Notes under the pieces: generated by a model
Told to the model about the DNA's origin: nothing
Databases searched by the model: none
Seen by the model: only the letters and a program-made list of their open reading frames with translations
Program-made: the position numbers and the translations under genes
From: Candidatus Bathyarchaeota archaeon
GTDB lineage: Archaea > Thermoproteota > Bathyarchaeia > TCS64
DNA length: 62,229 bases
Reading direction: 5' to 3'
Assembly (NCBI GenBank): GCA_030739585.1
Contig: JASLYX010000008.1
Span: 1-62,229 of the forward strand
In this document: positions 1 through 62,229 of the stretch, in pieces
How positions within the stretch are numbered: the stretch's first letter is position 1
How the letters are laid out: every line of letters starts with the position of its first letter

Positions 1-99
1 TGTAGTTCCTACAGCTCCTGCAGCTCCAGTTGCTCCAGTCGCACCAGATGCACCTTTAGCTCCAGTCGCACCAGATGCACCTTTAGCTCCAGTAGCTCC
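1..99 (-). repeat. Collagen-like Gly-X-Y repeat with a perfect 27-bp tandem duplication
   Basis: On the minus strand every third codon is Gly, giving GAT, GAK, GAS, GAA and GAV triplets. Within this run, bases 32-58 and 59-85 are an identical 27-bp unit in direct tandem, encoding three triplets. The repeat runs off the window edge. Confidence 0.9.
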
Positions 100-1722
100 A
101 GCTACTGGCTCTGCCTCAGCTTCAGGAAGATCTCCATGAATCCACCATACTTCGTCGTAGGCTTTGTAGCTCGTAACTGACCGAGTTGATTCCATATTTT
201 TGAAGTCGCTGTTGTAAATGTACGCACCTTCTGTTGAGAAGAGATGTATATAGGGCAACTCTATGGCATTTAATGCCTGTACCTCATCATATATCTCCTT
301 TCGTTTTGCTGCATCTGTGGTTACCGCCCCTTCATCTAGGAGCGCATCCACTTCAGCGTTATCGTAAAAGCCCATGTTCATTCCACCTTCAGGTTTGCCG
401 TGCATCCAGCTGCCTATCTCCTCAGGAGGCCAACCACCCATATGGTTGTAGGTAGCTGGATATTCTGCCATTCCGTTTTCTCCATGTTCATATAATGAAA
501 CATAAGTAACGTACTCGACAGGTATGATGGTCATATCGATGCCCACCTCTTTCAGCTGTGCTTTGATTATCTCAGAAGCCTGAACCGCATAATCTCGGTC
601 ATAGGTTATCCAAGGCATCTCAAATCGGAAACCATTTGATCCAACAGGATAGCCGGCAGCATCTAGTAGTTCCTTCGCTTTAGCTGGATCATATTCATAG
701 ATCTGTGCATCTTTGTTTACCCAAGCTCCTGCGCCCGCACCCATACCAGTGTGAGCAATTGTAGCAAAACCTTTCTGAACACGGTCTATAATGAGTTGTT
801 TATCTATTGCATGAGCAATCGCCTGTTTAACTTCTTTAACAGCTAACCAAGGATGTGCAGCAATGGCTTCAGGTCGGTAGTTGAAAGTGATCCTGTGCGT
901 GCCAGAAGATTGACCCCATCGAAGGCCTGTATTTGGGTCAGCATCCATTCTAGATAGCTCCGCTTTAGGAGGTGAGGTTAGATCAATTTCTCCAGCTTCA
1001 TATGCAATTAGACGCGCTTCAGTACTTGGAATAATTTTCCAAACTATGCCGTCCAGATAAGGTCGTCCTTTAAAGTAATCCTCGTTAGCTACCATAGTAC
1101 AGTAGCTTTCAGGCTTAAATTCGGTGACCTTGAATGGGCCAGTCCCTACGGGGGCCATATTCGCTGGATTTGTCTCAAGGGGTTGTCCATCGAAAATGTG
1201 TTTGGGGTGTATATATGTGTCTGACTGGAAATAGGCAAACAGGATTGGCTGGGTAGTCTGACTAAAAGTAAAGACAACCGTATATGGATCTGGTGCCTCT
1301 ACAGACAATAAGCTAGCAATCTTTGGCTTGACATATGTTACGACATCAGGTTCCATTAATTTTTCCCAATGCCATTTTACGTCGGCTGAAGTGAAAGGAA
1401 CGCCGTCATGCCATCTCACATCCTTGTTAAGATAGAAGGTGAATTTCTTTCCATTATCTTCTATATCCCATGAATGTGCTAGATCGGGTACTAGATTTTT
1501 GTCTGCATCGATACCAATCAAACGGTTGTAAACCTGTTGATGGAGGTCTCTAGAAGTGCTCCAATAGTTTAAGAAGCCATTAAAGCTGATCGGGTTACCC
1601 CGCCAGCCTATTCTCAAGATCCCACCATACCTAGGTTGTTCAGCAGCCTGAACGCCTAAACTTGGAATTAAAAGGAGTATTAAGAGAAAAGCAACGATCA
1701 AACTCTTTATTGTTCTTTTCAT
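1..1722 (-). CDS. Peptide ABC transporter substrate-binding protein (copy 1, 3' end cut by window edge)
   Basis: Family 5 (DppA/OppA) extracellular solute-binding protein, read from the minus strand. The ATG at 1722 opens a reading frame of 574 codons that runs off the left edge. It starts with MKRTIKSLIVAFLLILLL, a signal peptide or N-anchor, followed by the family hallmarks 'YGGILRIGWRGNPIS', 'WSTSRDLHQQVYNRLIG' and 'VRWHDGVPFTSADVKWH'. Near the edge the protein changes into Gly-X-Y collagen-like triplets (GAT, GAK, GAS) at positions 1-99. By comparison with the second copy at 54231-56117, a short C-terminal membrane helix should follow outside the window. It lies 70 bases downstream of oppF and has its own TATA box. 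It should capture peptides at the cell surface for the OppBCDF pore. Confidence 0.9.
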   Translation of the reverse strand, partial: MKRTIKSLIVAFLLILLLIPSLGVQAAEQPRYGGILRIGWRGNPISFNGFLNYWSTSRDLHQQVYNRLIGIDADKNLVPDLAHSWDIEDNGKKFTFYLNKDVRWHDGVPFTSADVKWHWEKLMEPDVVTYVKPKIASLLSVEAPDPYTVVFTFSQTTQPILFAYFQSDTYIHPKHIFDGQPLETNPANMAPVGTGPFKVTEFKPESYCTMVANEDYFKGRPYLDGIVWKIIPSTEARLIAYEAGEIDLTSPPKAELSRMDADPNTGLRWGQSSGTHRITFNYRPEAIAAHPWLAVKEVKQAIAHAIDKQLIIDRVQKGFATIAHTGMGAGAGAWVNKDAQIYEYDPAKAKELLDAAGYPVGSNGFRFEMPWITYDRDYAVQASEIIKAQLKEVGIDMTIIPVEYVTYVSLYEHGENGMAEYPATYNHMGGWPPEEIGSWMHGKPEGGMNMGFYDNAEVDALLDEGAVTTDAAKRKEIYDEVQALNAIELPYIHLFSTEGAYIYNSDFKNMESTRSVTSYKAYDEVWWIHGDLPEAEAEPVAGATGAKGASGATGAKGASGATGATGAAGAVGTT

Positions 1723-1751
1723 TTTGGTAGAGTTAGTAGAAACCCGGTTCA

Positions 1752-1776
1752 TTATATATTTTGGGGTAATATATAC
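1752..1776 (-). promoter_or_regulatory. TATA boxes of the binding-protein gene
   Basis: Two archaeal TATA-like runs (1752-1760 and 1768-1776) lie 30-50 bases before the ATG at 1722, in the gap after oppF. The nearer one would start transcription just before the ATG. The binding protein can therefore be made in excess over the pore, as is usual for ABC importers. No binding site for a regulator was recognised. Confidence 0.5.
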
Positions 1777-1792
1777 ATTTATAGGCGCGAAC

Positions 1793-2791
1793 TTAACTTC
1801 CCCTTATTTCTTCCCACCGTAGACAAGAAACCCAGTGTTCCGGTTCTACCTCAATCAAATCTGGTATAATCAAGGTACACTCCTTAGTTGAATTTGGACA
1901 TCGGGTGTGGAAACGACATCCAGAAGGTAGATTAATCGGACTGGGCATTTCTCCTCTCAACGGTATTCTCTCTGATTGTTCATAGGGGTCTGTTGAAGGG
2001 ATGGCGGATAACAAAGCCTTTGTGTACGGGTGTAAAGGTGAGTTATAGAGATCGGTTACTCGAGCCATTTCCATTCCTTTTCCTAAATACATGACATAAA
2101 CCCAGTCACTCATGTGTCTTACAACGGAAAAATCGTGGGCAATTAATAGATAAGTTAAATTATAATCTTTCTTCAATTCTATTAAGAGATTTAATATTTG
2201 AGCCCTGATTGAAATATCTAAAGAAGATACGGGTTCATCAGCTACAATGAGTTTTGGGTTGAGGGCTAAAGCTCGGGCTACACCTATTCTTTGTCTCTGT
2301 CCGCCACTAAACTCATGAGGATATCTATCTACAAGTTTTGCTCCGGGTACAAGACCTACAATTTCTAAAAGTTCAATGACTCGTTGGCGTTTCTCGGATC
2401 CCTTGATCATGTTTTGTGTTCTAAGAGGTAAACCAACTATATTTTCCACAGTCATCCGAGGATTCAGGGAAGAATAGGGATCTTGAAAGATCATCTGAAT
2501 ATCCCGTCTCGTTTTTCTCAGTTCTTGTTTGCCGAGTTTCATCAAATCTTTTCCATCAAACCAAATCTCGCCAGATGTTGGTTCTATTAAACGCGTGATA
2601 AGTCTACCTGTAGTGGTCTTGCCGCTACCTGTCTCCCCGACTAGGCTAAAGGTTTCTCCTTTTTCAACTTTGAACGATATGTCATCTACCGCATGTACGA
2701 ATCCTTTACCTGTGGAGAAAACACTACTTTTCACAGGGAAATGTTTTGTTAGTCCGCTAATATTTAAAAGTGTGTCACTCATCTCGTTCAC
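1793..2791 (-). CDS. oppF: Oligopeptide/dipeptide ABC transporter ATP-binding protein OppF/DppF (copy 1)
   Basis: A 332-residue ATPase that powers peptide import. Walker A is GETGSGKTT (52-60), the Q-loop is IFQDP near 103, the ABC signature is FSGGQ (161-165) and Walker B is LIVADEP (181-187). The C-terminal oligopeptide-transporter extension carries four cysteines (C292, C298, C305, C323) in the 'PSGC..HTRCP' arrangement, which in some DppD/DppF proteins holds an iron-sulfur cluster. The start lies 6 bases after the oppD stop, in one operon oppB-C-D-F. The paralogue at 56476-57447 is closely similar. Confidence 0.95.
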   Translation of the reverse strand: MNEMSDTLLNISGLTKHFPVKSSVFSTGKGFVHAVDDISFKVEKGETFSLVGETGSGKTTTGRLITRLIEPTSGEIWFDGKDLMKLGKQELRKTRRDIQMIFQDPYSSLNPRMTVENIVGLPLRTQNMIKGSEKRQRVIELLEIVGLVPGAKLVDRYPHEFSGGQRQRIGVARALALNPKLIVADEPVSSLDISIRAQILNLLIELKKDYNLTYLLIAHDFSVVRHMSDWVYVMYLGKGMEMARVTDLYNSPLHPYTKALLSAIPSTDPYEQSERIPLRGEMPSPINLPSGCRFHTRCPNSTKECTLIIPDLIEVEPEHWVSCLRWEEIRGS

Positions 2792-2797
2792 ATCCTT

Positions 2798-3778
2798 CTA
2801 AAAGTCATTTCTAAAGCAAGCTATAAAATGTCCATTTTCATACTCTTTCAAAGGAGGAATTTCCTCTATACAGCGAGTTTCAATAAAAGAACATCTAGGG
2901 TGGAAACGACATCCAGATGGTGGATTAGCCATATCAGGAACATCTCCAGGGATTGAGATAAGCTCGCTCCGATCTTTTTCTATTTTCGGTAAAGAGGCAA
3001 GCAACCCAATCGTGTAAGGGTGTTCTGGGGATGTAACTATTTTAATTTTATCTCCTAACTCCACGATCCTACCCGCGTACATTACGGCTATTCGATCAGC
3101 AAGATTTACTACCACACCCATATCATGAGTTATCAAGATAATGGATAGATTCAATTTTTCTTTTAAATCTTTGAAGAGAGCTAAGACCTCCGCTTGAACA
3201 ATAACGTCCAACGCAGTCGTGGGCTCGTCTGCTATAAGGAGATCTGGGTTACAACTGAGAGCTATTGCAAGTAAAATACGTTGTCGCATACCGCCACTCA
3301 ATTGGTGAGGGTAGTCATTGGCCCTTAGAGGAGCATCGGGTATTTGTACCAGCTTCATGAGTTCAACAGCTTTTTCGAGGGCTTCTTTTTTTTGCAGATT
3401 TTGATGTAGGATTATGGCTTCAGCTATTTGATCTTTTACCCTATGTACTGGATTAAGATAGGTCATAGGGTCTTGAAAACTCATTGATATCTTTCCACCG
3501 CGTATACGTCTCATATCATACTCTGTTATTTTAAGGAGGTCTAAACCTTCAAGTAGAACCTTTCCATCAACGATCTTTCCGGGTGGATCAGGAACTAACC
3601 GCATAATAGAACGAGCTGTAACACTTTTACCAGAGCCTGATTCACCCACAAGACCCAGTACTTCGCCTTTATTTACATTAAATGTAACCCCATCAACAGC
3701 CTTAATTATTCCATCTGAGACAAAAAACCATGTTTTGAGATTTTCTACTTGAAGCAGGGTTTCTTTCACTTCATTCAT
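2798..3778 (-). CDS. oppD: Oligopeptide/dipeptide ABC transporter ATP-binding protein OppD/DppD (copy 1)
   Basis: A 326-residue ATPase, partner of OppF in the heterodimeric engine of the importer. It has Walker [10 protein letters not shown] (from about residue 45), signature LSGGMRQR and Walker [13 protein letters not shown]. The C-terminal domain has the same four-cysteine pattern (C290, C296, C303, C321) as OppF. Its ATG overlaps the oppC stop by four bases (3775-3778), so the two are translationally coupled. Copy 2 lies at 57474-58448. Confidence 0.95.
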
Positions 3779-4665
3779 CTCTCTTTTAAGTGTGGATTTA
3801 AGGCGTCATTTAGACCATCCCCTAGAAGATTGAAACCTATAGCTAGGAAAGTTATGCAAAATCCCGGAAACAAAGATAGCCACCAAGCTATTCTAAACGC
3901 TCTCATAGACTCATTAAGAATCCAACCCCAACTAACGGCGTTTGGGTCTCCTAAGCCCAAGAAACTGAGAGAGGATTCAGTCATGATTGCACCTGATACC
4001 CTCATAGAAGCACTAACTATAGCCGGAAAGATTGCATTGGGCAGTATCTCTCGGAATATAATATGAAAGTCAGTAGCTCCAGAACCTTCAGCTGCCAATA
4101 CGAAATCCATATTTTTAAAGGCTAGAAACTCAGCTCTAACAAGACGGGTCAGACCAGGCCATCCAGTGAGCCCCATGATCCACATAACATTCCATATATT
4201 GCTTCCAAACACGGCAGCTACGACTAGAATCATAAAGAAAGTAGGAAGCATCAGAAAAATATCAACGACTCTCATAATTAAATTATCAACTCGGCCTCCA
4301 TAGAATCCAGCGATTGATCCCAGAGCTACACCAATAAAGAAAGCAACACCCGTTGATAAGAAACCTATAAACAAAGAAGTTCTAGCGCCATACATCAAAC
4401 GACTAAGTTGATCTCTTCCAAATTCATCTGTGCCTAAAATGTATTCTGATTGAGGTCGTTTGAATGGCGCATCTGGATCATAAAGATTCATATCGAAGGG
4501 ATCATGGGGTGCTAGAAAAGGGGCGAATACAGCTATTATTAAAAAAAAGATAAAGATAAATAGTCCAAAAAGCGCAGCTTTATTCTTTTTAAATCTCACC
4601 CAGAATCCGAGGAGTCTGTCTTTTTGGAGTTTTATTGCATGAAATGTGGGGCTTCTTGGACTCAT
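3775..4665 (-). CDS. oppC: Peptide ABC transporter permease OppC/DppC (copy 1)
   Basis: A 296-residue inner-membrane permease with the N-terminal OppC_N helix ('KKNKAALFGLFIFIFFLIIA'), five further helices and the BPD_transp_1 domain. The cytosolic EAA loop reads 'EGSGATDFHIIFREILPN', where the ATPases dock. The segment 'LGTDEFGRDQLSRLMYGART' is typical of the family. It overlaps oppB at 4662-4665 and oppD at 3775-3778. Copy 2 (58452-59339) is nearly collinear. Confidence 0.95.
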   Translation of the reverse strand: MSPRSPTFHAIKLQKDRLLGFWVRFKKNKAALFGLFIFIFFLIIAVFAPFLAPHDPFDMNLYDPDAPFKRPQSEYILGTDEFGRDQLSRLMYGARTSLFIGFLSTGVAFFIGVALGSIAGFYGGRVDNLIMRVVDIFLMLPTFFMILVVAAVFGSNIWNVMWIMGLTGWPGLTRLVRAEFLAFKNMDFVLAAEGSGATDFHIIFREILPNAIFPAIVSASMRVSGAIMTESSLSFLGLGDPNAVSWGWILNESMRAFRIAWWLSLFPGFCITFLAIGFNLLGDGLNDALNPHLKER

Positions 4666-5621
4666 TGATATCTCACCCGTGGATCAACATAGGCATAAAT
4701 TATATCGGCCAATATATTGAGAAGAATCGTTATAATAGCAATTACTAAAAAATTAGCCATAATTACATTATAATCTCTTCTAAATATTGAATCATAGATT
4801 AATCTACCCATTCCAGGCCATGCAAAAACCGTTTCAACAAGTACAGCACCGGTAAATAACATTCTCAATCTAAGCGTAATTACAGTCACGATGGGGATCA
4901 GGGCGTTTCTAAATGCATGCCTAAAGAGAATAGTTCTTTCAGAGCAACCCTTAGCCCATGCAGTTGTGATATAATCTAATTTCAATACTTCTAACATGCT
5001 GGCACGTGTATATCGTGTATATAATGCTATTCGCCCGATGCTAAGACAAGTTGCAGGGAGAACGAGGTGCCACATCATACTATATATCTTTTCCATACCA
5101 GTTGTTCCAATTGTGTACATTCCCGTGATCGGAAAGAGACCTAAATGGAGGCCAAAAATAAGCAAAAATAGAATCGCTAACCAAAAATATGGCATGTTAA
5201 AGGTGACTAAGGTTGAAACCGTTATTACATTATCAGTCAGAGAATAAACCTTTTTCGAGGCAATTATACCCAGTATTATCCCCGATAATTCTATGATTAA
5301 GGATGTGCCTGTAAGTAGAAGAGTGTTTCTAAGCGCTGGGATCATTGTCTTAATAACAGGTTGCTGAAAATAGAAAGAAAATCCAAATTCACCTCGCAGT
5401 AAATTGCTCATATAGATAATGAGTTGTTCGTGCATTGGCTTATCAAAACCATATTTAGCCTTGACCATATCCAAATAACCTGAGGGCACTCCCTCTAGAC
5501 CAGATACCAAAAAGTCAACCGGATCTCCCGGCGCTAGCTGCATTATTACAAAATTTATGGTAATTATTATGAATATTAACGGAATAGCCTGCAACAAACG
5601 TGTTGCAACAATTTTTTTCAT
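4662..5621 (-). CDS. oppB: Peptide ABC transporter permease OppB/DppB (copy 1)
   Basis: A 319-residue permease and first gene of the oppBCDF operon. An N-terminal helix (MKKIVATRLLQAIPLIFIII), the periplasmic-loop motif 'APGDPVDFLVSG' and the EAA loop 'AKGCSERTILFRHAFRNALIP' mark it as OppB/DppB. The ATG at 5621 is preceded by a GAGG Shine-Dalgarno, so the message has a leader. The 304 bases upstream hold the promoter. Confidence 0.95.
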   Translation of the reverse strand: MKKIVATRLLQAIPLIFIIITINFVIMQLAPGDPVDFLVSGLEGVPSGYLDMVKAKYGFDKPMHEQLIIYMSNLLRGEFGFSFYFQQPVIKTMIPALRNTLLLTGTSLIIELSGIILGIIASKKVYSLTDNVITVSTLVTFNMPYFWLAILFLLIFGLHLGLFPITGMYTIGTTGMEKIYSMMWHLVLPATCLSIGRIALYTRYTRASMLEVLKLDYITTAWAKGCSERTILFRHAFRNALIPIVTVITLRLRMLFTGAVLVETVFAWPGMGRLIYDSIFRRDYNVIMANFLVIAIITILLNILADIIYAYVDPRVRYQ

Positions 5622-5925
5622 AACAATCCTCTAGGGTTACTGCCTCTTAATAAAGAAGGTATTAGTATTAAAATTCTTGCGCACAAAAAATGGGTTGTTA
5701 GTCTGTAGATTCTCCTACAGGGTTCATGGCCGGTCTAAAAAGCATTAATTTTGGGACTAAACCAGTATCTTGCGTTTGTCTTATTGAGGAAAAAACTCGT
5801 TCCTGGTTAAACAATATTTACTGGTAATTATCACAAAATAAAATCTGATATTTAAACCCTAAGGAAAATCCAATTGTGAAGTTAATTTAAACTGTAGCTA
5901 GATATTTACTTATACGCGCTATTTT
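5622..5925. other. Intergenic region upstream of oppB
   Basis: About 300 A+T-rich bases between oppB and the zinc-ribbon membrane gene. A GAGG ribosome-binding site lies just before the oppB ATG. A short inverted pair (around 5709-5722, 'gattctcctac') could be a weak hairpin. I could not fix a single TATA box, and I see no ORF or RNA gene. Confidence 0.4.
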
Positions 5926-6645
5926 TTATTGTTTGTTCTCATTCAACATATATGCGCTACATCTTGGGCATTTAAACTGAGAGCATCTATAGATCCTAAG
6001 ATTCTGGGCCTTCTTCCCGCAGTTTACACAAACACAATCGACGTAAGATAACCACAGACAAATTATAAAGAAAATTAGGGTGAAGGTAAAGATTTGGATA
6101 AACGGGGGCATGATAAATATATCCATAGCTGCCTCTGCCCTAGTAATGACATGCCCACTTGTAGAATTATAGTAAAGTCCCACAATTTGAAGGTTCAACA
6201 AACCCAGTCTCGATCGGAGCCCCAACATGGGATAGCGAATACTAGGGAATTTCTGCGTGTTATACAATGTGTTAGATGAGATGAGGTTAGAGGACCCAAG
6301 ATAATTGTCATTAAATCCAGCTATTTCTTCACTATGTAGTAAGAATTTCACCTCATAGTTCACTTCCCTAGAGTAAACTGAGGTGAGTAAAGGTGGATCA
6401 TGTAGTGATGTGCCGACAACCACGGTAAACTCTCCAATTCTAGAGGGATCACCTGAATCATAAGCGACTTGAATCGAGGAATTTACTCTTCCCAGAGCAA
6501 CACCAAAAGGGTCGGTTAAATTAAAATCGGTAGAAATTAATTTGACATGATAATTCGGATGCTGGTAGGTGAACTCGAATAATAAGAGGGCGAATAATAC
6601 TCCTAGAATTACGAGATAAAGGGTTAACCTCTTTTCCCTTTCCAT
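5926..6645 (-). CDS. Two-helix membrane protein with C-terminal zinc ribbon, function unknown
   Basis: A 239-residue protein I do not recognise. An N-terminal helix (about 7-25) is followed by an outside domain of some 160 residues that looks beta-rich. A second helix (about 180-200) precedes a short cytosolic C-terminus with two CxxC pairs ('CVNCGKK' and 'CPRC'), a probable zinc ribbon. It lies 27 bases downstream of the winged-helix membrane gene 6673-7155 and is probably co-transcribed. The pair sits between ridA and oppB of module 1 and has no counterpart in module 2. A sensing or envelope role is possible, but nothing in the sequence proves it. Confidence 0.7.
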   Translation of the reverse strand: MEREKRLTLYLVILGVLFALLLFEFTYQHPNYHVKLISTDFNLTDPFGVALGRVNSSIQVAYDSGDPSRIGEFTVVVGTSLHDPPLLTSVYSREVNYEVKFLLHSEEIAGFNDNYLGSSNLISSNTLYNTQKFPSIRYPMLGLRSRLGLLNLQIVGLYYNSTSGHVITRAEAAMDIFIMPPFIQIFTFTLIFFIICLWLSYVDCVCVNCGKKAQNLRIYRCSQFKCPRCSAYMLNENKQ

Positions 6646-6672
6646 AACCTTGCAGCTCTAACCTTCCTATAG

Positions 6673-7155
6673 TTATTCGGGGTAATTATCCATTAGGAGT
6701 TTCTCAAATATCACCGATCTACGTCTGATAGTGATTATCTCCAAGGCCAAAGAAGAAATTGAGAAGAGAGCAAATCCTAGTAGATAGGATTCAGTAGTAA
6801 ATAATGTTCTCGGCAAAAATAGGATATAAAAGAAAAAGATAACAAGAGATGATAAAGTGAATGCAAAATAGAATATGTGCCTCATTTTGCTTCTATTATT
6901 TAACCAACTGAGATGAGTGATGACTCTGTCCAAAATACCCTCCTCTTGGATAATGTAAAGTCCCTCAATATCCTTTGTTATGAGTCCATCTCTCTCCATA
7001 CAACGGAGATAAAACTGCATGTCTCCTTTATTCACCAAGAAAGGGTTGTTGTCAGGATCCAAAGGATGTTTTATCATGTAAAGATAGAGCTCGAGAGCAA
7101 GTCCTTTTAGCTTTATCTTAGTTCCATGAGTGTAAGAAATATCATCAAGACTCAA
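6673..7155 (-). CDS. Winged-helix-like protein with two membrane helices, function unknown
   Basis: A 160-residue protein. Residues 10-80 resemble a winged helix-turn-helix domain ('LELYLYMIKHPLD', 'YLRCMERDGLI', 'GLYIIQEEG'). Two hydrophobic helices follow (about 92-113 and 122-142). The TTG at 7155 is the only reasonable start and follows a weak GGA-type Shine-Dalgarno. A DNA-binding-like head on a membrane tail suggests a membrane-tethered regulator. That is inference from layout only. Confidence 0.65.
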   Translation of the reverse strand: MSLDDISYTHGTKIKLKGLALELYLYMIKHPLDPDNNPFLVNKGDMQFYLRCMERDGLITKDIEGLYIIQEEGILDRVITHLSWLNNRSKMRHIFYFAFTLSSLVIFFFYILFLPRTLFTTESYLLGFALFSISSLALEIITIRRRSVIFEKLLMDNYPE

Positions 7156-7270
7156 TAAATTAGCTTCCTAGCCTACCTCAAGAAAAATCTAAATAAAAAA
7201 TTTCCCTTAGTTTCAAATACACTATTCCATTTTGGATGTATTCAAGAAGGTTGTGAAAAGGTATTGGTTT

Positions 7271-7618
7271 TTAAGTACCAATATAGGCGATAGCGTCTAT
7301 CTCAACCAACATCTTAGGGCTCACCAATGGAGCTCCCACAGTAGTTCTCGCAGGGGGAACATCACCGAAGAATGTGACGTAAACGCCGTTCATACTCTTA
7401 AAGTCAGTCGTGTCCTTTAGAAAGACTGAGCATTTAACAACGTCATTCATTGAGGAGCCTGCCTCTTCAAGGGCCGCTTTCACGTTCTTGAGAGTTTGTT
7501 CTGTCTGTTCCTCAACGGTTTCTCCTATTGTTCTAGTATCAGGATTGAAACCAGTCTGTCCAGAAACGAAGACAAAGTTACCAACCTTCCTGAACGTTGA
7601 ATAGGGTCTTTTACTCAT
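7271..7618 (-). CDS. ridA: RidA/YjgF-family enamine/imine deaminase
   Basis: A 115-residue protein when started at the second ATG (7618), which has an AGGT Shine-Dalgarno about 8 bases upstream. An ATG five codons earlier is possible. The family signature is complete: 'VFVSGQTGFNP', 'QTLKNVKAALEEAGSSMNDVVKCSVFL' and the catalytic arginine in 'PPARTTV'. RidA hydrolyses reactive 2-aminoacrylate and related imines released during PLP-dependent amino-acid breakdown, forming trimers in the cytosol. It lies 212 bases after the PqqD-like gene. A decayed homologue lies upstream of oppB in module 2 (about 60625-60915). Confidence 0.93.
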   Translation of the reverse strand: MSKRPYSTFRKVGNFVFVSGQTGFNPDTRTIGETVEEQTEQTLKNVKAALEEAGSSMNDVVKCSVFLKDTTDFKSMNGVYVTFFGDVPPARTTVGAPLVSPKMLVEIDAIAYIGT

Positions 7619-7830
7619 ATTAATTACCTTCATATAAGCAACAGATTCAACTATTTAACAATTATTTCGTCAGTTAACGTGCATTTTCATTTAGGTTTTA
7701 ATTGAACGATTGGCATTGTAACCTCTTTCGACTTTATTAATAAAATCCATAAAAGTAGGAAAAAATATTCATAAAGTTTAATATGGTAAAATTGAAAAAA
7801 GGAGTAATAATTCGGGAAACGCTATCCGTT

Positions 7831-8139
7831 TCAATCCTTCTGGGAGAAGGTAAAAAACCCTTTCTCCTTAAGGTCTTTAAAAAGGAGCAAAACATGCTCA
7901 CCCTTTATCTGTAAACCATATTCGTATCCTACGGCAGCAGCAACCTCATCTATAGTGAGCTTCCCATCGGCAAAGTTTACAAATTCGTGGCTCAAAGGTC
8001 TTATTGAGTAGAAGTTGACGTCGGGATCGACTTTTTTCATCTTGTTGCACATCTCCCACCTAAGCTTGAACCCTGTTCGTACTACCTGGTTTGCACCCGG
8101 AACCTTTTTTGGAATAATCTTAGTAACATCGTATTTCAT
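7831..8139 (-). CDS. PqqD/RRE-like small protein paired with the M28-like peptidase (copy 1)
   Basis: A 102-residue protein. The C-terminal half ('LSHEFVNFADGKLTIDEVAA', then '[16 protein letters not shown]') has the pattern of PqqD-type winged-helix domains, the RiPP recognition element fold: an N-terminal helix, the 'DG..t..EiA' turn and a final 'L..kGl' strand. The first 40 residues are basic and lack a clear RRE beta-sheet, so the match is partial. It starts 4 bases after the peptidase stop, so the two are co-translated. A paralogue at 52055-52363 stands in the same relation to the second peptidase. It may dock a peptide or regulate the enzyme. This is inference. Confidence 0.7.
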   Translation of the reverse strand: MKYDVTKIIPKKVPGANQVVRTGFKLRWEMCNKMKKVDPDVNFYSIRPLSHEFVNFADGKLTIDEVAAAVGYEYGLQIKGEHVLLLFKDLKEKGFFTFSQKD

Positions 8140-8143
8140 TTTT

Positions 8144-9838
8144 TCAGACCTCCTTTGAGAAAAGGGCTTTATAGCCGTCTATTTTCGCTTTCTCAACGGC
8201 CTTTGCCTCAAGTACGCCATTCATAAGTCCATCTAACTCCTTACGGAAAGAGGAATTATCCTCAAGAGCCTCTATCGATTCAAGAGCACCAAGAGTTCTA
8301 TTTGCCAAATAATCAATCTTTCCCTTATGATGTTCACTTATATGGTTTATCTTGGCCACTGTTCCGGACACGGTGGTCACAGCATCCATTATTTCGCTGT
8401 ATGCTTGGGTAGATACATGCATGAACCGGGACTTTCCCTTAGATTCTACAACTTTTGCTATGAACCTTGCCTCATTAGCGCCAGCATTGGCTAGCATCAA
8501 AGCCACGCTTGTTGTGACCTCACCGCACCGTTTCAAAACGGCGGGATCAAGCTTATCAGAAGTCATGAACTGGGTGTGGAAGTGTCTGGCGGGCCATGAC
8601 ATAAACAGAGGTGAGGGGACCATTAGTCGCATTAGCCGTGAGTTATCACTCCAAGGGGTATAAGGTACAGCGTTAAACCGGATTAATTGTATATCTTTTG
8701 TCTCGTCTTTAAAGGGAGGAAGACCATCCTTTGAGACCTTATCAATCGTGTCTATACAAAGGTCGTTGATGAATGAAGGAATTGATTCAGCAGATTTATA
8801 CATTATAAGTGAAGAGCCACACTCATTCTGATCATTTCCCACACTGCAATAGACGAAAGCAGCGACAACTTTCTTCACATCATCAGGTCTGGCGGTGAGA
8901 TATGAAGTTAAACCTCCACCTTCGGCGCCTAAGAGGAATTTTATTGTTCTTTTTGGTCGAGGGACCTTCCCCTGGGTTATTAGGGTCATTATGGCTCTTG
9001 CATTCTCGATCCATAATCCAACCCCTCCTGCACAATTAGCTCCAGGTTTAGTTCCTGAGCTATGAGCAACGAACCAGATTTCCTGCTCAGGTTTTTCACT
9101 ACCTTCAATTACACCTACCAGCTCTTCTCCTTCCGCCTCATAATTTACAGCATCAATAAAAGCTTTCAGTTTTACAGGGCCTTTCTTTAACTGGGATCGG
9201 AGAAAAGTACCGTGCGTGTGAGAGATTACGAAGGCCCATCCGGTTTCTTCTCGAGAGGGTACCCTCAAAAGAGTTTGGGCATTAGGATGATTTTCCCGCG
9301 TTCTAACCGAGTTTGGATAAATCAGGTTGTCAGTAACAAGACCTATAGCGCCGTACTTTTCGACTGCGAGACGATATGCCTGGCTATTACCCTCTGCATG
9401 TCCATCTCCACTCGCTAAGGCTATCTTACCGTTGACATCTTTTCCTTGATAATCATCCTCGTTGACACCTGGACCTACATCAACTAATTCTGCCACTACT
9501 CCTTCAGGAGGTGTGGGTATACTCCAGTGTTGAATGCAGGTTGGTGACTCTGCATAAGATGTTATCCTCTTTTGAACAGGCTCAACAATATCTAAAATTG
9601 CGTCGTTCACGTCCCATCCGAAACATTTGAGCTCTTCAGTCCCATGTTCTTCAGAGGGATATTTTATAGTAAAGACACTATCTAGACCATATTCATTTAA
9701 TTTTTTCTCAGAATAATGAATTGTTTCATGGATTCCAACGGAACCCGGGGTTCGCATAAACTGGGAAATATAATTTGCATGTTGCCAAGCCTTATGTCCC
9801 TCTAGTTCATTTTTAACGAGTTTTTGAATATAATTCAC
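8144..9838 (-). CDS. M28-like aminopeptidase homologue with PA domain and altered metal site (copy 1)
   Basis: A 564-residue cytosolic protein without a signal peptide. Residues 1-95 resemble the N-terminal lobe of M28 peptidases, 100-240 a protease-associated (PA) insert, 245-455 the Zn-peptidase core, and 460-564 a helical tail. Core landmarks are 'FVAHSS' (H259), 'PGANCAGGVG' (C269), 'LLGAEGGGL' (E306, G307), 'VYCSVG' (C331), 'WSDNS' and 'HFHTQ' (H421). Against classical M28, the bridging Asp and the second Asp ligand are Cys, the Glu ligand is Gly and the Asp of HxD is Ser. Both copies share this. The GTG at 9838 is backed by a TATA box about 30 bases upstream. It could be a peptidase with a thiolate metal site or a binding protein. 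Confidence 0.85.
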   Translation of the reverse strand: MNYIQKLVKNELEGHKAWQHANYISQFMRTPGSVGIHETIHYSEKKLNEYGLDSVFTIKYPSEEHGTEELKCFGWDVNDAILDIVEPVQKRITSYAESPTCIQHWSIPTPPEGVVAELVDVGPGVNEDDYQGKDVNGKIALASGDGHAEGNSQAYRLAVEKYGAIGLVTDNLIYPNSVRTRENHPNAQTLLRVPSREETGWAFVISHTHGTFLRSQLKKGPVKLKAFIDAVNYEAEGEELVGVIEGSEKPEQEIWFVAHSSGTKPGANCAGGVGLWIENARAIMTLITQGKVPRPKRTIKFLLGAEGGGLTSYLTARPDDVKKVVAAFVYCSVGNDQNECGSSLIMYKSAESIPSFINDLCIDTIDKVSKDGLPPFKDETKDIQLIRFNAVPYTPWSDNSRLMRLMVPSPLFMSWPARHFHTQFMTSDKLDPAVLKRCGEVTTSVALMLANAGANEARFIAKVVESKGKSRFMHVSTQAYSEIMDAVTTVSGTVAKINHISEHHKGKIDYLANRTLGALESIEALEDNSSFRKELDGLMNGVLEAKAVEKAKIDGYKALFSKEV

Positions 9839-9865
9839 ATTAATCCAAAAAAACGCAGTCCAAGG

Positions 9866-9876
9866 TATTATATAAA
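9866..9876 (-). promoter_or_regulatory. TATA box of the module-1 peptidase gene
   Basis: The minus strand has a TTTATATAATA run about 28 bases before the GTG start at 9838. This predicts a leaderless transcript for peptidase plus PqqD-like gene, separate from oppBCDF. Confidence 0.5.
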
Positions 9877-9976
9877 ATTTTTTTTGAAATCGTGAATTAC
9901 CATACGGTGTTAACAGTTAGAATGACTAAGAACCTACATGAACAGTTAATCAATGAGGAAAAGCTAATGAATAAAC

Positions 9977-10540
9977 TCATTCTTGGGCTTTGAGCCAAAT
10001 CGCGAGGGCTCCAAAGGCCCTCGCCCTATGGGAGATGGCGTTCTTCTCGTCCTTGTTCATCTCCCCGAAGGTGCTCCCATCTCCCTCCTCAGGAATGAAA
10101 ATAGGGTCATATCCAAATCCGTTGGTCCCTCTTATCTCATCAGCGACTCTACCCCTCACTGTACCCTGGAAGATATGAACCTCACCGCTATTCCTAAAAC
10201 CCACGCATGAATGGTACGCAACTTTCCGATTCTCTACCCCCTCCATTAGCTTCAGGATACCGGGGTTGTCAAGTTTTTGAAGTGTATAAGAGGAATATGG
10301 ACCAGGAAAACCCCCGTAGTGATCGATAAAGATACCTGCATCCTCTATGGCGACAGGTCTCCCATCCTCTGGAAGCTGAGTGAGGCTGTAAACCGTGATC
10401 TCCCTAGGGTCGTCGGACTGGATCTCAATCCGGTCTACCTTGATGTGGCCAAGTTCAATCCCGTACTCCGCCATGACCATCTTGGCCTCCTCAACCTTGA
10501 GGTTGTTCCCAGTTGCAAGCCAGATCTTATTCTCTTTCAA
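9977..10540 (-). CDS. rdgB: XTP/dITP (non-canonical purine NTP) diphosphatase, RdgB/HAM1 family
   Basis: The enzyme removes ITP, dITP and XTP from the nucleotide pool by splitting off pyrophosphate. The hallmarks are 'WLATGNNLKVEEAK' at the N-terminus, 'AIEDAGIFID', 'GFPGPYSSYTLQK', 'GTNGFGYDPIFIPE' and 'NAISHRARA'. I place the start at the TTG at 10540, giving 187 residues, the normal family length. It follows a purine-rich AGAAGGGGAAG site and overlaps the last codons of bud32. An upstream ATG at 10600 would add 20 residues that do not fit the family. It forms one chain with bud32 and kae1. Confidence 0.93.
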   Translation of the reverse strand: MKENKIWLATGNNLKVEEAKMVMAEYGIELGHIKVDRIEIQSDDPREITVYSLTQLPEDGRPVAIEDAGIFIDHYGGFPGPYSSYTLQKLDNPGILKLMEGVENRKVAYHSCVGFRNSGEVHIFQGTVRGRVADEIRGTNGFGYDPIFIPEEGDGSTFGEMNKDEKNAISHRARAFGALAIWLKAQE

Positions 10541-11165
10541 CGTATCTTCCCCTTCTAGATATCTCTTCCATCCTAGACAGGGCTTCTTCTGCCTTGTCAA
10601 AGGTCTCCTTATACCCAGCCTTGAAGACAGTAAAGAGCTCCTTAGTGTAGTTATAGTGGGTGCTTATGAGCATCCTATACATCAGATTGAGGTCGACCCC
10701 TTGGCTCTCCACCTCGTCCGACATCTCCGCGAGGCCAAAGTCAATAAAGACCACTCTGGCCCCGTTATGTATAATGTTCGACGTAGTTAGATCGCCGTGG
10801 GCAATTCCGGCTCCATGAAGTAGCCCGGTCTTCCGACCTATTTCCCTGAAATATCGGGCTCTATCCTCTGGACTAATTATATCCAAGATATCTCTGAGCG
10901 TCTCACCCTCGATGTACTCCATCACTATCTGGGCTCCATCGGGGTCGACCCTATAGATCAAGGGCGTGGGAACTCCTGCCTCCTTAGCATGGTGGATGAT
11001 GGATGCCTCCCTAATGGTCCGGGAACGCCTGATCGCAATGTCAAGCTTAGTCACCCGGTATCTCTTCTCCCCCCTCCTCTTGATGATAGCCTTGATTCCG
11101 TTCCAGTTTGGATCTAGAAGGATATCAGCTTCAGCCCCTTTCGAGATGAAGGTTAGCTTCGCCAT
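10527..11165 (-). CDS. bud32: KEOPS complex atypical kinase/ATPase Bud32
   Basis: A 212-residue RIO-like small kinase of the KEOPS complex, which with Kae1 makes the t6A base in tRNAs reading ANN codons. Visible elements are the glycine-poor loop 'ISKGAEADI', an ATP lysine in 'IIKRRGEKRYR', the catalytic 'HGDLTTSNII' and the metal motif 'FIDFGLA'. The start is the ATG at 11165 (MAKLTFISKG), 12 bases inside the end of kae1. The C-terminus overlaps rdgB. Unlike many euryarchaea, kae1 and bud32 are not fused here. Confidence 0.95.
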   Translation of the reverse strand: MAKLTFISKGAEADILLDPNWNGIKAIIKRRGEKRYRVTKLDIAIRRSRTIREASIIHHAKEAGVPTPLIYRVDPDGAQIVMEYIEGETLRDILDIISPEDRARYFREIGRKTGLLHGAGIAHGDLTTSNIIHNGARVVFIDFGLAEMSDEVESQGVDLNLMYRMLISTHYNYTKELFTVFKAGYKETFDKAEEALSRMEEISRRGRYVERE

Positions 11166-12157
11166 GGCACCTCCACCCTGTCTAGCCTCCACATTGGGTC
11201 GATATGGCTCTTATTTATAGGAGTCGTAACACCGCTCCGGAAAGCGATCACCCCCGTCCACGCGATCATGGCCCCGTTGTCTGTTGCATAACGTATTGGG
11301 ACAAATTTTGGGGTGGCACCGTGCTCCTCAGCGATGCTGTCGACCATAGCCCGCAGTCTATTGTTTGCCCCCACCCCCCCTGTAAGGAGAAGTTCCTGCT
11401 TCCCCGTGTGGGCAAGGGCCCGCTCGGTAACCTCTCCCAGCATACTGTAAGCTACTTCTTGGAGACTGAAACATAGATCCTCGAGCCTCCACTTCCCCGT
11501 TCTAAACGCCTTAGTGACAGCTGTGAGGAGCCCACTATAGCTCAGGTCCATACCCTTCACCACATAGGGAAGGGGTATCAAGGTTCTCCCATCCAGGGCG
11601 AGCTGCTCCACTGCAGGCCCCCCGGGGTAGGGAAGTCCAGCCTCCCTAGAGAATGTGTCAAGACAGTTCCCAATAGCAATATCTAAAGTCTCACCAAATA
11701 TCCTATAGTACCCTGATTCAAATCCAGTAACAAGGGTGTTCCCACCCGAGACATAGAGGGAGAGAGGATCCACAGCCCCCGTTGTGAGACGACCGATCTC
11801 AATATGGGCAATACAGTGATTCACGCCTACGAGTGGAACTCCAAGTCTGGCTGCGAGAGCTCTGGCCGCGGTGGCTCCTGTGCGGAGGGATGGCCCCATT
11901 CCTGGTCCCTGGCTAAAAGCGATATAGTCAAGGTCACGAGCGACGATGCTTGCAGTTTCCAGAGCCTCAGAGAGGGTTTCTCCCATGACCCTTGCGTGAT
12001 GGCGGGCAGCCTCCCTAGGGTGGATTCCGCCTTTCTCGGGAACATGGGTTGTTATCACGTTGGCTAGGATAACCCCGTCGGATCTTACGACCCCTATACC
12101 GAGGTTGTCAGCAGTTGATTCGATGCCCAGGCAGGTCTCTACCCCTAATTCCGCCAC
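11153..12157 (-). CDS. kae1: KEOPS complex subunit Kae1, tRNA N6-threonylcarbamoyladenosine synthase
   Basis: A 334-residue ASKHA-fold protein that transfers the threonylcarbamoyl group to A37 of tRNA. It has the metal pair H114/H118 in 'NHCIAHIE', the nucleotide-binding 'LGIESTADN', 'FSQGPGMGPSLRTG', 'LYVSGGNTLV' and the C-terminal 'LLTGGVGANNRL'. The GTG at 12157 is the start; no ATG or TTG gives a better match. A T/A-rich element about 35 bases upstream could be its TATA box. It heads the operon kae1-bud32-rdgB. Pcc1 and Cgi121 are not in the window. Confidence 0.95.
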   Translation of the reverse strand: MAELGVETCLGIESTADNLGIGVVRSDGVILANVITTHVPEKGGIHPREAARHHARVMGETLSEALETASIVARDLDYIAFSQGPGMGPSLRTGATAARALAARLGVPLVGVNHCIAHIEIGRLTTGAVDPLSLYVSGGNTLVTGFESGYYRIFGETLDIAIGNCLDTFSREAGLPYPGGPAVEQLALDGRTLIPLPYVVKGMDLSYSGLLTAVTKAFRTGKWRLEDLCFSLQEVAYSMLGEVTERALAHTGKQELLLTGGVGANNRLRAMVDSIAEEHGATPKFVPIRYATDNGAMIAWTGVIAFRSGVTTPINKSHIDPMWRLDRVEVPWRS

Positions 12158-12203
12158 CTTCGTAGGGTACTTAACGAGGACGTTAAAAAACTATGGCTGA
12201 GGG

Positions 12204-13226
12204 TTAGGTGAGCTGTTTGATGTAGCTAAGTTCTGAGCCAGCCCCTCCGACCACAGCACGATAGAGGCTTCTCTTCCCCTCGACTCGCTCTAGGATGCCG
12301 AAAAACTCGATCCTATCCCCTGTATAGAACATATCGGCGTACAGCCCCTCAAAGGAAACGACCTCCGAGACATCATAACTGGAATCAGTCTCCACGTCCT
12401 TCAAACGGTAAATAGAAGGGAGATAAAGGGCTTCTGAGGCGTCAGCGACCGTGGCGCAACCTCTCACGCTCCCTAGGGATGAATAAGTGCACTCCCCGTA
12501 CTCCTCATCCACCTCTTGGTTGGTCATTACGGGATGGATTGAAAAGTATGTGCCCACGTACATCCCATAGTTCCACCTTCTATCGGCAAACTTTATGAGA
12601 TCCCTAAAGCTCAAGGGAAATCTCTCCGCCCTCTTTTTGCTCCACGCCTCCTTCTTAGAGGCGTTGAAGGACTGGATCACTCCGTCGTTCCGCTTTATCT
12701 CCCTGAGGCCTTCCTTAAGAGCTATAGAAGCCTTTTGACCATACACGGTTAGATCGATATCAGAGAACTGGGCATTATGACTTCCAGTCAGGATCGAGCC
12801 GGTCACTCCAAGGTCCCTTTTCTCTAGATCAGCAATGCCCAAGAGAAGTTTGACGAGATCTCTGAGTTTAGATTCAAGCCCATCACTGGGTTTCTCCATG
12901 ATGGAGGCGAGGCGATCCTTAGGCCTGTAATAGGTCTTGATCCTATATCTAGGCACAGAAGAAACGATGATGTTCCTAACAGGGCAATTAAAGAGGTACT
13001 CAGAGTGGATCTCCCTCAGGTAATCGTAGGTTCTCTCGACCTGGGATACATGATAATAGGATAGCACCCTGGAGTAATATGTATCTCCTTTGCGCCACTT
13101 ACCCTCAGGGTCAGGGACATATTTGAGATAGGCTGTGACTTGATCAGGGGGATGAAGATATCCTACCACGCAAAAGAGGAGGCCCTCAATGGTCTTTATG
13201 AAGTCCCGGTCCTTAGGCCGCTCCAT
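12204..13226 (-). CDS. Predicted archaeal nucleotidyltransferase (COG1665-like)
   Basis: A protein of about 340 residues with a polymerase-beta-type nucleotidyltransferase motif, 'TGSILTGSHNAQFSDIDLTV', where GS and DxD bind the nucleotide and Mg. The rest matches no family I can name exactly. Archaeal proteins of this size with this central motif are annotated as predicted nucleotidyltransferases. The ATG at 13226 (MERPKDRDF) is preferred to a TTG two codons upstream. It is divergent from the TGS GTPase gene, with about 95 bases between. The substrate is unknown. Confidence 0.75.
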   Translation of the reverse strand: MERPKDRDFIKTIEGLLFCVVGYLHPPDQVTAYLKYVPDPEGKWRKGDTYYSRVLSYYHVSQVERTYDYLREIHSEYLFNCPVRNIIVSSVPRYRIKTYYRPKDRLASIMEKPSDGLESKLRDLVKLLLGIADLEKRDLGVTGSILTGSHNAQFSDIDLTVYGQKASIALKEGLREIKRNDGVIQSFNASKKEAWSKKRAERFPLSFRDLIKFADRRWNYGMYVGTYFSIHPVMTNQEVDEEYGECTYSSLGSVRGCATVADASEALYLPSIYRLKDVETDSSYDVSEVVSFEGLYADMFYTGDRIEFFGILERVEGKRSLYRAVVGGAGSELSYIKQLT

Positions 13227-13320
13227 TCTCAAAAAGGTTTGATTTCCTAGCGGATAAGGCTAGCGCCAAACGATCCGAAGTAATTTTAACCTCCAGTCAA
13301 ATGAGAATCACAGTCTAAAG

Positions 13321-14490
13321 ATGCCGGCTAATCTTCCCCCAAACGCCAAAGCGAAATGGAACGAAGTTACGCTCACCAAAAACCCCGAGGTCCGCCTCCA
13401 ACTTATGGGGGAATTTATCTCTCTAGTCCCAAAGCACAAGGGTACTGAGAAGATGTGCTCCCAAGTTAAACGCCAGATGGCCCAACTTAGGGAGGATATT
13501 GACGAGAAAAAGAAGGCGGCCAAGAGACGGGGTGGACCCTCCTACTTTGTGGAAAAGGCGGGGGCAGCCCAGGTCGCAGTTGTGGGCCAGACCAACTCGG
13601 GGAGGAGTAGCCTCCTAAGGGCTGTGACCAACTCCTCAGTAGAGTCCACCCCATGGCCTTTCTCAACACGGGTGCCAACCCCAGGGATGCTTCCATACAA
13701 AGACATCCAGTTCCAGCTAGTAGAGATACCCCCCATCGTTGAAGGATCTTCAGAGGGGAGATCGGACGGGTTCCAAGTTCTCAGCGCCACAAGAAACGCC
13801 GATGGAATTATCATTCTCGTGGACCTCACGAACAACCCAGAGAGCAACCTCCTTACTGTGATCCGAGAGCTCGAGAACTCCCGGATTCTCACTGAAGAGC
13901 CTAGGGGTGAGGTGGAGATAATCCGAAGGGGACACGGTTCAGAGCTCCAGTTCATCTGGGAGGGAGAGCTCAACGGCTGCACTCCCGACGATATTTCCGC
14001 CCTCCTGAAGGAGTATAAAATCCGCTCGGCATTGGTCAGAATAAGGGGCCAGGTGACCTTAGATATTGTAGAGGACGCCATGTTTGGGAATGCAGCGTAT
14101 AAGCCCACCTTGGTCATTGCGAACAAGGCGGATCTCTCGTCGGACCTTGATGTAGTCAAAAGCATAAGGACCTCCGCCGCCCCTCTAGAAGTAATAGTGG
14201 TCTCGACCAAGACTCCGGGGGTTCTCAGAGAGACTTTAGGTGCTAAACTTTTCGATCTCCTCGGTATCGTCAGGATCTATACCAAGCAGCCAGGAAAACC
14301 TTCGGCAGTCCTACCTATTGTGGGACTTCGAGGGATGAACGTAGGGGACCTCGCAAAGATCATACATAGTGACTTTTATAATAGGTTCAAATATGCCCGG
14401 GTCACTGGCCCTAGCGCAAAATTTGAAAAAGGGCGGGTAGGTATCGATCACGTCCTTCAGGACGGTGATATCGTCCAGTTTCACACTTAA
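13321..14490 (+). CDS. DRG/Obg-related TGS-domain GTPase with a non-canonical P-loop
   Basis: A 389-residue protein. It has an N-terminal helical region (1-80), a GTPase domain from about 84 and a C-terminal TGS domain (about 325-389), as in the DRG branch of Obg GTPases that act with ribosomes. The G1 loop is G89-QTNS-G94-R95-S96, where the near-invariant Lys is Arg. The G3 region reads 'VEIPP' instead of DxPG. G4 is normal ('NKADL'). Nucleotide binding may therefore be weak or altered. It is preceded by a short A+T-rich promoter region shared with the divergent gene at 13226. Confidence 0.85.
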   Translation: MPANLPPNAKAKWNEVTLTKNPEVRLQLMGEFISLVPKHKGTEKMCSQVKRQMAQLREDIDEKKKAAKRRGGPSYFVEKAGAAQVAVVGQTNSGRSSLLRAVTNSSVESTPWPFSTRVPTPGMLPYKDIQFQLVEIPPIVEGSSEGRSDGFQVLSATRNADGIIILVDLTNNPESNLLTVIRELENSRILTEEPRGEVEIIRRGHGSELQFIWEGELNGCTPDDISALLKEYKIRSALVRIRGQVTLDIVEDAMFGNAAYKPTLVIANKADLSSDLDVVKSIRTSAAPLEVIVVSTKTPGVLRETLGAKLFDLLGIVRIYTKQPGKPSAVLPIVGLRGMNVGDLAKIIHSDFYNRFKYARVTGPSAKFEKGRVGIDHVLQDGDIVQFHT

Positions 14491-14996
14491 ACTCCTTAAA
14501 ATATTATGGGACCACGCCTTTATTACTAGTCAATATCCTCTTTTGGACGGCAGGAGCTACCTACAAGTATCACCTTTCTTCTAGGGTAGATGATGTAACC
14601 TCCTCGGGAATGCCTCTAGTCCTGAGGTTTTCCCCCAAGCATAGATATATTTCGCGTTACATTTCTATCACGGAGATTGTCTCAATGGCCTTTTGGCGTA
14701 AAAATGGCCCAGTTTTAGAGGGTGCACATCTTTAATCTAGTACGCCGCACACGAAGCGTATGTGATTTTGCTCTCCACGGCATCTAAGGCTTTGTCTGGC
14801 AGCCTTTCACAAACACAGGATATTTCATAGTTTCACTTATAATTATATAGATTCCCTCGTATAATCCTCAGTTGATGCGCTGAGAGTCAATTCGTCCACC
14901 CTTGCGAGTGAACCACTCACAACACAGTATACTAATCAAACATTATTATAATATGGTTTATATACTGGAGTCAAACTGTTTGAGAGAGGTGTTTAT
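14491..14996. other. Intergenic region between the TGS GTPase and NifU-like genes
   Basis: 506 bases with no convincing ORF on either strand. Short T-rich runs just after 14490 could end transcription. Near the right end, 14956-14965 is a TATA box for the NifU-like gene. A stretch at 14586-14628 has weak box C- and box D-like words, too little to call a sRNA. Confidence 0.4.
14956..14991 (+). promoter_or_regulatory. TATA box and Shine-Dalgarno of the NifU-like gene
   Basis: A GTTTATATAC box (14956-14965) lies about 32 bases before the start. GAGAGGTG (14984-14991), five bases before the TTG at 14997, decides that unusual start. Confidence 0.6.
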
Positions 14997-15218
14997 TTGA
15001 GAACAGAAGTTTCCCAAGCACTTAGTGAAGTTCGCCCTAGACTCCAAATGGACGGAGGAGACGTAGAGCTAGTCGAGATTGATGACGGAGTAGTTAAAGT
15101 TAGGCTTTTAGGTCACTGCGCTGGTTGCCCCATGTCCCAGATGACCGTTAAGATGGGCATAGAGAACTACCTTAAGAAGAAAGTGCCCGGAGTAAAATCC
15201 GTAGAGTCAGTCCAGTGA
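14997..15218 (+). CDS. NifU C-terminal-domain (Nfu-type) iron-sulfur carrier
   Basis: A 73-residue protein consisting only of the Nfu domain: 'LQMDGGDVELVEIDDGVVKV', then the cluster-binding CxxC in 'GHCAGCPMSQMTVKMGIE'. Nfu proteins carry a [4Fe-4S] cluster between two subunits and pass it to apo-enzymes in the cytosol. The start is TTG, supported by GAGAGGTG five bases upstream. Length is typical of stand-alone archaeal Nfu. The cysteine synthase and flavoprotein genes that follow on the same strand fit a sulfur/redox neighbourhood. Confidence 0.92.
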   Translation: MRTEVSQALSEVRPRLQMDGGDVELVEIDDGVVKVRLLGHCAGCPMSQMTVKMGIENYLKKKVPGVKSVESVQ

Positions 15219-15352
15219 AATCAGTGTTGGCGCATATCACACGCGGCCTACTGTTTTTTCTGCATAACCTCCCCATGAGCTTAAGGATGATCCGCCAGAT
15301 TACTGAGTCGGAAAATTTTTTATCAGTATTTATCCAACCTAACTAGATCTGA

Positions 15353-15886
15353 ATGACAAGAGAAAAAGTTGGAGACTTCCGGTTTGGCAATGAGACCCAT
15401 AAGCTCATGCTGGGGGATGGTCTATATCTTGTGACTAAGGGAAAAGATAGACGGGTCAATGCAATGACCATCGGCTGGGGGTTCATTGGGACCATGTGGA
15501 AGAGACCTTTTTTCATTGTCGCGGTTAGACTCTCTAGGCACACATACAGGCTAATGGAAGAATCCGATAGTTTTACGGTCTGTCTCCCTTCGAAGGGAAT
15601 GACCGACGCTCTGGATTTCTGTGGAACAGAATCAGGGAGAGATCATGACAAGCTCCAGGAGCTAGGGTTAACAGCCAAAAAGAGTTTCCTGGTCGCGGCG
15701 CCCTATATTGAGGAGTGCCCTGTGCACTATGAGTGCAAGATTTCGTTTAAAACTATAGTGCAACAAGGGGCCCTTTCAGAAGAAATTGAGGCTGGCGTCT
15801 ATCCCAACCGAAACTATCATATTCTCTATTATGGCGAAATCCTGGGCGTCTATGCTATAAAGGACGCTGAGCAAAAACTTCCTTGA
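15353..15886 (+). CDS. Flavin reductase-like FMN-binding split-barrel protein
   Basis: A 177-residue protein of the flavin reductase-like family. The FMN-binding N-terminal part includes 'KDRRVNAMTIGWGFIGTMWKRP' and 'VRLSRHTYRLMEESDSFTV', and a central 'DFCGTESGRDHDKLQELGL' is typical of archaeal members. It probably binds FMN as a dimer and reduces flavin or a small substrate. The true substrate cannot be read from sequence. A TTTTTTATC element about 30 bases upstream of the ATG suggests a near-leaderless message. Confidence 0.88.
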   Translation: MTREKVGDFRFGNETHKLMLGDGLYLVTKGKDRRVNAMTIGWGFIGTMWKRPFFIVAVRLSRHTYRLMEESDSFTVCLPSKGMTDALDFCGTESGRDHDKLQELGLTAKKSFLVAAPYIEECPVHYECKISFKTIVQQGALSEEIEAGVYPNRNYHILYYGEILGVYAIKDAEQKLP

Positions 15887-15977
15887 TTTGATCCATGCTG
15901 TAATCCTCGCAGTTCAAATCATGACGTGGGTGGAAATGGTTATCCACATATCATACAATTAGGGTCGGGGAACTGTT

Positions 15978-16934
15978 TTGAAAGTGGTCTCGAGTGTTTT
16001 GGACCTCATCGGTAACACACCGATGGTAAAATTGAACAGAGTCACAGGTGACGGCATCGGTGATGTCTTTGTAAAATGCGAATATATGAACCCCAGTGGG
16101 AGTCTAAAAGACAGGATCGCTCTAGAGATGATCCGAGCGGCTGAAGCTAAGGGTAAGTTGAAACCCGGATATACCATCATGGAGGCGAGCACAGGGAATA
16201 CAGGGACCGCGATGAGTTTTGTGGGAGGTTACCTAGGATACAACGTAGAGGTTTACATGCCAGAAGGAATGACCAAAGAGAGAATACGCCTCATGGAAAG
16301 CTATGGTGCCGAGGTCCACCAACTCAAGCGAGAGTCTAACTCTGAGGATGAAAGCATCGCGGGGGCTGAGGTGGAGATAGGAACGAGGATGAGATGTCTA
16401 GAGCTGGAAAAAGCTAGGCCTAATACTTGGTGGGCCCGCCAGTTCAGCAACCCCGCTAATACGAGGGCGCAATTCAAAACAGGACAGGAGATCTACAAAC
16501 AGATGGATGGCATGGTAGACGCGTTTGTGGCTTCTATCGGGGTCGGCGGCACCCTCTTCGGCGTAGCTAAGGCACTAAAAGAGAGGAACCCGGATGTGCG
16601 TATTGTTGGCATTGAGCCCGCATCCGCAAACTTCCCCATTAGCGAGGGGCATTTCAGGATACCGGGTTTCGGGAACGAGATAACAGGGGGCATTATCGAA
16701 GAGATGATGGATAGTGGCATCGTAGATGAGGTTGTCAAAGTGACTAACCAGGATGCTATCAAGATGTCAGACAGGCTTGTCAGGGAGGAAGGGCTATTTT
16801 GCGGGATTTCCTCTGGTGCCAACGTTTATTATTCCCTAAGGGTCGCCTCAGAAATAGGTCCAAAGTGTAGAGTCACTACGATACTCCCCGATAATAGAGA
16901 CAGATACCTATCCGAGAAAAAATATACGACCTAA
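15978..16934 (+). CDS. cysK: PLP-dependent cysteine synthase family protein
   Basis: A 318-residue fold-type II PLP enzyme. The Schiff-base lysine is in 'NPSGSLKDR', the substrate-binding loop is 'EASTGNTGTAMS' and the phosphate loop is 'SIGVGGTLFGV'. 'LIGNTPMVKLNR' near the N-terminus is classic for O-acetylserine sulfhydrylase and cystathionine beta-synthase-type enzymes. It most likely makes cysteine from an activated serine and sulfide. The exact donor is open. The TTG at 15978 is the start. It is the last gene of a plus-strand run. Confidence 0.9.
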   Translation: MKVVSSVLDLIGNTPMVKLNRVTGDGIGDVFVKCEYMNPSGSLKDRIALEMIRAAEAKGKLKPGYTIMEASTGNTGTAMSFVGGYLGYNVEVYMPEGMTKERIRLMESYGAEVHQLKRESNSEDESIAGAEVEIGTRMRCLELEKARPNTWWARQFSNPANTRAQFKTGQEIYKQMDGMVDAFVASIGVGGTLFGVAKALKERNPDVRIVGIEPASANFPISEGHFRIPGFGNEITGGIIEEMMDSGIVDEVVKVTNQDAIKMSDRLVREEGLFCGISSGANVYYSLRVASEIGPKCRVTTILPDNRDRYLSEKKYTT

Positions 16935-17102
16935 CGCACAAACAAGAAATATTAGTAATAACTGCAAAGTTCCTGAGAATAATACCAACGGAATCCTGAA
17001 GAAACTAGTTGAGCGTGAAAAGTCAACGCACGCGCGAAAAATTGCACTCGGTTCCTCTTAAGATAATGATTCTCTAACCCGCTAATATTGTATTCATACG
17101 CG

Positions 17103-17336
17103 CTAACTCAGTAGCGCTACTATCTCCTTATCTGATGCGTTCCTAGTTATTTCTATGACCTCATCTAGGGGTTGCAGATGGTTCATATTCACCCGCCTGC
17201 GTCTAACCCCTGTAGCCTCGAGGGGTCCTGTAATCATCACATAGTTCCTGTCGATGACGTCAACTATGACGCAACGGCTTCCCGCTTCACGACCCGTTAG
17301 TTTCAGGCAGATCCGACCAATATCCATCGCCGACAT
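17103..17336 (-). CDS. rpl14e: Large-subunit ribosomal protein L14e
   Basis: A 77-residue archaeal/eukaryotic ribosomal protein with an SH3-like KOW domain ('DIGRICLKLTGREAGSRCVI', 'NYVMITGP', 'RRRVNMNHL'). I use the ATG at 17336, which overlaps the TGA of cmk by one base. An upstream TTG would run deep into cmk. In many archaea the order secY-adk-EMC3/DUF106-cmk-L14e closes the spc operon. Here the last three lie 16 kb away from secY. Confidence 0.93.
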   Translation of the reverse strand: MSAMDIGRICLKLTGREAGSRCVIVDVIDRNYVMITGPLEATGVRRRRVNMNHLQPLDEVIEITRNASDKEIVALLS

Positions 17337-17899
17337 CAGAAACACTTCAAGCAATATTCCTCAACGACACTTTTAAGGATTCGCGCAATTGCATCGATAT
17401 CGAAAAGCTCTGTATTGATGATAATATCATATATTGAGAGATCTTCAAGATTTACCTTGTAATATGCCCTGAACCTCTTCTTTTCGCTTTTCTCCCTTGC
17501 CACAGTCTCTTTTTCGGCTTCCACATACGAGATATTCTCTCGGTTCGCAATCCTTTTGATCCTCTCATTGAAGGAGACCAAGAGAAAAATTCGGATATCC
17601 GGGTCCTCTGCCATCCATCCTGCGAGAGTGGCATCTATCACAACTCCAAGCTTCTTGGATTCATCTTTGGCTCTCTGGTCAATCATTCGGTCTATCTCAG
17701 GATCCTCTTCGGTGAATCGGGACATATCCTCGAGGCCTATGCCCCTTTCTTTGGCTATCTGCCTAAAGATGGTGCCAGATGAGACATATCTCAGACCAAA
17801 GGCCTCGGCGAGCCTTGTCGCCTGGGTTGATCGCCCTGAGCCATGGTACCCGCTGACCGTTATTACGAGTTCCTCGACCTTTTTTGGGGCGCCCTTCAT
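17336..17899 (-). CDS. cmk: Archaeal cytidylate kinase
   Basis: A 187-residue P-loop kinase converting CMP to CDP in the archaeal (COG1102) form. The P-loop is 'GYHGSGRSTQ' with Arg where Lys is usual, 'YVSSGTIFRQIA' binds CMP and 'REKSEKKRFRAYY' is the lid. The P-loop GSGRST variant is seen in archaeal CMP kinases, so it is not taken as damage. It is coupled to L14e (one-base overlap) and follows the EMC3-like gene by 12 bases. Confidence 0.92.
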   Translation of the reverse strand: MKGAPKKVEELVITVSGYHGSGRSTQATRLAEAFGLRYVSSGTIFRQIAKERGIGLEDMSRFTEEDPEIDRMIDQRAKDESKKLGVVIDATLAGWMAEDPDIRIFLLVSFNERIKRIANRENISYVEAEKETVAREKSEKKRFRAYYKVNLEDLSIYDIIINTELFDIDAIARILKSVVEEYCLKCF

Positions 17900-17911
17900 C
17901 TTGAAGCACTA

Positions 17912-18427
17912 TTATTCGCGGTCATCTGGATCAATCTCGAATGTGAGACCAATAATTCTAGATAGGACGATATTCACCGAGATTGAGCAAAGGAGATACC
18001 AGTTTCCTATAATGAGGTTCTCTGGGAAGAAGGGTACTTTGAAGGGCATATAGGCGACGATAGTCTTTCCGAAGAAGCTGTTGAGGACCTGCCAGATGAG
18101 GATAAAGGGGATCATAACGTATAGGGTTAACTTCATCCTCCCGCTAGATGCTTTCTGCTGCTCTTTCATGAGATCATTTTGCTTTTTCTGAGCTTGAGAT
18201 ATTCTCCTCTGATTTCCGGTCTTCATCGCCTCCATGAGTTCCTTACGGGCCCGTGAGGACTCGACCATCATCTTACGGTACGCTGGAAGGTCCATGGATC
18301 TCTTATTGGCGTAGCTCATCACCATGTTGACCACAAGGGTAAGCACCAGTATGAATATAGGGGCGTACGGGGGCTGCCTTAGGAAATCTATGTTAGTTGA
18401 TACGAGGCTTCCGATTGTGCTCATCAT
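17912..18427 (-). CDS. EMC3/TMCO1/DUF106-family membrane insertase-like protein
   Basis: A 171-residue archaeal member of the Oxa1/YidC/EMC3 superfamily. It has one hydrophobic segment at about 20-40, a positively charged coiled coil ('RKELMEAMKTGNQRRISQAQ'), and two more helices (about 100-120 and 140-160). Homologues assist insertion of membrane proteins next to SecY and the ribosome. It belongs to the group DUF106-cmk-L14e. The first two codons are both ATG, and either could start. Confidence 0.88.
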   Translation of the reverse strand: MMSTIGSLVSTNIDFLRQPPYAPIFILVLTLVVNMVMSYANKRSMDLPAYRKMMVESSRARKELMEAMKTGNQRRISQAQKKQNDLMKEQQKASSGRMKLTLYVMIPFILIWQVLNSFFGKTIVAYMPFKVPFFPENLIIGNWYLLCSISVNIVLSRIIGLTFEIDPDDRE

Positions 18428-18478
18428 TCGGATTCTCTTCAGCCCTCCATCACATCAATGAAATAAAAAGATGACCCC

Positions 18479-20008
18479 CTAGGGGAACATTTGACAGTAG
18501 CTCTTCCAGCTCAGACAGATGGTCCTCGGGTGAGCCGCCCGCGGTTCGTCGAGCTTCCCTACAACAGTCGATCTTGGGGCCCCGATAACGTTATCCGGAT
18601 CAGAGTATGCCAAATCAGAGATCTCCTTCATAGCCTCGATAAACTCGTCGAGGACCTCCAAAGGCTCAGTCTCCGTGGGCTCAATCATGAGGGCCTCAGG
18701 AACGATAAGGGGGAAGTAGGTTGTAGGGGCGTGTAGTCCATAGTCAAGAAGCTTCTTGGAGACGTTTAGTGCCCGTACTCCGGTATCCTCGTTCATCTTC
18801 TCAGCACTCAGCACGGCCTCATGCATCCGAGGCTTCCCATCCGCGAAAGGCAAGGAATAACCTCTGACATTCTTTAGCTTAGCGGCAATATAGTTAGAGT
18901 TAAGCACCGATAGCTCCGAAGCCTCTTTGAGCCCCTCCCCACCCATTGTGACCATGTAAGTATACGCTCTAAGCATTGGACCCACGTTCCCATGGTAACC
19001 ATGGATCTTTCCTATGGTTTTGAGACGATCCCAATCCAAGGTATAAATCCCTTTGCTCTCAATGATGTCAGGCACTGGTAGATAGTCCTTAAGAAAAGAC
19101 TTCACACCAACAGGACCGGATCCAGGACCCCCTCCGCCGTGGGGCGTGCTAAAGGTCTTGTGGAGATTGATGTGGACTACGTCGAATCCCATGTCCCCTG
19201 GGCGACACTTTCCCATGATGGCATTAAGATTCGCACCATCGTAGTACATGAGTCCCCCCGAGTCGTGGACAATCCCCGCTATCTCGAGGATGTTATTGTC
19301 AAAGAGACCTAAGGTGTTTGGATTAGTGAGCATGAGCCCTGCGGTCTGGGGGCCAACGACGCTAGAGAGAGCTTCCAGATCAACACCCCCGTCAGCATTA
19401 GATGGAATCTCAATAGTCTTAAATCCAGCCATTATAGCTGTCGCTGGATTGGTGCCATGGGCCGAGTCGGGGATGATAATCTCAGTCCGTCCCTTTAAGT
19501 CGCTCCTGTCGGCGTGGTATGCTCTAATCAAAAGGACTCCAAGGTACTCCCCGTGAGATCCAGCTGCGGGTTGGAGACTTGCATCATCCATCCCCGTTAT
19601 CTCAAGATATCCCTGCTTCAGCCCGTGCAAAATTGCGAGGAGTCCCTGTATCGACGCCTCGTCTTGATCAGGGTGAATTCCTGTCACCTTTGGGTGGCCT
19701 GCTAAGACTTCGTTGATTACTGGGTTGTACTTCATTGTGCAGCTGCCGAGAGGATAAAATCTGCCTGAGTTTACGCCATAGTTCATCTGGGATAGGTGGA
19801 TAAAGTGGCGTAGAACCTCTAGTTCAGAGACTTCGGGAAGCCCAGGGGGCTTATCTCTCAGCATCCCTTTTGGGACGAGACTAGTGACCTCTCCTAAGAT
19901 GTCTTGAATTTCTGGCTCTAAAGCAGGGACGCTAAATCCCATCCTCTTCTCTCGGGTCAGCTCAAAGATGATCGGTTCATCCCAATTAGCTTGGTTGAAT
20001 CTCCTCAT
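18479..20008 (-). CDS. gcvPB: Glycine dehydrogenase (decarboxylating) subunit 2
   Basis: A 509-residue PLP subunit of the split glycine cleavage P protein. The PLP lysine is in 'HINLHKTFSTPHGGGGPG', the motif of all P proteins. With subunit 1 it decarboxylates glycine and loads the aminomethyl group on the H protein lipoamide. A GGAGGGAT Shine-Dalgarno in the end of gcvPA precedes its ATG by a few bases. GcvT, GcvH and the lipoamide dehydrogenase are not in the window. Confidence 0.96.
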   Translation of the reverse strand: MRRFNQANWDEPIIFELTREKRMGFSVPALEPEIQDILGEVTSLVPKGMLRDKPPGLPEVSELEVLRHFIHLSQMNYGVNSGRFYPLGSCTMKYNPVINEVLAGHPKVTGIHPDQDEASIQGLLAILHGLKQGYLEITGMDDASLQPAAGSHGEYLGVLLIRAYHADRSDLKGRTEIIIPDSAHGTNPATAIMAGFKTIEIPSNADGGVDLEALSSVVGPQTAGLMLTNPNTLGLFDNNILEIAGIVHDSGGLMYYDGANLNAIMGKCRPGDMGFDVVHINLHKTFSTPHGGGGPGSGPVGVKSFLKDYLPVPDIIESKGIYTLDWDRLKTIGKIHGYHGNVGPMLRAYTYMVTMGGEGLKEASELSVLNSNYIAAKLKNVRGYSLPFADGKPRMHEAVLSAEKMNEDTGVRALNVSKKLLDYGLHAPTTYFPLIVPEALMIEPTETEPLEVLDEFIEAMKEISDLAYSDPDNVIGAPRSTVVGKLDEPRAAHPRTICLSWKSYCQMFP

Positions 20009-20010
20009 GA

Positions 20011-21393
20011 TTATCCCTCCAGGATCTCCTCGAGGGTGTTTGCCAATAAATCAATATCTTCCTTGGTATGGCTTTCCGTGACACAAAAAAGCGCAGTTTC
20101 CCCTAAGCTGGGAAACTCCCCCACAATTGACTTACCACCTTGGAGTCGGTTATCAAGAAGACCCTGGTTGATCTCTTCGACTGTCTTATCCCTGAATTGG
20201 ACAGTAAAGTCCTTGAAATGGAAGCCATTGAACACCGGAGAATTAACTCCGGGCAGCGCGCCCAGTCGCTTCATAGCGTAATGAGCCCTCCCGGCAACAA
20301 GCTCTGCAAGGTCCTTAATTCCTTGGGGCCCCATGAGGGACAGGTATACTGCACTCGCCAAGGCATTGAGAGCCTGATTGGAGCAGATATTACTCGTCGC
20401 CTTCTCCCTTCTAATGTGCTGTTCCCTCGTTTGAAGGGTCATGGTGAAAGCCCTCCTCTCGTTTTCAAGAGTCTGAGTCACGCCGATCAGTCTCCCTGGC
20501 ATTTGCCTGATGATTTTGGTACCACTTTTACAGGCAATTATGCCGAGGAGGGGACCTCCGAAGTTCATATGATTGCCGAGGGGCTGGCCCTCGCCAATGA
20601 CTATATCTGCCCCGTAATCACCTGGAGGCTTTATCAAGCCTAGGGATATGGGGTCCACGCCAACCACGAAAAGGGCCTTGGAATCATGGGTAATCTCGGC
20701 AATCGCCTCAACCCCTTCCTCAACAAAACCAAGATATGATGGATTCTCTATGTAAACGGACGCGGCGTCACTGCCGATTTTCTCTTTGAGATCCTCTAAA
20801 TCAAGCTGTCCACTTGTCTTATCATAGTCCACTTGGGTTATCTCAATGTCCGCTGGGGCAGTATATGACTTGAGGACGGAGAGTCTTCTGGGGCTGATTA
20901 TATTGGGTACAATTACCCTGCTCCTGCGTGTTAGTCGACAAGTCATGCGGGAGGCTTCGCCAAGGGCTGTGGCCCAATCGTACATTGATGCGTTAGCGAC
21001 ATCCATGCCTACGAGTTCGCAGACAAGACTCTGATACTCAAAGATAGCCTGGAGTATACCCTGGCTGATCTCGGGCTGGTAAGGAGTGTAGCTGGTGAGA
21101 AACTCGGCTCTGTGGACGATCTCATCGACGACAGCTGGGACGTAGTGGGGCCAGACGCCTCCCCCTAAGAATGGGGGGGCTGCAAGACTCCAGTTCCTCT
21201 CAAGGAGTCTCGAGACGTGCGTTTTCACCTCAGCCTCGGTAAGTGGCCCAGGTAACTTGAGGTCTCTTTCGAATCGTAGGTCATTGGGGATGTCGAAGTA
21301 TAGGTCGTCGATGGACTTTATCCCGATCTCCTCCATCATTTTCTCCTTGATATAAGAGACGCTATTGGGCAAATATGGATGAGGCTTATTCAT
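20011..21393 (-). CDS. gcvPA: Glycine dehydrogenase (decarboxylating) subunit 1
   Basis: A 460-residue partner of GcvPB with the N-terminal 'HPYLPNS' and 'DIPNDLRF' motifs, 'SLLGGGVWPHYVP'-type segment ('FLGGGVWPHYVPAVV') and 'TSYTPYQPEISQG'. The ATG at 21393 has a GAGGAGAA ribosome-binding site six to eight bases upstream, so it is preferred to the TTG two codons before. Two bases separate the stop of subunit 1 and the start of subunit 2, so the pair is made together. Confidence 0.96.
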   Translation of the reverse strand: MNKPHPYLPNSVSYIKEKMMEEIGIKSIDDLYFDIPNDLRFERDLKLPGPLTEAEVKTHVSRLLERNWSLAAPPFLGGGVWPHYVPAVVDEIVHRAEFLTSYTPYQPEISQGILQAIFEYQSLVCELVGMDVANASMYDWATALGEASRMTCRLTRRSRVIVPNIISPRRLSVLKSYTAPADIEITQVDYDKTSGQLDLEDLKEKIGSDAASVYIENPSYLGFVEEGVEAIAEITHDSKALFVVGVDPISLGLIKPPGDYGADIVIGEGQPLGNHMNFGGPLLGIIACKSGTKIIRQMPGRLIGVTQTLENERRAFTMTLQTREQHIRREKATSNICSNQALNALASAVYLSLMGPQGIKDLAELVAGRAHYAMKRLGALPGVNSPVFNGFHFKDFTVQFRDKTVEEINQGLLDNRLQGGKSIVGEFPSLGETALFCVTESHTKEDIDLLANTLEEILEG

Positions 21394-21484
21394 TAGCAAT
21401 TCTCCTCTGGTTACGGTTCATCACTCCTTATCCCCTTTAATAATGTTAGCTCAGAAAGATTGTTCTGAGAGAGGCTTGCCTCAC

Positions 21485-21493
21485 TTTTTAAAT
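21485..21493 (+). promoter_or_regulatory. TATA box of the 550-residue membrane protein gene
   Basis: TTTTTAAAT lies about 26 bases upstream of the ATG at 21519, which predicts a leaderless transcript. It lies between divergent gcvPA and this gene. Confidence 0.55.
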
Positions 21494-21518
21494 CTTGGAT
21501 ATGTTTCATTAATCTGGA

Positions 21519-23171
21519 ATGGTGTATTCCGTGAAGAGACCCAAGGCAATAACGATAATTCTTTTGGCTATGCTTAGTGCCTCAATACTGTCTTCTGAGG
21601 CCTATAGAGCCTATGGTCAAACAGTGGTCCCAGTTGTTGATGTAGAACGAAGTGTAAAGGTTCTCAATGGAGGAGTTTTAATCCTTGAGGACCTATATAC
21701 ACTATCCGCCCCTGAAGGAACAGAGGTCTTGATCTCAGATTTCTGGGTCGGGGCCTCAGATACGTTTACCCCTGAGAGATCAACCTTCGAGGTATGGAGG
21801 TCAGGTAGCTGGAACCAAATACAAGCATTGCCTCAAGTAATTCAAAATGAACGGGGCTCTATATTTGAATTGGCGGTTCCTATGACTTTAAGAACTGGAA
21901 CATCTATGCGAGTTAAGACGTCATATCTCGCTCTGCATAGTGTAGGCGGTACAGGTTCGTCTTATGCGATAGTTTTACCTTTTTTTCCTATTATTGATTA
22001 TAATATCTCTCAATATCAGATGGACGTTGAGCTTCCCCCTGGCGCTATTTTTGAACGCGTTGCTTCTCCTATAAATATGACTCAAAACGAGATTGATGAC
22101 CGTTGGAATATAAATTACGAGGGCGAGAATATTCCAGCGCATTCTAAGGTATTCGCTAGCATTTTCTTCACCCATTCACCTGAGGACGACCTGATTATGG
22201 TAGTCGAGAACGTATCCCGGAGCATCACTATCAAGTCAAGCAGTCTATTAATTGAGGATACTTATGCCATAACTAACAAAGGACCCGTTATCGCAAAGTT
22301 CCCCCTAGAGCTTCCTCTTGACGCATCAAACATTAAAGCACGAGATGGGGTTGGTCCAATTTTGACCCGTATTATGGACTCAAACTGGTCTAAAGAGGTA
22401 ACAGTCATTAACAGATCCCCAGTTAAACCAGGAGATAGATGGGTCTTCACTATATCCTACACCACGGACACCAATAATTACGTCTCCGCAGCAGGAGGTG
22501 CATCTCATATAGCTTATCCTAACATAAATTTACCTCATTTCATAAGGGAACTCAATGTAACGGTCAGTGTCAATAAGCGCGATATCGTTGGCCTCACATA
22601 TACGGATACACTCTTATCGGAGAGACCAACTATCGGGACTGAGATCCCTCCAGGCTCTCTCACCCCATCCCTCAGGCTCATCGCCATCATCGCGGGTCTA
22701 GGATTAGTCGTTGCAGTCATAGTCTTCAAGAAACGACGGGAAAAGCCAGCTCAAAATAAAAGGGATACCAAAGTCAACAGTCCTAACCTCAAAGAGTTTG
22801 TCAAGAAGCAGCGTGAAAGAATAAACCTTCTAAAAGCGCTTGGATCTCTTGAAGAAGAAAAGAGGGAAAAAAATGAATATGAGAGACTTGCGGCGGAGTA
22901 TAATCTAGGCATAAGCAAACTCTCAAAATACCTCAAACAATTGGCAGTTACACTCACTGATGTGCCAGAACTCTCCGAGGCTTTAAGAGAGATGAAGAAC
23001 GTAGAAGCAGAGCTCACCAGGATCACTACAGACCTCAAAAGTCTAGAGGTAAGGCGGAGAACCCGTCGAGTCTCTAAAGGAGACTATGAAAGACGCAAAA
23101 GAGACAGAATCCACAGGAGAGCGCTAGCGATCAAAAAGATGGAGAAAGCACTAGAATCCCTAGGAGACTAA
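21519..23171 (+). CDS. Type I membrane protein with large outside domain and cytosolic coiled coil, function unknown
   Basis: A 550-residue protein. It starts with a signal peptide (about 1-33, ending 'YRAYGQT'). An extracellular, beta-rich part of about 350 residues follows ('VVDVERSVKVLNGGVLILED' and a second similar start 'VENVSRSITIKSSSLLIEDT'), suggesting two related beta domains. A membrane helix (about 387-405) leads to a basic cytosolic coiled-coil region of about 140 residues. The topology and the 'VxRSxxxxxxxxxxxED' starts loosely recall ribophorin-I-type proteins. This is only a resemblance. No catalytic motif is visible. Confidence 0.75.
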   Translation: MVYSVKRPKAITIILLAMLSASILSSEAYRAYGQTVVPVVDVERSVKVLNGGVLILEDLYTLSAPEGTEVLISDFWVGASDTFTPERSTFEVWRSGSWNQIQALPQVIQNERGSIFELAVPMTLRTGTSMRVKTSYLALHSVGGTGSSYAIVLPFFPIIDYNISQYQMDVELPPGAIFERVASPINMTQNEIDDRWNINYEGENIPAHSKVFASIFFTHSPEDDLIMVVENVSRSITIKSSSLLIEDTYAITNKGPVIAKFPLELPLDASNIKARDGVGPILTRIMDSNWSKEVTVINRSPVKPGDRWVFTISYTTDTNNYVSAAGGASHIAYPNINLPHFIRELNVTVSVNKRDIVGLTYTDTLLSERPTIGTEIPPGSLTPSLRLIAIIAGLGLVVAVIVFKKRREKPAQNKRDTKVNSPNLKEFVKKQRERINLLKALGSLEEEKREKNEYERLAAEYNLGISKLSKYLKQLAVTLTDVPELSEALREMKNVEAELTRITTDLKSLEVRRRTRRVSKGDYERRKRDRIHRRALAIKKMEKALESLGD

Positions 23172-23246
23172 TAAAAAAAGACCACACCTTAATCTTTTAA
23201 TATTGTAGATTTCTAGTAGTCAGGACTCCATTAAGGAGATAAAAGG

Positions 23247-23429
23247 ATGCCATACGTGACTTTAGATCCCGACACATGCACAGTTTGTCAAAACTGTCTC
23301 AAGGGATGTCCTATGGGGGTTTTTGCCGAACAGATGGATGTAATCGCCGTCATTGAACCAAATCAGTGTATCATCTGCAGAGCCTGCGAAGCCTTATGCC
23401 CGCACGGTTCGATAGTAGTGGAAGACTAA
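23247..23429 (+). CDS. Small 2[4Fe-4S] ferredoxin
   Basis: A 60-residue electron carrier with two CxxCxxCxxxC/P clusters: 'CTVCQNCLKGCP' and 'CIICRACEALCP'. An AAGGAGAT Shine-Dalgarno lies about six bases before the ATG. In a peptide-fermenting archaeon it could take electrons from oxidoreductases, but its partner cannot be told from the context. Confidence 0.93.
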   Translation: MPYVTLDPDTCTVCQNCLKGCPMGVFAEQMDVIAVIEPNQCIICRACEALCPHGSIVVED

Positions 23430-23522
23430 ATCTAGACTTATCTTAAGTAGAGGTTATCTGTACAATTTTTGTTCCTACTTGTTATGAAGATTTTTATCCC
23501 AAACTAGATATAGCTCTAGCTA

Positions 23523-24578
23523 ATGGATACCACCCTCAACGATATTAACCACATCAATGCTTTTGACGAGTCGGGAATGCTGAAGGTTCTGGAGAGGTTT
23601 CCAGAGGATTGTCACGCGGCAATTATTCGGGCTCAAAAAGTCCCGCTAGGAAGCATATCCAGCAAGAGATTCAGTGAGGTGGTGTTCGCTGGAATGGGTG
23701 GCTCATCTCTTGGGGGGAAACTCATTATAGACTGGCTCTGGAAGGAGTGTGATGTTCCGTTGGTTCTCTCCCGGGGTTATCATCTCCCCTCATTTGTTAA
23801 CGATGAAACCCTGGTATTTACTGTTAGCTACTCAGGCAACACGGAAGAGACTCTGAGCATGCTCTCTGAAGCGTTAAGAGTAGGCGCGTCTACTATAACT
23901 GTTACATCCGGAGGCACCATGGGTAATATTGCTATGGAGAATGGTCTCCCTATGATCCCCCTTCCAAAAGGGTATAGACCGAGGAGCGCGATCTCCCACC
24001 AGTTCTTCAGCTTGGCTACTACGATGCACAAGCTGGGCTTCATTAAGCGCTTGTGGGTTGAGACCTCGGAGGCGTTGAAGACCATAGAATCCCTTAGGGA
24101 TGAGACCTCGATAGACGTTCCAATAGATGAGAATATTGCGAAAAAAATTGCTCTAAGGCTTCGTGATAAAATGCCTATTGTGTACGGTTCCTCGCTTCTC
24201 GAGGGTGTTGCTTACAGGCTAAGATCACAGTTAAATGAGAACAGTAAAGTCCCCTCAGGATCGGGAAGTTTCCCTGAGGCCTTCCACAACGCGGTTCTTG
24301 GAAGCGAGGGTCATTCTAAGGTCCTAGAGAATCTGGCCATATTGCTCCTTAGGGATAATGAGGATAACGATGGGATAAATATAAAGATTGAAAAGTTCAA
24401 AGAGTGTTTCACACCCAAGGTCAAGGAGATAATCGATCTGGAAGCGAGAGGCTCTGGCAGGCTCTCCAAGATTCTCTCCCTCGTTTATCTCGGCGATTAT
24501 ATCTCAACATATCTAGGGGTTCTTTATGGTCATGACCCCAGTACTAACTTGTCAATTGACAAGCTGAAAAAAGTATGA
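23523..24578 (+). CDS. Bifunctional phosphoglucose/phosphomannose isomerase
   Basis: A 351-residue SIS-fold isomerase that interconverts fructose 6-phosphate with glucose 6-phosphate or mannose 6-phosphate. Typical motifs are 'VVFAGMGGSSLGGKLI', 'TVSYSGNTEETLS', 'SQLNENSKVPSGSGSFPEAF' and the catalytic 'EAFHNAVLG'. Length matches archaeal PGI/PMI. It is transcribed alone, 94 bases after ferredoxin. Confidence 0.94.
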   Translation: MDTTLNDINHINAFDESGMLKVLERFPEDCHAAIIRAQKVPLGSISSKRFSEVVFAGMGGSSLGGKLIIDWLWKECDVPLVLSRGYHLPSFVNDETLVFTVSYSGNTEETLSMLSEALRVGASTITVTSGGTMGNIAMENGLPMIPLPKGYRPRSAISHQFFSLATTMHKLGFIKRLWVETSEALKTIESLRDETSIDVPIDENIAKKIALRLRDKMPIVYGSSLLEGVAYRLRSQLNENSKVPSGSGSFPEAFHNAVLGSEGHSKVLENLAILLLRDNEDNDGINIKIEKFKECFTPKVKEIIDLEARGSGRLSKILSLVYLGDYISTYLGVLYGHDPSTNLSIDKLKKV

Positions 24579-24860
24579 GATAGATTTCTTATCGCAATAA
24601 ACCCGTTTTCCTGTCAGTAAAAGCACCTTCACAATTATTAGTAAAGGCTGACTTTGGGATGGTCACTGGTCGGTGCTATACTTCTTGTTGTCTTCCAAGG
24701 TATCCGAGTCTTTTGTCTCACAGTACTCTAGGGGAAATAGAGTAAATCTAAGAGGGATTAAGAATCATTTCTCAATGCAACTTAGCTCTAGTTTCCTGAT
24801 CTCAATTGTCATAATTCCTACTGCGCGCGTTTGTACTCATCTTTACGCTCGTTAATAGAA

Positions 24861-25460
24861 TTAAGCAAGCTTTACACCCCATTTATTCATGAATGCTATC
24901 TCATCGAGACCTTTTTTGGTCTTCTTTAACGTTTTATCTTCTGAGTATCCCACAGGGAGGATGGCTTCCAACTTAAAGCCTTGGGGGGCTTTGAGTTCAG
25001 CAAGGGGAAGCTTAGGGTTCGACGGGGTGTACGTAATAGTGCTTAGCCCACGTTCCTCCAAGGCGAGGATTAAGTGCCCCATGGCAATCCAGATAGACTC
25101 TCTAGCATATTGAGTTGAAACATTCATGAGAACAGCGATAAGAATAGGCGCCTCTTCAAGAAAGGGTTTTTCGTGGCTGAATCCGTGGTTTAGAAGCCAC
25201 TCCCTGAAGTCTCCCTTTACTTTAGTGTAGAGAATCTGCTCAGACTTTTCAGAGGCATCTCTGATCCGCTTCTTAAGGTCTGGCTCAGTTATTATAATGA
25301 ACCTCCAGGGTTGCCCGTTTGCTCCAGAGGGGGCCTGGCGCGCTACTTTAAGTGCGTAAAGGATGTCATCCATAAGTACCTGTTTAATAGAGAACTTTCT
25401 CACTGACTTACGCCTGGTGGCTAGTTCGAGGACAAGTCCTCCCAAGGTTGTTTTACTCAT
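24861..25460 (-). CDS. Nitroreductase-family FMN oxidoreductase
   Basis: A protein of about 199 residues. FMN-binding motifs are 'RRKSVRKF', 'ARQAPSGANGQPWRFIII' and near the C-terminus 'LEAILPVGYSE'. It uses NAD(P)H to reduce an unknown substrate, with roles in this family ranging from quinones to flavin modification. The ATG at 25460 is preferred over one nine codons upstream, since a CCTTTTATGG element about 30 bases before it would give a leaderless start. Confidence 0.88.
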   Translation of the reverse strand: MSKTTLGGLVLELATRRKSVRKFSIKQVLMDDILYALKVARQAPSGANGQPWRFIIITEPDLKKRIRDASEKSEQILYTKVKGDFREWLLNHGFSHEKPFLEEAPILIAVLMNVSTQYARESIWIAMGHLILALEERGLSTITYTPSNPKLPLAELKAPQGFKLEAILPVGYSEDKTLKKTKKGLDEIAFMNKWGVKLA

Positions 25461-25528
25461 GGGATGATAGAAACGCAGGAAATCCATAAAAGGATTCTCG
25501 CACGGATTTTGTCCTTACGCGGAGGGAC

Positions 25529-25762
25529 CTAATATTCCGTCAAATCCCCATTCCTGGTTGGATGCCACTCCTTGGTCAGCTCTGGATATAGCGCAGCTAG
25601 GTTGTACTCGTGGGAAAGTTTCAACTCAGATAAATCTGGTGCTATAACATAAAAGACTCGCCAATCATCTGCGAAGCCTACGTTTTTCGCAGTACGGACC
25701 CCTTCTGTCTCATCAATTCTCCGACTCTTTCCCCTTTTGCATTTTTTGCCAGTCGAGGACAC
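25529..25762 (-). pseudogene. Fragment of a DUF4379-type zinc-ribbon repeat gene beside the integrase
   Basis: The reading frame ends '..LYPELTKEWHPTRNGDLTEY' and stops. The same words ('YPELAEEWHPTRNGDLTPY') open a zinc-ribbon repeat at the right end of the window (61936-62229), where the metal-binding part follows. Here it is missing, so this is a truncated remnant. Its upstream half overlaps the last 50 bases of the recombinase gene. No metal-binding Cys remains. It may be what is left of a gene cut when the recombinase-bearing element arrived. Confidence 0.6.
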
Positions 25763-26978
25763 TAAGGGAACCCATTTGACCTGCTGGGAGCTGGTTTTCT
25801 CCGAGTGCCTGAACTACGGTGGGAATATGATTCCTGTTTAGTAAAATGAAGTTTCTCTGTAACTCTATGAGTTGTGTCTTTAATTGGTTAATCTCGTTTT
25901 GAGTTCTCTTTAATTCCTCTGCTGTTCTAGTATCCTCTAATCCAAGGACTTCATCATATAGTTCCTTGTATTTGCCTCCGAGGATTCCGTTATTTTTGGC
26001 TGTGTATGCGCCATCATTATTTCCAAGGCTTTTCCCTGCATAGCGTTTGCCATAATCTTTCAATCCTTGCGATGTCCACGCATTCAAGAAAAATTTTCTG
26101 AAACTGTGTGCTGTGATCCGTATCCCGTTTTGTCGTAATTTCCTTGAGTGGTTGATGAAGACATTTGTGATAGCTGTCTTTTGCATGGCTAGACCAGCTT
26201 CTGAACCCTTTCTACTTATTTGCTCGCCTCGCCTTGGACCTCTGGTGATTCGCATTTTACCTCCTTTAGTAGAAGCAATGGTCCTGAAGATTGGACCTGA
26301 AATATTATTCCCAATGTAGTCTTTCAGAGCCTGAATTGATTCTGGTCCTAAACAGACATATGCGTTTACACCTGTCTTCTTGGTGCGTAGCGGTTTAATC
26401 CAATACCTGAATTCACGCCCTCGTGAATCATGATCAATACGCATTCCATTGAAATAACCAACCGTCAATTGAGCGAGATCTGATACTCTGAGACCTGTAT
26501 CCTTCGCTGTAAGGATCAAGGCTCGTAATCGATAATCGTTTCCTGCTGTTTCGAGAAGGTGTCGTATCTGGTCTTTTATTATGAGATTTACATCATTCGC
26601 CTCGACACTTTTTCCCTCGTCACGAGGTAATTCTGATAATCCATTCGCTCTAAGGAATCGATTCAAGGCTTTTTTATAGTTTTTAGCTGTGTTTGGATTG
26701 AGTCCTTTATTCTCTATGAGGTGCTTCCTAAAATCTTCAAAAGCCATCCTTAGAGCCAGCTTATCGCCGCTTTCTCTTGAGTCTTGATTTACAGATTCAA
26801 TTGCATATAGTTCGTTGGGGGAATCTCCAAGGTATTTGCAGAATTGATCTAACTGCATCAAATATCCGTTCCGAGTTTTTTCAGAAACATTACCCAATGA
26901 GAATTCAAAATTCTCTAAAGGCGTTTTATTCTCCGAATACTCCTTTAACCCTATCAATATGTTTAAAATTGCGTCCAA
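25713..26978 (-). CDS. Tyrosine recombinase / phage-type integrase
   Basis: A 421-residue site-specific recombinase. An N-terminal SAM-like core-binding domain (about 30-130) is followed by the catalytic domain with Arg in 'KDTGLRVSDLAQL', the 'HSFRKFF' (HxxR) box and a tyrosine in 'DGAYTAKN' as likely nucleophile. A coiled-coil tail (about 340-385) ends the protein. The start is TTG. It stands alone: no other mobile-element gene, tRNA or clear att repeat is next to it. It could be the relic of an integrated element or a domestic recombinase. Confidence 0.9.
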   Translation of the reverse strand: MDAILNILIGLKEYSENKTPLENFEFSLGNVSEKTRNGYLMQLDQFCKYLGDSPNELYAIESVNQDSRESGDKLALRMAFEDFRKHLIENKGLNPNTAKNYKKALNRFLRANGLSELPRDEGKSVEANDVNLIIKDQIRHLLETAGNDYRLRALILTAKDTGLRVSDLAQLTVGYFNGMRIDHDSRGREFRYWIKPLRTKKTGVNAYVCLGPESIQALKDYIGNNISGPIFRTIASTKGGKMRITRGPRRGEQISRKGSEAGLAMQKTAITNVFINHSRKLRQNGIRITAHSFRKFFLNAWTSQGLKDYGKRYAGKSLGNNDGAYTAKNNGILGGKYKELYDEVLGLEDTRTAEELKRTQNEINQLKTQLIELQRNFILLNRNHIPTVVQALGENQLPAGQMGSLSVLDWQKMQKGKESEN

Positions 26979-27059
26979 TATTTAAGAATAATGATATACG
27001 GTATGGTCGTCGAGGTGGACGATACCCGTATTTGCGGGCGTTAATCAGGTTGGGGCGAC

Positions 27060-27527
27060 TTGTTGGGCGGCGCCGTCGTGGTAATGCGCCGGGTCGGAAC
27101 GGGGGAATCCTACTCTGGAGAAATATCCATTGATCTATTTCAGGGCAAAACATTCAAGAGCAAGGAGTATCTTGCTCAAGCCCTCCGGGTGGTAGCTGAG
27201 GGTATGGAAAAGCTCCTTGTTTCCAAAGAAGAGCCAATACACATTTGCTCAGGTTATATTCTCTCTAGGGCAAAAGAGGCTATGATCAACGAGGGCTACA
27301 CGGTGAAGAGTGTCAAGATCATAGGCCCTACCCAGGAGTTAGCTGAGCAGGAATTTCTTAAAAGTCTCGCCCGCCTTGGAGTCGGCGACATGTTCACCGT
27401 CTTTAGAAAGCGTAGTTTCAACTCATTTCTCGAATGGGTTCACGGAGATCTCAGGGCAAGGGAGCGATTTGTAAAGACCGGTTGGACCTCTTGGTCCAGA
27501 TTGAGAGAAGAAGGGGCCTCCACATGA
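27060..27527 (+). CDS. Conserved-looking protein of unknown function coupled to a SPOUT methyltransferase
   Basis: A 155-residue protein I cannot assign. It is an alpha/beta sequence with 'GEISIDLFQGKTFKSKEYLA', 'IHICSGYILSRAKEAM' and a basic C-terminus. The TTG at 27060 follows an AGGT site about nine bases upstream; an ATG eight codons later is an alternative. Its stop and the ATG of the next gene overlap (ATGA, 27524-27527), so the two products are made together. An RNA-related role is suggested only by the partner. Confidence 0.75.
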   Translation: MLGGAVVVMRRVGTGESYSGEISIDLFQGKTFKSKEYLAQALRVVAEGMEKLLVSKEEPIHICSGYILSRAKEAMINEGYTVKSVKIIGPTQELAEQEFLKSLARLGVGDMFTVFRKRSFNSFLEWVHGDLRARERFVKTGWTSWSRLREEGAST

Positions 27528-28369
27528 ATTCAATTCGAAGGGACTACAAACTGGCAATAGCCCTACCTTCCTCCCTCGTTTCAGAGATTCCTCACCTCAG
27601 GGAGCAAACAAGTGTCATAGGCCGTATAGCGAGAATTGCGGTCATCCATAGGATTGATGACATCTATATCTACAGGGACTTTCCGGACGAATCCAAACTG
27701 ATCCGGCTCATCTTGACCTATATTGAGACCCCTCAATATCTTCGGAAAAACCTGTTCGGAATAAGAGAGGAGCTAAGATACGTCGGTATTCTCCCGCCTC
27801 TTAGAACTCCCCACCATCCCTCTGAACGACGTTCCAGCAGACTCGAGGCAGGGGAGTTCAGGGAGGGAGTTGTTCTCTCGGAGAATTACGGAGAGTATCT
27901 CGTGGATATAGGTATCAAAACTCTCGTCAAGGTTACCGGACGTGGCCCCTCCATTGGCGGACGAACGACTGTACTCATTACTAGCATTCGGCCTATGTTG
28001 ATGGGAAAATTCGCTAAGAGAGGGGATGTAAAATATTATTGGGGGTATGGTGTCCATCTATCTAGAAACGGATTGGGAAAGCTTGCTTCGAGCAATAGCT
28101 TTGATTTAAAATTTGCAACCTCGAGGCTTGGCTCTCCTTTTAGAGACATAGAATCTAAGTTTAGAGCTCGTTTAACTGATGCAAAGAGCGTATTGGTTGC
28201 TTTCGGCTCTCATAAAGAAGGGATCCAAGAGATATTAGGGAGGAAAGGCCTGGAAATCGGAGAGGTCTTCGATTTTACAGCAAACGTAGTCCCTGATCAG
28301 GGAAGTGTAACTGTAAGAACAGAGGAGGCTATGAGCGCCACCCTTGCGCTTCTCGGGATGCTCCGTTGA
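27524..28369 (+). CDS. SPOUT-superfamily RNA methyltransferase (COG2106/DUF171-like)
   Basis: A 281-residue protein. It starts 'RRDYKLAIALPSSLVSEIPH', continues 'IGRIARIAVIHRIDDIYIY' and ends with the knotted SAM-binding region 'LVAFGSHKEGIQEIL ... FDFTANVVPDQGSVTVRTEEA'. An OB-like insert lies at about 110-190 ('REGVVLSENYGEYLVDIGI'). Relatives methylate rRNA or a ribosomal protein and usually stand next to the L3 gene in archaea. Here it is 19 kb from L3. The coupling to the gene at 27060 is translational. Confidence 0.85.
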   Translation: MNSIRRDYKLAIALPSSLVSEIPHLREQTSVIGRIARIAVIHRIDDIYIYRDFPDESKLIRLILTYIETPQYLRKNLFGIREELRYVGILPPLRTPHHPSERRSSRLEAGEFREGVVLSENYGEYLVDIGIKTLVKVTGRGPSIGGRTTVLITSIRPMLMGKFAKRGDVKYYWGYGVHLSRNGLGKLASSNSFDLKFATSRLGSPFRDIESKFRARLTDAKSVLVAFGSHKEGIQEILGRKGLEIGEVFDFTANVVPDQGSVTVRTEEAMSATLALLGMLR

Positions 28370-28375
28370 GGACTC

Positions 28376-28415
28376 GACGTTTTTTTAGGATAGTCACTCT
28401 ATTTTTTTAGGGGTT
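28376..28415 (+). terminator. Poly-T terminator after the SPOUT methyltransferase
   Basis: Two runs of seven T residues follow within 40 bases of the stop codon, the usual archaeal intrinsic termination signal. Confidence 0.55.
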
Positions 28416-28892
28416 CCAGATTAGTTTCTGACGATGATATCATCAAGTTGGAACTCAAGGAAAAAACTCTCCTTGTAAAATATATATCCTCAAAGCTAAA
28501 GAGTCCGCGGTCAAAGTCCGGATTGCGAATGATGATTAAAAATAATACCTAAAACTCCACAGTACTTCGATTCCACTGGGTGGTCTCTTGAGATATAAAG
28601 GCCCTAGCTATTCAGTCCCCCTAATGTTAGAGTGGCCAGCACGTGACTTGGATAAAAGTACATGGTCCTGAGCCAGCTAGGGATCCAACTGAAAAGTCTC
28701 AGCCCTAGCAGCCGAGCTAGATAAACCCTCTGATAGGAATGTTGTAACAGCTTAAGGAGATGAAGGAGACTCTGGAAGCAGTTTGAAAGAAGCTTTGGCT
28801 CCAGGAGGGAGCACTGGCAGCTTGATAATCTCCATCTTAAGAACCCTGAGTGTTAACCGGATAGTTAAAAGGGGAGTCTATTTCATCATTGA

Positions 28893-29030
28893 AAACTGGT
28901 TCGCCTAAGCTCGCACGGCACGCGAAGGTCTATTGAGATATGTGATGTTTGCGGCTACATAGCGAACGCTACCGATAAATGCCATATCAATATAGCAAAG
29001 AAAGAAATAGTCAAGTTCTATGCTGGATAG
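28893..29030 (+). pseudogene. Remnant of a rubredoxin/rubrerythrin-like C-terminal domain
   Basis: In one frame the plus strand reads 'SIEICDVCGYIANATDKCHI' and on to 'KKEIVKFYAG' before TAG at 29028. This matches the iron-binding end of rubrerythrin-like proteins (CxxCGY ... KCPxC), but the fourth Cys is Asn and no start or N-terminal domain precedes it. It is probably a decayed gene. Confidence 0.4.
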
Positions 29031-29137
29031 ATCTTTTTAATGGCACAATATTTGTTTCAAAGGAAATTCTTGAGAATACCTATAGTCTAAGTTGGGGATA
29101 TCAACCCATCTTATATTCCCTTTAAGACATAACCCAT

Positions 29138-30082
29138 TTGATCTCTTTGAAAATAGGCGTGACGGGCGGCGCAGGATATATCGGTTCTCAACTAGTGAAG
29201 AGCCTCATTGAAAGGAATAACGAAGTCGTCTCAATAGACAACCTGATGAACAGTAACTATAGCTACTTGAGGACCTGGGGAGTAAGTAATGGAGTTAGTT
29301 TGCTCAAAGGGGATATAAGAGACATAGATTCCTTGTTGAGGGCTTTTGAGGATTGCGACGTAATAGCTCACCTGGCGGCCCTACCAGGCCTCATCAAATG
29401 CAGGGAGCGACCCGCTGAAGCTACATCAATCAACGTTTATGGTACATACAACGTCCTTGAGGCCGCAAGAAGGCTGGGGATCGGGAAAGTTGTGTTCTGC
29501 TCGACAGCAGCGGTCTATGGAAAGCCCACGGAGATGCCAGTTATTGAGAACCTCCCCTTGAGACCCCTCAACTTATACGGGGTCACTAAGCTCGCGGGGG
29601 AGAGACTGATGGACGTCTTTAGCAGCGATTACGGGATTGCTACATTAAGCCTTCGCTTCGGGAATGTTTTCGGTATTGGCCTATTCACCAATTATGATAC
29701 GGTTATACCCAAGTTTATCAGGATGGGTCTAAATGGGGAGAACCTTACCGTCTACGGGGACGGCTCCAGCACCAGGGACTTCGTGCATGTAGAGGACATC
29801 GCCCAAGCCGTCATCCTCGCCCTCAAATCCAAGGATAAAGGGAGCGATGTCTATAATGTCGGGGGTGAGACAATGGAGATCGGAGTGGTAGCAAAGAGAA
29901 TCATTGAGGCCATCAAAAAATCCACGGGGGAAAAGGTAGGTATCGTCAATTTTCCCCCCCGTGTAGGAGAGACAAAGGAATTTAGCTATAGCTTAGATAA
30001 AATAAAGAAGGGTCTTAAGTATAAACCAAAATGGAATATCCAACAGGGAATTGAACAAATAATCAAGTTCAGTATTATCTGA
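29138..30082 (+). CDS. NAD-dependent sugar-nucleotide epimerase/dehydratase (UDP-glucose 4-epimerase family)
   Basis: A 314-residue extended SDR enzyme. It has the NAD-binding 'GVTGGAGYIGSQL', active-site Ser/Tyr/Lys in 'CSTAAVYG' and 'YGVTKLAGE', 'RFGNVFG' and 'VYGDGSSTRDFVHVEDIA'. It likely epimerises or modifies a UDP-sugar for surface glycans. The exact sugar is open. The start is a TTG at 29138 (or a second TTG at 29147, MKIGVTGG), with a TATA box placed for a leaderless message. The glycosyltransferase gene that followed is now broken (30131-30290). Confidence 0.9.
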   Translation: MISLKIGVTGGAGYIGSQLVKSLIERNNEVVSIDNLMNSNYSYLRTWGVSNGVSLLKGDIRDIDSLLRAFEDCDVIAHLAALPGLIKCRERPAEATSINVYGTYNVLEAARRLGIGKVVFCSTAAVYGKPTEMPVIENLPLRPLNLYGVTKLAGERLMDVFSSDYGIATLSLRFGNVFGIGLFTNYDTVIPKFIRMGLNGENLTVYGDGSSTRDFVHVEDIAQAVILALKSKDKGSDVYNVGGETMEIGVVAKRIIEAIKKSTGEKVGIVNFPPRVGETKEFSYSLDKIKKGLKYKPKWNIQQGIEQIIKFSII

Positions 30083-30130
30083 GTTAGAAATTGATTTGGT
30101 CAACTAAGGCGATAATAAAAGAACAGGAGG

Positions 30131-30290
30131 ATGATAGGCAACGGTCGTGATTCCCGCTCTAAACAAGAAGAAGCCCATATGTGAGAACGTCAGGGAAGAG
30201 ATCAACCATGCGCTCGTCGACATCCCTGTCATGATCACCCAGCTTAGGGGGCAAAGCATCAAACACGACAAACGTCTACCGGTTTCATGA
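30131..30290 (+). pseudogene. Frameshifted N-terminus of a family 2 glycosyltransferase
   Basis: An AGGAGG site sits directly before an ATG at 30131, and after two codons the matching frame shifts. From 30138 the other frame reads 'ATVVIPALNKKKPICENVRE', the opening of GT2 enzymes ('VVIPALNEE..'), and stops at 30288. The rest of the enzyme is missing. Following the sugar-nucleotide epimerase, it points to a former glycan operon. Confidence 0.55.
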
Positions 30291-30471
30291 ATTAAGTAAA
30301 ATATTGATTATTTTTCACTTTCCTGGAACTCCCAGTCACCTCTTTGAAACCGGTAGGGGAGGGTCTAAGAGGCTAATCTCGCGTGAGCCTACCCTAAGGC
30401 TGGCTGTTTGTACTGTTTTAGGTCTTACCGTTAGGAGTGAAGGTTAGTATGATCTAAGCGTTCACGTTGGT

Positions 30472-30699
30472 ATGGATAGAGTAGGTACGGCTATTGGTGT
30501 TTTTCCGATAGACATTTAGGAAGATAAAAAGATCTATGCATATTGCCACAGCTATAACCAGACCCTACTTAGCAAAGTTAACCAGGTAACATTGTTTAAG
30601 AGGATATCAGTTGGTGAGTTCGATAGATATATGGCAGGCTCTTTACTCAAGATCCTCATCACGAATCAGAGGGGCATATTCATCATCGCCTACCGATGA
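30472..30699 (+). pseudogene. Unidentified ORF interrupted by an in-frame TAG
   Basis: From an ATG at 30472 the frame reads 'MDRVGTAIGVFPIDI', TAG (30517-30519), then continues for 59 more codons with coding-like composition ('KKIYAYCHSYNQTLLSKVNQ' onward) to TGA at 30697. I do not recognise the family. A nonsense mutation in a small gene is the simplest reading. Confidence 0.4.
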
Positions 30700-30782
30700 G
30701 GAGTGAGGAGCTCCCTCAAGAAAAGGATTTTGTACTTATTGAAGAAGAAGAAACTTATCCATTCGGGTGACAAGCTATATTG

Positions 30783-31313
30783 ATGGGCACTATCAGCGCA
30801 GTCTATACGGCTACAGGGATAGTCGTCCCAGTGTGGAACGAGGCAAATAGTCTATATCAGGAAGGATATGGATCCTTGATGATGGACAGTCGGGTCCTCT
30901 CACTCCAACCTTTTGAGGCACTATTTCTCGTGGAGCGCCAGAAAATTTCTATCATAGAAGAACAGACTAAATATAGATTGGTATTCAGGGAACTCCTCAA
31001 TAGTTTCTCAACTGATGATCCGGACATATGGACAAGATACATTGTATATCGGGATCTGAGGACCCGAGGATTCGTCGTGAAAAGGGGTAAGGACCAAGAG
31101 GTAGATTTTCTTGTCTACGAGAGAGGATCATATGGAAAAAAGGTGCCCAGATACGAGATCTACATGATCTGGGAGGGATCGAAGGTGCCAGTGGACCGCC
31201 TGGGAAAGGTGCTAGATGAGGCCACTAGATCGGATAGGACCCTTCGCCTTGCCGTGGTTGACCGGAGAGGAGAAATCGTCTACTACACCTTATCCGAAGC
31301 TTTTAGTAGTTAA
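30783..31313 (+). CDS. endA: tRNA-splicing endonuclease EndA-family protein, probably a structural subunit
   Basis: A 176-residue protein with the EndA N-terminal and catalytic folds. The catalytic-domain landmarks are 'RYIVYRDLRTRGFVVKRG', 'DFLVYERG' and 'LRLAVVDRRGEIVYYTL'. The Tyr position is kept, but the catalytic His before 'F.VY' is Asp ('EVDFLVY') and the Lys before 'LAVVD' appears replaced ('RSDRTLRLAVVD'). This fits the non-catalytic subunit of a heteromeric archaeal enzyme that cuts tRNA introns at bulge-helix-bulge sites. The catalytic partner would be elsewhere. ATG 30783 is preferred to the TTG immediately before. Confidence 0.8.
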   Translation: MGTISAVYTATGIVVPVWNEANSLYQEGYGSLMMDSRVLSLQPFEALFLVERQKISIIEEQTKYRLVFRELLNSFSTDDPDIWTRYIVYRDLRTRGFVVKRGKDQEVDFLVYERGSYGKKVPRYEIYMIWEGSKVPVDRLGKVLDEATRSDRTLRLAVVDRRGEIVYYTLSEAFSS

Positions 31314-31548
31314 TATTTAGATTGAAGAGTCGTTTTTACAATTATACTAGCACGCGATTTTGACGACGTGAAACACTTTAAGAAACTAAAATAGTTAAGC
31401 GGGGTGTGTTGAGTGAAAAGCGGGTTCTGTGGGATTCAAACCAGAGACCAGTGAAGATATCTCCCGTCTCCTCTCCATTATTATTACAAAATAGAATGGA
31501 AGGATCAATTCTCATTGATTAAGGGTAAGTAATAAAATTACCAATATT

Positions 31549-32871
31549 CTATACCTTATTCGACATGGATTTTGTTGGGGGAGAATAGAGCTCCTCAACC
31601 AAATCCTCAATCTTAACCATCCTCTGCTCAGATGTCCCCATATCCCGAAGGGAAACACAGCCTTCGTTGAGCTCCCTTTCGCCTACAACAACAACCTTCC
31701 TGAATCCCTTCCGATTGGCATTGTCGAGCTGCTTTCTTAGCCCCCGGTTCATTATCTCCATCTCGGTAGGGATTCCTGCTCTTCTGATATCCTGAGCGAT
31801 AGCGATAGCTTTGTATCGGACTGCCTTGGAAGCTACGGCTACATAGACTTTTGGCCCTAGCTCCTTGCTCTTGAAAACCTCCATCTTCTCCAGAAGGGAG
31901 AGAAGTCTGTGAATTCCCATGGAAATCCCAGTCATAGGAGTAGCCTTGCCCCCGAAGGTCTCCACGAGGTTATCATATCTCCCCCCTCCAGCGATACTTC
32001 CTGCCCCCTCAAAGCCCTCAGCGTAGATTTCAAAAATTGGGCCAGTATAGTAATCAAGGCCTCTTGCAAGTCCAAGGTCGATTATAAGATATTGAGCGAT
32101 ACTAAAGCTCTCAGCGTAATCCACTATTGCACCCAGGGAGTCGCAGGCTATCAGACCTAAGGCATCACCACTGATGTGGGCCCTTGTCTTCTCCAAAGTC
32201 TCCTGTGGATTTCCCTTCGTCGAAGTCAACTCAAGAAGGCGCTCAGATGCATTGAAAGGAGCACCAATTTTTCCGAGTTCCTTGAGGACTCCCTCATCGC
32301 CGATCTTTTTCCTTTTATCCACTGCTCTGAAGATTTCTGGATATCGATCTGTCGGAAGCCCGGATACGCGGATTATTGACTCTAATAGCCTACGGTCGTT
32401 GAGCCTTATCACGAATCCTTCGAAGCCGATCTTCTTAAGGCAGTCGACCGCCACTGAGAGTACCTCTGTGTCCGCAATGGGGTCTGCAACCCCTACGATA
32501 TCAACGTCCATTTGCCAGAACTCTCTTCGGCTCATCTCAGATGGACGCTCATACCTCCAAACGGGGCCTATGGCATAGCGTTTGAAGGGCCTAGGGAGCT
32601 CTCGGTGGGATGCTATAACCCTAGCAAGGGAGGCAGTCCATTCAAACCTAAGACCCAGCTCCCTTCCAGATTTGTCTTTGAAGTAGTAAATCTGTTTAAG
32701 GATATCCTCCCCGCTCTTGATCTTGAGCATCTCCCAGCTCTCGAAGACTGGGGTACCAAGGGGCCCATAACCATATGCCTCAAAAACGGATCTGATGTTG
32801 TCTTGGATCCAGTTCCTCTTCCACATCTCCTGGGGAAGGAAATCTCTCGTACCTCTTGCAGGTTGAAACAT
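31549..32871 (-). CDS. hisS: Histidyl-tRNA synthetase
   Basis: A 440-residue class II synthetase. The N-terminus 'FQPARGTRDFLPQEM' is diagnostic. Motif 2 'RYAIGPVWRYERPSEMSRREFWQ', the histidine motif 'LGLARGLDYYTGPIFE' and motif 3 'GGGRYDNL ... GISMGIHRLL' follow, then the anticodon-binding domain (from about 345). The ATG at 32871 is chosen because it starts at the conserved MFQPARGT. An upstream TTG would add 22 residues of low quality. It lies 260 bases past AlaX on the same strand. Confidence 0.96.
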   Translation of the reverse strand: MFQPARGTRDFLPQEMWKRNWIQDNIRSVFEAYGYGPLGTPVFESWEMLKIKSGEDILKQIYYFKDKSGRELGLRFEWTASLARVIASHRELPRPFKRYAIGPVWRYERPSEMSRREFWQMDVDIVGVADPIADTEVLSVAVDCLKKIGFEGFVIRLNDRRLLESIIRVSGLPTDRYPEIFRAVDKRKKIGDEGVLKELGKIGAPFNASERLLELTSTKGNPQETLEKTRAHISGDALGLIACDSLGAIVDYAESFSIAQYLIIDLGLARGLDYYTGPIFEIYAEGFEGAGSIAGGGRYDNLVETFGGKATPMTGISMGIHRLLSLLEKMEVFKSKELGPKVYVAVASKAVRYKAIAIAQDIRRAGIPTEMEIMNRGLRKQLDNANRKGFRKVVVVGERELNEGCVSLRDMGTSEQRMVKIEDLVEELYSPPTKSMSNKV

Positions 32872-33129
32872 TATTTTACACCTATTCTTGGTGCCCCTTA
32901 AAGGAGGGGGCTTTTGTTGAATCAATGTTCCTCCCATTTAAAACTTGAATCATGGATGAATAAACCTCAAGTCAAATTATTCAAAAAAGGTGAATGCATG
33001 AAATTCATTGATTAAGTGAAGGATGAAAACACTCGTCCCCGATGAATACTATCCCTAGCTTTTTTTATTCGTAGAGGAAGCCATACAACATTAATATTTG
33101 GTTTTTCCATATCGAAAAAAGGGAGATCG

Positions 33130-33774
33130 TCATATCAGAAACGTCTCCACCCTTTCAACACCTCTACCAGGGTTCTTTCTCTTCAGTTTTATGACCCCAA
33201 TTTCCATGGTATTCTTTACATGAGTCCCTCCGCACGGCATCCTCACCGGACCGCATTGCCAAATACGAATCTTTGGACTCTGGGGGTCGGGACTAATGGT
33301 TATATCGTGTCCCTCAGCAAGGAAAGCGTTGGTATCCTTCTGGGATTTTGCCAGCCCCTCTGCTGGTAGGCGGCCCTCATAGACGTAATCAGTTCGATCC
33401 TTTTTTTCGTCAACCCTGGAGCCAACCCTGTCCATCATTCCTATGCTCTGCCAGAGGAAGTACTCCATTAGATGGGATGCTGAATGGAGCTTCATGATAC
33501 GATATCGGTGATTCCAATCAATCTCACAGTCAACATAATCACCGACTTTAAAAACAGGTGGAGTTTCGAGAATGTGATGGATGGTCTCATTTTTCTTCCC
33601 TGTGTCGATGACCCTCATGCCGCCTAGAACTCCGATGTCCCCGATCTGGCCACCGCCTTCTGGGTAGAAGCCTGTTTGGTTCAGCTCTACTATATTGCCG
33701 TCGATACTCACTACCTTTCCCTTAAAGGTGGTTAGATAAAAGTCGTCGTTGAACAGTTTCACTGTCTCACTCAT
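33130..33774 (-). CDS. alaX: AlaX-type alanyl-tRNA editing protein
   Basis: A 214-residue free-standing homologue of the AlaRS editing domain that hydrolyses Ser-tRNA(Ala) (or Gly-tRNA). The zinc ligands are HxxxH in 'KLHSASHLMEY' and Cys/His in 'MPCGGTHVKN'. It also has the glycine-rich 'QTGFYPEGGGQIGD' of class II AlaX. Its start is 16 bases after the secY stop, so it is likely read through from the ribosomal operon, a place where adk is common in other archaea. Confidence 0.94.
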   Translation of the reverse strand: MSETVKLFNDDFYLTTFKGKVVSIDGNIVELNQTGFYPEGGGQIGDIGVLGGMRVIDTGKKNETIHHILETPPVFKVGDYVDCEIDWNHRYRIMKLHSASHLMEYFLWQSIGMMDRVGSRVDEKKDRTDYVYEGRLPAEGLAKSQKDTNAFLAEGHDITISPDPQSPKIRIWQCGPVRMPCGGTHVKNTMEIGVIKLKRKNPGRGVERVETFLI

Positions 33775-33790
33775 ATGGCGACCGCCTGAG

Positions 33791-35206
33791 TCACCGGAAG
33801 GCGCCCCTCAGAAAGGGGTATAGATCTTCAACTTGTTCCTGAACCATGGTCTGGTAGTACTGGTAGAGTATGCTCACGCATAGAAGAGCTCCCATCCCAG
33901 AGCCAAAGACACCTAAGAACTCGGAGAGGGCGGCGAGGGTTCCCACTATTAGTCCGCTGATGATGGTTATGGTGGGAATATACCTGTTTAGAAGGTTAAC
34001 CAAAGGTCTTCTGCTTCTTCTAAACCCGGGTATCTGCATTCCTGACCCGAGGAGCTGATCCGCCATGTTCTCCGCCCCCAAGCCTCCTATCTCAAGCCAT
34101 GTTATGGAGAACAGAACGCAAACCCCCACTACTATAAAAGTGTAGATTATAGCCCGAACGGGGTCACCTACGACAGCGTCCAAAGCGCCCGGAGACGAAA
34201 CATAATACGCCAGTCCACCAGTGGGTCTTCCGGTAGTCGCGTTGTATGTCCCTAAAAGATTCAGGGCCCCATTTGCACTGTCCTGATTGAATCTGAAGAA
34301 TATCTGCTGCCCAAGCAGTTGGATATTAGCAAAAACTGCGTAGGCTAGAATAACAGGGATATTTGAGACGTACAGAAGCTTGATGGGCATCTTCCCCCGA
34401 AAGCCCCGATACATAGAATGACTGATGGGGAGCTCTATTTTCATTCCCTCAATATAGACAACAAACGCGAAGACTGCTATTGTAGTGATCAGGCCTAACA
34501 TATCAGGCCAACTTCCTGTCCTATGAAGCCAGTTCCAAACAGGTTCCCTCCGGAAAATCGTCTCAAGCAACGCAGGAATCGCGCCATATCGTTTGCCGTC
34601 TCCGACCGTGTAGAGAGCGAAAGAACTCCACCAGATGGTCTTGGTGATCCCTGCCACAATAAACAGGCTTATCCCGCTTCCAATACCCCAACCTTTTTGG
34701 ATCAGCTCGTCTAGTAGCATGATAAACAATCCGGCGGCTAGGAGCTGGCTGAATACTAGGAGAGCTTTTGAGAAACCGATCGAGCCGTATGTACCCCCCA
34801 TGATCATGAGCCCTGCCTGGAGGAAGATCATCAGAAATGAGAACACCTTGCTTGCAGTTGCAAATAACGCCCTATGATCGGGTTTGGTGTTATCAAATTC
34901 TATGATGTCTGAGCCAGCAAGGAGCTGAATAATGAGCCCAGCGGTGACGATGGGACCTATCCCCAGCTCGAGGAGAGTCCCACGGGTGGAAGCGAATATA
35001 ATTCTCATGGACTGGAGCCCTCCTTGGCCCTGTTGAAGAGGGATCCCATACAGAGGGGTTTCGGCCATAACAAGGTAGACTATAAGGGCAAGGAGGGTCC
35101 AGAGCAACCTCTGGTTGAAGCCTATCTTTTTTTCAGGCGCCTTTACCTCCGGTATGATATGGGAAATGGGCTTGAACAGGTTGAGGAAGGTGCCCACGTG
35201 TATCAC
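33791..35206 (-). CDS. secY: Protein translocase subunit SecY
   Basis: A 471-residue channel protein of the Sec pathway with ten expected membrane helices. The plug region is near 'GTFLNLFKPISHIIPEVKAP' and the C-terminal 'VEDLYPFLRGAFR' faces the cytosol. Its ATG overlaps the L15 stop by four bases (35203-35206), the usual archaeal L15-SecY coupling. Confidence 0.97.
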   Translation of the reverse strand: MIHVGTFLNLFKPISHIIPEVKAPEKKIGFNQRLLWTLLALIVYLVMAETPLYGIPLQQGQGGLQSMRIIFASTRGTLLELGIGPIVTAGLIIQLLAGSDIIEFDNTKPDHRALFATASKVFSFLMIFLQAGLMIMGGTYGSIGFSKALLVFSQLLAAGLFIMLLDELIQKGWGIGSGISLFIVAGITKTIWWSSFALYTVGDGKRYGAIPALLETIFRREPVWNWLHRTGSWPDMLGLITTIAVFAFVVYIEGMKIELPISHSMYRGFRGKMPIKLLYVSNIPVILAYAVFANIQLLGQQIFFRFNQDSANGALNLLGTYNATTGRPTGGLAYYVSSPGALDAVVGDPVRAIIYTFIVVGVCVLFSITWLEIGGLGAENMADQLLGSGMQIPGFRRSRRPLVNLLNRYIPTITIISGLIVGTLAALSEFLGVFGSGMGALLCVSILYQYYQTMVQEQVEDLYPFLRGAFR

Positions 35207-35664
35207 TCGGCCCCGATGATCTGGCCGCCAGCTGCCTTAAGCTTCTCTTGGGCCCGGAAGCTACACTCCGAGACTTTTACGTGAAATGGGGCACCGATAC
35301 ACCCTTTGCCCAGGAGCTTTTGGATCCCCATGGAATCAAGGTCAAGAATAAGGCCTTCAGTTCCAGCTGCAATGACCTCAATGCCGTGGACATTAACTGC
35401 AATTTCCATAAGCTCTCCTATATTGATTGTATCAGCTCTAGGCTTTAGAGAAGATGGTGGCTTAAAGCCAATATTCTTGTAACGATCAGGCTCGTATTTT
35501 ACCGTCCGAATCCAAAAGTGCTTTCTGCCGCCAGCTTTACCCTTGCCACCCCGCATACCACCTTTTCGGTGCTGACCGACTTGACCCCAGCCGCAATATC
35601 TGGATCCACGCTGTTTTCTACTTTTTTTTAGTTTATGGGGCATTTTCTCACCCGCCCGTATCAA
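35203..35664 (-). CDS. rpl15: Ribosomal protein uL15
   Basis: 153 residues. The N-terminus 'MPHKLKKSRKQRGSRYCGWG' and the glycine-rich 'QVGQHRKGGMRGGKGKAGGRKH' are typical of archaeal uL15. The ATG giving MPHKLKK (seven codons into the open frame, about 35643) is the likely real start. It lies upstream of and overlaps secY. Confidence 0.95.
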   Translation of the reverse strand: MIRAGEKMPHKLKKSRKQRGSRYCGWGQVGQHRKGGMRGGKGKAGGRKHFWIRTVKYEPDRYKNIGFKPPSSLKPRADTINIGELMEIAVNVHGIEVIAAGTEGLILDLDSMGIQKLLGKGCIGAPFHVKVSECSFRAQEKLKAAGGQIIGAE

Positions 35665-35800
35665 AGGAACATGAATTCAATAAAAACATTCCTTAATAGC
35701 TTGACCCACCCAATGCAATAAAAGTCTTGAAAACTCCAGACCAGAAGTGGTAGTTGACGAGGGTCTAGATAAGCAAATAATCAAAGAATCGCCAGTTGGG

Positions 35801-36295
35801 TCAAGCCATTCGTTTAGCGAGTTCGTTAATGGCATCTCCTCTATAACCGAGCTCACCTCTGCTTCTATAGGGGCGCTTAACAGTCCTCTTGAAGCCTTTC
35901 TTGGGGGGATGGAGTCTGAAGAATGGTTTAATGCCATTTAGCTTATGGAATTCGGCGTCCCCCGAGCAGAGAGCCGATGCAAGAGCATCGAGGCTATTGT
36001 ATCCAGAAGCCCTCAGAGTTTCCTCGCTGATGGGATAATCTCCAGCCTGCTTTCCCCTTTTTTTAAGAAGGAGTCGGACCGTCTCAACTGTGGGCTCTCC
36101 CCATGTAACATAGTCTTTGGCATGTTGTAACATTCCCTTATACTCGGGTCTGTCGTCGAGGAGTGTTGAGGCCATGTTCCTATCAAGCCTGAGCATCTTT
36201 AGGGTGTCTTCGACTCTCATCGTGGCGTTGACTCCTCCACGGATGCGTATGGCAAGTATGCACTGGCGCTCCAATCTATACCGCCCAATCCTCAA
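35801..36295 (-). CDS. rpl30: Ribosomal protein uL30
   Basis: 164 residues. 'CILAIRIRGGVNATMRVEDTLKMLRLDRN' (split here as two adjoining words) marks the uL30 fold; the long C-terminal archaeal extension includes 'FFRLHPPKKGFKRTVKRPYR'. It overlaps the end of S5 by 20 bases. About 137 bases separate it from L15. Confidence 0.94.
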   Translation of the reverse strand: MRIGRYRLERQCILAIRIRGGVNATMRVEDTLKMLRLDRNMASTLLDDRPEYKGMLQHAKDYVTWGEPTVETVRLLLKKRGKQAGDYPISEETLRASGYNSLDALASALCSGDAEFHKLNGIKPFFRLHPPKKGFKRTVKRPYRSRGELGYRGDAINELAKRMA

Positions 36296-36923
36296 CGGTC
36301 ATTAGTTTCATTGTGTTTTTTAAGGCCTCAAATGTTGCCAACGAAAATGAGACAGTGGTCTGAGTGGCGCCAATGGATTTCGACCAGCAATCCTTTATAC
36401 CAGCGAGGATGAGCACCCTTTTTGCAATATCCCCGGCTACAAGACCGAGACCCTTAGATCCAGGAATCAGAGTCATAGTGACGCTTCCACTCTTCCCTGA
36501 GACCTTAAAAGGTACCGAGTGAGTCTCTCTGCAGTCACATTCCCAGCTTCCGCAACCTCTCCTGATTGGATATAGCTTTAACTTTGCGTCCCGGATACCC
36601 TTTTCGATGGCGTTCCTGACCCGTGGGGCCTTGCCGAGTCCAATGCCTATGAGGCCATCCCCGTTCCCGATGGCGACTACAGCCCTGAAACGAGAGCGTT
36701 CTCCGGCGTCAGTCTGTTTTTGCACGAGGTTAATATCGACAACATCATCTTTAAGATCGGGAACAAGAACGTCTATAATTTCCACCTCTTTGATTCGGTA
36801 TCCTTCCTCAAATATCTCATAGAGGGATGTAATCTGCCCCTCAAAGACCATGCGACCTAGACGAGTCTTCGGGACCCAATTGTCCAGAGGGTTCGGCCTT
36901 GGTCTTCTTCTCCTATCGCTCAT
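36276..36923 (-). CDS. rps5: Ribosomal protein uS5
   Basis: 215 residues. An N-terminal double-stranded RNA-binding part ('RSRFRAVVAIGNGDGLIGIG') and a C-terminal domain ('VTMTLIPGSKGLGLVAGDIA') are complete. The archaeal insert 'RRGCGSWECDCRETHSVPF' with three Cys is present. It overlaps L18 by four bases (ATGA). Confidence 0.96.
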   Translation of the reverse strand: MSDRRRRPRPNPLDNWVPKTRLGRMVFEGQITSLYEIFEEGYRIKEVEIIDVLVPDLKDDVVDINLVQKQTDAGERSRFRAVVAIGNGDGLIGIGLGKAPRVRNAIEKGIRDAKLKLYPIRRGCGSWECDCRETHSVPFKVSGKSGSVTMTLIPGSKGLGLVAGDIAKRVLILAGIKDCWSKSIGATQTTVSFSLATFEALKNTMKLMTVEDWAV

Positions 36924-37504
36924 ATTGATGCCTCCATGATGCCAGCCTTTACTGTATTAAAATGTCCCGGGAGGTCTTGGGGGTTCAATCCCCTTTTGAG
37001 ATATCCTGAAAACACTCTTTCAAACTCGGATTTATCCTCAAATGAGGCTGCGTATTTTGAGATATTTTGACCCTCTATTCTCCCTAGTTTCGGGATGATT
37101 TCGCTGTCGCATGGTATCTTTAAGCCTATATCTAGTGCTCCCTTCACCGCCGCGAAGACCTTTGCACCCTTTGTTGGACGGATAAGACCTAGATCAAGAA
37201 TCGCTGTGTCTATTCCAAGACTTAGTGCTTTCTTACCGGCTAAAAGTCCAAGAAGATACGCTGCAGATGTATTCTTTTTTCCGCCTATCCATCCGTATTT
37301 TTCGAGCTCCATAGAGTTAGACTGAGTGTGAACTATGTCGCCTACAATCTTCGAAGTAACAAGCTGAATCGTAATGTATTTGTTGCTCGAGCGTACCACA
37401 AATCGGGTCCTTCCCGATGCTGCCATGATACGTCTAACCCTGTAGTTGGTTTTAGCCTCCCGTCTCCTTCGATAAGAAACTCTGTACCTAGGGCCTCTAG
37501 CCAA
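36920..37504 (-). CDS. rpl18: Ribosomal protein uL18
   Basis: 194 residues with 'ARGPRYRVSYRRRREAKTNY' and '5S-rRNA-binding 'RTRFVVRSSNKYI'. An AGGAGG site inside the end of L19e lies seven bases before a TTG at 37504. That start (MARGPRYR) is preferred to a GTG two codons upstream that is too close to it. Confidence 0.95.
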   Translation of the reverse strand: MARGPRYRVSYRRRREAKTNYRVRRIMAASGRTRFVVRSSNKYITIQLVTSKIVGDIVHTQSNSMELEKYGWIGGKKNTSAAYLLGLLAGKKALSLGIDTAILDLGLIRPTKGAKVFAAVKGALDIGLKIPCDSEIIPKLGRIEGQNISKYAASFEDKSEFERVFSGYLKRGLNPQDLPGHFNTVKAGIMEASI

Positions 37505-37955
37505 AAGCACGCCTCCTTAGGTCGTTCTCAGTAATATACCTCTCCAGCTCTGCTACACTCCTAAAAATGCCACCCTTCGCCTTCCGGTAGAGGTTTCTAT
37601 AAGTTCTCACGGTGATAGTCCTCCGTTTCCTGAGACGCTTAAGCCTACGCCTTTGAGACCTAATCTTCCCTATCCACCGGGTCTTGCGGGAGATTACAGA
37701 GAATTTAGCTCCCTTTCTTGATCCTGGACCCTTGCGCCTCTTGGCTTTCTTCTGGGCCAGATTCACCCGTGCCCTACCACGACTAGTGGTCCGCAAAGGC
37801 AAAGCCTTGATTACTCCATCATTGATGAGTTTCCTTATCTCGTTACGAGTGATTGCTGTATCAATATCCTCTATGGATTCAGGATCAAAATAGATCCGGT
37901 TTTTCCCCACATCGAGAACGGATGCAGCAAGTCTCCTTTGGTTTTTAAGATTCAT
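37497..37955 (-). CDS. rpl19e: Ribosomal protein eL19
   Basis: 152 residues, an archaeal/eukaryotic protein: 'NLKNQRRLAASVLDVGKNRI', 'NEIRKLINDGVIKALP' and a strongly basic middle ('KKAKRRKGPGSRKGAKFSV'). It overlaps L18 and L32e by a few bases. Confidence 0.96.
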   Translation of the reverse strand: MNLKNQRRLAASVLDVGKNRIYFDPESIEDIDTAITRNEIRKLINDGVIKALPLRTTSRGRARVNLAQKKAKRRKGPGSRKGAKFSVISRKTRWIGKIRSQRRRLKRLRKRRTITVRTYRNLYRKAKGGIFRSVAELERYITENDLRRRAFG

Positions 37956-38458
37956 TCTTTCACACCTTCCTCAGCATTATCCAATGCATTCTCAGGCGTC
38001 TTTTCTTCCTCTTTATGGAGCTCTCCAGTTATTTCCTCGGATATGGATGCCTCTTTAGAGTCGATATTGCCAGGATTAAGGATTCGGATATCTAATTCGA
38101 GGGCTCGCTTTACGATGAGCCGCTTCTTTCTAAGGCCTACGGATCCTCCGATCCTAGCGACCTGTTTATCGGGGTCTACGATGGTTAGGTCTCCAACGTT
38201 GAAGACTGCAACCTCCTCCATTCCAGAGGGGTGAAGATACCTTACCGCCTTTGGGGATCGGAACCCTACATTGACTGTTCTCGGCCACCCCTTCCTCTTC
38301 TGGCGCATCTTGTTATCGATACCCTTAGGCCTACGCCAATGGTCCTTAATCCTAACTAGTCTCCATTCTTCAAACTGGCGAAAATGAGGCCTCTTTTGAG
38401 ATATCCTCTTTCTTACCTGCATCAGTCGCCTTTTTTCACCATCTTTCATTATAATCAT
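37952..38458 (-). CDS. rpl32e: Ribosomal protein eL32 with an acidic C-terminal tail
   Basis: 168 residues. The eL32 core is seen in 'KRPHFRQFEEWRLVRIKDHW', 'RRPKGIDNKMRQKRKGWP' and 'VGFRSPKAVRYLHPSG'. The last 35-40 residues are rich in Glu and Asp ('EEITGELHKEEEKTPENALD'), which is unusual for an rRNA-binding protein. Coupled to L6 upstream and L19e downstream by four-base overlaps. Confidence 0.95.
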   Translation of the reverse strand: MIIMKDGEKRRLMQVRKRISQKRPHFRQFEEWRLVRIKDHWRRPKGIDNKMRQKRKGWPRTVNVGFRSPKAVRYLHPSGMEEVAVFNVGDLTIVDPDKQVARIGGSVGLRKKRLIVKRALELDIRILNPGNIDSKEASISEEITGELHKEEEKTPENALDNAEEGVKE

Positions 38459-38988
38459 TCCTTACTGTAAACATAGATACCATCGAGGAACTTTCTTAGG
38501 TCCTTCTTTCTGATCTTGCAGGCCTGTTGGATATTTGCAGCAGTTTGAGAGACCTCCTCTATATCAACACCTGTTACTATAACGTCTTCACCTTGGACCG
38601 TGACGTTTGCATCTCCAGCAATATCTGCATAACGGTCTTTTCGTTCTCCGATGAAATTTTGGATGATGAATGTCTTATTCTGGATCCTTACGCTCATGGG
38701 AAAGTGGACGAATACGATCTTTAGCCTATAAGTAAAACCCTTAGTGACACCCTTTACCATGTTCCGTACGTGAGCAGTAATTGTATTTACAAGGGCTGAT
38801 TCCTTTTTTCGGGGGTTAATAGCACAAACTCTAAGAGAGGCCCCCAAGTGCTCCAGATCAAGCTTTGTATGGCTAAAGTCTCTCGAAACTTTGCCCTTAT
38901 CCCCTACAACAGTTATGTTCTTCCCCTTTAAAGTAAGTTTTACCCCATCGGGAATATCGACACTGTTCTCAACAATGGTGACTGTCAT
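38455..38988 (-). CDS. rpl6: Ribosomal protein uL6
   Basis: 177 residues, two tandem uL6 domains: 'VDIPDGVKLTLKGKNITVVG' and 'DITVQ'-type second strand ('AGDANVTVQGEDVIVTGVDI'). It is part of the S8-L6-L32e run. Confidence 0.96.
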   Translation of the reverse strand: MTVTIVENSVDIPDGVKLTLKGKNITVVGDKGKVSRDFSHTKLDLEHLGASLRVCAINPRKKESALVNTITAHVRNMVKGVTKGFTYRLKIVFVHFPMSVRIQNKTFIIQNFIGERKDRYADIAGDANVTVQGEDVIVTGVDIEEVSQTAANIQQACKIRKKDLRKFLDGIYVYSKE

Positions 38989-38996
38989 TTAACCAC

Positions 38997-39389
38997 CTAG
39001 AAGATATAGGCTAAAACCCTTCCACCTGAATTTTGTTCCCTGGCCTCTTGGTGGGTTACGATCCCTTTGGGCGTAGAAATTATAAGGATTCCCAAGTCTC
39101 TGTTTGGGAGGAACCTTTTCTCATACCTTTCCAAACCCTTTACCTTGACGGAGAACCGGGGCCTTACCGCCTTGCAATCATTAATCCTTCCGAATAACTG
39201 GACGCGGAACTTTCCTTGGCGACCGTCGTCAATGAACTCAATCTCTCCAACATAGCCCTTTGTCTGGAAAATGCGGAGCACCCTGCCGACAAGGTTTGAT
39301 GCGGGGGTAATGATACACTCCTTCTTGTGCCTCTCCTCATGAACAAGCATCGTATTAAGTGCGTTAACGAGTGGATCCAATAACCTCAC
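38997..39389 (-). CDS. rps8: Ribosomal protein uS8
   Basis: 130 residues with '[20 protein letters not shown]' and the C-terminal '[20 protein letters not shown]'. The GTG at 39389 overlaps the S14 stop (GTGA). Confidence 0.95.
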
Positions 39390-39541
39390 CTAAATTTTTT
39401 AAATCCGAGATCAACAGCAATCTCCCTAAAGCATTGTCTACAAACGTTGAGCCCGTACCTCCTGATGAGGCCGTCGAAAGTACCACAACGGGTGCAGCTC
39501 CTACTACCCTTGCCGTAGCGTTTAGTTCTGACTTTACTCAT
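39386..39541 (-). CDS. rps14: Ribosomal protein uS14, zinc-binding form
   Basis: A 51-residue protein found by reading the gap between S8 and L5. It starts '[20 protein letters not shown]' and holds a second zinc pair in 'NVCRQCF', giving CxxC...CxxC, the C+ form of uS14 usual in archaea. The ATG at 39541 overlaps the L5 stop by eight bases and the TGA overlaps the S8 start. Confidence 0.95.
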
Positions 39542-40340
39542 CTGGGAGTCCTACCTGTACACCGAAGCTCTGCTTAATAAACTCGATCGATTCTTCTTTT
39601 GTGACTCTATGAGATTGATTTATACTACTTTTCGCTCGTCTTCTTCGGGAAACCCTGTAGCCAGGCCGCTCCACGGTCGCCATGATATCCATGCCAACTA
39701 TACCCAGATTCGGGTTATACCTCTGACCGGGAATATCAATATGCTCCCTTATGCCAAAGGCAAAGTTACCTTGCATGTCGAAACTTCGGGGATTGATTAG
39801 GTTGCCAACCGCCGGAAATGTCTTCTTCAGTAAAGCCTCTGCCTTTTCCCGCCTTAAGGTCACCATACAAGCTATAGGTTCATTACGCCTCACCCCCCAT
39901 GCTCGAATTGTCTGCTTGGCCCGTCTGAAAACAGGCTTCTGATTTGTTAGGCTCTCTAGGATCGTCATAGCTCTGTCCAGGGGCTCTCCCGATGCTCCTA
40001 CGGTTATATTGACCACGACCTTCCCAATCATGAGATCCTGCATCGATGACCTGACCCTAGAATTCCGGGTCTTAGAGGGGAGGTTATAGGGTTTCTCCTT
40101 GATAGATTGAACCTCCACAACCTCGGTACGGTTAATAACCAGTTCTTCAGGATTGCTCGACTCAGGCTTCACAATCTCTACGAGGTCGTTCTCAATAAAT
40201 TCTTCAGGAGGTATTTTTTGAGCCTTAGTTTTAGGTTGAGCTACGCTTAGGGAGGTCTCATCCACTCTAACTTTTGAGATTTTGTGAATAGTTTCCTCGG
40301 AAGCTACTTGATTATCCAATTTGGAAGGTTCCTTAGTCAT
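39534..40340 (-). CDS. rpl5: Ribosomal protein uL5 with a long N-terminal extension
   Basis: 268 residues. The uL5 core starts near residue 98 ('[20 protein letters not shown]') and ends '[19 protein letters not shown]'; the 5S-contact '[20 protein letters not shown]' is normal. Archaeal uL5 usually has about 170-185 residues, so the first 95 are extra: hydrophilic, Glu- and Lys-rich and probably disordered. The ATG at 40340 touches the end of S4e. No internal start with a ribosome site is obvious, so the extension is likely real. Confidence 0.94.
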
Positions 40341-41071
40341 TATAATTCAACGCCTGGTAGAGAAATAAGGGGGGTCTCGGTGCCCACTGCAAAAACATAG
40401 CTCGCAAGGGTTCTAATATTGTTGTTCTCAAGGGTCCGGATATTAGCTGTCCTCTTTTTCCCTGGCTCTTTTCCAAGATCTAGGAGAATACCAAACTGTC
40501 CTTGCGATCTTCCTCCGGTGACAATCACTCTAACACCTGGCTTGAAACTTATGTGATCGATGATCTCCTGCTCCGTCACGTCAAGCTTCACAATATCCCC
40601 TACGGAGTAGCTACGCCCCTGGACGAGGATGCTTCGGCCATCATGAAGGTTGATCTGGGTTTTACCTCCTCTTACATTAGTCTTCCCAACGATTCTACAG
40701 AGTTTATAACCAGTCTCTGCTTTTGAGATAGGGTGAAGTATAAACTTCCCCCCATGCTTGGGGAGAACTCTGTATCGCTGATCTGCCTCAGGGAACTCTA
40801 AAACATCCATGAGACCAATGGAATATCGCGAGTCCTTACGGATTTTCCCGTCGACTTTGACCTTGCCGTTATTGATGATCCTACTAGCCTCTTTTGCCGT
40901 CTTTGTGATCCCCAAAAAATCCCTAAGAACTATGGTGAGGGGCGTAGAGAGCTTTGAAGGATGGGGTCCAGGATTTGGTTTAACCGACCAGACATTGGCC
41001 TTCCTATGTATAGGCCAAAATTTTGGGGATACCTGTCTTTTCATGTGCCTTGAAGGTCCTTTTTTGCCCAT
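40340..41071 (-). CDS. rps4e: Ribosomal protein eS4
   Basis: 243 residues. 'GPSRHMKRQVSPKFWPIHRK' starts it, followed by an S4 RNA-binding domain ('TAKEASRIINNGKVKVDGKI'), a middle eS4 domain and a KOW motif ('GVRVIVTGGRSQGQFGILLD'). Archaeal/eukaryotic only. Confidence 0.96.
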   Translation of the reverse strand: MGKKGPSRHMKRQVSPKFWPIHRKANVWSVKPNPGPHPSKLSTPLTIVLRDFLGITKTAKEASRIINNGKVKVDGKIRKDSRYSIGLMDVLEFPEADQRYRVLPKHGGKFILHPISKAETGYKLCRIVGKTNVRGGKTQINLHDGRSILVQGRSYSVGDIVKLDVTEQEIIDHISFKPGVRVIVTGGRSQGQFGILLDLGKEPGKKRTANIRTLENNNIRTLASYVFAVGTETPLISLPGVEL

Positions 41072-41074
41072 TTT

Positions 41075-41461
41075 TCAGTCCTCTCCTTTCTTCATTTCAT
41101 AACCCCGGCGTTCTAGCTTCTCGCGTCTTCGGCTATCGTCGAGATTTAAGGTTGTAATCATAACGTTCTCTGGACGTATTGGAATTTGTACGATAGAACC
41201 GTCCATCCTAGTTCGAGTAATGCCCCCAATATATATCTTAACCCGCTTTGAGTCCACCCTAAGGACTTTTCCCTCAGAAAGTCTTTGGTCTCCTTTTGTG
41301 ACCTGAACTGTATCGTCCTTGATAATAGGCATTGACCGGGTTCCGTGCTTAGTTTTCAGGGACGGCGATAATGGGGCAGAAAAGAACTTCCTTTTAGTGT
41401 GATGAGGGGCGTTGAACCGTATCTTTCGGTTTTTTCCGGGCTTAGTGATCCCTTTCTTCAT
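41075..41461 (-). CDS. rpl24: Ribosomal protein uL24
   Basis: 128 residues with the KOW element 'KDDTVQVTKGDQRLSEGKVL' and the archaeal N-terminus 'HHTKRKFFSAPLSPSL'. It shares its first base with the L14 stop codon. Confidence 0.95.
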   Translation of the reverse strand: MKKGITKPGKNRKIRFNAPHHTKRKFFSAPLSPSLKTKHGTRSMPIIKDDTVQVTKGDQRLSEGKVLRVDSKRVKIYIGGITRTRMDGSIVQIPIRPENVMITTLNLDDSRRREKLERRGYEMKKGED

Positions 41462-41880
41462 TAGACCACAATCCTGGAGATAGTGCCTAATCTAGGCCAA
41501 CGCTCTACTGCCTCCTTAGCTACGGGTCCTTTGACATCAGAGCCTCTCATCTCCCCGTCTGGCGTGAGGATAATTGCAGCGTTATCATAGAACTGGATCC
41601 ATGACCCGTCACGCCTTGGGTAGGGTTTCCTCTGTCGTATTACTACAGCGTTGAAAAGTTGCCTTCTCATCTCAGGGGTTCCCTGCCTACAGGACACAAT
41701 GATAAGGTCACCTACACCTGCAGGTGGAAGTCTCCTCCTCACGCCCTTATAGCCAACCACTTGGATGAGTTTGAGCTTCCTTGCACCTGTGTTATCAGCG
41801 CAGTTGATCATGCTTCCGGTTACGAGACCGGTGGAAATGCGTCGCCGCATTCCTACCCTACGCTTCATTCTCTTCGACAT
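41461..41880 (-). CDS. rpl14: Ribosomal protein uL14
   Basis: 139 residues: 'SMINCADNTGARKLKLIQVV', 'VGDLIIVSCRQGTPEMRRQ' and 'ILTPDGEMRGSDVKGPVAKE' are the conserved uL14 blocks. In the run S17-L14-L24. Confidence 0.96.
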   Translation of the reverse strand: MSKRMKRRVGMRRRISTGLVTGSMINCADNTGARKLKLIQVVGYKGVRRRLPPAGVGDLIIVSCRQGTPEMRRQLFNAVVIRQRKPYPRRDGSWIQFYDNAAIILTPDGEMRGSDVKGPVAKEAVERWPRLGTISRIVV

Positions 41881-41886
41881 TTGATT

Positions 41887-42192
41887 TTACTCCTTTTCAA
41901 CCACTACAAACGTCTTAGTTTTACTGAGGGGACGGCACTCGGCGATTTTTACCTTATCCCCTCGCCTAGCATCAATACAAGGGGGATTATGTGCTGGGAT
42001 ACGGTTGTGGAGTCTAGCGTACCTTTCGTATTTTGGGTAATATTTAGTATATTCAATGCTAATGATGACGGATTTTGCCATCTTATCACTCATGACTGTG
42101 CCCTCTAGGATTCGACCCCTTGTGCTGAGGTTTCCGTGGAAAGGACAGTCAATATCGTCGCACTTGGTCTCTGGTTCTTTGAATGACATCAT
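41887..42192 (-). CDS. rps17: Ribosomal protein uS17
   Basis: 101 residues from the first of two adjacent ATG codons at 42192 ([11 protein letters not shown]). '[20 protein letters not shown]' and '[24 protein letters not shown]' (quoted as family landmark in two parts: RLHNRIPAH and DARRGDKV) identify it. The long upstream open frame runs through the Rpp29 gene and is not used. It starts four bases after the Rpp29 stop. Confidence 0.95.
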
Positions 42193-42196
42193 ATAT

Positions 42197-42481
42197 TTAC
42201 CATCTTCTTTTAACCTTCTTTTTGATTCTGTCCTCAGGCCTACCGTACAAAACCGCGCCCTCGACCTCAACCGGACCGCTGGAGAGTTTAAGAATGAATG
42301 TAGCGTCCTTCTTTGGGACTCTTTTAGATTCACCGTTCTGATTGATTACCAGTGTCTTAAGGCTCTCGTCGACAATTGGTCCGTCTATTACATGATGGGT
42401 GGAGTTTTTACTCCTGACAACTCCGGCCCTAAGACCAATAAGCTCATGCCTCAATAGGTTCCTTGAAGAAATGGGACTCAT
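42197..42481 (-). CDS. rnp1: Ribonuclease P protein component 1 (Rpp29/Pop4)
   Basis: 94 residues. The Sm-like fold of archaeal Rpp29 is seen in '[20 protein letters not shown]', '[13 protein letters not shown]' and '[12 protein letters not shown]'. With Rpp21, Rpp30 and Pop5 it supports the RNase P RNA that matures tRNA 5' ends. It sits between L29 and S17 as in most archaea, but the aIF1/SUI1 gene commonly found here is absent. Confidence 0.94.
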
Positions 42482-42684
42482 TAGGAGAGTTCATCCTCCC
42501 GCATAACGGTGAGCACCCTTGCGATGGCCTTCTTAAGGGACTTGACCCTGCCAGGGTTATCAAGGGAGCCTCCAGATTGGATCGTTGTATTAACCTTAGA
42601 AAGCTCAGTCCTGAACTCACCGAGGCGTCTCTCTTGATCCTCACGAGACATTTCCCGTATCTGACTCATTCTTAGAATAGGCAA
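42481..42684 (-). CDS. rpl29: Ribosomal protein uL29
   Basis: 67 residues. 'MSREDQERRLGEFRTELSKV' and 'NPGRVKSLKKAIARVLTVMR' form the two helices of uL29. Short overlap with Rpp29, and three bases after S3. Confidence 0.94.
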   Translation of the reverse strand: MPILRMSQIREMSREDQERRLGEFRTELSKVNTTIQSGGSLDNPGRVKSLKKAIARVLTVMREDELS

Positions 42685-42687
42685 GTG

Positions 42688-43968
42688 TTATTCCTTCTTT
42701 TTTGTCTCAGAATTGTCTAATGACTCGGAAGCCTCTATATTATCCGCTGCTAATTGCTTTTCGGGGATACCAGCTACTTTAACTTTAGGAGCCTTTTCTA
42801 TAGCTGGGCACTCTTCTATGGTTAAAGCAAGTTCTTTTGAACTCTCTATATCTATAGTTGAATCTACTAGCTTGCGCGTCTCTAGAGTATCCACCTCTAG
42901 GACATCAATTGTAATTGTCTCAAGATCTTTCTTCGGGGTTAATTCGGAGTCCTCAACCTTTAAGACGTCGGGTTCCGCTGGAGGTTTAATTTTTTTAACC
43001 GTGGGAGATTCTTTGACGGGAGAGGACTCTTGAATTTTCTCTTTTTCTTCGGTTACTTTTGATGCATCTGAGACTATTTCGCCAGGACTCAGGGCGGACT
43101 TATTATCTATGGATTGGGTCAATATTTCAGGCTCTGATACCTCAGCTGAAATATCGGCTATTGCCTCCGAACTCTCAGTTGTCTCAACTTCTGTGGATAC
43201 ACTTGTCACTAAAGTGTTTTCAGCATCATCTTGAGTATGTTCCAATGTTGTAAGGGGCCCTAAGCCTTCACCTTGCTTTGAAAGATCTTCTTCTAAAGCC
43301 TCTCCTCCCTCGACTGCATCAAGCTCTGTGCCTTTGGGTAGTTCAATCTCGTCCTCAGGATATTCAATTACTGGAAGCCCAGAGAGATCCACCTTATCAG
43401 GGAACTTGGCATCAGGAGGCACGATTACAACCGTAACGCCAAAGGTTCCCTTCTTTTGTTTGACTTGAATGACTGCTCTCCGGACATATCTTTGAGTAGG
43501 TTCCCCCGCCTTTGGAATATATCCATCAACAACCTTTTCGTAGCGCCCCCTATCGCTCCTAAGCTTTCCTTTGAGGAGGATCTCGCATCCTAGAGCTCCA
43601 GACTCCATGGTACGCCTCAGAGACCAAAAGAGGGCTCTCCTATAGTGAATGCCTCGCTCCAAGGCGTTAGCTATTCTTGCAGCCATGATTCGAGGGTCTA
43701 GTTCTGGGACCTCTACTTCCACCACAGTGATCTGGGGATTAGGTAGATGTAGTTCATTCTCTAAGCGCGCAGATGCCTGCCTTATGGCAGTACCCCTCTT
43801 CCCAATAACTCTCCCCGGCCTCATAGCATAGAGATTGATCTGAGTACCAAGAGGGGTCTTGGTGAGTGTGATACCTCCGTAGCCGGCTTGTTCGTACTCC
43901 TCAGCAAGGAGTTCGTCCACCTTAACTTTTAGGAGGGAATCTTGCACGATTTTCTTGACTAAAGACAT
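42688..43968 (-). CDS. rps3: Ribosomal protein uS3 with a roughly 200-residue acidic C-terminal extension
   Basis: 426 residues. The KH domain ('RPGRVIGKRGTAIRQASARL') and the C-terminal S3 domain ('GYIPKAGEPTQRYVRRAVIQ') fill the first 210 or so. From there to the end the chain is low-complexity and strongly acidic (Glu, Asp, Ser, Thr; e.g. 'TEVETTESSEAIADISAEVS'). Archaeal S3 is usually 200-260 residues, so the tail doubles the protein. It is one open frame with normal codon use and no sign of fusion to a known domain. Confidence 0.95.
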   Translation of the reverse strand: MSLVKKIVQDSLLKVKVDELLAEEYEQAGYGGITLTKTPLGTQINLYAMRPGRVIGKRGTAIRQASARLENELHLPNPQITVVEVEVPELDPRIMAARIANALERGIHYRRALFWSLRRTMESGALGCEILLKGKLRSDRGRYEKVVDGYIPKAGEPTQRYVRRAVIQVKQKKGTFGVTVVIVPPDAKFPDKVDLSGLPVIEYPEDEIELPKGTELDAVEGGEALEEDLSKQGEGLGPLTTLEHTQDDAENTLVTSVSTEVETTESSEAIADISAEVSEPEILTQSIDNKSALSPGEIVSDASKVTEEKEKIQESSPVKESPTVKKIKPPAEPDVLKVEDSELTPKKDLETITIDVLEVDTLETRKLVDSTIDIESSKELALTIEECPAIEKAPKVKVAGIPEKQLAADNIEASESLDNSETKKKE

Positions 43969-44450
43969 TAAAATTCCTCGACGGCGATCTCTATATGAGT
44001 CAGGTGGTTATAGTGAGGTGAGGACCTCCCGAAAGCCCTAGGTATAAAATTACGTACAACGCGTGCTCTATTGGAAGCTATGTGAATAATCTTAAGACGT
44101 TCCGAATACAAGCCCTTGAACTCTGCGTTTGACTCAACGCTGTTTAGGACCTTAAGTATAACCCCCGCAGCTTTTTGGGGGAAACGCCCCGCATCAAAAC
44201 CCTGAGCTCTTTTACGATGAGCGACCTTTTTATTATGTCTCCTGTAAGGAATTGGCGTTTTAATTGCTATAACCCCTTCCAAGATCTCTTTTGCCTTTTC
44301 GAGCCTCATCCCCTTAATGTAATTACAAATCTCCCTCGCTGCTTTTGGGGATATTCTTAAGTCCCTACCACTGGCTATCGCGGTCCTATCGGGGTCAAGC
44401 CCATTAATCGAATACTTGAACGAGGGCATATACGCACCGTACGCCCCCAT
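43968..44450 (-). CDS. rpl22: Ribosomal protein uL22
   Basis: 160 residues: 'DLRISPKAAREICNYIKGMR', 'VAHRKRAQGFDAGRFPQKAA' and 'RVVRNFIPRAFGRSSPHYNH' are the uL22 blocks. Two possible ATG starts (44450 and 44429). A TATA-like TTTTTATAAG lies 20-30 bases upstream of 44450, favouring a leaderless start here. Its last base pair region overlaps the S3 start. Confidence 0.95.
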   Translation of the reverse strand: MGAYGAYMPSFKYSINGLDPDRTAIASGRDLRISPKAAREICNYIKGMRLEKAKEILEGVIAIKTPIPYRRHNKKVAHRKRAQGFDAGRFPQKAAGVILKVLNSVESNAEFKGLYSERLKIIHIASNRARVVRNFIPRAFGRSSPHYNHLTHIEIAVEEF

Positions 44451-44607
44451 AAACTATGGTTTCTTATAAAAACCTTTTTGAACGGATTAAAAGCTTGAAA
44501 AGGCGTCAATATCATGAAAGAGTATTAAATATTGAGAATTTAGATTGAATTTTTGAAAATATAGTTAAAGGGGTATTGAAGATTTATGTTACGGGTAGAA
44601 GAATCAG
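44451..44607 (-). promoter_or_regulatory. Internal promoter region between S19 and L22
   Basis: A 157-base A+T-rich gap, the largest inside the L3-L29 block. On the minus strand it holds TTTTTATAAG around 44464-44475, some 20 bases before the L22 ATG. The first part after the S19 stop may end some transcripts. So the superoperon probably has a second entry point here. Confidence 0.5.
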
Positions 44608-44997
44608 CTATTTAAGAGGAATGTACATGGAACTCCTTGATGCCCCAATACCAGGACGACCATGCCTTACAGGTCTGTTTGTGATAGCATATTCACCTAA
44701 GTAATGCCCTACTTTTTTAATGTCGATCCTCACCTCGATAAACTCGATACCATTGAAAACGTGTACGATCTTACCAACCATCTCGGGAAGAATTACAAGA
44801 TCCCTTATGTGGGTCCTGACGGGCTTTTTTTCAGGGACCCATGCTCTAATTTTTTCAATAAGTATTCTCTGCCTATCGCTAATTCCCCTACGAAGACTTC
44901 GCCTCATTCTAGAGGGAAGGAGACCAATAAACTGGTCCATGGAAAGAGTTTTTAGATCTTCTTCGTTCCGACCCTTATAGAGGAATTCTCTTGGCAT
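44608..44997 (-). CDS. rps19: Ribosomal protein uS19
   Basis: 129 residues: 'RTHIRDLVILPEMVGKIVHV', 'EFIEVRIDIKKVGHYLGEYA' and the final 'PGIGASRSSMYIPLK' are typical. Starts 41 bases after L2. Confidence 0.95.
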   Translation of the reverse strand: MPREFLYKGRNEEDLKTLSMDQFIGLLPSRMRRSLRRGISDRQRILIEKIRAWVPEKKPVRTHIRDLVILPEMVGKIVHVFNGIEFIEVRIDIKKVGHYLGEYAITNRPVRHGRPGIGASRSSMYIPLK

Positions 44998-45038
44998 TTC
45001 GACTTCACCAATTCAATACAGCTATATAGGGATTTGGG

Positions 45039-45767
45039 CTAGGAGCCTCTTTCCCTCTTCTTTTTCCCTGAATTCCGAGCGGCGATGAGACCAACCTTCT
45101 TCCCCGGTGGCGCATGTCTGGAGACAGTTGTTGATTTACCTGGCCGCCTATGGCGTCCTCCACCGTGAGGATGGGAGGCCGCAGTCATCTTAACTCCTTT
45201 CGTTACCGGGTAGACCTGATTCTTCGCCCGCTTGAGATAGAACCTTTCTCCCGCCTTCAGGAAGGGCTTTTCGGTGCGGCCACCACCCGCTACAATGCCG
45301 ATGGTAGCCCTACACTTATTGGAGAGCTGGACATTCCTCTTAGAAGGAAGCTTCACAGTAGTTTTTTCCCCTCTATGAGCAACCACTATAGCAAAGCTTC
45401 CGGAGGACTTTGCGATCTTTCCGCCATCCCCTGGCCTTAGCTCTAGATTACAAACCATTGTACTTTCAGGAATAGACCCAAGTGGAAGGACATTACCGAC
45501 CTTCGCAGCAGCTTTAGAGCCTAAAGAGATCTCTTGGTCGATATAAACTCCCTCAGGTGCTGCTACATAATATCCATTTTCTTGGTTAAGTTTAATATAT
45601 GCGAGTGGTGCACCTCTTCCAGTCTCATGGCGAAGACTTGAGACTACTCCGATAACAGTCTCAAAACTCATGGGGGGATAGCTAGTAGGGGCTATCTTCC
45701 CCATCGACTTGGCTTTAAAGACGGAGCCACCCCGACCGCGCCGTTGAACCCTGAGCTTTTTACCCAT
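45039..45767 (-). CDS. rpl2: Ribosomal protein uL2
   Basis: 242 residues. The C-terminal block 'TAASHPHGGGRHRRPGKSTT' includes the conserved His near the peptidyl-transferase centre. 'GKKLRVQRRGRGGSVFKAKS' is the archaeal N-terminus. Starts nine bases after L23. Confidence 0.96.
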   Translation of the reverse strand: MGKKLRVQRRGRGGSVFKAKSMGKIAPTSYPPMSFETVIGVVSSLRHETGRGAPLAYIKLNQENGYYVAAPEGVYIDQEISLGSKAAAKVGNVLPLGSIPESTMVCNLELRPGDGGKIAKSSGSFAIVVAHRGEKTTVKLPSKRNVQLSNKCRATIGIVAGGGRTEKPFLKAGERFYLKRAKNQVYPVTKGVKMTAASHPHGGGRHRRPGKSTTVSRHAPPGKKVGLIAARNSGKKKRERGS

Positions 45768-45776
45768 TTATTACAC

Positions 45777-46037
45777 CTATAAAATTCCCAGCCTTATGGC
45801 TAGATCTGATGAGTTATGTGATTCTGTGAGTTTCACAAAGGCTTTTTTGACGCTCTTTCTGCTGATGAGCGTGTTAACCGACTTTACTTCAACTCTATAA
45901 AGACTCTGGACAGCCTTTGATATATCGTGCTTTGTAGCGTTCCTATTTACGATGAAAACAAGCTTATTTTCATTCTCGATCATATATACAGATCTCTCCG
46001 TCATTAAAGGATAGAGGATAACATCATGGGGATTCAT
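45777..46037 (-). CDS. rpl23: Ribosomal protein uL23
   Basis: 86 residues: 'YPLMTERSVYMIENENKLVF' and 'KSVNTLISRKSVKKAFVKL'. It is the docking point for SRP and Sec at the tunnel exit. Overlaps the L4 end by four bases. Confidence 0.95.
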   Translation of the reverse strand: MNPHDVILYPLMTERSVYMIENENKLVFIVNRNATKHDISKAVQSLYRVEVKSVNTLISRKSVKKAFVKLTESHNSSDLAIRLGIL

Positions 46038-46822
46038 ATGTTTCCGCCTCCCCAGACCTTGTCGAGAGCATTAAAAGCGGATTCTGTCCAAACTACTAAC
46101 CGTCCGGGATGTGCTCCTGGGGCAAGTAACTCAGCGTTCAGGTTCCGGACGTTAACTATGTCAACTCCTGGCAGGTTCATAGCAGCTTTAACTATACCAA
46201 GATCCTCCGAGATAACGATCAAAGGACCTTTGCCTTCCTTTTTTTTCCTACCTCTAGTCTTGCCTCTACCTGCTCTTATTTTTTTCCTGTCGGCTCTCTC
46301 AACGTCGGGCCAGATTCCGAGCTTCTGGAAGAGGATCTTTACTTCCCTAGTTTTCTTTAGGCTCTGCATCTCATCGTCTACGATAATAGGGAGCTGGCTA
46401 ATAGTATCAACCGAATGCCCACGGTGGGCAACTACCTCCCGTTTTGCTGAGGCGGCGATGCTGGACCTTATAGCTAGTCGTCGCTCTTTCTTGTTAATCT
46501 CTTTCCTAATGATCTTTTCCGATTTAGGGGGGAAAGCAGCATGACCCCCTACAATGCTTACACCAAAGGCTGCTCTACTACTCCCTTTTTGCCGAGGAAC
46601 ACGGGACATGCCCCTGCCGGTACCCCATGATTCGGCGCTAGTCCGCTTCCCCGCACGAGGGTCTCTACCTTGTGGCTGGAATCTATGAGACTGTTGAAAC
46701 AAGACAGCTTTTTTAATCAAATCAGGCCTAATAGGGGTCTGAAAAATTATTGGTATTTCAAGATCGCCTTTTTTCTCGTTTTCGAGATTGAGCACAGTGG
46801 CATTCATATTAGTTCTCTCCAT
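46034..46822 (-). CDS. rpl4: Ribosomal protein uL4
   Basis: 262 residues: 'QGRDPRAGKRTSAESWGTGR' and 'GGHAAFPPKSEKIIRKEINK' form the tunnel loop, with 'LNAELLAPGAHPGRLVVWTE' at the C-terminus. Overlaps L3 by 14 bases. Confidence 0.96.
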   Translation of the reverse strand: MERTNMNATVLNLENEKKGDLEIPIIFQTPIRPDLIKKAVLFQQSHRFQPQGRDPRAGKRTSAESWGTGRGMSRVPRQKGSSRAAFGVSIVGGHAAFPPKSEKIIRKEINKKERRLAIRSSIAASAKREVVAHRGHSVDTISQLPIIVDDEMQSLKKTREVKILFQKLGIWPDVERADRKKIRAGRGKTRGRKKKEGKGPLIVISEDLGIVKAAMNLPGVDIVNVRNLNAELLAPGAHPGRLVVWTESAFNALDKVWGGGNI

Positions 46823-47813
46823 TCCTGAACTCCGTGTTAAGATAAGTGACTTTGATTGGGTCCAAGGGATTTTTCAATCTCCGTGACGCCTTTCTCAAAG
46901 TTATAAGCCTCTTAGCTGGGCCCATGACACTCCCTTTAAGGAGAACATAGTCTCCTTGAAGATTGCCGTAACTCTTGAATCCCCCTGCAGGGGTCACCCT
47001 CTTAAAGTCTGAGCCCATAAGAAGGATGCGCTTGTTACGCTCCATCCTATTGTGAAGACCCATCTGGCCAGCTCGGGGGACACCTGGCATTACACGCCGT
47101 GGCTTCCATGGACCTATGGATGCGACGCCTCGTTTGGTTTTCCTGGATTTCCTTTGAAGAATCCTGACGCCCCAACGCTTTACTGGGCCTTGAAATCCCT
47201 TACCCTTGGTAACGCCTATAATATCGATCGTCTCACCTAGTTTGAAGATATCAGAAATTCCTTTACGTTCTCCAAAAAGCCCTTTAGCGTACTCCAGTTG
47301 ATCCGGTATAGAGCCACCTCCAATGGCTATCTCTAAGATGTCCGCATTTTTCTTGGAGACCCCAGCTTTGTGGGGCTGGGTTGCAGCAATAACTCTTAAC
47401 TGGTGGATCCTGTCAACGAATCTATCGAGAATCTTGAGGCCACTATCAGGTTTTATACCTCTAATAGTTTTAATCGTCTTGAGGACGTTTATGGGTAGAT
47501 CATCCATCCATGCCTCGGCTATAGCCTTGAGGCCATCATAAGTTTTCTCGTATCCCCTGATTCCTACGATAGTCATAGGAGGTACATCGATAATAGTCGC
47601 AGCATTTTTCATCTCCATCCCAAAATCAGGGGAATTAGGCCTGTCCTCAATGACGAAAGCGTGAGTCATGCCGGCTTTATAGCCTGCAAAGCCTAGGAGA
47701 TGGGGGTCACCTCTGGCCTCAGGCCAGAATCTCACCCTGCCGTTTATATTCTTGGCTCGTTTTCTTGGCGAGAACGCCCGGGAACCACGTTTAGGTGATC
47801 GTACTCTAGGCAC
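46809..47813 (-). CDS. rpl3: Ribosomal protein uL3
   Basis: 334 residues and first gene of the superoperon. 'LLGFAGYKAGMTHAFVIEDR', 'IDIIGVTKGKGFQGPVKRWG' and 'GQMGLHNRMERNKRILLMG' are conserved. The start is GTG at 47813. A TATA box about 52 bases upstream drives the operon. The SPOUT methyltransferase usually found beside it lies at 27524 instead. Confidence 0.96.
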   Translation of the reverse strand: MPRVRSPKRGSRAFSPRKRAKNINGRVRFWPEARGDPHLLGFAGYKAGMTHAFVIEDRPNSPDFGMEMKNAATIIDVPPMTIVGIRGYEKTYDGLKAIAEAWMDDLPINVLKTIKTIRGIKPDSGLKILDRFVDRIHQLRVIAATQPHKAGVSKKNADILEIAIGGGSIPDQLEYAKGLFGERKGISDIFKLGETIDIIGVTKGKGFQGPVKRWGVRILQRKSRKTKRGVASIGPWKPRRVMPGVPRAGQMGLHNRMERNKRILLMGSDFKRVTPAGGFKSYGNLQGDYVLLKGSVMGPAKRLITLRKASRRLKNPLDPIKVTYLNTEFRNGEN

Positions 47814-48315
47814 AAATACTCAACTCATTTTTTTTGCTAGTTGTTAAGAAACAACGCAACAGAGATTTAAATGATTCGTATAGAGTTAAAAAAGGGAATA
47901 AGCCAGTTTACATTCGTCTACTTCGGAATTTAGTCTCTTTTCAAGGGAATTTGAGTTTTTATTTCTTTTTAATCAAGGAAATGAAGGGAATATAAAGAGA
48001 CATTAAAAATAATTTTAAAAACCGTTAAATATACTATTAATATTCGATTTATTTTAGGTAAAATTATTTTGCTAGTAGAGACATTTGTTTAAAGCTTGAT
48101 CTTTTGATCACCATGTTGGAGTTTAGCATTATGGAGAACAACGTTCATTGAAACATATTGCATCTATCTTTAACAAAATTAGCTTTTTCATTGATCCGTT
48201 GTACATTTCCTTTCAACCCTTGATTAAGTACTTTGAATTAACTGCATGAAATATATATAATATTTGAACTATCAGGAAGATTGAGTTAGGAGATCAAACG
48301 CTGACGCGCCGGGGT
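47814..48315. other. A+T-rich promoter region of the ribosomal superoperon
   Basis: 502 bases without an ORF. On the minus strand ATTTAAAT at 47865-47872 is the probable TATA box for L3. The rest is very rich in A and T (especially 47930-48060) and could also hold the end of the nth transcript. No tRNA or other RNA gene was seen. Confidence 0.5.
47865..47872 (-). promoter_or_regulatory. TATA box of the L3 superoperon
   Basis: The palindromic ATTTAAAT, about 52 bases before the GTG of L3, leaves room for a short leader of about 25 bases. Confidence 0.55.
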
Positions 48316-49026
48316 TCAGTCATCATTTCCCGTATTTAGGTATTTGCTGGAGTATAAACAGAGATCTTCTAGGAGACAAATATAACATCGAGGATTTCTG
48401 GATTTACAGATCTCCCGGCCAAAACGTATGAGGAAAACATGGATGTCCTGGCGTCTATCTAAGGCAGTGGCGGCTTCAAGGGTTAGCCTGACTTTGTCGT
48501 ATGTAGCATTTAGGGGGACAACCCCAAGGCGCTGAGAGATTCTGAAAATGTGCCTATCGACAGGTACTATATTGCTTCCCGTAGCAAACATGAGGGTAAC
48601 ATCAGCGGTCTTAGGCCCTACACCTGGGAGACTCATGAGATCTTTTCTTGCCTGGGAAAAAGGTTTCTTCATTACTTGGTCCAGTGAACCTTGGAAGCGC
48701 TCAAGAATCTCCTTTGATACATTTTTGAGGACCTTGCTCCGCTGGTTGTACATCCCGGCTGGACGGATAGCTTCAATGATGTCTTCAAGGGGTGCGGTTG
48801 CAAGACTATCTGGAGTTATTCCGATCATCTCCTCAAGGCGGGTCTGCGCAGTGGAACGGTTCCTACCGTTGGTGTTCTGGCTCAAAATAGTACCAACGAG
48901 GGATCTAAAGGGATCGTTAGATGTGTGGCGCCAGGTACGTTTGTAAAAGTTCAGGAGTCGGGCGACAACCTCTTCAGCTCTACTGGACAATACTATATTC
49001 ATCCTTGGCCTCGGGGGCTTGAGCAA
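48316..49026 (-). CDS. nth: Endonuclease III (DNA glycosylase/AP lyase)
   Basis: 236 residues. The helix-hairpin-helix 'LMSLPGVGPKTADVTL' with catalytic Lys, the catalytic Asp in 'VPVDRHIFRISQRLG' and the C-terminal [4Fe-4S] loop 'CKSRNPRCYICLLEDLC' (C-x6-C-x2-C-x5-C) are all intact. It removes oxidised pyrimidines. The start may be at 49026 or at an ATG eight codons on (MNIVLSSR). It overlaps the end of hflX by 46 bases. Confidence 0.95.
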   Translation of the reverse strand: MLKPPRPRMNIVLSSRAEEVVARLLNFYKRTWRHTSNDPFRSLVGTILSQNTNGRNRSTAQTRLEEMIGITPDSLATAPLEDIIEAIRPAGMYNQRSKVLKNVSKEILERFQGSLDQVMKKPFSQARKDLMSLPGVGPKTADVTLMFATGSNIVPVDRHIFRISQRLGVVPLNATYDKVRLTLEAATALDRRQDIHVFLIRFGREICKSRNPRCYICLLEDLCLYSSKYLNTGNDD

Positions 49027-50197
49027 GCCGGATGAGCTGAGCTTTAAGGGTCATAAGAAGTTCATTAAGGTTAGTCCTTTCCTTGGCAGAGACAGTGGTC
49101 CAAGGGAGACCCTTACGCTCAAGGTTAAGCTCTTTACCTAGGTTGACGGCAGCGGGATTTAGATCAATTTTATTGAACACAATAAGGATCTTCTCCCGAG
49201 GTATGTCCATCTCACTGAGGAGGCGGATTCCCTCTGCGATCTTGATCCGGAGGATAAGAAGGGCGTCAGTTGCGTCCAGAAGGAGGATGACCATATCAGC
49301 GCTCCTGAGGTCTTCAAGGTTAAGCTCGAAACTCTTGATGAGACGGGGGTTAAGGTCAATAACAAATCCTATGGTATCGATGAAAAGTAGTGTAGTTTCA
49401 TAATCGACAAAGCGGCGCTGGTATTTGCTGCTCAGGGTGGTGAAGGGCTTATCACTTACGGGCTTATTGTCACCAGTGATGGCGTTGAAGAGACTTGTCT
49501 TCCCGGCGTTGTAATAGCCAGCGACACAAATGGTGGGGTAACCGAGGCGGCGACGTTTTCTAATACGTTCGCGCTTTTCCTTGAGGAGTTTTTCGATATT
49601 TCGTTTGTTAGCGGCCTGGCGCCGGGTGAGTTCCCGCATCTGACTATGGAACGCGTACTCTCCCATACTCCGGAAGAATGGCCGGTCATTATGGAACCTA
49701 AGGTTAGCCTCGAGCTTGAAGTACGGAGCAAGCTTCTCCAGGCGGGCGGCCTCTATCTGGAGCTGGCTCAGGGTATCGGATGCCATACGATTGAAGATCT
49801 CTAGAGTAACCTCATAGCGGTCAACGACATCAACTCCAAGGGCCTGGATAAGGTTGAGTTTCTGGCTGCTACGGAGGAGATTATAGAAAACAATGATGTT
49901 GACGTTGTGTCTCCGTGCTTTCTTTGCGATCTCCTTGACCTTGCCACTTCCGATATGGTATTTTGCAAAGGGGCGGTGTCTACTTTGGACGACATTTCCG
50001 ATGACCTTGATGCCCATGGTCTCTATAAGGGTACGGAGCTCATTGAGCTTGAGATGGTATACTGTATGATCATGGACATTAGTCTTGAGCATGACGAGAA
50101 TGGCTCTGCCATCGACCTGAGTCTGCACAATAACTGTTGGATATCGGGAGGTTATGAATCTTCGTGAACGTAAAATACATGATCTTTTTAGATACAT
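48980..50197 (-). CDS. hflX: HflX-type ribosome-associated GTPase
   Basis: 405 residues. The N-terminal HflX domain includes 'QSRHRPFAKYHIGSGKVKEI', then a coiled coil, then the G domain: 'VAGYYNAGKTSLFNAITGD' (G1, normal Lys), 'FTTLSSKYQRRF' (G2), 'FIDTIGF' (G3) and 'VFNKIDL' (G4). It splits or rescues stalled ribosomes. The ATG at 50197 fits a TATA box at 50226-50236. The family match begins only near residue 30. Confidence 0.93.
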   Translation of the reverse strand: MYLKRSCILRSRRFITSRYPTVIVQTQVDGRAILVMLKTNVHDHTVYHLKLNELRTLIETMGIKVIGNVVQSRHRPFAKYHIGSGKVKEIAKKARRHNVNIIVFYNLLRSSQKLNLIQALGVDVVDRYEVTLEIFNRMASDTLSQLQIEAARLEKLAPYFKLEANLRFHNDRPFFRSMGEYAFHSQMRELTRRQAANKRNIEKLLKEKRERIRKRRRLGYPTICVAGYYNAGKTSLFNAITGDNKPVSDKPFTTLSSKYQRRFVDYETTLLFIDTIGFVIDLNPRLIKSFELNLEDLRSADMVILLLDATDALLILRIKIAEGIRLLSEMDIPREKILIVFNKIDLNPAAVNLGKELNLERKGLPWTTVSAKERTNLNELLMTLKAQLIRLAQAPEAKDEYSIVQ

Positions 50198-50638
50198 GAC
50201 AAGTCGTCTTTCTTTATTCTAAACCTTTTAAATGCAAGAAATTGTTATAAAACAATGGAAGTTAATCGCCCCCGCGACGTATCAAGAGCGCAATATCCTT
50301 TTAGAAGATAGAAAAAATAGACTTCACTCATTACACCCTGAAAGAAAGGAATACATCAGTACAATACTTGCTATTCCAGATTAAAGCGTCCAGAAGCTGG
50401 ATAGCTTTAATACACTTGTCACCTGTACAAGCGTTCTCGGCGACCATATGTTACGCGTGTAAAATAAATGATCTCTTAAGAGTGCACCCAAGAACCTGCC
50501 TGTGAGGGCGCAATTCATTAAGAAGAAGATTTTCATAATGGTCAATTGATGGTACAAACAATCTTTAGAATAATAACGCTTCGCGCGCACATCACCATCT
50601 TTAAATCAAACCACATATTGCCTAGAATAAGTGTTTGT
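50198..50638. other. Divergent promoter region between hflX and the M42 peptidase
   Basis: 441 bases with no credible gene. It holds a minus-strand TATA box for hflX (50226-50236, CATTTAAAAGG read on that strand) and a plus-strand one for the peptidase (TTTAAAT, 50600-50606, about 33 bases before its ATG). Both suggest leaderless messages. Confidence 0.5.
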
Positions 50639-51733
50639 ATGGTTCTAAATATTTATGAAACTCTTAATGAGTTAATTGAAGCTCCAGGAGTCCCTGGATT
50701 TGAGGAGCAACGAAGGAAAAAGATCATTGAACAATTTTCTCGGTATTGTGATACCGTTTCGGTAGATGTGATTGGAAACGTAATCGGAACCCTTGGCGAC
50801 GGCGAAAGATCCGTTATGATCAGCGGTCACTACGATCAACTTGGATTTATGATAAAGAATGTGGACGACAAAGGATATGCTAGCATCGTCAATGTAGGAG
50901 GATGGGATAAGAGGACAGCATACGGATTAAGGGTTAAAATCTGGGTAGGAGATGGACCAAACGATTATGTTATTGGTGTAATAAGCGCTGTTCCCCCACA
51001 TGTAACAAACCCATCAGAGAGGGAAAAAGTACCATCAATTGATAATATGACACTCGACTTTGGTGCAAGCAGCAAAGAAGAGGCAGTAAATATGGGCGTA
51101 CTCCCTGGATGCACCTGTACTCCAGATGCCCGCCTCGACTATCTTGGAAAAAAGGATTCAGACCTGGTCATAGCGCCTTCTTTCGATGATATTAGTGCAG
51201 TTGTGTCTCTCCTTGTGGCGCTCGAAGAGCTAAAAAAAGATCCCCCTGAAGGTCTAAAGATACATGTTGTAGCTACTGTGCAGGAAGAAGTTGGATTGAG
51301 GGGAGCCACTGTTTCGGGGTTTAATCTCAATCCATGGGTTACAATGAACTCAGATACGACAAGCGTTCTCGCCCCGGGGGTACCAGCATCAAAGGTCGGG
51401 AGTATAAATCTCGGAGAAGGTCCGATAATATGCTTAGGCCCGGCATTTAATAGGAAACTCTGGGAGCTTATGATGAAAGTTGCAGAGGAAGAGGGAATCC
51501 CGTATCAGAGGCGTGGAGTGCCAGCTAGGAGTGGGAACGACTCTTGGGCGCTCCAGATAGCGAGGGGAGGATCAATTTGCGGATTACTCTCGATGCCTAA
51601 CAGATATATGCACTCTGCCAACGAGGTTGTATCTCTAAAAGATATTGAAAACATTGGAAAGCTATTCGCTGCGACTGCAAAGGCTTTAACAACTTGCGAC
51701 ATGCCCCACACCGTCCAAGTTTTCAAGAGATAA
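50639..51733 (+). CDS. M42-family (TET/glutamyl) aminopeptidase
   Basis: 364 residues from the ATG at 50639 (MVLNIYETLNELIEAPGVPG), where the family match begins. An ATG 31 codons upstream is not supported. The co-catalytic metal site is complete: 'SGHYDQLGFM', 'PSFDDISAV', 'QEEVGLRGA' with the catalytic Glu, and 'MHSANEVV'. M42 enzymes form large tetrahedral shells that trim peptides left by the proteasome or import. It contrasts with the altered M28-like proteins of the two peptide modules. Confidence 0.94.
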   Translation: MVLNIYETLNELIEAPGVPGFEEQRRKKIIEQFSRYCDTVSVDVIGNVIGTLGDGERSVMISGHYDQLGFMIKNVDDKGYASIVNVGGWDKRTAYGLRVKIWVGDGPNDYVIGVISAVPPHVTNPSEREKVPSIDNMTLDFGASSKEEAVNMGVLPGCTCTPDARLDYLGKKDSDLVIAPSFDDISAVVSLLVALEELKKDPPEGLKIHVVATVQEEVGLRGATVSGFNLNPWVTMNSDTTSVLAPGVPASKVGSINLGEGPIICLGPAFNRKLWELMMKVAEEEGIPYQRRGVPARSGNDSWALQIARGGSICGLLSMPNRYMHSANEVVSLKDIENIGKLFAATAKALTTCDMPHTVQVFKR

Positions 51734-52054
51734 CTTTTTGAAAGTCAAGATGACAACAGCATAATCTTTTTTGCCGATTCCTCGGATTATCCGGGGAGAC
51801 CTCGGCTATAGAATGAGATAACTCGTTAGGGAGCACCTCTCAATACGTGACTATATTTTAGATTTTGAAGGGGCATTTGAGGGAGCACTGTTTATTCAGA
51901 AAAGGAAAACATAAGAATGATTCTACATGTTCAAGATAACTCTAGTTTAAAGTAGTGAACTTTTTTGAGACCACTCATGTAATAAAAGCACAAAAAAGAA
52001 AAGAGGAAAAACTTGGAACAGAGATTATAGGTCTAAAAAGAAAAGAAAAAATCT
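51734..52054. other. Intergenic region between convergent M42 and PqqD-like genes
   Basis: 321 bases. T-rich runs near 51765 end the M42 transcript. The right part is purine-rich and contains only an open frame that is the reverse of the PqqD-like gene. I see no gene. Confidence 0.4.
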
Positions 52055-52363
52055 CTATATTTTTTGTTCGAAAGAAAGGTACCCTTTTTCTTTATGAGGA
52101 AGGAGAAACATTAAAACATGTTCCCCTGAAATCCTCATGCCAAATTCGTAACCCACAGCATCAGCAATATCTGAAACGGTTCGTTTTCCGTTAATAAAAT
52201 TCAAAAATTCGTGATTCAAGGGACGTGTTGAGTAAAAATTGATATTAGAATCTACTTTCTTCATCAATTTATAAAGTTTCCATCTAAATTCTCTCGTAAG
52301 ACGATTGGGAATGAGCGTATTTCCTAGTAATGTGGGTATTGTATTTTCACAATCTATTTTCAT
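52055..52363 (-). CDS. PqqD/RRE-like small protein paired with the M28-like peptidase (copy 2)
   Basis: 102 residues, the same length as copy 1 (7831-8139). The C-terminal PqqD-like part is shared ('LNHEFLNFINGKRTVSDIAD', then 'EHVLMFLLPHKEKGYLSF'), while the first 25 residues differ. The shared invariant core is 'MKKVD..NFYS.RPL.HEF'. It starts 3 bases after the stop of the second peptidase gene. Conservation of both pairing and length after duplication argues that the two proteins act together. Confidence 0.7.
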   Translation of the reverse strand: MKIDCENTIPTLLGNTLIPNRLTREFRWKLYKLMKKVDSNINFYSTRPLNHEFLNFINGKRTVSDIADAVGYEFGMRISGEHVLMFLLPHKEKGYLSFEQKI

Positions 52364-52366
52364 TTT

Positions 52367-54103
52367 TTACACTTCCTCCAATAATGAACTAAAGCTATCA
52401 ATTTTTTCAATTTCAAATTTATTTTTCTTTAAAAATGATTCCTTTAATGAATTCACTTCATCATAAAAAGAAGAATCATTTACCAAACTCTTAACTGATT
52501 CAAGCGCTCCAAGACTACGTTCAGTCAAGTAAGTTATCTCACCTTTGCGGTACTTTACGATTTTCTCTATGTTTTTAATAGCTTCTTTTCTTTGTTTACC
52601 ATCTTTATTCAGCTCACAAAGTTCATCTAATAAATCATCATATGTCTGCACGGAGGCATTCATTAGTCTTGCTTCACCTTTAGACTCAACCATATGGGCT
52701 ATATATCTAGCTTGATCAGTTCCCGCATTTGCTATTGTCAACGCTACACTTGTGGTAACCTCACCGCACCGTTTGAGCACTGCTGGATCCAATTTATCAG
52801 CTGTGTAAGATTGAGTATGGAAATGTTTGCAAGGCCAAGACATAAACAAAGGTGACGGGACCTTAAGTCTCATTAGTCGAGAGTTATCACTCCAGGGCGT
52901 ATACGGAAGAGTGTTAAATCTTATCAATTTGATATCTCTATCCTCATCCTTAAATTGTGGTAAACCATCCTTTGAGACCTTTTCAATAGTATCGATGCAG
53001 AGATCGTTTATGTAAGATGGGATGGATTCAGCGGATTTGTATAGTATTAGAGAAGTTTGACTTTCACTTTGGTCATTTCCAACACTACAATATACAAAGG
53101 CTGCTAATATATTTTTAAAATCTCCTGAAAATGTCTTAAGATATGCACCAAGCCCAGCACCCTCTGCCCCAAGAATGAATTTGATTGTCCTTTTTGGTCG
53201 AGATATTTTACCTTGCCTTATCAACGACATTATAGTTCGAGCATTCTCAATCCATAGCCCAACTCCACCAGCACAGTTACCCCCAGGTTTTGTACCAGAG
53301 CTATGTGCTACAAACCAAACTTCCTGTTCAGATTTTTCACTGCCATTTATTACGCCTATAAGAGCTTCTCCCTTTCCAGGGAAAAGTTTTGCATCAATGA
53401 ATGCTTTTAATTTAACTGGGCCATTCTTGAGCAGAGATCTAAGATATTCGCCCTGCGAATGAGAAATACTAAAAGCCCAACCAGTTCCCTCTTTGGAACA
53501 ACATCTCAATAGGGAAATGGCATCCGGATGGTTCCTTCTAACTCTATTTCCCTTGTTATCATCTCCGGGTAAATTTCGTTCATACAGAAAATTATCGGTG
53601 ACAAGTCCAATAGCACCATATTTTTCAATGGCTAGTTTAAACATCCTAACCCCACATGGTAGATTACCTTCTCCGCTTGCCAAGACTATTTTTCCTTGAA
53701 CATCTTTTCCTATAAAATCAGACTCTTCAACACCTCTACCAACATCAACTAGCTCTGCCACAACTCCCTCTGGAGGCGTGGGAATGCTCCAATGCCCAAT
53801 ACACGTTGGGGCATCATCATAAGAGGTGAGTTTTTTATCTATAGGTCCAACAATTTCCAAAGAAGCATCGTTTACATCCCATCCAATGAAGCCAAGGTCC
53901 TCAGTACCATTATCATCAGAGGGATATTTTACGACATAAACTTCATCCAGTCCATATTCCTCAAGTCTTTCTCTAGAGTATTTAATTGACTCTCTAAGTC
54001 CTGAAGATCCATGTTGTCTTAAAAATTGCGTAACAAAATTTGCATGTTGCCAAGCCTTATGACCAGAAAGATCCGTTACAACACTTTTTTGTAGCTTATT
54101 CAA
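52367..54103 (-). CDS. M28-like aminopeptidase homologue with PA domain and altered metal site (copy 2)
   Basis: 578 residues, collinear with copy 1 apart from an insert of about a dozen residues in the PA domain ('LPGDDNKGNR'). The diagnostic changes are kept: 'FVAHSSGTKPGGNCAGGVG' (Asp ligand to Cys, HxD Asp to Ser), 'ILGAEGAGLG' (Glu ligand to Gly), 'FVYCSVGNDQ' (Asp to Cys) and the final 'HFHTQ'. No signal peptide, so cytosolic. The TTG at 54103 has a GAGGTG site about eight bases upstream and a TATA-like element near 54130-54143. Codon use is more A+T-rich than in copy 1. Confidence 0.85.
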   Translation of the reverse strand: MNKLQKSVVTDLSGHKAWQHANFVTQFLRQHGSSGLRESIKYSRERLEEYGLDEVYVVKYPSDDNGTEDLGFIGWDVNDASLEIVGPIDKKLTSYDDAPTCIGHWSIPTPPEGVVAELVDVGRGVEESDFIGKDVQGKIVLASGEGNLPCGVRMFKLAIEKYGAIGLVTDNFLYERNLPGDDNKGNRVRRNHPDAISLLRCCSKEGTGWAFSISHSQGEYLRSLLKNGPVKLKAFIDAKLFPGKGEALIGVINGSEKSEQEVWFVAHSSGTKPGGNCAGGVGLWIENARTIMSLIRQGKISRPKRTIKFILGAEGAGLGAYLKTFSGDFKNILAAFVYCSVGNDQSESQTSLILYKSAESIPSYINDLCIDTIEKVSKDGLPQFKDEDRDIKLIRFNTLPYTPWSDNSRLMRLKVPSPLFMSWPCKHFHTQSYTADKLDPAVLKRCGEVTTSVALTIANAGTDQARYIAHMVESKGEARLMNASVQTYDDLLDELCELNKDGKQRKEAIKNIEKIVKYRKGEITYLTERSLGALESVKSLVNDSSFYDEVNSLKESFLKKNKFEIEKIDSFSSLLEEV

Positions 54104-54230
54104 GTAATTTCACCTCTAGAACTAGCTTACAATAATATTAAAGACTTTTTCTGTATACTCACGTGAAAAAATAATGTTTACTAAATTTAAATAAAAAAAG
54201 AAAATAATTGAAGGGGATTATTAGGCGCTA

Positions 54231-56117
54231 TTATGTATTTTGCTTGGTTTGCCAGTAGGTGAAAATTGAAACAACAACAGCGATTAGAGAGAGAATGGTT
54301 GGAATCATAGTTTGAGCAGAATCTCCTGCGGGTCCTACGGGTCCTTGTGGGCCAGCGTCACCTTTCGCTCCTTTCGCTCCTGTAACTCCTGCGGCTCCTG
54401 CGGCTCCTGCGGCTCCTGCAGCTCCTGCAGCTCCAGCTTTACCTTTAGCTCCTGCGGCTCCTGCAGCTCCAGTAGCTCCAGTAGCTCCAGCTATAGGCTC
54501 ATCACTTGCAGGGGGTTCTCCGTGTATCCACCAGATGTTTTCAAAGCTTTTGGCTGACCTAGAAGGCAGTAACGACTCAACATTCTTGAAATCATTCCTA
54601 TAGATCGTAGTTGAGCCACCTGATAGTAGATGTATAAATGGTAGTTCTTCATTACCTATCTTCTGCATTTCGAAGACTATGTCTCTTCGCTTTAGTGGGT
54701 CCATTTCCACCATAACGTCTTCACTCAACTGGTCAATTCTAGCATTGCTGTAATAGCCCATGTTCATTGTACCAGTTGGCTTCGAAGCATGGTGATTGAC
54801 TAACTCTCCAGGAGGCCATCCTCCAATATGGACATATGTCAACGGATAGTCTTTCAAACCCTCAGCTCCATGTGAGAATGTTGCTACGAAGGTAACGTAT
54901 TCATAGACTTCAATTTTGATTTCTATGCCTACATCTTTCCACATTTCCTTGATAAGTTCCATAGCATTAACAGAATACCAGCGGTCCCAAATTGGGAAGG
55001 TAAAACTGAACCTGACACCATCTGCATCTTTTGGATAACCTGCCTCATCTAACAGTTTGTTAGCCAGGTCCGGGTCATATTCATATTTTTTCGCATCAGG
55101 ATTTATCCACCATGATGCGCCCGCTCCAACAGCTGTATGGACACGCTTTGCTTGTCCCCTATGAACTCGCTCGACTATAACATCGGCGTTGGTTGCATGG
55201 GCGAAAGCTTGTCGTACCTTTATATCGGCTGACCAAGGGTGCTTGTCAATAGCTTCTTGTCGGTGGTTAAAGGTTAAACGAGTAGAACCACTCGAGAGCG
55301 ATTTATAGGATCCTACATAGTCTTTTTCTAGCATACGAGGAAGTTCTTCCATCGGAGGTGAAGTATAGTCTACCTCACCCGCTTCGAATGCTATTAAGCC
55401 GGCATTTGTGTCATACATTACCCTCATGACTACCTTGTCCAGGTATGGCAATCCACCCTTGAAGTAATTAGGATTTTTTTGGAGTAAAACGTGGGTCTCT
55501 GGTACAAATTCCGCCACGGTAAATGCACCAGTTCCTACGGGTACGGTATTTGCTGGATTTGTTTCTATATCAGTTCCTTCCCAAATATGTTTGGGCATGA
55601 TAAAGGTATCAGACTGAGTGAAAGCATAAAGGATGGGCTGGCAAGGTTTGGAGTATTTGAATGTCACGGTATAAGGATCAGGCGTTTCTATAGATAGTAG
55701 GTTTACTAACCTTGGCTTAACGTAGGTTACAATATCCTCACTTGCCAACATTTCATAATGAAATTTGACGTCGGCTGAGGTAAATGGTTCTCCATCATGC
55801 CAAGTAACGTTTTCATGTAAATAGAAGGTGTGGGTCTTTCCATCTGCTGAGAAATCCCACTTGTAAGCAAGATCAGGTATCAAGTTCCGGTCCTTGTCTT
55901 GGGTAACCAAACGGTTGAAAACATTGACGTGAACTTGACAGGAAGTGCTCCAGTAGTTTAAGTAGCCGTTCATACTGATAGGATTACCCTGATGCCTCAT
56001 CTTGAAAGTCCCCCCATATAGTGGCTCTTCTTCTGCGTATGCAACCACTGAGATTATGCTAAGGACGAAAACCAAGGAAAGGAATAAGGATAATTTAATT
56101 AGTTTTGATTTTTTCAT
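54231..56117 (-). CDS. Peptide ABC transporter substrate-binding protein with collagen-like stalk (copy 2)
   Basis: 628 residues: signal peptide (about 1-28), family 5 binding domain (about 35-535: 'YGGTFKMRHQGNPISMNGYL', 'WHDGEPFTSADVKFHYEM', 'PVGTGAFTVAEFVPE'), then 19 uninterrupted Gly-X-Y triplets (about 544-600) and a C-terminal membrane helix 'TMIPTILSLIAVVVSIFTYW' with a short cytosolic end. The lipid-anchor Cys of bacterial homologues is absent; the C-terminal helix does that job. Its own TATA box lies at 56143-56152. Downstream follow the peptidase and PqqD-like genes. Confidence 0.93.
   Translation of the reverse strand: MKKSKLIKLSLFLSLVFVLSIISVVAYAEEEPLYGGTFKMRHQGNPISMNGYLNYWSTSCQVHVNVFNRLVTQDKDRNLIPDLAYKWDFSADGKTHTFYLHENVTWHDGEPFTSADVKFHYEMLASEDIVTYVKPRLVNLLSIETPDPYTVTFKYSKPCQPILYAFTQSDTFIMPKHIWEGTDIETNPANTVPVGTGAFTVAEFVPETHVLLQKNPNYFKGGLPYLDKVVMRVMYDTNAGLIAFEAGEVDYTSPPMEELPRMLEKDYVGSYKSLSSGSTRLTFNHRQEAIDKHPWSADIKVRQAFAHATNADVIVERVHRGQAKRVHTAVGAGASWWINPDAKKYEYDPDLANKLLDEAGYPKDADGVRFSFTFPIWDRWYSVNAMELIKEMWKDVGIEIKIEVYEYVTFVATFSHGAEGLKDYPLTYVHIGGWPPGELVNHHASKPTGTMNMGYYSNARIDQLSEDVMVEMDPLKRRDIVFEMQKIGNEELPFIHLLSGGSTTIYRNDFKNVESLLPSRSAKSFENIWWIHGEPPASDEPIAGATGATGAAGAAGAKGKAGAAGAAGAAGAAGAAGVTGAKGAKGDAGPQGPVGPAGDSAQTMIPTILSLIAVVVSIFTYWQTKQNT
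54318..54488 (-). repeat. Collagen-like Gly-X-Y repeat (19 triplets)
   Basis: GAA is the commonest triplet, with GAT, GAK, GKA, GVT, GDA, GPQ, GPV, GPA and GDS. The last part (GPQGPVGPAGDS) is closest to true collagen. The DNA is a run of near-identical 9-base words, prone to slippage. Confidence 0.92.
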
Positions 56118-56475
56118 TTCCAGCTAAAAAGGGTGTATAAGGATATATATAACAGTATTAGTCCTCATAAAATATATTCTATTATTGATAATAAAACCTA
56201 TATATTTAAGATATACTTGTCAAAAGAGGAAATAGTAGAATATTTGAAACTACCTTATAAAGATAAGGATTCCGTTAACCTCACCTCTAGGTGTTGGATT
56301 TTTTCTTGATTTGACAATTGTTATTAATACTCGAATGTGATCTGTAAAATAATCTCTTTATTATTGGACGGTCTTGGAATTATCCCATGACAAAAGACTC
56401 AGCTTATTCACTTGCGGGTTAGTTCTAAGTCAAGTTCACTAGGTTAATTAAACAAAATAATCATAAATTTTTCAT
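56118..56475. other. A+T-rich region between oppF and the binding-protein gene, module 2
   Basis: 358 bases, with a minus-strand TATA box at 56143-56152 (ATATATATAA read on plus) about 26-35 bases before the ATG at 56117. No ORF. The gap is five times longer than in module 1. Confidence 0.5.
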
Positions 56476-57447
56476 TTAGATTTCATCCCATCTATGACAA
56501 GAAACCCAATGTCCAGGTCGGATTTCCATAAAATTGGGATTAATGTTTATACATTTTTCTTCAGTATAAGGACATCTTGTATGGAATAAGCATCCTGAAG
56601 GTGGATTTATAGCGCTGGGCATCTCACCTTTTAATTTTATTCGTTTCTTTTCTATACTGGGATGGATAGGGGGTACAGCAGATAACAAAGATTTTGTGTA
56701 TGGGTGTAAAGGTTTTTTATAAAACTCTTTAACCCGTGCTAACTCCATCCCCCTTCCAAGATACATAATACAGACCCAGTCGCTCATATATTTGACAACA
56801 GAGAGGTCATGTGCAATCAACAGGTAGGTTAAATTATAGCGCTCTTTCAGATCTTTTAAAAGGTTTAATATTTGAGCCCTAATTGAGATATCTAAAGATG
56901 ATACTGGTTCATCAGCTACAATAAACTTAGGACTGAGAGCCAAAGCTCTGGCTACGCCTATCCTTTGCTTTTGTCCTCCGCTAAACTCATGGGGAAACCT
57001 GTCCAAGATCTTTTCTGCAGGTTTAAGACCAACAGTCTCTAAAAGTTGAATGACCCTTTGACGTTTTTCCTTTCCAGAAGAGATCTTGAGTTGTTCTAGA
57101 GGTAATCCTACTGTCGACTCTACAGTCATCCGAGGATTAAGGGATGCATATGGATCTTGAAAGATCATCTGTATATCTCGCCTTGTCTCTCTCAGTTCTT
57201 TTCTATTTTGAGTGAGCATATTTTTTCCATCAAATTCAATCTCACCAGCTGTTGGTTCTATCAATCGCATTATCATTGAAGCAACAGTGCTTTTCCCGCT
57301 GCCAGTCTCACCAACCAAGCTGAAGGTTTCGCCAGCACGAATTTGAAAGGAGATATCTTCTACAGCGTGAACTACATCACTCGAGGATGAAAGAAAGCTT
57401 TTTCGAACTGGATAATACTTTTGTAATCCACGCACATCTAGAATCAC
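56476..57447 (-). CDS. oppF: Oligopeptide/dipeptide ABC transporter ATP-binding protein OppF/DppF (copy 2)
   Basis: 323 residues: Walker A GETGSGKST (46-54), signature FSGGQKQRIG, Walker B FIVADEP, and the C-terminal four cysteines (C286, C292, C299, C317). GTG start at 57447 with an AGGTG site upstream; the in-frame sequence before it has a stop. 26 bases after oppD. Confidence 0.95.
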   Translation of the reverse strand: MILDVRGLQKYYPVRKSFLSSSSDVVHAVEDISFQIRAGETFSLVGETGSGKSTVASMIMRLIEPTAGEIEFDGKNMLTQNRKELRETRRDIQMIFQDPYASLNPRMTVESTVGLPLEQLKISSGKEKRQRVIQLLETVGLKPAEKILDRFPHEFSGGQKQRIGVARALALSPKFIVADEPVSSLDISIRAQILNLLKDLKERYNLTYLLIAHDLSVVKYMSDWVCIMYLGRGMELARVKEFYKKPLHPYTKSLLSAVPPIHPSIEKKRIKLKGEMPSAINPPSGCLFHTRCPYTEEKCININPNFMEIRPGHWVSCHRWDEI

Positions 57448-57473
57448 TTTTTTTATTCCGGTTCACCTACATA

Positions 57474-58448
57474 CTAAAACTTATTTATTTGGAAACAGGC
57501 CACCAGGTGGTCTTTTTCATACTCTATGAGGGAGGGGACCTCCTCTCGACAACGGGATATGGCATGGGAACACCTTGGATTAAAACGGCATCCAGAAGGT
57601 GGATTGATCATATCAGGAATATCTCCGGGTATTGAGATGAGCTTTTCTTGATCCTCTTCAATTCTCGGTAGGGAATCGAGGAGTCCGATTGTATAAGGGT
57701 TCTTAGGAGAATCAAAAATAGTCGTAATTTCGCCATATTCCATGATTCTGCCTGCATACATTATCGCAACTCTGTCTGCCAAGCGTGCAACTACTCCCAA
57801 ATCATGGGAGATCAAAAGCATGGATAAATTTAGCTTTAATTTCAGATCTTTTAGGAGATCAAGAATATTTGCTTGAACAATAACATCTAGTGCAGTTGTA
57901 GGCTCGTCAGCAATTATAAGCTCGGGATTACAGGATAAAGCCATTGCTAATAGTACGCGTTGTCGCATACCTCCACTAAGCATGTGAGGATAATCCCTAG
58001 CCTTTTGAGGGGCATCCGGAATCTGCACTAATTCCATTATTTCTATTGCCTTTTCAAAAGCCTCCGATTTTCTAAGTTTTTGATGTATAATAATGGCTTC
58101 AGCTATCTGATCCCCAATTCTATGAACAGGGTTCAAATATGTCATCGGATCTTGGAAACTCATGGCTATTCTTTTGCCTCGAATCTTCCACATTTCACTT
58201 TCTTTAGTTTGAAGGAGATCAAAGTCGTCTAAGAGGACTTGTCCATCAACAATTTTTCCTGGTGGACTAGGAATTAAATTCATGATGGAAAGAGCGGTCA
58301 CACTCTTCCCAGAGCCAGACTCACCAATTAAGCCTAAAACTTCTCCTTTATGTATTTTAAAAGATACACCATCAACGGCCTTCACTAGACCTAAAGAAGT
58401 AAAAAAATAAGTTTTGAGGTCACGAACTCTTAGAAGAATTTCGCTCAT
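57474..58448 (-). CDS. oppD: Oligopeptide/dipeptide ABC transporter ATP-binding protein OppD/DppD (copy 2)
   Basis: 324 residues: Walker [10 protein letters not shown] (42-50), signature LSGGMRQR, Walker [13 protein letters not shown], and the C-terminal 'PSGCRFNPRCSHAISRC' cysteine motif. Three bases after oppC. The first half is nearly collinear with copy 1. Confidence 0.95.
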   Translation of the reverse strand: MSEILLRVRDLKTYFFTSLGLVKAVDGVSFKIHKGEVLGLIGESGSGKSVTALSIMNLIPSPPGKIVDGQVLLDDFDLLQTKESEMWKIRGKRIAMSFQDPMTYLNPVHRIGDQIAEAIIIHQKLRKSEAFEKAIEIMELVQIPDAPQKARDYPHMLSGGMRQRVLLAMALSCNPELIIADEPTTALDVIVQANILDLLKDLKLKLNLSMLLISHDLGVVARLADRVAIMYAGRIMEYGEITTIFDSPKNPYTIGLLDSLPRIEEDQEKLISIPGDIPDMINPPSGCRFNPRCSHAISRCREEVPSLIEYEKDHLVACFQINKF

Positions 58449-58451
58449 GAA

Positions 58452-59339
58452 TTATCGCTCCTTTAGATGAGGATTTAGCGCGTCGTTAAGTCCATCTCCG
58501 ATCAAATTAAAACCAATGGCTATGAGAGTTATCGTTAAGCCTGGGAAGAAAGATAGCCACCAAGCTGATCTAAATGCCCGCATGGCTTCATTAAGAAGCC
58601 ACCCCCAACTAACTGCATTAGGGTCCCCTAAACCCAAGAAACTGAGAGAGGCTTCAGTCATGATAGCCGCAGAGACTCTCATTGAAGCGTTGACTATTAC
58701 AGGGAAGAACGCATTGGGTAATATCTGTTTAAAAACAATGTGAAAATTTGTAGCACCGGCAGCTCTCGCTGCCTTTACATAATCCATATCCTTGATAGAG
58801 AGGAACTCAGCCCTAACAAGTCGTGCTATCCCAGGCCAATTGATGAGACCTATAATCCACATGACATGCCAGATGCTGTTGCCAAATACAGCGGCTCCAA
58901 TAAGAATTAAAAAGAATCCTGGAATCATGAGGACAGTATCAACAACACCCATAATTATCATGTCAACTCGTCCTCCATAATATCCAGAGATAGATCCGAG
59001 TACCACGCCAATTGAAGTACATATACTTGTTGATAACAATCCTATGAACAGAGATGTCCTAGCCCCATGCATTAATCGACTCAATTGATCTCTTCCGAAA
59101 CCATCTGTACCGAGTGGATGTTCACGGCTAGGTGGTTTAAAAGGGGCCTCTGGGTCCATAAAATTCATTTCAAAAGGGTCATGTGGCGAAAGATAGGGGG
59201 CAAAGACCGCTATAAAAAAGAAAAAGGTAAAAATAAATAACCCCAGCAACGCTGCCTTATTCTTTTTAAATCTGTTCCAGAACTTTAGGAATCCATCCTT
59301 TGACTGTATTAACCCTCGGAATAAGGAACTCTCATTCAT
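58452..59339 (-). CDS. oppC: Peptide ABC transporter permease OppC/DppC (copy 2)
   Basis: 295 residues with 'NRFKKNKAALLGLFIFTFFF', 'LGTDGFGRDQLSRLMHGART' and the EAA loop 'AAGATNFHIVFKQILPNAFF'. It shares one base with the oppB stop codon, so oppB and oppC are translationally coupled. Confidence 0.95.
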   Translation of the reverse strand: MNESSLFRGLIQSKDGFLKFWNRFKKNKAALLGLFIFTFFFFIAVFAPYLSPHDPFEMNFMDPEAPFKPPSREHPLGTDGFGRDQLSRLMHGARTSLFIGLLSTSICTSIGVVLGSISGYYGGRVDMIIMGVVDTVLMIPGFFLILIGAAVFGNSIWHVMWIIGLINWPGIARLVRAEFLSIKDMDYVKAARAAGATNFHIVFKQILPNAFFPVIVNASMRVSAAIMTEASLSFLGLGDPNAVSWGWLLNEAMRAFRSAWWLSFFPGLTITLIAIGFNLIGDGLNDALNPHLKER

Positions 59340-60301
59340 TAGTACATAACCCTTGGATCTACGTATGCGTAGAGCACATCTGCCACTAGATTAAAGAAAA
59401 TCGTTATAATTGATAAAAGGAAAAAGTTAGCCATTAATACGTTAAAGTCTCTACGGATAACGGAATCAAAGACAAGTTTTCCTAATCCCGGCCAAGAAAA
59501 AACGGATTCCACAAGAAGAGCTCCGGTAAATAAGGTTCGTAATCTAAGAGCAACTACAGTTATGATGGGAAGCAGTGCATTTCTAAATGTATGATTATAA
59601 AGAACGGTTTTTTCATTGCAACCCTTAGCTCTTGCGGTAGTGATATAGTCTAATCGGTTTATTTCTAACATACTTGCTCGGGTATACCTCGTATATAATG
59701 CAATTCTCCCCAAGCTTAGACAAGCTACAGGAAGAATTAGATGCCAAAGTATGCTAAGCAACTTAGCATCACCGGTAACGCCTATCGTAACTATTCCACC
59801 TATTGGAAAAATTGGAATGTAAAGCCCAAATATGAGTAATAACATCATTCCTAGCCAGAAATTAGGTATATTATAAAATAACAAAGTACCTATAGTTATA
59901 CTATTATCAGTTAGAGAATAGACCTTCTTTGATGCCATGACCCCTAGCATTATCCCTATGGTTTCTATTATCAAAGATGTAGAGGTTAAAATAAGGGTAT
60001 TTCTGAGTCGTGAAAGCAACATATTGAATACCGGTTGATGGTAATAAAAGGAGTACCCAAAATCTCCCTTTAATAACTTCTGAAAATAAATAACCATTTG
60101 CACATGAACAGGTTTGTCGAAACCATATTTTGCTTTGAGCATTTCAACATACCCCTTCGGAACTCCCACTCCCTCCACCCCAGAAACTAAAAAGTCTACA
60201 GGATCACCTGGAGCAGCCTTCATTATCAAGAAATTTACAATCATAATTATGATTATTAGAGGAATAGCTTGCAAAATTCGCTTTAAAATATATTTTCCAA
60301 T
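59339..60301 (-). CDS. oppB: Peptide ABC transporter permease OppB/DppB (copy 2), start codon uncertain
   Basis: About 320 residues if started like copy 1. Landmarks are 'APGDPVDFLVSGVEGV', 'FGYSFYYHQPVFNMLLSRLR' and the EAA loop 'AKGCNEKTVLYNHTFRNALL'. Aligned with copy 1 (MKKIVATRLLQAIPL), the frame here reads IGKYILKRILQAIPL with ATT (60301) at the start position. A GAAGGA Shine-Dalgarno (60311-60316) sits nine bases before it. The first usual start is TTG at 60274, which would cut into the first membrane helix and lacks a ribosome site. Either ATT/ATA initiation or a recent start-codon loss is possible. Confidence 0.88.
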   Translation of the reverse strand: MGKYILKRILQAIPLIIIIMIVNFLIMKAAPGDPVDFLVSGVEGVGVPKGYVEMLKAKYGFDKPVHVQMVIYFQKLLKGDFGYSFYYHQPVFNMLLSRLRNTLILTSTSLIIETIGIMLGVMASKKVYSLTDNSITIGTLLFYNIPNFWLGMMLLLIFGLYIPIFPIGGIVTIGVTGDAKLLSILWHLILPVACLSLGRIALYTRYTRASMLEINRLDYITTARAKGCNEKTVLYNHTFRNALLPIITVVALRLRTLFTGALLVESVFSWPGLGKLVFDSVIRRDFNVLMANFFLLSIITIFFNLVADVLYAYVDPRVMY

Positions 60302-60310
60302 AGCTATAAA

Positions 60311-60316
60311 AATTCC
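60311..60316 (-). promoter_or_regulatory. Shine-Dalgarno that points to a non-standard oppB start
   Basis: GAAGGA on the minus strand, nine bases before ATT 60301 and three before ATA 60307, but 36 before the TTG at 60274. Confidence 0.5.
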
Positions 60317-61093
60317 TTCTTTATTCGCTATAGGTACACTGCATTTCCAGCATATTAATTTTATGAGAGAAGCTACATAATAGTTAAAAGTATAAAAAAC
60401 TAAATGAAGGGATTGAGTATTTTATATGTTTTGCTGTTTACAATACTAAAAGCATATTTCAATCTAAACAACAAAATCTACTGTCAGCTAGTTATCGCAT
60501 ATTTTTATGTTGGTTTCACACTAAAGTAGGATCTCATTAAACTTCTTCAGAAAATTGTAGATGAATCTCTGGAGTATGAGACGCGCTATTCTAGGATATG
60601 TGCCAATGTATCTATCTCAATCATCACAAGAGGGTATACACAAAAGAAGCTTCCACGGAGGTCCTTGCTAGGGATATATCATCAAAGTAACGCTAAAGTG
60701 CCCTATATATCTGAACTCCATTATCTCTTTGCGGAAGACTGAGCATTTTACAACATTCCTCAGAGATGCTTGCCCTTCAGCAGATGATTTAGCGTTACTA
60801 AGGATCTGTTTTGTCCATCCCTTGATATTTCCCCTATGGTCCAATAGCAGGGTTAAAACTAGCCTGACTAGGAGGGTATCAGATCAACCATGGTGAAGAA
60901 GGGTTTCTATAAAGAAAGCCTACTGCATAATTATCCTTGAAGCAAAGTTCCTCACGGCTAAAATTGCCGTAGTTTTCGAAAAAAATAAAGAAGCAGGAGC
61001 AGGTCACCGCAGGATATAGATAAAGTACACCATTCTAAAACAAGGTTTGATATCAGATTGTGCTTCGGCATACCCAAAAAGTAGGCAAGTCTA
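60317..61093. other. Region between APS kinase and oppB with a decayed ridA
   Basis: About 780 bases. It contains the ridA-like pseudogene (60625-60915). The first 200 bases are A+T-rich and must hold the promoter of the second opp operon. The frame of oppB stays open upstream of 60301 without any ATG. Nothing recognisable was seen at 60920-61090. Confidence 0.45.
60625..60915 (-). pseudogene. Decayed RidA/YjgF-family gene
   Basis: Minus-strand fragments in three frames follow RidA order: 'SQASFNPAIG' (cf. SGQTGFNPDTRTIG), 'TIGEISRDGQNRSLV', then 'NAKSSAEGQASLRNVVKCSV' (cf. LEEAGSSMNDVVKCSV) and 'YFDDISLARTSVEASFV' with the catalytic Arg (cf. FFGDVPPARTTVGAPLV). Frameshifts and stops break it, so no product is expected. 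Its position upstream of oppB mirrors ridA upstream of the opp genes in module 1. Confidence 0.75.
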
Positions 61094-61636
61094 TTACTGG
61101 ATATATCCCAATTGAGTCAGTCTTTTTAGAACGTTCTCTACACTTTCCTCAATGGATTCCTTACTAGTATCAAGGACGAGTTCAGGGTCCTCAGGTTCTT
61201 CGTAGGGATCATCGACCCCCGTAAAATTAGATATCTCTCCTTGCAAGGCCTTTTTGTACATTCCCTTGACATCCCGCTCAATACAGACCTCCACGGGGGT
61301 GCGTGTATAGACCTCAATGAATTCCCCTATCTCTTCCCGAGTTTTTATCCTCCTAGCGCGATATGGTGAAACAAAGGTAGCTAGGACGGCGACCCCATTC
61401 CTTGTGAGAAGTTTCGCGACAAAGGTAACACGCTTGATGTTTTCGTCTCTGTCTTGCTTTGTAAAACCAAGATCACTCGTCAGGCCCTGCCGCACGATGT
61501 CCCCGTCAAGTCTCTCAACTTTATATCCTCGTTCTTTGAGTCTTTCGGCAACAACATCCGCTACTGTTGTTTTACCCGAACAGGGTAGGCCCGTGAACCA
61601 CACAGTAAAACCTTTTTGATCCCTCATTTTATCCAT
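61094..61636 (-). CDS. cysC: Adenylylsulfate (APS) kinase
   Basis: 180 residues: P-loop 'WFTGLPCSGKTTVA', 'RLDGDIVRQGLTSDLGFTKQ' for APS binding, 'TFVSPYRARR' and 'FTGVDDPYEEPEDPELVLDT'. It phosphorylates APS to PAPS. No ATP sulfurylase or PAPS-using gene is in the window, so whether it feeds sulfate assimilation or sulfation is open. Confidence 0.95.
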   Translation of the reverse strand: MDKMRDQKGFTVWFTGLPCSGKTTVADVVAERLKERGYKVERLDGDIVRQGLTSDLGFTKQDRDENIKRVTFVAKLLTRNGVAVLATFVSPYRARRIKTREEIGEFIEVYTRTPVEVCIERDVKGMYKKALQGEISNFTGVDDPYEEPEDPELVLDTSKESIEESVENVLKRLTQLGYIQ

Positions 61637-61711
61637 TCACCTGACGTATTCCACTAGAGAATATAGGTAAGTAGGGTAATTGAAAATGGTTACCTTAGGG
61701 ATAAGAAAAGT

Positions 61712-61939
61712 CTAGACGACGATCATCGTCAGCGTTGATTTTACATTGTCGATGGTCCTTATATTGGAGCTAATAACATCTTTGAGCTGCTGGAGATTTT
61801 CGGCCTCTATTCTTACGACGAGGTCATAGACCCCGTAGACGCCATAAAATTCTTTGACCGCATCGATCTTTTTAAGTGCAGCCCCTACCTCAGCATCCGC
61901 TCCCATATCTGTGTTGATTAGAACAAAGGCGACATTCAT
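61712..61939 (-). CDS. Stand-alone Lrp/AsnC ligand-binding (RAM) domain protein
   Basis: 75 residues forming only the RAM beta-alpha-beta-beta-alpha-beta domain: 'AFVLINTDMGADAEVGAALK', 'FYGVYGVYDLVVRIEA'. It lacks the DNA-binding half of Lrp, and such proteins form amino-acid-binding oligomers and may modulate full-length Lrp regulators. Its ATG overlaps the stop of the zinc-ribbon gene (61936-61939). Confidence 0.9.
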   Translation of the reverse strand: MNVAFVLINTDMGADAEVGAALKKIDAVKEFYGVYGVYDLVVRIEAENLQQLKDVISSNIRTIDNVKSTLTMIVV

Positions 61940-62229
61940 GAAATCCCATTGAGCTTGGATTGTAAAGGTTTAAGTTTTTCTAGGGAAAGAGTAGCTTCCC
62001 ATTCATGCTCTCGGCTGCATCTCCACCAGACCTTCTTGTTGCTTCCTGGGGTTATCTGATATGGTGTTAAATCCCCGTTCCTGGTTGGGTGCCACTCCTC
62101 AGCTAGTTCAGGATATTTTTCTACTAGGCTTCCGCTTCGTTTCAACACTGATCTCCTAAATGTCTCGCCTCGAATTTTCTTGGCGCAGACCGGACAACCA
62201 TTTCCCCTTCTCCTTTCGCCTACCCTTGC
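61936..62229 (-). CDS. C-terminal end of a DUF4379-type zinc-ribbon repeat protein (cut by window edge)
   Basis: The frame is open from the right edge. It reads 'GNGCPVCAKKIRGETFRRS', the end of one repeat, then 'EKYPELAEEWHPTRNGDLTP' and 'GSNKKVWWRCSREHEWEA', the start of the next, and ends without the second CxxC. Tandem 'EWHPTKNGDLTP ... WWKC ... CPxC' ribbons are the DUF4379 pattern. The last 23 residues do not fit, so the 3' end may be shifted or truncated. A GTG at 62148 could serve only as an internal start. A further fragment of the same family is at 25529. Confidence 0.75.
   Translation of the reverse strand, partial: ARVGERRRGNGCPVCAKKIRGETFRRSVLKRSGSLVEKYPELAEEWHPTRNGDLTPYQITPGSNKKVWWRCSREHEWEATLSLEKLKPLQSKLNGIS

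Follow-up and report, generated by a model that had tools for sequence, protein, structure and literature searches.

Results

Two M28-like genes lie in duplicated oligopeptide transporter operons

The window, by which we mean the whole stretch of 62,229 nucleotides that was analysed, is an entire contig (G000:C8) of a Candidatus Bathyarchaeota archaeon and contains one copy of an oligopeptide (Opp) transporter cassette near each end, the first binding-protein gene being cut by the contig start. Each cassette contains a gene for an M28-like protein with a remodelled active site: W1 (8144–9838, minus strand, 564 aa) and W2 (52367–54103, minus strand, 578 aa), which are 64% identical to each other and exhibit the same active-site pattern. 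Four bases after W1 and three bases after W2 follow the short genes S1 (7831–8139, minus strand) and S2 (52055–52363, minus strand), both encoding a detached winged-helix domain. The first operon, read on the minus strand, has the order W1, S1, a gene for a RidA-family protein (7271–7633; Pfam PF01042, E = 4e-35), two small proteins, two permeases and two ATPases (1793–5621; Pfam ABC_tran, oligo_HPY, BPD_transp_1 and OppC_N) and the truncated solute-binding protein (1–1803; PF00496, E = 4.5e-86). The second operon, on the same strand, has the order two permeases and two ATPases (56476–60274), solute-binding protein (54231–56117; PF00496, E = 6e-79), W2 and S2, with the binding-protein gene lying directly upstream of W2. 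Gene by gene, the permeases and ATPases of the two sets are 66–72% identical, whilst the two binding proteins, which are paralogues, share 52% identity; the transporter genes have thus been duplicated along with W1 and W2.

Several further features of the two loci were noted. The binding protein encoded at 54231–56117 carries a collagen-like repeat (PF01391, E = 7e-8) after its binding domain, and a hydrophobic C-terminal stretch beyond this repeat looks like a membrane anchor. The two small proteins between the RidA gene and the permease gene of the first operon (5926–7155) were described by eye: one starts with a winged-helix-like segment and has membrane helices, and the other is membrane-anchored with a zinc-ribbon-like end. 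On the opposite strand, a gene resembling an M42-type aminopeptidase, likewise recognised by eye only, adjoins S2/W2 (50546–51733).

Fold and family membership of W1 and W2

The assignment of W1 and W2 to the M28 fold is based on profile searches and on structure prediction. The scores obtained with the Pfam M28 model (PF04389) were 17.7 bits for W1 and 14.8 bits for W2, both below the cut-off of 21.3, and the DUF4910 model (PF16254) matched neither protein up to an E-value of 10, although 27 of the 29 members of the family alignment do match it. A family profile searched against known structures retrieved 2EK8 (E = 4e-33) and 3K9T (E = 2e-24). With an alignment of 14 sequences, including DUF4910 and M28 sequences from IMG/VR, AlphaFold returned a model with a pTM of 0.69 and a core (residues 241–340) with pLDDT values mostly between 73 and 95; with W1 and W2 alone as input the mean pLDDT was 37. 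The modelled core matches 2EK8, 3K9T and the transferrin receptor in the PDB, the first two being the best: Foldseek aligned the model with 2EK8 at E = 3.5e-19, and 3K9T, the second-ranked match, gave the top TM-scores (0.51/0.67) among the 50 matches listed. We regard the predicted M28/DUF4910-like fold of both proteins as secure; both are probably intracellular.

Relatives were collected through whole-genome searches of the window's class (257 genomes) and of two samples of the phylum (300 and 398 genomes, which overlap with each other and with the class). Many were found within the same phylum; they are about 680 aa long, show 28–36% identity and mostly carry the motifs H-x-C-H-P, [S/G]ANDNASG, PE, NLDM, SDH and YHTSxD. 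Among these genomes, none other displayed the active-site pattern of W1 and W2, and no close relatives were found when genome contigs were scanned, nor in viral contigs searched by protein or by alignment. A literature search retrieved no paper on this variant. In the tree, W1 and W2 pair with the relatives L035 and L056 with a support of 92, a sister relationship that is tentative because long branches meet there. The genome that encodes W1 and W2 also contains other M28-family peptidase genes.

These relatives (L003 and L035, for example) share the domain order of W1 and W2, including a C-terminal winged helix, but in them this domain is fused, whereas in both window copies it is encoded by a separate adjacent gene. 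S1 and S2 were identified with a profile of the C-terminal domain built from 43 relatives (E = 5.5e-11 and 1.2e-10) and are the only two of the 282 ORFs in the window to match it; the C-terminal winged helix that characterises DUF4910 is thus supplied here as a separate protein. The domain is PqqD/HTH_47-like: six members of the family alignment weakly match PF05402 (PqqD; best E = 2.4e-4), while searches of S1 and S2 with PqqD models gave no Pfam match and, for S2 only, TIGR03859 at E = 0.16. The relatives also differ from W1 and W2 in having the metal-binding Asp residues and the second shell intact, and in their surroundings: across 15 regions from 13 genomes, several of them cut by contig ends, no full Opp set was found around a canonical relative. 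A few of these regions contain lone ABC-ATPase-like genes; a major-facilitator gene occurs close by in two, accompanied in one case by a gene for a Pab87-like peptidase.

Active-site residues compared with those of the relatives

The active-site residues were compared in an alignment of W1 and W2 with 51 relatives. A preliminary description, made from the DNA sequence alone, had aligned W1 with M28 landmarks by hand and had proposed that metal-binding acids were replaced by cysteines; all seven residues it named (H259, S261, C269, E306, G307, C331 and H421) are where it placed them, and the same pattern is present in W2. Of the five M28 zinc ligands (His, Asp, Glu, Asp, His), both proteins keep the two His residues: H259 (codon at 9062–9064, equivalent in W2 at 53303–53305, minus strand as for all codons below), which at least 95% of relatives share, and H421 (8576–8578; W2 52817–52819), which is invariant across DUF4910 and M28 sequences. 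Also kept in both copies are D398 and E306 (8921–8923; W2 53162–53164), the latter being invariant in alignments A2 and A3.

Both metal-binding Asp residues, each present in 51 of 51 relatives, are gone from W1 and W2. At the second of these positions the change is a clean swap for C331 (8846–8848; W2 53087–53089), as had been proposed. The first is less certain: C269 (9032–9034; W2 53273–53275) had been equated with the bridging Asp, and the relatives do carry Asp (51/51) followed by Asn (50/51) here, but the segment is one residue shorter in W1 and W2. Where the presumed sisters have PGANDNA[A/S]G, the window copies have PGANCAGG, i.e. PGANDNA has become PGANCA, so that C269 may occupy either the slot of the bridging Asp or that of the residue after it, and its role as a metal ligand is doubtful because of this contraction. 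The two further losses described for W1 and W2 proved to be nothing special to them, as the relatives already lack the HxD Asp and the second Glu: at position 261 they have Cys in 43 of 51 cases and otherwise Tyr or Asp, and at position 307 they have Met, Thr, Phe, Tyr, Leu or Cys, the second Glu being absent throughout. Conversely, three losses common to both copies had been overlooked: H262 (present in 45/45 relatives), H399 (44/50) and D425 (50/50). Two additional cysteines, C361 and C438, are common to both copies and absent from all relatives. Given the Cys frequency of these proteins, a chance occurrence of Cys in or adjacent to two ligand slots has a probability of about 1e-4 to 1e-3, for positions that were chosen after the fact.

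In the AlphaFold model, H259 is predicted to end the strand 249–259, C269 lies just ahead of the helix 270–288, E306 sits in the loop between the strand 297–304 and the helix 308–316, and C331 ends the strand 324–331. The prediction thus places these four residues on the M28 active-site elements, although the contraction leaves C269 doubtful as a ligand there too. A canonical set of ligands provided by neighbouring residues was rejected, since the three residues on either side of H259, C269 and C331 include no Asp or Glu. Sequencing error is ruled out by the occurrence of the same pattern in two copies at 64% identity.

The role of E306 is dependent on the method of assignment. In an ungapped sequence alignment it corresponds to the first member of the EE pair in M28, in line with its earlier designation as the retained general base. 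In CA_C2195 from Clostridium acetobutylicum (PDB ID: 3K9T), however, Das et al. (PMC4000134) place the general-base slot at Pro225, which immediately precedes the equivalent Glu, and on this assignment E306 would be the second, ligand Glu. As the two disagree, E306 is either base or ligand: of the HxD Asp and catalytic Glu of M28 enzymes, the Asp is replaced by S261, and E306 would stand at either the first or the second Glu of the pair.

Selection on the two copies

Comparison of W1 with W2 gave a dN of 0.285 with synonymous sites saturated, and both genes are under purifying selection. Between the copies, identity reaches 87.5% in the active-site segments and 60% elsewhere (Fisher p = 2.7e-6), a difference that remains when only the other parts of the M28 core are taken for comparison (p = 0.02). 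In a hand count of family-conserved positions that have changed in W1 and W2, the copies agreed in their new residue at 12 of 14 positions near the site versus 2 of 8 remote ones. As the pocket is conserved more between the copies than the remainder, it is not decaying, which bears out the view that the pattern is not random decay; the remodelling of the pocket predates the duplication and has been maintained ever since.

Discussion

The M28 fold has become a non-peptidase more than once, with the transferrin receptor, glutaminyl cyclase and DUF4910 as examples. The closest comparison for W1 and W2 is CA_C2195 (DUF4910-DUF2172-HTH_47), which likewise combines an M28-like core and a C-terminal winged helix with a non-canonical active site. 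This protein binds one Zn through H189, D195 and H324 (PMC4000134), and of these ligands W1 and W2 keep only the third (H324, equivalent to H421), having no equivalents of H189 and D195. They further differ from it in their long PA-like insert, in the winged helix being a separate gene and in their neighbours, which are peptide transporters rather than sugar-modification genes. The PA-like insert followed by the M28 core is shared with the Aneurinibacillus aminopeptidase (PDB ID: 2EK8), an M28 enzyme with a PA domain; that protein is an active dinuclear zinc enzyme, whereas W1 and W2 do not have the metal-binding Asp residues. The transferrin receptor has the M28 fold but binds rather than cleaves (PMC4000134) and in this resembles what we propose for W1 and W2, namely loss of the peptidase function and binding of a partner; it is extracellular, of animal origin and shows a different pattern of loss, and no direct kinship is claimed.

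Canonical dinuclear catalysis by W1 and W2 is very unlikely, because both metal-binding Asp residues and two of the three single-Zn ligands of 3K9T are lost. Of the three readings offered in the preliminary description (a single-metal thiolate site with a kept general base, a redox-switched enzyme, or a peptide-binding protein that has lost hydrolysis), the last agrees best with the operon setting and with how much of the active site is lost. We therefore favour, with a probability of about 0.52, the interpretation that W1 and W2 are repurposed M28-fold proteins that have lost the dinuclear zinc centre and act as non-hydrolytic binders of imported peptides. The dinuclear aminopeptidase centre would have been lost while the pocket was kept and remodelled under selection; the later duplication would have covered the gene, its split-off winged-helix partner and an oligopeptide ABC importer, and pocket and partner would together bind the peptides brought in by the transporter, serving as a carrier, a sensor or a specificity factor. 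That the winged helix is a peptide-recognition module has been proposed by Das et al. (PMC4000134). The loss of H262, H399 and D425 alongside both metal-binding Asp residues argues for binding, as do the lack of a nearby Asp or Glu that could replace them, the linkage to Opp and solute-binding-protein genes at both loci, the duplication of the transporter genes, the lack of a full Opp set around canonical relatives in the 15 regions sampled, the transferrin receptor among the fold matches, the other M28-family peptidase genes of the genome and the pocket being the conserved part between the copies. The retention of H259, E306 and H421 speaks against it, since mere binding would not call for these residues, and so does the low probability that the two cysteines are there by chance. 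The location of each copy within a peptide-importer operon makes repurposing probable, and we infer from it that the ligand is a peptide, which W1 and W2 would not hydrolyse; such an association is not proof of the ligand.

A thiolate metal enzyme is the strongest alternative, though on balance somewhat unlikely: one ion would be held by H259, C331, H421 and perhaps C269, and E306 would serve as acid/base, making the protein a mononuclear His/Cys peptide or amide hydrolase. Comparable chemistry is found in cytidine deaminase (Cys2His and Glu) and peptide deformylase (CysHis2 and Glu). In its favour, both copies retain the residues such a site needs, selection on the pocket is strong, and chance would rarely put cysteines in or next to two ligand slots. 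A parallel is also found in a different M28 family (about 600 aa) within the same archaeal family, of which two members from different genera (L054:997–2757, minus strand, and L159:1501–3255, plus strand; 59% identical) carry a Cys in precisely the bridging-Asp position (GSCNAVG and ASCNALG versus GATDNCTG/GVTDNASG in other members) and keep the His and Asp of HMD, the second metal-binding Asp and the final His; no Opp linkage was seen in the regions read. Against a thiolate site are the uncertain place of C269, which arose through contraction, the loss of the second-shell residues H262, H399 and D425 and the doubt over E306 as base. The fuller proposal, in which cysteines would have taken over from both metal-binding carboxylates and the resulting mononuclear His/Cys metal hydrolase would be coupled to the import of peptides, we consider unlikely. 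Chemistry by a metal-free Cys–His pair, serving in the former active-site pocket as a nucleophile or a redox switch, is more improbable again: the model would place C331, C269 and E306 on M28 active-site elements, and C361 and C438 are peculiar to the two copies, but nothing pointed to redox chemistry, no redox partner gene was found among the neighbours examined, RidA being the only small accessory enzyme seen, and we know of no precedent for it in the M28 fold. That W1 and W2 are inactive, functionless leftovers of relaxed decay after duplication is very improbable, for although several invariant residues are lost and the pattern occurs in one genome only among those searched, both ORFs are intact, the pocket is the best conserved part and its changes are largely common to both copies, at a dN well short of the saturated synonymous sites.

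As peptide-binding proteins, W1 and W2 would probably represent an Opp-linked variant of the known repurposing of the M28 fold, and one in which the change can be pinned to a single lineage: intact relatives are available for comparison, two diverged copies reveal selection on the new pocket, and the transporter hints at the ligand. Should the cysteines bind metal, W1 and W2 would instead provide a rare natural case of a carboxylate-to-thiolate switch in a peptidase fold; taken with the independent Asp-to-Cys change in the other M28 family, they would imply repeated shifts from carboxylate to thiolate metal centres within this archaeal group.
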